From Chloroflexota bacterium (GTDB lineage: Bacteria; Chloroflexota; Anaerolineae; Anaerolineales; Villigracilaceae): a stretch of 11,952 nucleotides of DNA. The DNA is taken from positions 1 to 11,952 of the forward strand of contig JAJYOH010000119.1 in assembly GCA_021796315.1 (NCBI GenBank). Direction: 5' to 3'. Of this stretch, positions 1 to 11,952 are shown one piece after another (positions within the stretch are counted from its first letter, which is position 1; every line of letters begins with the position of its first letter). The notes beneath the pieces were generated by a model. The model was not told the origin of the DNA, searched no databases, and was given only the letters and a program-made list of their open reading frames with translations. The position numbers and the translations under genes are program-made.

Positions 1-1
1 G

Positions 2-136
2 ATGACACTGCTCAAAGGCGGCATGAGCGAAAGCCAGATTGGGCTTGATGTTTTCAAACAAAAAGTTCGTCGAGCATTGAGTGAGGAACTCAAGCCGTGG
101 TATTGGTGCTCACGCGTCCGCATCGGCATCGTTTGA
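2..136 (+). CDS. C-terminal end of an unidentified protein (partial, runs off the left edge)
   Basis: An open frame enters from the left edge and stops at TGA 134-136, giving about 44 residues that are mostly helical and charged and end in an aromatic, basic tail. A short stretch, GGMSESQIG, vaguely recalls the first helix of LuxR-type DNA-binding domains, but the rest does not follow that pattern, so no family is assigned. The next gene starts 13 nt after this stop on the same strand, which is the spacing of an operon. If real, this gene is therefore probably co-transcribed with the solute-binding lipoprotein. The frame is short and could be chance. Confidence 0.4.
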   Translation: MTLLKGGMSESQIGLDVFKQKVRRALSEELKPWYWCSRVRIGIV

Positions 137-149
137 CAAAGACAAAGTC

Positions 150-1571
150 ATGAAGCGTATCAGGTTGGTTCAAACAAAATGGACAGCATGTATCGCTCTG
201 ATCATTTTGATTGCTGCGCTAACCACTTCATGCTCTTCTATGGATGTAAAGCCGCTCCCGACTCCGACTTCGGCGGCTCCCGTTAAACCTGACTTATCCT
301 CCCCGAAAATCATCCCGTTTTTCACCACCGAGAGCGATCCACAACAACTGGCCGTTCTGCAGTCCCTCATCACCGAATATCAAAATTTGAATCCCGGCGT
401 CGAAGTGGACATCACAATCGCCTCGCCGGCCTCGCGCGGCACGCGGCTGTTGACCGCGCTCGCCTCGGGCGCGAACCTTGGCATCTTCGAGATTGAACCC
501 GCGCTTATGTCCGAGTGGGCCGACGCGGGTTATCTGCTTCCGCTCGATGACGTGGTTTCAAACATCGGCGCGAATGATTTTGTCGAAGGCAGTCTCTTCC
601 GTCAAAATGGAAATGTTTACGCGGTTCCGTACGCGGTGAGCGTTTATGGTTTGTGGGTGCGGAAAGATTTGTTCGACCAGGCGGGATTGCCTCTGCCGAC
701 AACGTACGATGAAGTTTTGAACGCCGCGAAAGTTTTGACAAAAGGCGAAACATATGGCATCGCGCTTCCCGCGGGACAAAACATCGCCGCCGTCAATTTC
801 TTTTCAACTTTTCTTTGGCAGAATGGCGGAGATTATTTCACTTGCGATGGCAACGTCGCGTTTGGTAATCCACAAGCATTGACAGCCATCCAACGCTGGC
901 AGGCGTTGACAAAATACGCGCCCCCGGGATTCACCACGTGGGGTTATCCTGAACAAATCGACGCGTTCATCAACGGCCGCGTTGCCATGACGATGTATGC
1001 CGGACGTCTCGGAGTCCAGCTTGCAGAAACGCATCCTGATTTGGCGGACAACGTCAAGGTCATCTTTCCGCCATGGGGCGATCAAAAAGTGACGCTGGGC
1101 GTGTGGAGCCGCTTCGCGATTGCGTCTGGCACAAAAAATAAATCCGAAGCAAAAGCATTTTTGCAATGGCTGGTCAGCGGCGATAGATTGCTGCATTACG
1201 ACAGCGTTTTGCCCGGGCACATGATCCCCCCATTAAAAACCGTGCGCGAAGAAGAATTGGGCAGCCCATCGAATTATTCACAGAAGCACGCGGACTGGAT
1301 CAAATCTTTTTATGATTGGTCCGCATATATCAATCATCCAGCCATGAATATGGGTTCGGTGAAAGGCAATCAATTCCGCCGCTCGGACGTTGTCCCGCCG
1401 TGGGCGTGGGAGGTCTTCGGCACGCCGGGTATTGTGGACACGATGCTTCAGGATGTTGCCATCGGACGAGACCCCCAACAAGCCTGGCAGGAAGCGGTTA
1501 ATGAAATGCAGCAGACCGTGTTAACCTGGAAGTCCATGCACCCGCAATGGAAATCGCCGGGATGCAATTAA
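150..1571 (+). CDS. Extracellular solute-binding lipoprotein, family 1 (ABC sugar-uptake type)
   Basis: This 473-residue protein is probably the outer-surface binding lipoprotein of an ABC importer for a sugar or oligosaccharide. Residues 1-28 are a lipoprotein signal: a basic start (MKRIR), a hydrophobic core, and TTSC with the lipidated Cys at 28. A Pro/Ser/Thr-rich linker follows. The body has family-1 (UgpB/MalE-like) hallmarks: GLWVRKDLFDQAGLPLP near residue 166, FFSTFLWQNGGDYF near 210, the FINGRVAMTM segment near 272, and AKAFLQWLVSGD near 333. Length is normal for the family. I chose ATG 150 because it gives a clean signal peptide; a GTG at 81 would add 23 residues and overlap the preceding frame. 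No good Shine-Dalgarno is visible. No permease or ATPase genes follow, so it either works with a transporter encoded elsewhere or belongs to genes left of the window. The substrate cannot be read from the sequence. Confidence 0.88.
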   Translation: MKRIRLVQTKWTACIALIILIAALTTSCSSMDVKPLPTPTSAAPVKPDLSSPKIIPFFTTESDPQQLAVLQSLITEYQNLNPGVEVDITIASPASRGTRLLTALASGANLGIFEIEPALMSEWADAGYLLPLDDVVSNIGANDFVEGSLFRQNGNVYAVPYAVSVYGLWVRKDLFDQAGLPLPTTYDEVLNAAKVLTKGETYGIALPAGQNIAAVNFFSTFLWQNGGDYFTCDGNVAFGNPQALTAIQRWQALTKYAPPGFTTWGYPEQIDAFINGRVAMTMYAGRLGVQLAETHPDLADNVKVIFPPWGDQKVTLGVWSRFAIASGTKNKSEAKAFLQWLVSGDRLLHYDSVLPGHMIPPLKTVREEELGSPSNYSQKHADWIKSFYDWSAYINHPAMNMGSVKGNQFRRSDVVPPWAWEVFGTPGIVDTMLQDVAIGRDPQQAWQEAVNEMQQTVLTWKSMHPQWKSPGCN

Positions 1572-1605
1572 TTCAGCGCACCGGATTCACAGAAAGATTA
1601 TGCAA

Positions 1606-1638
1606 GGACGCTGGGGCACAAAATAAATCCCAGCGTCC
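1606..1638. terminator. GC-rich hairpin between convergent genes, likely transcription end
   Basis: A perfect 10-bp inverted repeat (GGACGCTGGG at 1606-1615, CCCAGCGTCC at 1629-1638) with a 13-nt AT-rich loop lies between two convergent genes, 34 nt after the lipoprotein stop and 34 nt past the end of the gene on the other strand. There is no T-run on either side, so it is not a classical Rho-independent terminator. Position and stem strength suggest a shared 3'-end or mRNA-stabilising hairpin. Confidence 0.5.
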
Positions 1639-1672
1639 AAGTACCGCATTCGCCTGATTACAATCACGAATC

Positions 1673-2152
1673 TCAATGCGTGGTCCTGGCCTTCTTTCCA
1701 GCATCCACAGAGGGGCTTCTTTGACTCGCTGCCGCGTCCGCATTTGAGTTGGCAAGCTTGATCTTAAGCTTTTCCTCGTCAGCTTCAGACACGTCCTCTT
1801 CTTCGGTTTCGTCGGTCATATCCAGCAACTTGATCTTAAGTCGCTTGCCCACTTCATCGGGCGGCATGTCTTTGCCCTGCTCCGGCAAATCAAGGAGCTT
1901 GATTTTCATCCGTTTAGCTAATTTCTCATGCGCCACATCTTTGGGACTTTGATTTTCGCGCGGCAATGGTTCCAGCATCAGGACGGCCAGTCGGTTATTT
2001 TCTACAGCATAGGAGATTCGCCAATCGCCGGCGTGGATCTGGTACAGGTGCGGATATTCCGAAAACCTGTTTACATTCCCGGAACGCATGGCCTGCGGAA
2101 GCTCCTCCCTGAGTTTGATACGGTTATCGGTATTCATTACTTTTGTGACCAT
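1673..2152 (-). CDS. RelE/ParE-like small protein with a threefold KIKL repeat tail
   Basis: A 159-residue protein of uncertain role. Residues 10-66 resemble the core of the RelE/ParE toxin fold: a helix (RIKLREELPQAM), then LYQIHAGDWRISYAV and RLAVLMLEPLPRE, matching the 'YRIRVGDYRVIYEV...V.VL.V..R' strands of the family. The usual first strand is missing or short. Residues 75-136 hold three similar units, LAKRMKIKLLDL, VGKRLKIKLLDM and DEEKLKIKLANS, with KIKL at 83, 106 and 130 (period 23-24), separated by acidic linkers. The tail is polar and probably disordered. ATG 2152 is preceded by GGAG with a 7-nt gap and by a good promoter, so I prefer it over the longer frame that would begin inside the efflux-pump gene. 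No antitoxin gene is adjacent. It may be a toxin-fold protein recruited to another job; a toxin function is not shown. Confidence 0.6.
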   Translation of the reverse strand: MVTKVMNTDNRIKLREELPQAMRSGNVNRFSEYPHLYQIHAGDWRISYAVENNRLAVLMLEPLPRENQSPKDVAHEKLAKRMKIKLLDLPEQGKDMPPDEVGKRLKIKLLDMTDETEEEDVSEADEEKLKIKLANSNADAAASQRSPSVDAGKKARTTH

Positions 2153-2198
2153 ATGACATCTCCATTTACTTCTAATATCGGGCGGATAACGTAAACAA

Positions 2199-2227
2199 AG
2201 TATAGTATCGAAACCTTTTGAGTTCAA
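2199..2227 (-). promoter_or_regulatory. Sigma70-type promoter of the RelE-like gene
   Basis: Read on the minus strand, TTGAAC (2227-2222) and TATACT (2204-2199) are separated by exactly 17 bp. They match the -35 and -10 consensus at 4/6 and 5/6 positions. The predicted start lies about 40 nt before ATG 2152. This gives the small gene its own promoter, independent of the efflux pump upstream. Confidence 0.55.
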
Positions 2228-2266
2228 GCGGCTCTTTTCGAGAAAAAGCGTAACCTGTTTCGATAC
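2205..2266. repeat. 10-bp inverted repeat, one arm inside the promoter spacer (candidate operator pair)
   Basis: GTATCGAAAC (2205-2214) and its exact reverse complement GTTTCGATAC (2257-2266) lie 52 bp apart centre to centre, close to five helical turns. The first arm fills the spacer between the -35 and -10 of the RelE-like gene's promoter and the second lies upstream. Each arm is itself a near-palindrome (one mismatched pair). An AT-rich fold-back (CTCTTTTC / GAAAAAG around 2233-2248) sits between them. This fits a two-site repressor operator with looping, or autoregulation by the small protein; binding is inferred. Confidence 0.5.
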
Positions 2267-2322
2267 CAGTTTTAGCAAACTCCATTCAAAACGCTGACAA
2301 CAGATCAGTAGCGTTGCGCCGT

Positions 2323-3804
2323 TTATACTTGCTTCCGATTTTCCCTGCCGCGCACCAACGAAAAACCTGCTGCAACAACGCACAGCACGGCCGAGACCCA
2401 GAATGCGTGTTGAATTCCAACAATGAAATCCTGCATCATCTGGGAACCCAGTGCAATGTTCGTACCAACAAATAACTGCATGACGACATCTTTTGGCAGG
2501 CTTCCCGCCGCCACGGCCAATGCCAACGCAAAACTTGTCACCATCCCGGTTTGTCGCAAAGTTGCCAGCGTTGCGGAAGCAATGCCGAGACGCGACACAG
2601 GTGCGCTATTCATAGCCGCGCTTGTGTTCGGCGACCAGAACATGCCTCCGCCTAGGCCCATCAGAGCCAGGCCCACCGCCAGCGGAAGATAAGATGTGGT
2701 GGGTGATAATGTGGCAATAAACCACACCAACGCAGCAGCCTGCAATAATACGCCGAGCGTCGCCGGAATCCGGGCGCCAATGTGATCAGCCAGCAACCCG
2801 CTGAGTGGTCCGACAATAGCGCTCACAATCGGAAGAGGAATGAGCAGCAAGGCAGCTTTGAGCGGATCATAACCTCGCACACCTTGAAGATAAAAGACGA
2901 TCAGAAAGTCCACAGCGAACATTGCCAACGACTGAAGCATGGCCGCCAGCACCGAGAAGTTATAGACGCGGCTCTTGAAGAGTGAGAGATCGAGTACCGG
3001 ACTTTTATCCTTGGCGCGCCGTTCCCAGGCAAAGAATACAATCAGCATGACGATAAACAAAGCGAAGAGCGAAAGGATCGGCAAGGACGTCCAGCTATAT
3101 TGGATTCCAAGGGTCAACGCGATCAACAGCGCAACCAAACCCACGCTAAATGTGATCGCGCCTACAGCATCAAACGTCTCGCCCTGATTGGGATGGGACA
3201 TTTCATGCAAGGCCCGATATCCCCATATGGTGCCAAAGATTCCAATCGGTACGTTGATGTAGAAAATCCAGCGCCAATCAGCAGCGCTGAGAATCAGGCC
3301 ACCCAGCAATGGACCGGCGATCCCACCGAGCGCCCACGTGATGCCATTGATGCCCAGAGCGCGGCCACGCTCATTTGGCGGAAAGACTTCCGTGATAATG
3401 GCAGGGCTGTTGACCATCATCAGTGCCGCTCCAGCACCTTGCACCAAGCGAAAAACAATCAACTGTGCGGCGCTTTGCGAAATACCGCATAAGGCCGAAC
3501 CAATCGTAAACACCACAAAGCCAAGGTTGTACATCCGCACACGTCCCAGCATGTCAGCTACACGCCCGAAGGTCAGCAGGAAGACCGTGCTGATGAGAAT
3601 ATACGCCATAATGACCCAGACCATTTCGATCAGGTCAGCGTGCAGTTTCACCATCATGTCTGGCAACGCAAGGATGACAATTGTGCTGTCAATCGCCGCC
3701 ATCAAAGCACCGATAGTCGTCACGCTAAGTGCAATCCATTTGTATTCAATACCGGCGCGTGCAGTCGTGCCAGTTGTCTGAGGGATTTCGACGGTTTTCT
3801 TCAT
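2323..3804 (-). CDS. MFS multidrug efflux transporter, DHA2 (14-TM, EmrB/QacA) family
   Basis: This 493-residue inner-membrane protein is a proton-driven drug exporter of the DHA2 family. Visible landmarks: TM1 with the DHA2 motif around D39 (AAIDSTIVILALPDM, 36-50); motif A GRVADMLGRVR at 80-90 in the loop between TM2 and TM3; FRLVQGAGAA at 118-127 with R119; and motif C LGGIAGPLLGG at 159-169 in TM5, the antiporter signature. About 14 hydrophobic segments follow one another to residue 483, and the length is typical. ATG 3804 has only a weak AAAGGG ribosome-binding site 10 nt upstream. It is divergent from the pepF gene. The RelE-like gene lies downstream on the same strand but 170 bp away with its own promoter. 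There is no adjacent TetR or MarR regulator or membrane-fusion (EmrA) partner, so it may act alone. Substrates are unknown. Confidence 0.93.
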   Translation of the reverse strand: MKKTVEIPQTTGTTARAGIEYKWIALSVTTIGALMAAIDSTIVILALPDMMVKLHADLIEMVWVIMAYILISTVFLLTFGRVADMLGRVRMYNLGFVVFTIGSALCGISQSAAQLIVFRLVQGAGAALMMVNSPAIITEVFPPNERGRALGINGITWALGGIAGPLLGGLILSAADWRWIFYINVPIGIFGTIWGYRALHEMSHPNQGETFDAVGAITFSVGLVALLIALTLGIQYSWTSLPILSLFALFIVMLIVFFAWERRAKDKSPVLDLSLFKSRVYNFSVLAAMLQSLAMFAVDFLIVFYLQGVRGYDPLKAALLLIPLPIVSAIVGPLSGLLADHIGARIPATLGVLLQAAALVWFIATLSPTTSYLPLAVGLALMGLGGGMFWSPNTSAAMNSAPVSRLGIASATLATLRQTGMVTSFALALAVAAGSLPKDVVMQLFVGTNIALGSQMMQDFIVGIQHAFWVSAVLCVVAAGFSLVRGRENRKQV

Positions 3805-3897
3805 ATATAAGTGGCCCTTTCGGAGAACGAGTATAACGTAAGTACCATCCGACGTGGTCAGCAGTTTTGGATTTGATTAAATATTTGCACATCCATT

Positions 3898-3932
3898 TCA
3901 CCACGAAGAATATAGTGCCTTCTCTGTGGTGA
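3898..3932. repeat. Hairpin TCACCAC...GTGGTGA in the divergent intergenic region
   Basis: A perfect 7-bp inverted repeat (3898-3904, 3926-3932) carries an inner GAAG/CTTC pairing offset by a small bulge. It lies midway between the divergent MFS and pepF genes, 94 bp from one start and 85 bp from the other. The minus-strand wording, CACCACAGAG...CTTCGTGGTGAA, resembles the CACCACAGAGA-type dispersed repeats common in environmental genomes. It could be a relic of one or an operator; neither is proven. Confidence 0.4.
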
Positions 3933-3945
3933 TACCTCTACCAGC

Positions 3946-3975
3946 TTGTCCATGATTTGAAAGTGGGGGTATGAT
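3946..3975 (+). promoter_or_regulatory. pepF: Candidate promoter for the pepF gene
   Basis: TTGTCC (3946-3951) and TATGAT (3970-3975) are separated by 18 bp, matching -35 at 4/6 and -10 at 5/6. Transcription would start near 3982, about 36 nt before the ATG. A second -10-like word, TATAGT at 3987-3992, lacks a properly spaced -35. Confidence 0.35.
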
Positions 3976-4017
3976 TCGGCTTTCGTTATAGTTTATCAAA
4001 TCGAAAAGGAACCCGCC

Positions 4018-5943
4018 ATGCCCACTCCTCTCCCCCGCTCGAAAGTCAAAAAGAATCAAACGTGGAACGCTGAAAGCGTTTTTTCATCACCGAAGAAATT
4101 CGATGAAGAAATTAAAAGCCTTGTCGAGGATTTACCTGAGATCAAGAAATATCAAGGTCATCTCGGCGATAGCATTAATACTTTTCTCAACGCAATAGAT
4201 GTCATCGAGAAGATTTCAAAGCGCGCGGCAAAAGTGCAAGTCTATGCCACTATGTCCAGCGCGGTGGACACAGGCGACCAGCAAGGCGCAGCCAATAATG
4301 GAAAAGCCATGAGTGCGATGGCACAGGTCGACGCGGCGACTTCGTTCGTTGATCCAGAACTTTTATCAATTGGCGAAGCGAAATTACGTCAATGGCTCAA
4401 AGACGATACGCGCATGAAGTTATATGAGCATTACTTCAACGATCTGTTCCGCAAACAGACGCACGTCCGCAATGCGGAAGTGGAGGAAGTGCTCGGCATG
4501 TTGCGCGATCCATTTGGAAGCATACGAACCACAACGAACATGCTGGCGAATGCAGATTTCAAATTCACACCCGCGCGTAGCAGCAAAGGCAAAAAGGTCG
4601 AGCTGACTCAAAGCACTCACCACGCGATCCTTCATATGTCAGATCGCAAAGCGCGTAAAACCGCATGGGAAAATTACAACGATAAATATCTCGAATACAA
4701 AAACACGCTGGCGGGAAATCTCACGGCATCCATCAAACAAAATGTGTTCAACATGAAAGTGCGCGCCTTCAATTCGTCGCTGGAGGCCACACTCTTCAAC
4801 GGCGATGTGCCGGTCGAGATGTTCCATAATTTACTCGGCATCTTCAAGAAAAGACTTCCGCTGTGGCATAAATATTGGAGAATCCGCCGCAAGGCGTTGG
4901 GCGTGAAGACTCTGAAGCCGTACGATGTGTGGGCTCCTTTAACGGAAAAAAAGCATAAGGTCCCGTTTGAACGAGCGGTGGATTGGATCAGCGAAGGGCT
5001 CGCACCCATGGGCGATGAATACGTCAGCGTGCTGCGCGAGGGATGTCTAAAGAACCGCTGGGTAGATTGGTCGCCAAACGCGGGCAAACGTCAGGGCGCG
5101 TTCTCGACGCGCGTCCCGAGCGATACGTATCCGTTCATCCTGATGAGCTACACGGACGACGTTGGCAGTATGAGCACGCTGGCACACGAACTTGGTCATT
5201 CGATGCATGCGCATTATGCCAGCCGCGCACAGCCGATGTTTTATTACACGTATCCGTCCATCATCGCCGAGACAGCGTCGAACTTTCATCAAGCCATGGT
5301 GCGCGGACATTTGCTCAACACGAAGACCGACAAGTATTTCCAGATCGCATTGCTCGAAGAGGCCATGGATAATTTCCATCGCTACTTCTTCATCATGCCG
5401 ACGTTGGCGCGCTTCGAATTGGAAACGCATCAGCGCGTGGAAAAAGGCGCGGCGCTCACCGCCGATTCGATGATCGAGCTGATGGCGGACCTTTTCAGCG
5501 AGGGCTATGGCGGCGAGATGGATTTGGATCGCGAACGAGTCGGCATCACGTGGGGAACGTTCACCACGCATCTTTACATTGACTATTATTCGTTCCAGTA
5601 CGCCATCGGCATTTCGGCGGCAAATGCAATTGCAAAAAGAATCTTGAATGGCACACCGAACGCAGCGCAGGATCACATCAATTTTCTCAAAGCGGGTTCT
5701 TCCAAGCCGCCGATGGAAGTCTACAAGCTGGCAGGCGTGGACATGACCAGCACACAGCCCATCGAAGATGCGTTCGATGTGCTGGAAGATTATGTTGATC
5801 GGTTAGGAGTGTTGACGAACAAGGAAACGTTCAAATCATCGACAAAAAGAAAAGATACCGGAACTAACCTGCGCGGAAAATATAAAGGCAAAGGCTTGAT
5901 GAAAGGATTGATGGCGGAAAAGAAACGAGAAAAGAAATACTAA
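4018..5943 (+). CDS. pepF: Oligoendopeptidase F, M3 family zinc metallopeptidase
   Basis: This 641-residue cytoplasmic zinc peptidase cleaves oligopeptides. The catalytic motif HELGH is at residues 390-394 (ligands H390 and H394, catalytic E391), followed by SMHAHY. The third ligand, E418, sits in IIAETASNFH, the PepF version of the conserved AE-x2-S segment. The N-terminal part (about 115-185) fits the PepF N-domain and the M3 catalytic domain fills about 200-595. The family normally ends near the motif DRLGVL, here 594-599. This protein adds about 41 residues (601-641) rich in Lys and Arg (15 basic residues), which is unusual. ATG 4018 follows AAAAGGA with good spacing. There is no signal peptide. 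A short relic of another pepF 3' end lies at 8044-8115. Confidence 0.95.
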   Translation: MPTPLPRSKVKKNQTWNAESVFSSPKKFDEEIKSLVEDLPEIKKYQGHLGDSINTFLNAIDVIEKISKRAAKVQVYATMSSAVDTGDQQGAANNGKAMSAMAQVDAATSFVDPELLSIGEAKLRQWLKDDTRMKLYEHYFNDLFRKQTHVRNAEVEEVLGMLRDPFGSIRTTTNMLANADFKFTPARSSKGKKVELTQSTHHAILHMSDRKARKTAWENYNDKYLEYKNTLAGNLTASIKQNVFNMKVRAFNSSLEATLFNGDVPVEMFHNLLGIFKKRLPLWHKYWRIRRKALGVKTLKPYDVWAPLTEKKHKVPFERAVDWISEGLAPMGDEYVSVLREGCLKNRWVDWSPNAGKRQGAFSTRVPSDTYPFILMSYTDDVGSMSTLAHELGHSMHAHYASRAQPMFYYTYPSIIAETASNFHQAMVRGHLLNTKTDKYFQIALLEEAMDNFHRYFFIMPTLARFELETHQRVEKGAALTADSMIELMADLFSEGYGGEMDLDRERVGITWGTFTTHLYIDYYSFQYAIGISAANAIAKRILNGTPNAAQDHINFLKAGSSKPPMEVYKLAGVDMTSTQPIEDAFDVLEDYVDRLGVLTNKETFKSSTKRKDTGTNLRGKYKGKGLMKGLMAEKKREKKY

Positions 5944-6001
5944 ATGGCGCAACAAACCATCGAAGATGTAGGCGGTGGTTCGAAACCATTTATAACCTGA
6001 A

Positions 6002-6127
6002 TTCGGGATAAGTAGATTATCGCCCTGAGCGGAGCATAGCGAAGTCGAAGGGCAGATTTGATGCGGAACTCTACGCTTCGACTGCGGCCTCCGCTCAGCG
6101 CGATGATATTTCTTTTCTTATCCCGAA
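6002..6127. mobile_element. 126-bp fold-back element (MITE/REP-like), nested inverted repeats
   Basis: Between pepF and the GNAT gene lies a nearly self-complementary element. The ends are a perfect 11-bp inverted repeat, TTCGGGATAAG (6002-6012) and CTTATCCCGAA (6117-6127). Inside are ATTATCGC/GCGATGAT (6016-6023, 6100-6107, one G-T pair), the perfect CTGAGCGGAG/CTCCGCTCAG (6025-6034, 6089-6098) and AGTCGAAG/CTTCGACT (6043-6050, 6076-6083). The CCCTGAGCGG...TCGAAGGGC wording is that of widespread REP-like repeats. No coding capacity is seen. As RNA it would form a long hairpin that could end transcription from pepF. Confidence 0.7.
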
Positions 6128-6160
6128 CTGACATATTTATAAAGATTTGAGGAGATTATT

Positions 6161-7129
6161 ATGGCCGAAAAAGCTTATCTTGATCCTTGCCTGACCCTAC
6201 GGTCAGCCCGCTGGACAGACATCAACGCTGTGGCAAAGCTCACTCATGATGTTGCGAAAATGGAGGGCGACGCGATTTTTGTGCTTACCGCAGAAGAACT
6301 GGCCAATGAGTGGAAAAGCGAAGGCTTCAACGTAGAACGCGACGTTTTTATTGTGGAAGCCCAGGACGGGCGCGTAGTTGGCAGTGAAGAGTTCTATAAC
6401 GTGAATAATCACTCCAGGCTTATGGCAGATGGTTGCGTTCACCCAGAATTCAGAGGGCTGGGCATTGGTTCTTCCCTGCTTGAAAAAATAGCCGAACGGG
6501 CACAGGCTGAAATGGAACTTGCCCAGCCCGGTGAACGGGTGTTTATCCAAAGTTCAATAAGTAACAAGGATAAAGCAGGACACGAACTGCTTCGGGCCAA
6601 CGGCTATTCCCCTGTGCGCTATTTTTGGCGTATGGAAATCAAATTGCAGGAACCTCCCGCGCCTGTGACTTTTCCGGCTGGCATCGAACTGCGGCCATTT
6701 ATCAAAGATGAACATGCAATTGCCGTCTGGCAGGCGGACAACGAAGCCTTTCGTGACCACTGGGGCAGTCATGATAGGAGCTATGAAGATTGGTCACACG
6801 CAAAGTTCGGCAACCCCAATTTTGATCCCACCCTGTGGGTGATCGCCTGGGATGAGGACGAAATCGCAGGCTTTTCAGAGAATCGCTTCCGTCAGGGAAT
6901 TGGCTGGATCGGAACCCTTGGCGTTCGCCGCCCGTGGCGCAAGAAGGGGCTGGGGCTTGCCCTGCTGCGCCACTCTTTTAATGAATTTTATAATCGCGGC
7001 ATGACCACCATCGGCCTCGGTGTAGATGCTTCCAACCCGACAGGAGCCACGCGGCTTTATCAGCGGGCGGGTATGATTGTGGCGGCTGAATTTGTCACAT
7101 ATGAAAAAGAGCTGAGAGCTGCAGGGTAA
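6161..7129 (+). CDS. Tandem GNAT N-acetyltransferase (two GNAT domains)
   Basis: A 322-residue cytoplasmic protein with two GNAT acetyltransferase domains, an arrangement also found in mycothiol synthase. The first domain covers about 12-160, with acetyl-CoA motif A at 93-105 (VHPEFRGLGIGSS) and HELLRANGYSPVRYFWRM at 141-158. The second covers about 175-318, with motif A at 254-266 (GVRRPWRKKGLGL) and GVDASNPTGATRLYQRAGM at 287-305. Both pyrophosphate loops (RGLGIG, RKKGLG) look intact, so both could bind acetyl-CoA. The substrate is unknown; similarity to MshD is only in architecture. ATG 6161 is preceded by GAGGAG at 7 nt. The SDR gene follows after 22 nt on the same strand with its own ribosome-binding site, so the two probably form one operon. 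Confidence 0.88.
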   Translation: MAEKAYLDPCLTLRSARWTDINAVAKLTHDVAKMEGDAIFVLTAEELANEWKSEGFNVERDVFIVEAQDGRVVGSEEFYNVNNHSRLMADGCVHPEFRGLGIGSSLLEKIAERAQAEMELAQPGERVFIQSSISNKDKAGHELLRANGYSPVRYFWRMEIKLQEPPAPVTFPAGIELRPFIKDEHAIAVWQADNEAFRDHWGSHDRSYEDWSHAKFGNPNFDPTLWVIAWDEDEIAGFSENRFRQGIGWIGTLGVRRPWRKKGLGLALLRHSFNEFYNRGMTTIGLGVDASNPTGATRLYQRAGMIVAAEFVTYEKELRAAG

Positions 7130-7151
7130 ATCAATTTCAAAAGGAATCGTT

Positions 7152-7988
7152 ATGAATAACAAAACAATCTTGATTACAGGTGCAAGCACGGGCATTGGAC
7201 TGCAAAGCGCCATCGGTTTGGCAAAGTTGGGCGCAAAAGTCGTAATGGTGGGACGTGATGAAGGACGCACATCCCAGGCGGTGGAGCTTGTAAAATCTCA
7301 AACAGGCAATCAATCGGTTTCGTATTTGCTGGCTGATCTTTCGTCGCTGGCAAAAGTTCGCAGAGTGGCGCAGGAATTCAAAGACAAGCACGACAAACTC
7401 GATGTGCTGCTCAACAACGCCGGTGCAGTCTTTTTGACCCGCAAAGTGAGCGTGGACGGGTATGAAATGTCCCTGGCGCTCAATCATCTCAATTATTTTC
7501 TGCTGACCAATTTGCTGTTGGATATGCTCAAGGCTGGGCCATCGGGAAGAGTTGTCAGCGTGGCTTCACGCGTACATTATCAAGGCCATGTGAATTTTGA
7601 TGACCTGCAAAGCGAGCATGGGTATAAAGGGATGCAGGTCTACGGCATGTCCAAATTGATGAACGTGTTGTTCACCTACGAACTGGCCCGACATTTGCAG
7701 GGTACGAACGTTACAGCCAATTGTCTGCACCCGGGATTTGTAGCCAGTAACTTCGCAGGGAACAACGGCTGGCTCGTACGCATGGGCATAAAACTTATGC
7801 CCGGACGCATCTCGGTCGAGGATGGGGCCAAGTGTTCAATCTATCTGGCTTCCTCGCCGGATGTGCAAGGCGTGAGCGGAAAGTATTTCAACTACGATAC
7901 GAAGGAAACGCGCTCGTCCGATGAGTCGTACGATGAGGCCGTTGCAAAGCGTTTATGGGATGTGAGCGAGAAGTTGGTGGCAATATAA
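7152..7988 (+). CDS. SDR oxidoreductase, retinol dehydrogenase-like
   Basis: A 278-residue classical short-chain dehydrogenase. Cofactor loop TGASTGIG is at residues 9-16, with GRD at 34-36 after strand 2; the basic residue there suggests NADP(H). ADL (61-63) contacts adenine, NNAG is at 88-91, and the catalytic tetrad is N111, S139, Y164 and K168 (YGMSK), followed by HPGFV at 193-197. The pattern resembles retinol dehydrogenase/WW-oxidoreductase-type SDRs (long loop after the catalytic Ser, HPG rather than plain PG). Its natural substrate is probably a lipophilic alcohol, aldehyde or ketone, but this cannot be read out. ATG 7152 follows AAAAGGA at about 7 nt. It is the second gene of the GNAT-SDR unit. 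Confidence 0.9.
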   Translation: MNNKTILITGASTGIGLQSAIGLAKLGAKVVMVGRDEGRTSQAVELVKSQTGNQSVSYLLADLSSLAKVRRVAQEFKDKHDKLDVLLNNAGAVFLTRKVSVDGYEMSLALNHLNYFLLTNLLLDMLKAGPSGRVVSVASRVHYQGHVNFDDLQSEHGYKGMQVYGMSKLMNVLFTYELARHLQGTNVTANCLHPGFVASNFAGNNGWLVRMGIKLMPGRISVEDGAKCSIYLASSPDVQGVSGKYFNYDTKETRSSDESYDEAVAKRLWDVSEKLVAI

Positions 7989-8004
7989 AAGTTGTAAGTC
8001 ACAC

Positions 8005-8031
8005 GTAGGTCACGCTTAAAGCGTGAACTCC
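8005..8031. repeat. Short palindromic repeat, GTAGGTCACGCTT type
   Basis: CACGCTT (8011-8017) and AAGCGTG (8019-8025) form a 7-bp palindrome around a single A, extended imperfectly outward to GTAGG/CTCC. It starts with GTAGGTCACG, the same ten bases that open the hairpin at 8132. It looks like a REP-type intergenic repeat just after the SDR stop. Confidence 0.5.
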
Positions 8032-8040
8032 TAATACAAA

Positions 8041-8115
8041 GACGAGCCCATCGAAGATGCATTCGATGTATTGGCGGATTACATTGATCGGTTGGGAGTG
8101 TTGACAGGAAAATAG
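8041..8115 (+). pseudogene. Relic of the 3' end of a second pepF gene
   Basis: Reading in frame from 8041 gives DEPIEDAFDVLADYIDRLGV then LTGK and a TAG stop at 8113-8115. Over 21 codons this matches the end of the intact PepF (Q580-T600) at 18 of 21 residues, and the DNA (8044-8106 against 5755-5817) at 53 of 63 bases. The differences are mainly third-position or conservative, as expected of a once-coding paralog. In frame, a TAA at 8032-8034 lies just upstream and similarity stops there, so only the last codons remain. It ends where ordinary PepF proteins end, without the basic tail of the intact copy. Confidence 0.75.
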
Positions 8116-8131
8116 ATCATGGAAGGAGAAA

Positions 8132-8176
8132 GTAGGTCACGTTTATAAAATCCTCGAAGAGGAAAACGCGACCTAC
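8132..8176. repeat. Imperfect hairpin repeat, GTAGGTC...GACCTAC
   Basis: GTAGGTC (8132-8138) pairs with GACCTAC (8170-8176). After one mismatch CGTTT pairs with AAACG (8140-8144, 8164-8168), then a bulge, then TCCTC with GAGGA (8151-8155, 8159-8163) around a GAA loop. It shares GTAGGTCACG with 8005-8014, so the pepF relic is bracketed by copies of one repeat family. As RNA it could terminate or shield transcripts from the plus strand. Confidence 0.55.
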
Positions 8177-8229
8177 ACGTGAATATATTTAGCTCGAGAT
8201 GTAGTCATGGATTTGGATGTAGCTTTATT

Positions 8230-9081
8230 TTATACAGCTAAATCAAAAGGTAAGTCACTTATATCCCGCAATCGGCGGCCTGCCACAAGAGTATCCAACA
8301 TATCCATCTGATCTTCATTATTCGTTTCACCAATTGCGTCCCTCATCTCGTGAAGAGCAAAGTGATAAACGCAGTCTAGGTCACCAGTGCCAAGTGCGAG
8401 TGATGCGATTCGGGTCGGGAGCGGCTCAGCAGTAACAGCTACAACATGGGGCAAATGACCCTTACGATGTCGGACAAGGTTAAGCGCTTCTGTACGTGTG
8501 TTTTGACTACGATCGCTTCTTATTGTCCATTTACATGAGATACTAGCATGTAAAAGATAATGACGAGTCGCGGAGTTACGTCCCCGAAATGGCGTGTAAC
8601 GAGCAATATCCTCATCGTCGGATATTACCTGCTGAAAACTATTGATCTCTGCATCCTGAACAGGGGAACGTCCCACAACAATATCCGGCTTAATAATATA
8701 TTCTTTTCCCAAAGCTATTGCAAGCTCATTGCTCTGGCTCACAAGCCTTTCAAGTTCTGCTAAATGTTTATATTGATCGAACTCGGAAATCGCTAAATCT
8801 GTAGCATAATGCCATTGCCCAGGTCTCAAATGTGCAAGCAATCCAAAAGCTTTCTGAAGAAAATCCCGAGTTATGTCTTCGAAACGGCCACCGGTTGTCT
8901 GCCCCTTCAAGTTTTCGTCAGGGATTTCATGGCCCAATCTATTCACAATTCCCCAAGCAATGTCTCGGCTTGCCTTATTTGTTTTATCTGCAAAGTTTGG
9001 ATATTTTGGATTACCAGACTGGATACGGATTATCTCTCTGGCTACGTTTTGATGATACTCTCTACGAAGATTTAGCAGCAT
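8230..9081 (-). CDS. Type II restriction endonuclease, NgoMIV family (predicted GCCGGC)
   Basis: A 283-residue nuclease closely resembling NgoMIV along its length, as recalled: shared blocks include HASISCKWTIRSDR (178-191), EALNLVRHRKG (198-208), VTAEPLPTRIASLALGTG (216-233), DCVYHFAL (236-243) and the ending DISDLPFDLAV. The PD...CK...E active site is intact: D133 (KPDIVV), K184 (CK), E198, plus E68. The RxDR element (R188, D190, R191) that reads central CCGG is present, as are equivalents of the residues reading the outer pair (Q61, R224; Thr34 where NgoMIV has Ser). Recognition of GCCGGC is therefore predicted. The family works as tetramers needing two sites. ATG 9081 has GGGAG at 6 nt. 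It lies 15 nt after the methyltransferase stop, so modification is made first. The DNA is AT-richer than the flanking metabolic genes, suggesting acquisition by transfer. Confidence 0.92.
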   Translation of the reverse strand: MLLNLRREYHQNVAREIIRIQSGNPKYPNFADKTNKASRDIAWGIVNRLGHEIPDENLKGQTTGGRFEDITRDFLQKAFGLLAHLRPGQWHYATDLAISEFDQYKHLAELERLVSQSNELAIALGKEYIIKPDIVVGRSPVQDAEINSFQQVISDDEDIARYTPFRGRNSATRHYLLHASISCKWTIRSDRSQNTRTEALNLVRHRKGHLPHVVAVTAEPLPTRIASLALGTGDLDCVYHFALHEMRDAIGETNNEDQMDMLDTLVAGRRLRDISDLPFDLAV

Positions 9082-9096
9082 ATACCTCTCCCTAGT

Positions 9097-10488
9097 TTAT
9101 TCAGATGGTTTATGAAACCCGATAACGAATTCTTCATGCATACGCCGTTGAATTTGAGAATTTTTGTCAACCTGTGAGCTGGCTGGTAACATTCGACGAT
9201 TTCTATCCAATTGGCGAATTCCCACCATTGGGACTTCAAAGCCAATGTCTTTCCCAATTGCGACCAAAGAATGGTCAACCCGCGCATCAATGCCAGCAAG
9301 TGTCGAATTCCCAACGACAACAATGGCAGATTTTTCAGGTTTCAAGACTCTAAATAATTCTTGTAAAACCAAAGTCATCTCAACATAGTAGCGTCTCAAT
9401 GAAATGCCTTTAGATTTACTTTTTTGACCGATCTCAGAAATAAGGTTTTCCACTTTTCCAGGTAACTTAGTGACTGGTAAATCAACAAAACCTTCACCAC
9501 CAATATAAGTTTTTCGTTTTTCGGTTAAGAGATCGATTGGATATCCAAACCACACCAATGAAAATTTATGGGCGCGCATATAATCTATAGCATTAGACGC
9601 GTATGGTGGAGAAGTAACAACTAAATCTACACTATTCGGCGGTAACGCCAGCAGTTGTGCACTGCCAAAACTAATAACGGGGGAAAGATTTGAAGATGCT
9701 ACCTCAATTACCCCTCGCAAATTCTGATTGAGTTTTTTCTCAAATTCATCTATGGGGGAACGCAAAGTCTTAACAAGATGACGCTTGGCCTCATTTCGGT
9801 CACCTGCCAATACCTTGCCGCCTTTTGAAAAGACAGTTTTTGCTTTATGAGGGCGAGTATGAGCTAAATCCAAAGCGAGCGAAACGCCGCCTGTTTTGGT
9901 AATAATAATTGATGAAAAAATCAACTTGTAAAAATCTTTCATCTTGACAGATTCAATCTTTTCGATCTCCTCGCTTAGGGCCAACAACTCTAATTGAACT
10001 TCTGCCGAAAACCAATAATCAATGAACTTTATTGTCTTCTGGTCAAATCGTTTATTTTTCTCCGCTTTAAGCGACTTTGGATAGAGACGCACTATCTTTC
10101 TAGCGTGTTTCAAAATTCGCTCACCTACAACGCTAAGCTCTGCAATGTTATAGGTTTCGAGTTTCGTTTGAGTGAGCAATATTGCTAACGGGTCAATATC
10201 AAACCCAACGGCTTGTCTGCTATTTAAATAAGCTTCTAACAACGTAGTGCCTGATCCCATCATCGGATCAAAAACAATATCACCAGGATTTGTTAATTCC
10301 AAGATAAACTTGCGAGGCAACTGAGGAGGAAATTTAGCCGGAAAGGAGTGTGCTTTATGAGAAATATGTGCATCTTTGGCGGCGTCTTGAAAATTCAAAT
10401 CACCCAACAATAATTTAACGAGTTTCGCACTAGGCGACTCTAATTTATTATTCCTTGCCTGAAAAGTTAACGCTAATTGGGTTGCCAT
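9097..10488 (-). CDS. DNA amino-methyltransferase (TSPPY type), partner of the NgoMIV-like nuclease
   Basis: A 463-residue SAM-dependent DNA methyltransferase. HSFPAKFPPQLPRKFI (47-62) looks like motif X, followed by motif I FDPMMGSGTT (73-82), the acidic motif II GFDIDP (95-100), and catalytic motif IV TSPPY at 292-296. FRVLKPEKSAIVVVGN (379-394) lies further on. About 210 residues separate motifs I and IV, so the target-recognition part probably sits between them, an alpha-like order. SPPY is typical of N4-cytosine enzymes; no 5mC motifs (PC, ENV) are seen. Because GCCGGC has no adenine, the partner site would require m4C. ATG 10488 has no Shine-Dalgarno; TAAAAT seven bases upstream suggests a leaderless message. 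It is AT-rich, like the nuclease gene that follows it. Confidence 0.88.
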   Translation of the reverse strand: MATQLALTFQARNNKLESPSAKLVKLLLGDLNFQDAAKDAHISHKAHSFPAKFPPQLPRKFILELTNPGDIVFDPMMGSGTTLLEAYLNSRQAVGFDIDPLAILLTQTKLETYNIAELSVVGERILKHARKIVRLYPKSLKAEKNKRFDQKTIKFIDYWFSAEVQLELLALSEEIEKIESVKMKDFYKLIFSSIIITKTGGVSLALDLAHTRPHKAKTVFSKGGKVLAGDRNEAKRHLVKTLRSPIDEFEKKLNQNLRGVIEVASSNLSPVISFGSAQLLALPPNSVDLVVTSPPYASNAIDYMRAHKFSLVWFGYPIDLLTEKRKTYIGGEGFVDLPVTKLPGKVENLISEIGQKSKSKGISLRRYYVEMTLVLQELFRVLKPEKSAIVVVGNSTLAGIDARVDHSLVAIGKDIGFEVPMVGIRQLDRNRRMLPASSQVDKNSQIQRRMHEEFVIGFHKPSE

Positions 10489-10614
10489 ATTCTGATTTTA
10501 CCGCAATACTAATTTGGCTTTTTATAGACAATATTCGGCAAGCGTTCTGAGCAAAATCCGCGAATTGATTTCAGAATGATAAGCTCACCAAACGTAGACT
10601 TCCGATGTCTTCTA
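10489..10614. other. Intergenic stretch between the methyltransferase and HU-like genes
   Basis: These 126 bases hold no gene. On the minus strand TAAAAT (10500-10495) ends seven bases before the methyltransferase ATG and could be a -10 box for a leaderless transcript, but no convincing -35 is found at 16-18 bp. No strong hairpin separates the HU-like gene from the methyltransferase, so read-through is possible. Confidence 0.3.
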
Positions 10615-11013
10615 TCATCTCTCCACCGGATTATCGGGGTATTCCTCATCCCACTGTGCGTATAACTCATCCACTGACTTCTTGATACTCTTCTTATTCA
10701 ATATCTTTGCATAAAACTTGGTGCGGTCGTTCAACTGTCTCAGTATCTCAGGCTCGGGGCGGAAAAGAATATCCAGCGTGCCGTCCATGCGGATGGTCGG
10801 CGTGAACGTGCCTAATCCCTCAATCTTGACTGCCCGTCCGGTGCGGTGAGCCATCAGAATGGTGTCGCGTAATTCATAAGTCACAAAGAGAACCTCGCCG
10901 GTGTTCAGTCCTGTGTGCTGGGCAATATCTTCCACCACCTGTCGCGTCTGAAGCGTCCGCTCCCGCTTGATCTCCGGTCGAAACTTACGAATGGCAGTGA
11001 TTTTTCTAGCCAT
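10615..11013 (-). CDS. HU/IHF-like DNA-binding protein
   Basis: A 132-residue basic protein with an HU/IHF fold core at about 24-95: the helical part VVEDIAQHTGLNTGEVLFVT (26-45), a second helix to RTGR (57-60), the signature turn VKIEGLGTFTPTIR (62-75, equivalent to VxLxGFGTF in HU), and a short arm ending RPEPEI. The usual PTTG/RNP tip of the DNA-binding arm is missing, so it is a divergent member. Basic extensions flank the core (residues 1-23 and 100-112) and the last 20 residues are acidic. ATG 11013 has a strong GGAGG at 6 nt. It lies upstream of the R-M genes on the same strand and immediately downstream of a palindrome array that could be its operator. Roles could be nucleoid architecture, gene regulation or phage/plasmid-type DNA organisation. 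Confidence 0.8.
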   Translation of the reverse strand: MARKITAIRKFRPEIKRERTLQTRQVVEDIAQHTGLNTGEVLFVTYELRDTILMAHRTGRAVKIEGLGTFTPTIRMDGTLDILFRPEPEILRQLNDRTKFYAKILNKKSIKKSVDELYAQWDEEYPDNPVER

Positions 11014-11068
11014 GAATCCCTCCGATTCAGCCTTGAAATGTTTGCGTCCCGCCTTGATTTTACCAAAA

Positions 11069-11142
11069 TCTCGGCGAGCTTTTTAAATATCTCGGCGAGA
11101 AAAATAAATATCTCGTCTAGAAAATATTTTTTCTTGCCGAGA
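11069..11142. repeat. Array of four 11-bp palindromes at exact 21-bp spacing
   Basis: Four sites fit the palindrome TCTCG-N-CGAGA: 11069-11079 (TCTCGGCGAGC), 11090-11100 (TCTCGGCGAGA, perfect), 11111-11121 (TCTCGTCTAGA) and 11132-11142 (TCTTGCCGAGA). Their centres are 11074, 11095, 11116 and 11137, exactly 21 bp apart, two helical turns. Each 10-bp spacer is made only of A and T. All sites would face the same side of the helix and the A/T tracts would be in phase. The first site falls between a candidate -10 of the HU-like gene and its -35 region. A cooperative repressor operator or a partition/nucleoprotein site is likely. Confidence 0.75.
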
Positions 11143-11153
11143 TATTCCCATTT

Positions 11154-11181
11154 GCAAGGCAGAACGCGCGGTTTGCCTTGC
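11154..11181. repeat. Hairpin GCAAGGC...GCCTTGC
   Basis: GCAAGGCA (11154-11161) pairs with TGCCTTGC (11174-11181), extendable through a G-T and an A-T pair around a GC-rich loop (ACGCGCGG). It lies just outside the palindrome array. There is no T-run; it may be another protein-binding dyad or a transcription boundary. Confidence 0.4.
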
Positions 11182-11280
11182 TGAATTTGGGCGAATCAAG
11201 CAGGGAAATGGAAAAGGAATAGCTGTGGATCGGAGGAAATGCAAAAGATCATTCCACCAATACGAACATCACATTCGCTT

Positions 11281-11286
11281 TATAAT
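11281..11286 (+). promoter_or_regulatory. Perfect -10 box before the second SDR gene
   Basis: TATAAT at 11281-11286 would give a start near 11292, about 26 nt before the ATG. No recognisable -35 is found 16-18 bp upstream, so an activator would be needed if this is the promoter. Confidence 0.3.
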
Positions 11287-11317
11287 TCAGCCCAATAAAA
11301 TTTTTTAGGAGTGCCAC

Positions 11318-11952
11318 ATGCAAAGTGTTGTCGTTACTGGTGTTTCGACGGGAATCGGCTGGGGAACTGCGAAGGTTTTGATTCAAAAAGGCTTCCGTGT
11401 TTATGGAAGTATACGAAAGCAACAGGATGCAGAACGGCTTACCAATGAATTTGGCGAGAACTTCGTCCCGCTGATCTTTGATGTCACAGATGAAACAGGC
11501 GTGCAAGCCGCAGCGCGGCGCGTTCGCGAGCAATTGAACAGCGAGACTTTATTCGGGCTGGTCAACAATGCGGGCATTGCTGTCCCCGCGCCATTGGTCC
11601 ACCAACCTACCGACGATTTTCGTTGTCAGCTTGAAGTGAATCTGGTCAGCGTGTTGATTGTCACAAAAGCCTTCGTCCCGCTGCTCGGCAGTGATCGCTC
11701 ATTGCACGGCAAGCCCGGACGCATTATCAACATCAGTTCAGTCGGAGGCAAAATTGGCGGTCCATTTCTCGGCGCCTACGCTGCATCCAAACATGGATTG
11801 GAGGGATTCTCGGAAAGCCTGCGCCGCGAGTTGATGCTTTACGGAATTGACGTCATCATCGTGGGTCCCGGTTCGGTCGCGACCCCGATCTGGGACAAGG
11901 CCGAACAGGTTGATCTATCATCCTATGCGGATACCGAATACGTCGATGCGGC
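11318..11952 (+). CDS. SDR-family oxidoreductase (partial, runs off the right edge)
   Basis: An open frame of 211 codons with no stop before the window ends. It is a classical short-chain dehydrogenase: TGVSTGIG at residues 7-14, FDVTD at 54-58, NNAG at 83-86, and the catalytic set N108, S141 (ISSVGG), Y154 and K158 (YAASK), then PGSVATPIWD at 184-193. SIRK after the second strand, with Arg in place of the NAD-specific Asp, hints at NADP(H). It is a different subgroup from the SDR at 7152. ATG 11318 follows AGGAG at 6 nt. It diverges from the HU-like gene across a 304-bp region. The substrate is unknown. Confidence 0.88.
   Translation, partial: MQSVVVTGVSTGIGWGTAKVLIQKGFRVYGSIRKQQDAERLTNEFGENFVPLIFDVTDETGVQAAARRVREQLNSETLFGLVNNAGIAVPAPLVHQPTDDFRCQLEVNLVSVLIVTKAFVPLLGSDRSLHGKPGRIINISSVGGKIGGPFLGAYAASKHGLEGFSESLRRELMLYGIDVIIVGPGSVATPIWDKAEQVDLSSYADTEYVDA

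Follow-up and report, generated by a model that had tools for sequence, protein, structure and literature searches.

A helically phased palindrome array upstream of an HU-like gene in a Chloroflexota bacterium, a very probable operator with counterparts before related genes

The window, that is, the whole stretch of 11,952 nucleotides analyzed here from a Chloroflexota bacterium (contig JAJYOH010000119.1), carries an HU-like gene followed by genes for a DNA methyltransferase and a restriction endonuclease (Table 1). This arrangement had been proposed in the initial annotation and was confirmed by Pfam for all three products (PF18291, N6/N4 methyltransferase, and PF09015 endonuclease). An SDR gene in divergent orientation begins at 11318, and neither Pfam nor NCBIfam gave a match at E 0.001 for the 159-aa protein encoded at 1676–2152 on the minus strand. 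The HU-like gene is preceded by four 11-bp palindromes with centers at 11074, 11095, 11116, and 11137; these positions and the constant 21-bp step proved exactly as first described, and all three spacers are indeed purely A/T (TTTTTAAATA, AAAATAAATA, and AAATATTTTT). The description of the palindromes as a fourfold TCTCG-N-CGAGA holds strictly for the copy at 11090–11100, which matches TCTCGNCGAGA perfectly, while the other three copies carry one mismatch each. Scored at a 21-bp step, the best set of four sites reached 37/40 in the window, as compared to a maximum of 26 among 200 random sequences of equal length from a first-order Markov model, and the self-identity at 21 bp was 37/53, as compared to a maximum of 31 in such sequences. 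Neither value would be expected by chance.

Table 1. Positions within the window of the array sites, the putative promoter element, and the HU-like gene with the two genes downstream of it
Feature	Coordinates	Strand	Remarks
HU-like gene, 132 aa (PF18291, HU-HIG)	10615..11013	-	40.8 bits versus cut-off of 26.2; probable binder of the array
N6/N4 DNA methyltransferase	9097..10488	-	PF01555; downstream, probably incidental
NgoMIV-family restriction endonuclease	8230..9081	-	PF09015, E 9.8e-113; probably incidental
Putative -10 box TAAAAT of the HU-like gene	11057..11062	-	TG at 11065-11064, giving an extended -10
Operator site 1 TCTCGGCGAGC	11069..11079		1 mismatch; closest to the HU-like promoter
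Operator site 2 TCTCGGCGAGA	11090..11100		perfect, 0 mismatches
Operator site 3 TCTCGTCTAGA	11111..11121		1 mismatch
Operator site 4 TCTTGCCGAGA	11132..11142		1 mismatch

Relatives of the HU-like gene were collected from Anaerolineales genomes with a profile of the family. Absence of the array upstream of orthologous HU-like genes, or loss of its spacing, had been named beforehand as an outcome that would speak against the first interpretation; neither was observed, with exceptions at two loci (L135 and L133; L and G numbers denote loci and genomes). Four sites are present upstream of L010, L011, and L012 and three upstream of L013, all at a 21-bp step and with the gene-proximal site lying 65 or 66 bp ahead of the start codon. 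By a three-site scan, TCTCG-type arrays were detected at L010–L013, L093, L134, L188, L189, and the window. The two exceptions escaped the scan and were recognized by visual inspection: at L135, three sites are separated by one step of 21 bp and one of 22 bp, and at L133, four degenerate sites remain in register. At L009, the protein of which is 72–73% identical to those of L010–L012 and the window, four sites occupy the same positions as in L010–L012 with TCAAGNCTTGA in place of TCTCGNCGAGA. Spacers are 93% A/T, as compared to 42% for the sites, in the 11 genes of the window's two clades, and the corresponding values for the other arrays are 72% and 49%. Upstream of the HU-like genes of L014 and L015, two palindromes alternate at 21 bp, each repeating at 42 bp, as if one array served two specificities.

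HU-like genes were found in 28 of 301 genomes sampled from the order, in 36 of 152 genomes of one family, and in 48 of 396 genomes sampled from the class (some of these matches being weak), with 21 such genes in G008 alone; no HU-like relative was found by search in viral contigs or plasmid records. Scanning of the 300 bp upstream, with all periods from 15 to 30 allowed and a threshold score of at least 20, yielded a strong three-site array in 35 of 110 HU-like upstream regions (111 genes less one with under 120 bp upstream). The period was 21 bp in 21 of these genes, 22 bp in 13, and 18 bp in one (L114, the match at which resembles an ordinary hairpin), and arrays comprised three to eight sites by the scan. 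The same score was reached in 6 of 2276 control stretches located away from HU-like genes in the same loci, these being overlapping, 300 bp long, and mostly coding, and thus unmatched to promoter regions. The six matches represent three places, one of which is an array ∼0.6 kb upstream of the L017 HU-like gene that was counted in both L017 and L118. As a matched control, the 300 bp preceding other frames of 200 aa or more were scanned, with one match in 202 regions, again the L017 array, and shuffling of the HU-like upstream regions gave a match in 1 of 110 sets of five shuffles. An earlier control set was discarded because it still contained duplicates of HU-like upstream regions and arrays fetched by pattern. 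With a laxer score of 18.3, 45 of 110 HU-like upstream regions were positive versus 24 of 2276 control stretches. A strong array within 300 bp is absent from 75 of the 110 upstream regions, which counts against the explanation favored below. The architecture is rarer in more distant HU-like genes: a score of at least 20 was obtained for 4 of 42 distinct genes, always with a 22-bp period. Among the loci L035–L087, which are mostly from Bacteroidota, 1 of 51 genes reached a score of 20. This gene (L086, from a Bacteroidales MAG) is accompanied by a CAACGNCGTTG array at 22 bp. Separately, the IMG/VR contigs L001–L008 each contain at least two TCTCGWCGAGA palindromes, several with TCTAG/TCTCG variants nearby, and part of L003 matches Synechococcus phage S-SRM01 over a short length at 83.5%.

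The palindromes of paralogs within one genome are mostly different, and related proteins in other genomes tend to have alike ones; L127 and L031 of G008, with one palindrome in common, are an exception. Mean operator distance was 0.351 within protein clades across genomes (102 pairs) versus 0.524 within genomes across clades (50 pairs), a result matched in extremity by 2 of 5000 shuffles. This test left out L126 and L133 (the scan having chosen an A/T register for the latter) and kept L172 in a register two bases off, which works against the conclusion. Agreement between palindrome and protein inside clades is partial, L009 being unlike its close relatives, and this counts against self-binding. 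Across genomes, a TCTCG pair (at most two mismatches) was detected in 14 of 152, namely in 9 of 11 genomes with a best HU-like match at E ≤ 2e-52 and in 5 of 141 others (p 1e-9). In eight of those nine genomes, the pair is located at the HU-like gene, and in G337 it is located elsewhere. G021 and G001 possess related HU-like genes and no TCTCG pair, which likewise counts against the favored explanation. Splitting by A/T spacer gives 9/11 versus 1/141, a split picked after the matches had been seen; the unsplit comparison is 9/11 versus 5/141. As for the five pairs in other genomes, the spacers in G135, G268, and G233 are not A/T-rich, the pair in G244 has a mixed spacer and falls within a long frame, and that in G279 looks like a real two-site array. 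A TCCTG triple was detected in 8 of 152 genomes, in seven of them just upstream of an HU-like gene as judged by coordinates, the eighth (G381) being a plain tandem repeat. Both patterns were derived from arrays at HU-like genes, and the informative part is therefore their rarity elsewhere; the pattern search added one new case, G035.

Since palindromes track the paralog more closely than the genome, the HU-like protein is the likeliest binder of the array, and we consider such binding probable; the simplest reading would be that each HU-like protein recognizes an array of its own. Alternatively, the operator of the HU-like gene may be bound by an unlinked regulator. Binding by the HU-like protein is something that we infer, HU proteins are usually largely unspecific in packing DNA, and some arrays lie near other genes, for example, uvrC/cinA and rsmG. 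However, the many palindromes found before different HU-like paralogs of G008 would require many regulators, no neighbor is common to many loci, and TCTCG pairs co-occur with a related HU-like gene, and on balance, we regard an unlinked regulator as unlikely.

The HU-like protein of the window exceeds the gathering cut-off of PF18291, and its structure model (a monomer model with a pLDDT of 94.4) displays the HU fold, as in the HU/IHF superfamily (DNABII), over residues 17–96. Members of that superfamily act as DNA-bending dimers and have a long β arm with a conserved RNP tip. In contrast, the modeled hairpin of the HU-like protein is short (strands 68–74 and 80–86), and [RK]NP is present in none of 110 aligned rows over residues 61–100. 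The absence of this usual DNA-bending tip counts against the HU-like protein as the binder of the array. Two further differences from the superfamily are a C-terminal extension of ∼50 residues and the association of the HU-like family with specific palindromic arrays. In PF18291 proteins, the HU part may be joined to a wHTH, Ig, or Gly-rich part; in the protein of the window, residues 79–132 lack a Pfam match, and the model shows a pair of short strands and, at 114–124, a helix. Residue-level co-variation linked no protein residue to the palindrome, the best column being residue 9 with a maximum-statistic exceedance of 34/1000. A helix at approximately residues 36–50 was considered as the reader of the palindrome and dropped, since L188 (TCTCG) and L009 (TCAAG) share most of that helix despite their different palindromes.

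With respect to the putative promoter, which reads on the minus strand, the center of site 1 precedes the −10 box by 12 bp. Of 12 related genes, 10 possess an extended −10 (TG-N-TATAAT, matched at 5/6 positions or better) at phase 12 of the 21-bp register, and none was detected at a different phase; this register is common to TCTCG, TCAAG, TCACG, and TNCCG palindromes. Overlap of the sites with the gene's own predicted promoter in fixed register, a feature of autoregulatory operators, is thus seen in these 10 of 12 genes. Phase was used instead of the last listed site, since the scan had included a weak fifth site past the −10 of L013. Within the 12-gene set, no extended −10 in register was found in L188 or L189, the latter having TATAAT in phase, without TG, one empty slot away. 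L133 and L135 stand outside the set; L133 has an in-register extended −10, L135 an in-register TATAAT lacking TG, and their addition gives 11/14. The −35 hexamers are weak both in the putative HU-like promoter of the window and in related genes. In the 22-bp class defined by TCCTGNCAGGA (TCCTG), TATAAT occurs 10 bp past the center of the first site in four of seven genes (L193, L203, L175, and L025), a weaker hexamer occurs 10 bp after the second site in L023 and L026, and L195 has neither. This position of TATAAT implies that the later sites would sit at and beyond the start point, suggesting a layout typical of repression. No −10-like hexamer was found by search in five of eight genes of clade 1, and the downstream hexamers of clade 2 are at least 44 bp from the nearest site, both of which speak against the favored explanation. 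The cooperative operator envisaged in the initial annotation gains support from these comparisons, the step of the array and its position relative to the −10 box being kept before orthologous HU-like genes, and the array is very probably an operator of that gene in the window.

Our preferred explanation, held with modest confidence, is that the array serves the HU-like gene as its operator and has the HU-like protein as its ligand, acting by cooperative negative autoregulation. HU-like dimers would each occupy one 11-bp palindrome, and the 21-bp step, corresponding to two helical turns, would stack the dimers on one face of the DNA with the A/T spacers between them. Site 1 would fill the stretch from the −35 position to the extended −10, and since it lies between these elements, a bound array would exclude RNA polymerase, leading to cooperative repression of the HU-like gene's own promoter. 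Related paralogs share the geometry, with protein and palindrome both changed, which would give many private operators. The HU-like protein, if it is the binder, is quite likely a repressor. A bound HU-like protein might instead activate its own promoter, this positive autoregulation replacing the weak −35. The combination of an extended −10 with weak −35 hexamers in the putative promoter is consistent with activation, but the last site overlaps the −35/−10 spacer, and in four TCCTG-class genes, sites would lie at and beyond the start point; activation is accordingly judged improbable.

Some arrays are found away from HU-like genes, and these count against a purely autoregulatory role, although they may be further targets or remnants. 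Arrays with no HU-like gene found nearby are located at G008:C6, G008:C158, G008:C36, and G337:C46, at G008:C164 before rsmG, and, as two-site arrays, in G236 and G279. At L277 (G008:C147:10753–10887), seven CTTCNGAAG sites at 21 bp lie between the divergent uvrC and cinA genes; this 3-kb locus contains no HU-like gene, and its palindrome is the same as that before two HU-like genes of G008. At L162 (G003:C34:3461–3534), four TCTCG-type sites at 21 bp are flanked by the 3′ ends of two genes, one for a histidine kinase and one small, and thus do not mark an obvious promoter. Two other arrays, L199:2500–2573 (TAAAGGCTTTA at 21 bp) and L017:5323–5400 (TACTGNCAGTA at 22 bp), are ∼0.6 kb from an HU-like gene and fall outside the 300-bp search.

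A centromere-like or nucleoprotein assembly site had also been suggested as the role of the array. Chromosomal anchoring or a centromere-like function, with promoter position being secondary, would be compatible with the helical phasing and with arrays lacking an HU-like gene, one of them between convergent genes (G003:C34). However, TCTCG pairs (at most two mismatches) occur only in front of the HU-like gene in four genomes (G002, G004, G005, and G113), the TCCTG triple occurs at one place each in G005, G113, G010, G367, and G372, and the register to the −10-like box is fixed; these observations do not support a centromere role, and we consider a site of this kind very unlikely.

Among 20 neighborhoods, no neighbor was common to many array loci: the largest cluster was the HU-like gene itself (12 loci), the second (four loci) corresponded, judging from coordinates, to a frame running antisense across the HU-like gene, and all other clusters listed reach three loci. 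Partition centromeres of the parS/parC type, for comparison, adjoin a gene for a partition NTPase. The next gene in L009–L013 is unassigned or encodes an HTH, Y1_Tnp transposase-like, GMC oxidoreductase, or HNH protein (the last on the opposite strand), with no conserved link to restriction-modification genes among these loci. Specific control of the downstream restriction-modification genes by the array, as the same-strand order of HU-like, methyltransferase, and endonuclease genes in the window might suggest, is exceedingly improbable, and the link appears incidental, given that the genes that follow vary among L009–L013 and that no neighbor is common to many loci. An IS200-like (Y1_Tnp) transposase gene is located immediately 3′ of the HU-like gene at L011:6428–6991, as identified by Pfam; at L135 and L177, a similar gene after the HU-like gene was recognized from the look of its translation only.

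Returning to repression by the HU-like protein, we lean slightly towards a broader proposition, namely that these proteins form a sequence-specific HU-fold family, in which each paralog would read its own 11-bp palindrome and form a filament with a 21- or 22-bp step on its own promoter, with private codes diversified within one genome (G008). If each member does read a private palindrome, the family would already supply a collection of cooperative operators, each distinct and all very regular in geometry. Because natural switches from TCTCG to TCAAG, TCACG, and TNCCG exist at constant promoter geometry, the family would also provide direct access to the question of how an HU fold recognizes sequence when the usual arm tip is missing. 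Literature searches, covering openly accessible journal papers, listed no description of such arrays.

Cooperative operator arrays are known from the met boxes of MetJ and from NrdR boxes. Like these, the arrays described here comprise several symmetric sites over a promoter, spaced onto one helix face; unlike these, they have a regular 21- or 22-bp step, they accompany a protein of a different fold, and their palindromes vary between paralogs. In XRE-family and toxin-antitoxin autoregulators, a small DNA-binding protein is reportedly linked to palindromes in its own promoter (PMC12565409). The HU-like gene resembles these systems in encoding a small DNA-binding protein with palindromes in its own putative promoter and differs from them in the HU fold and in the regular phased arrays of three to eight sites. 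Relative to known autoregulatory operator arrays, what stands out is the combination of an HU fold with palindromes diversified at constant geometry.
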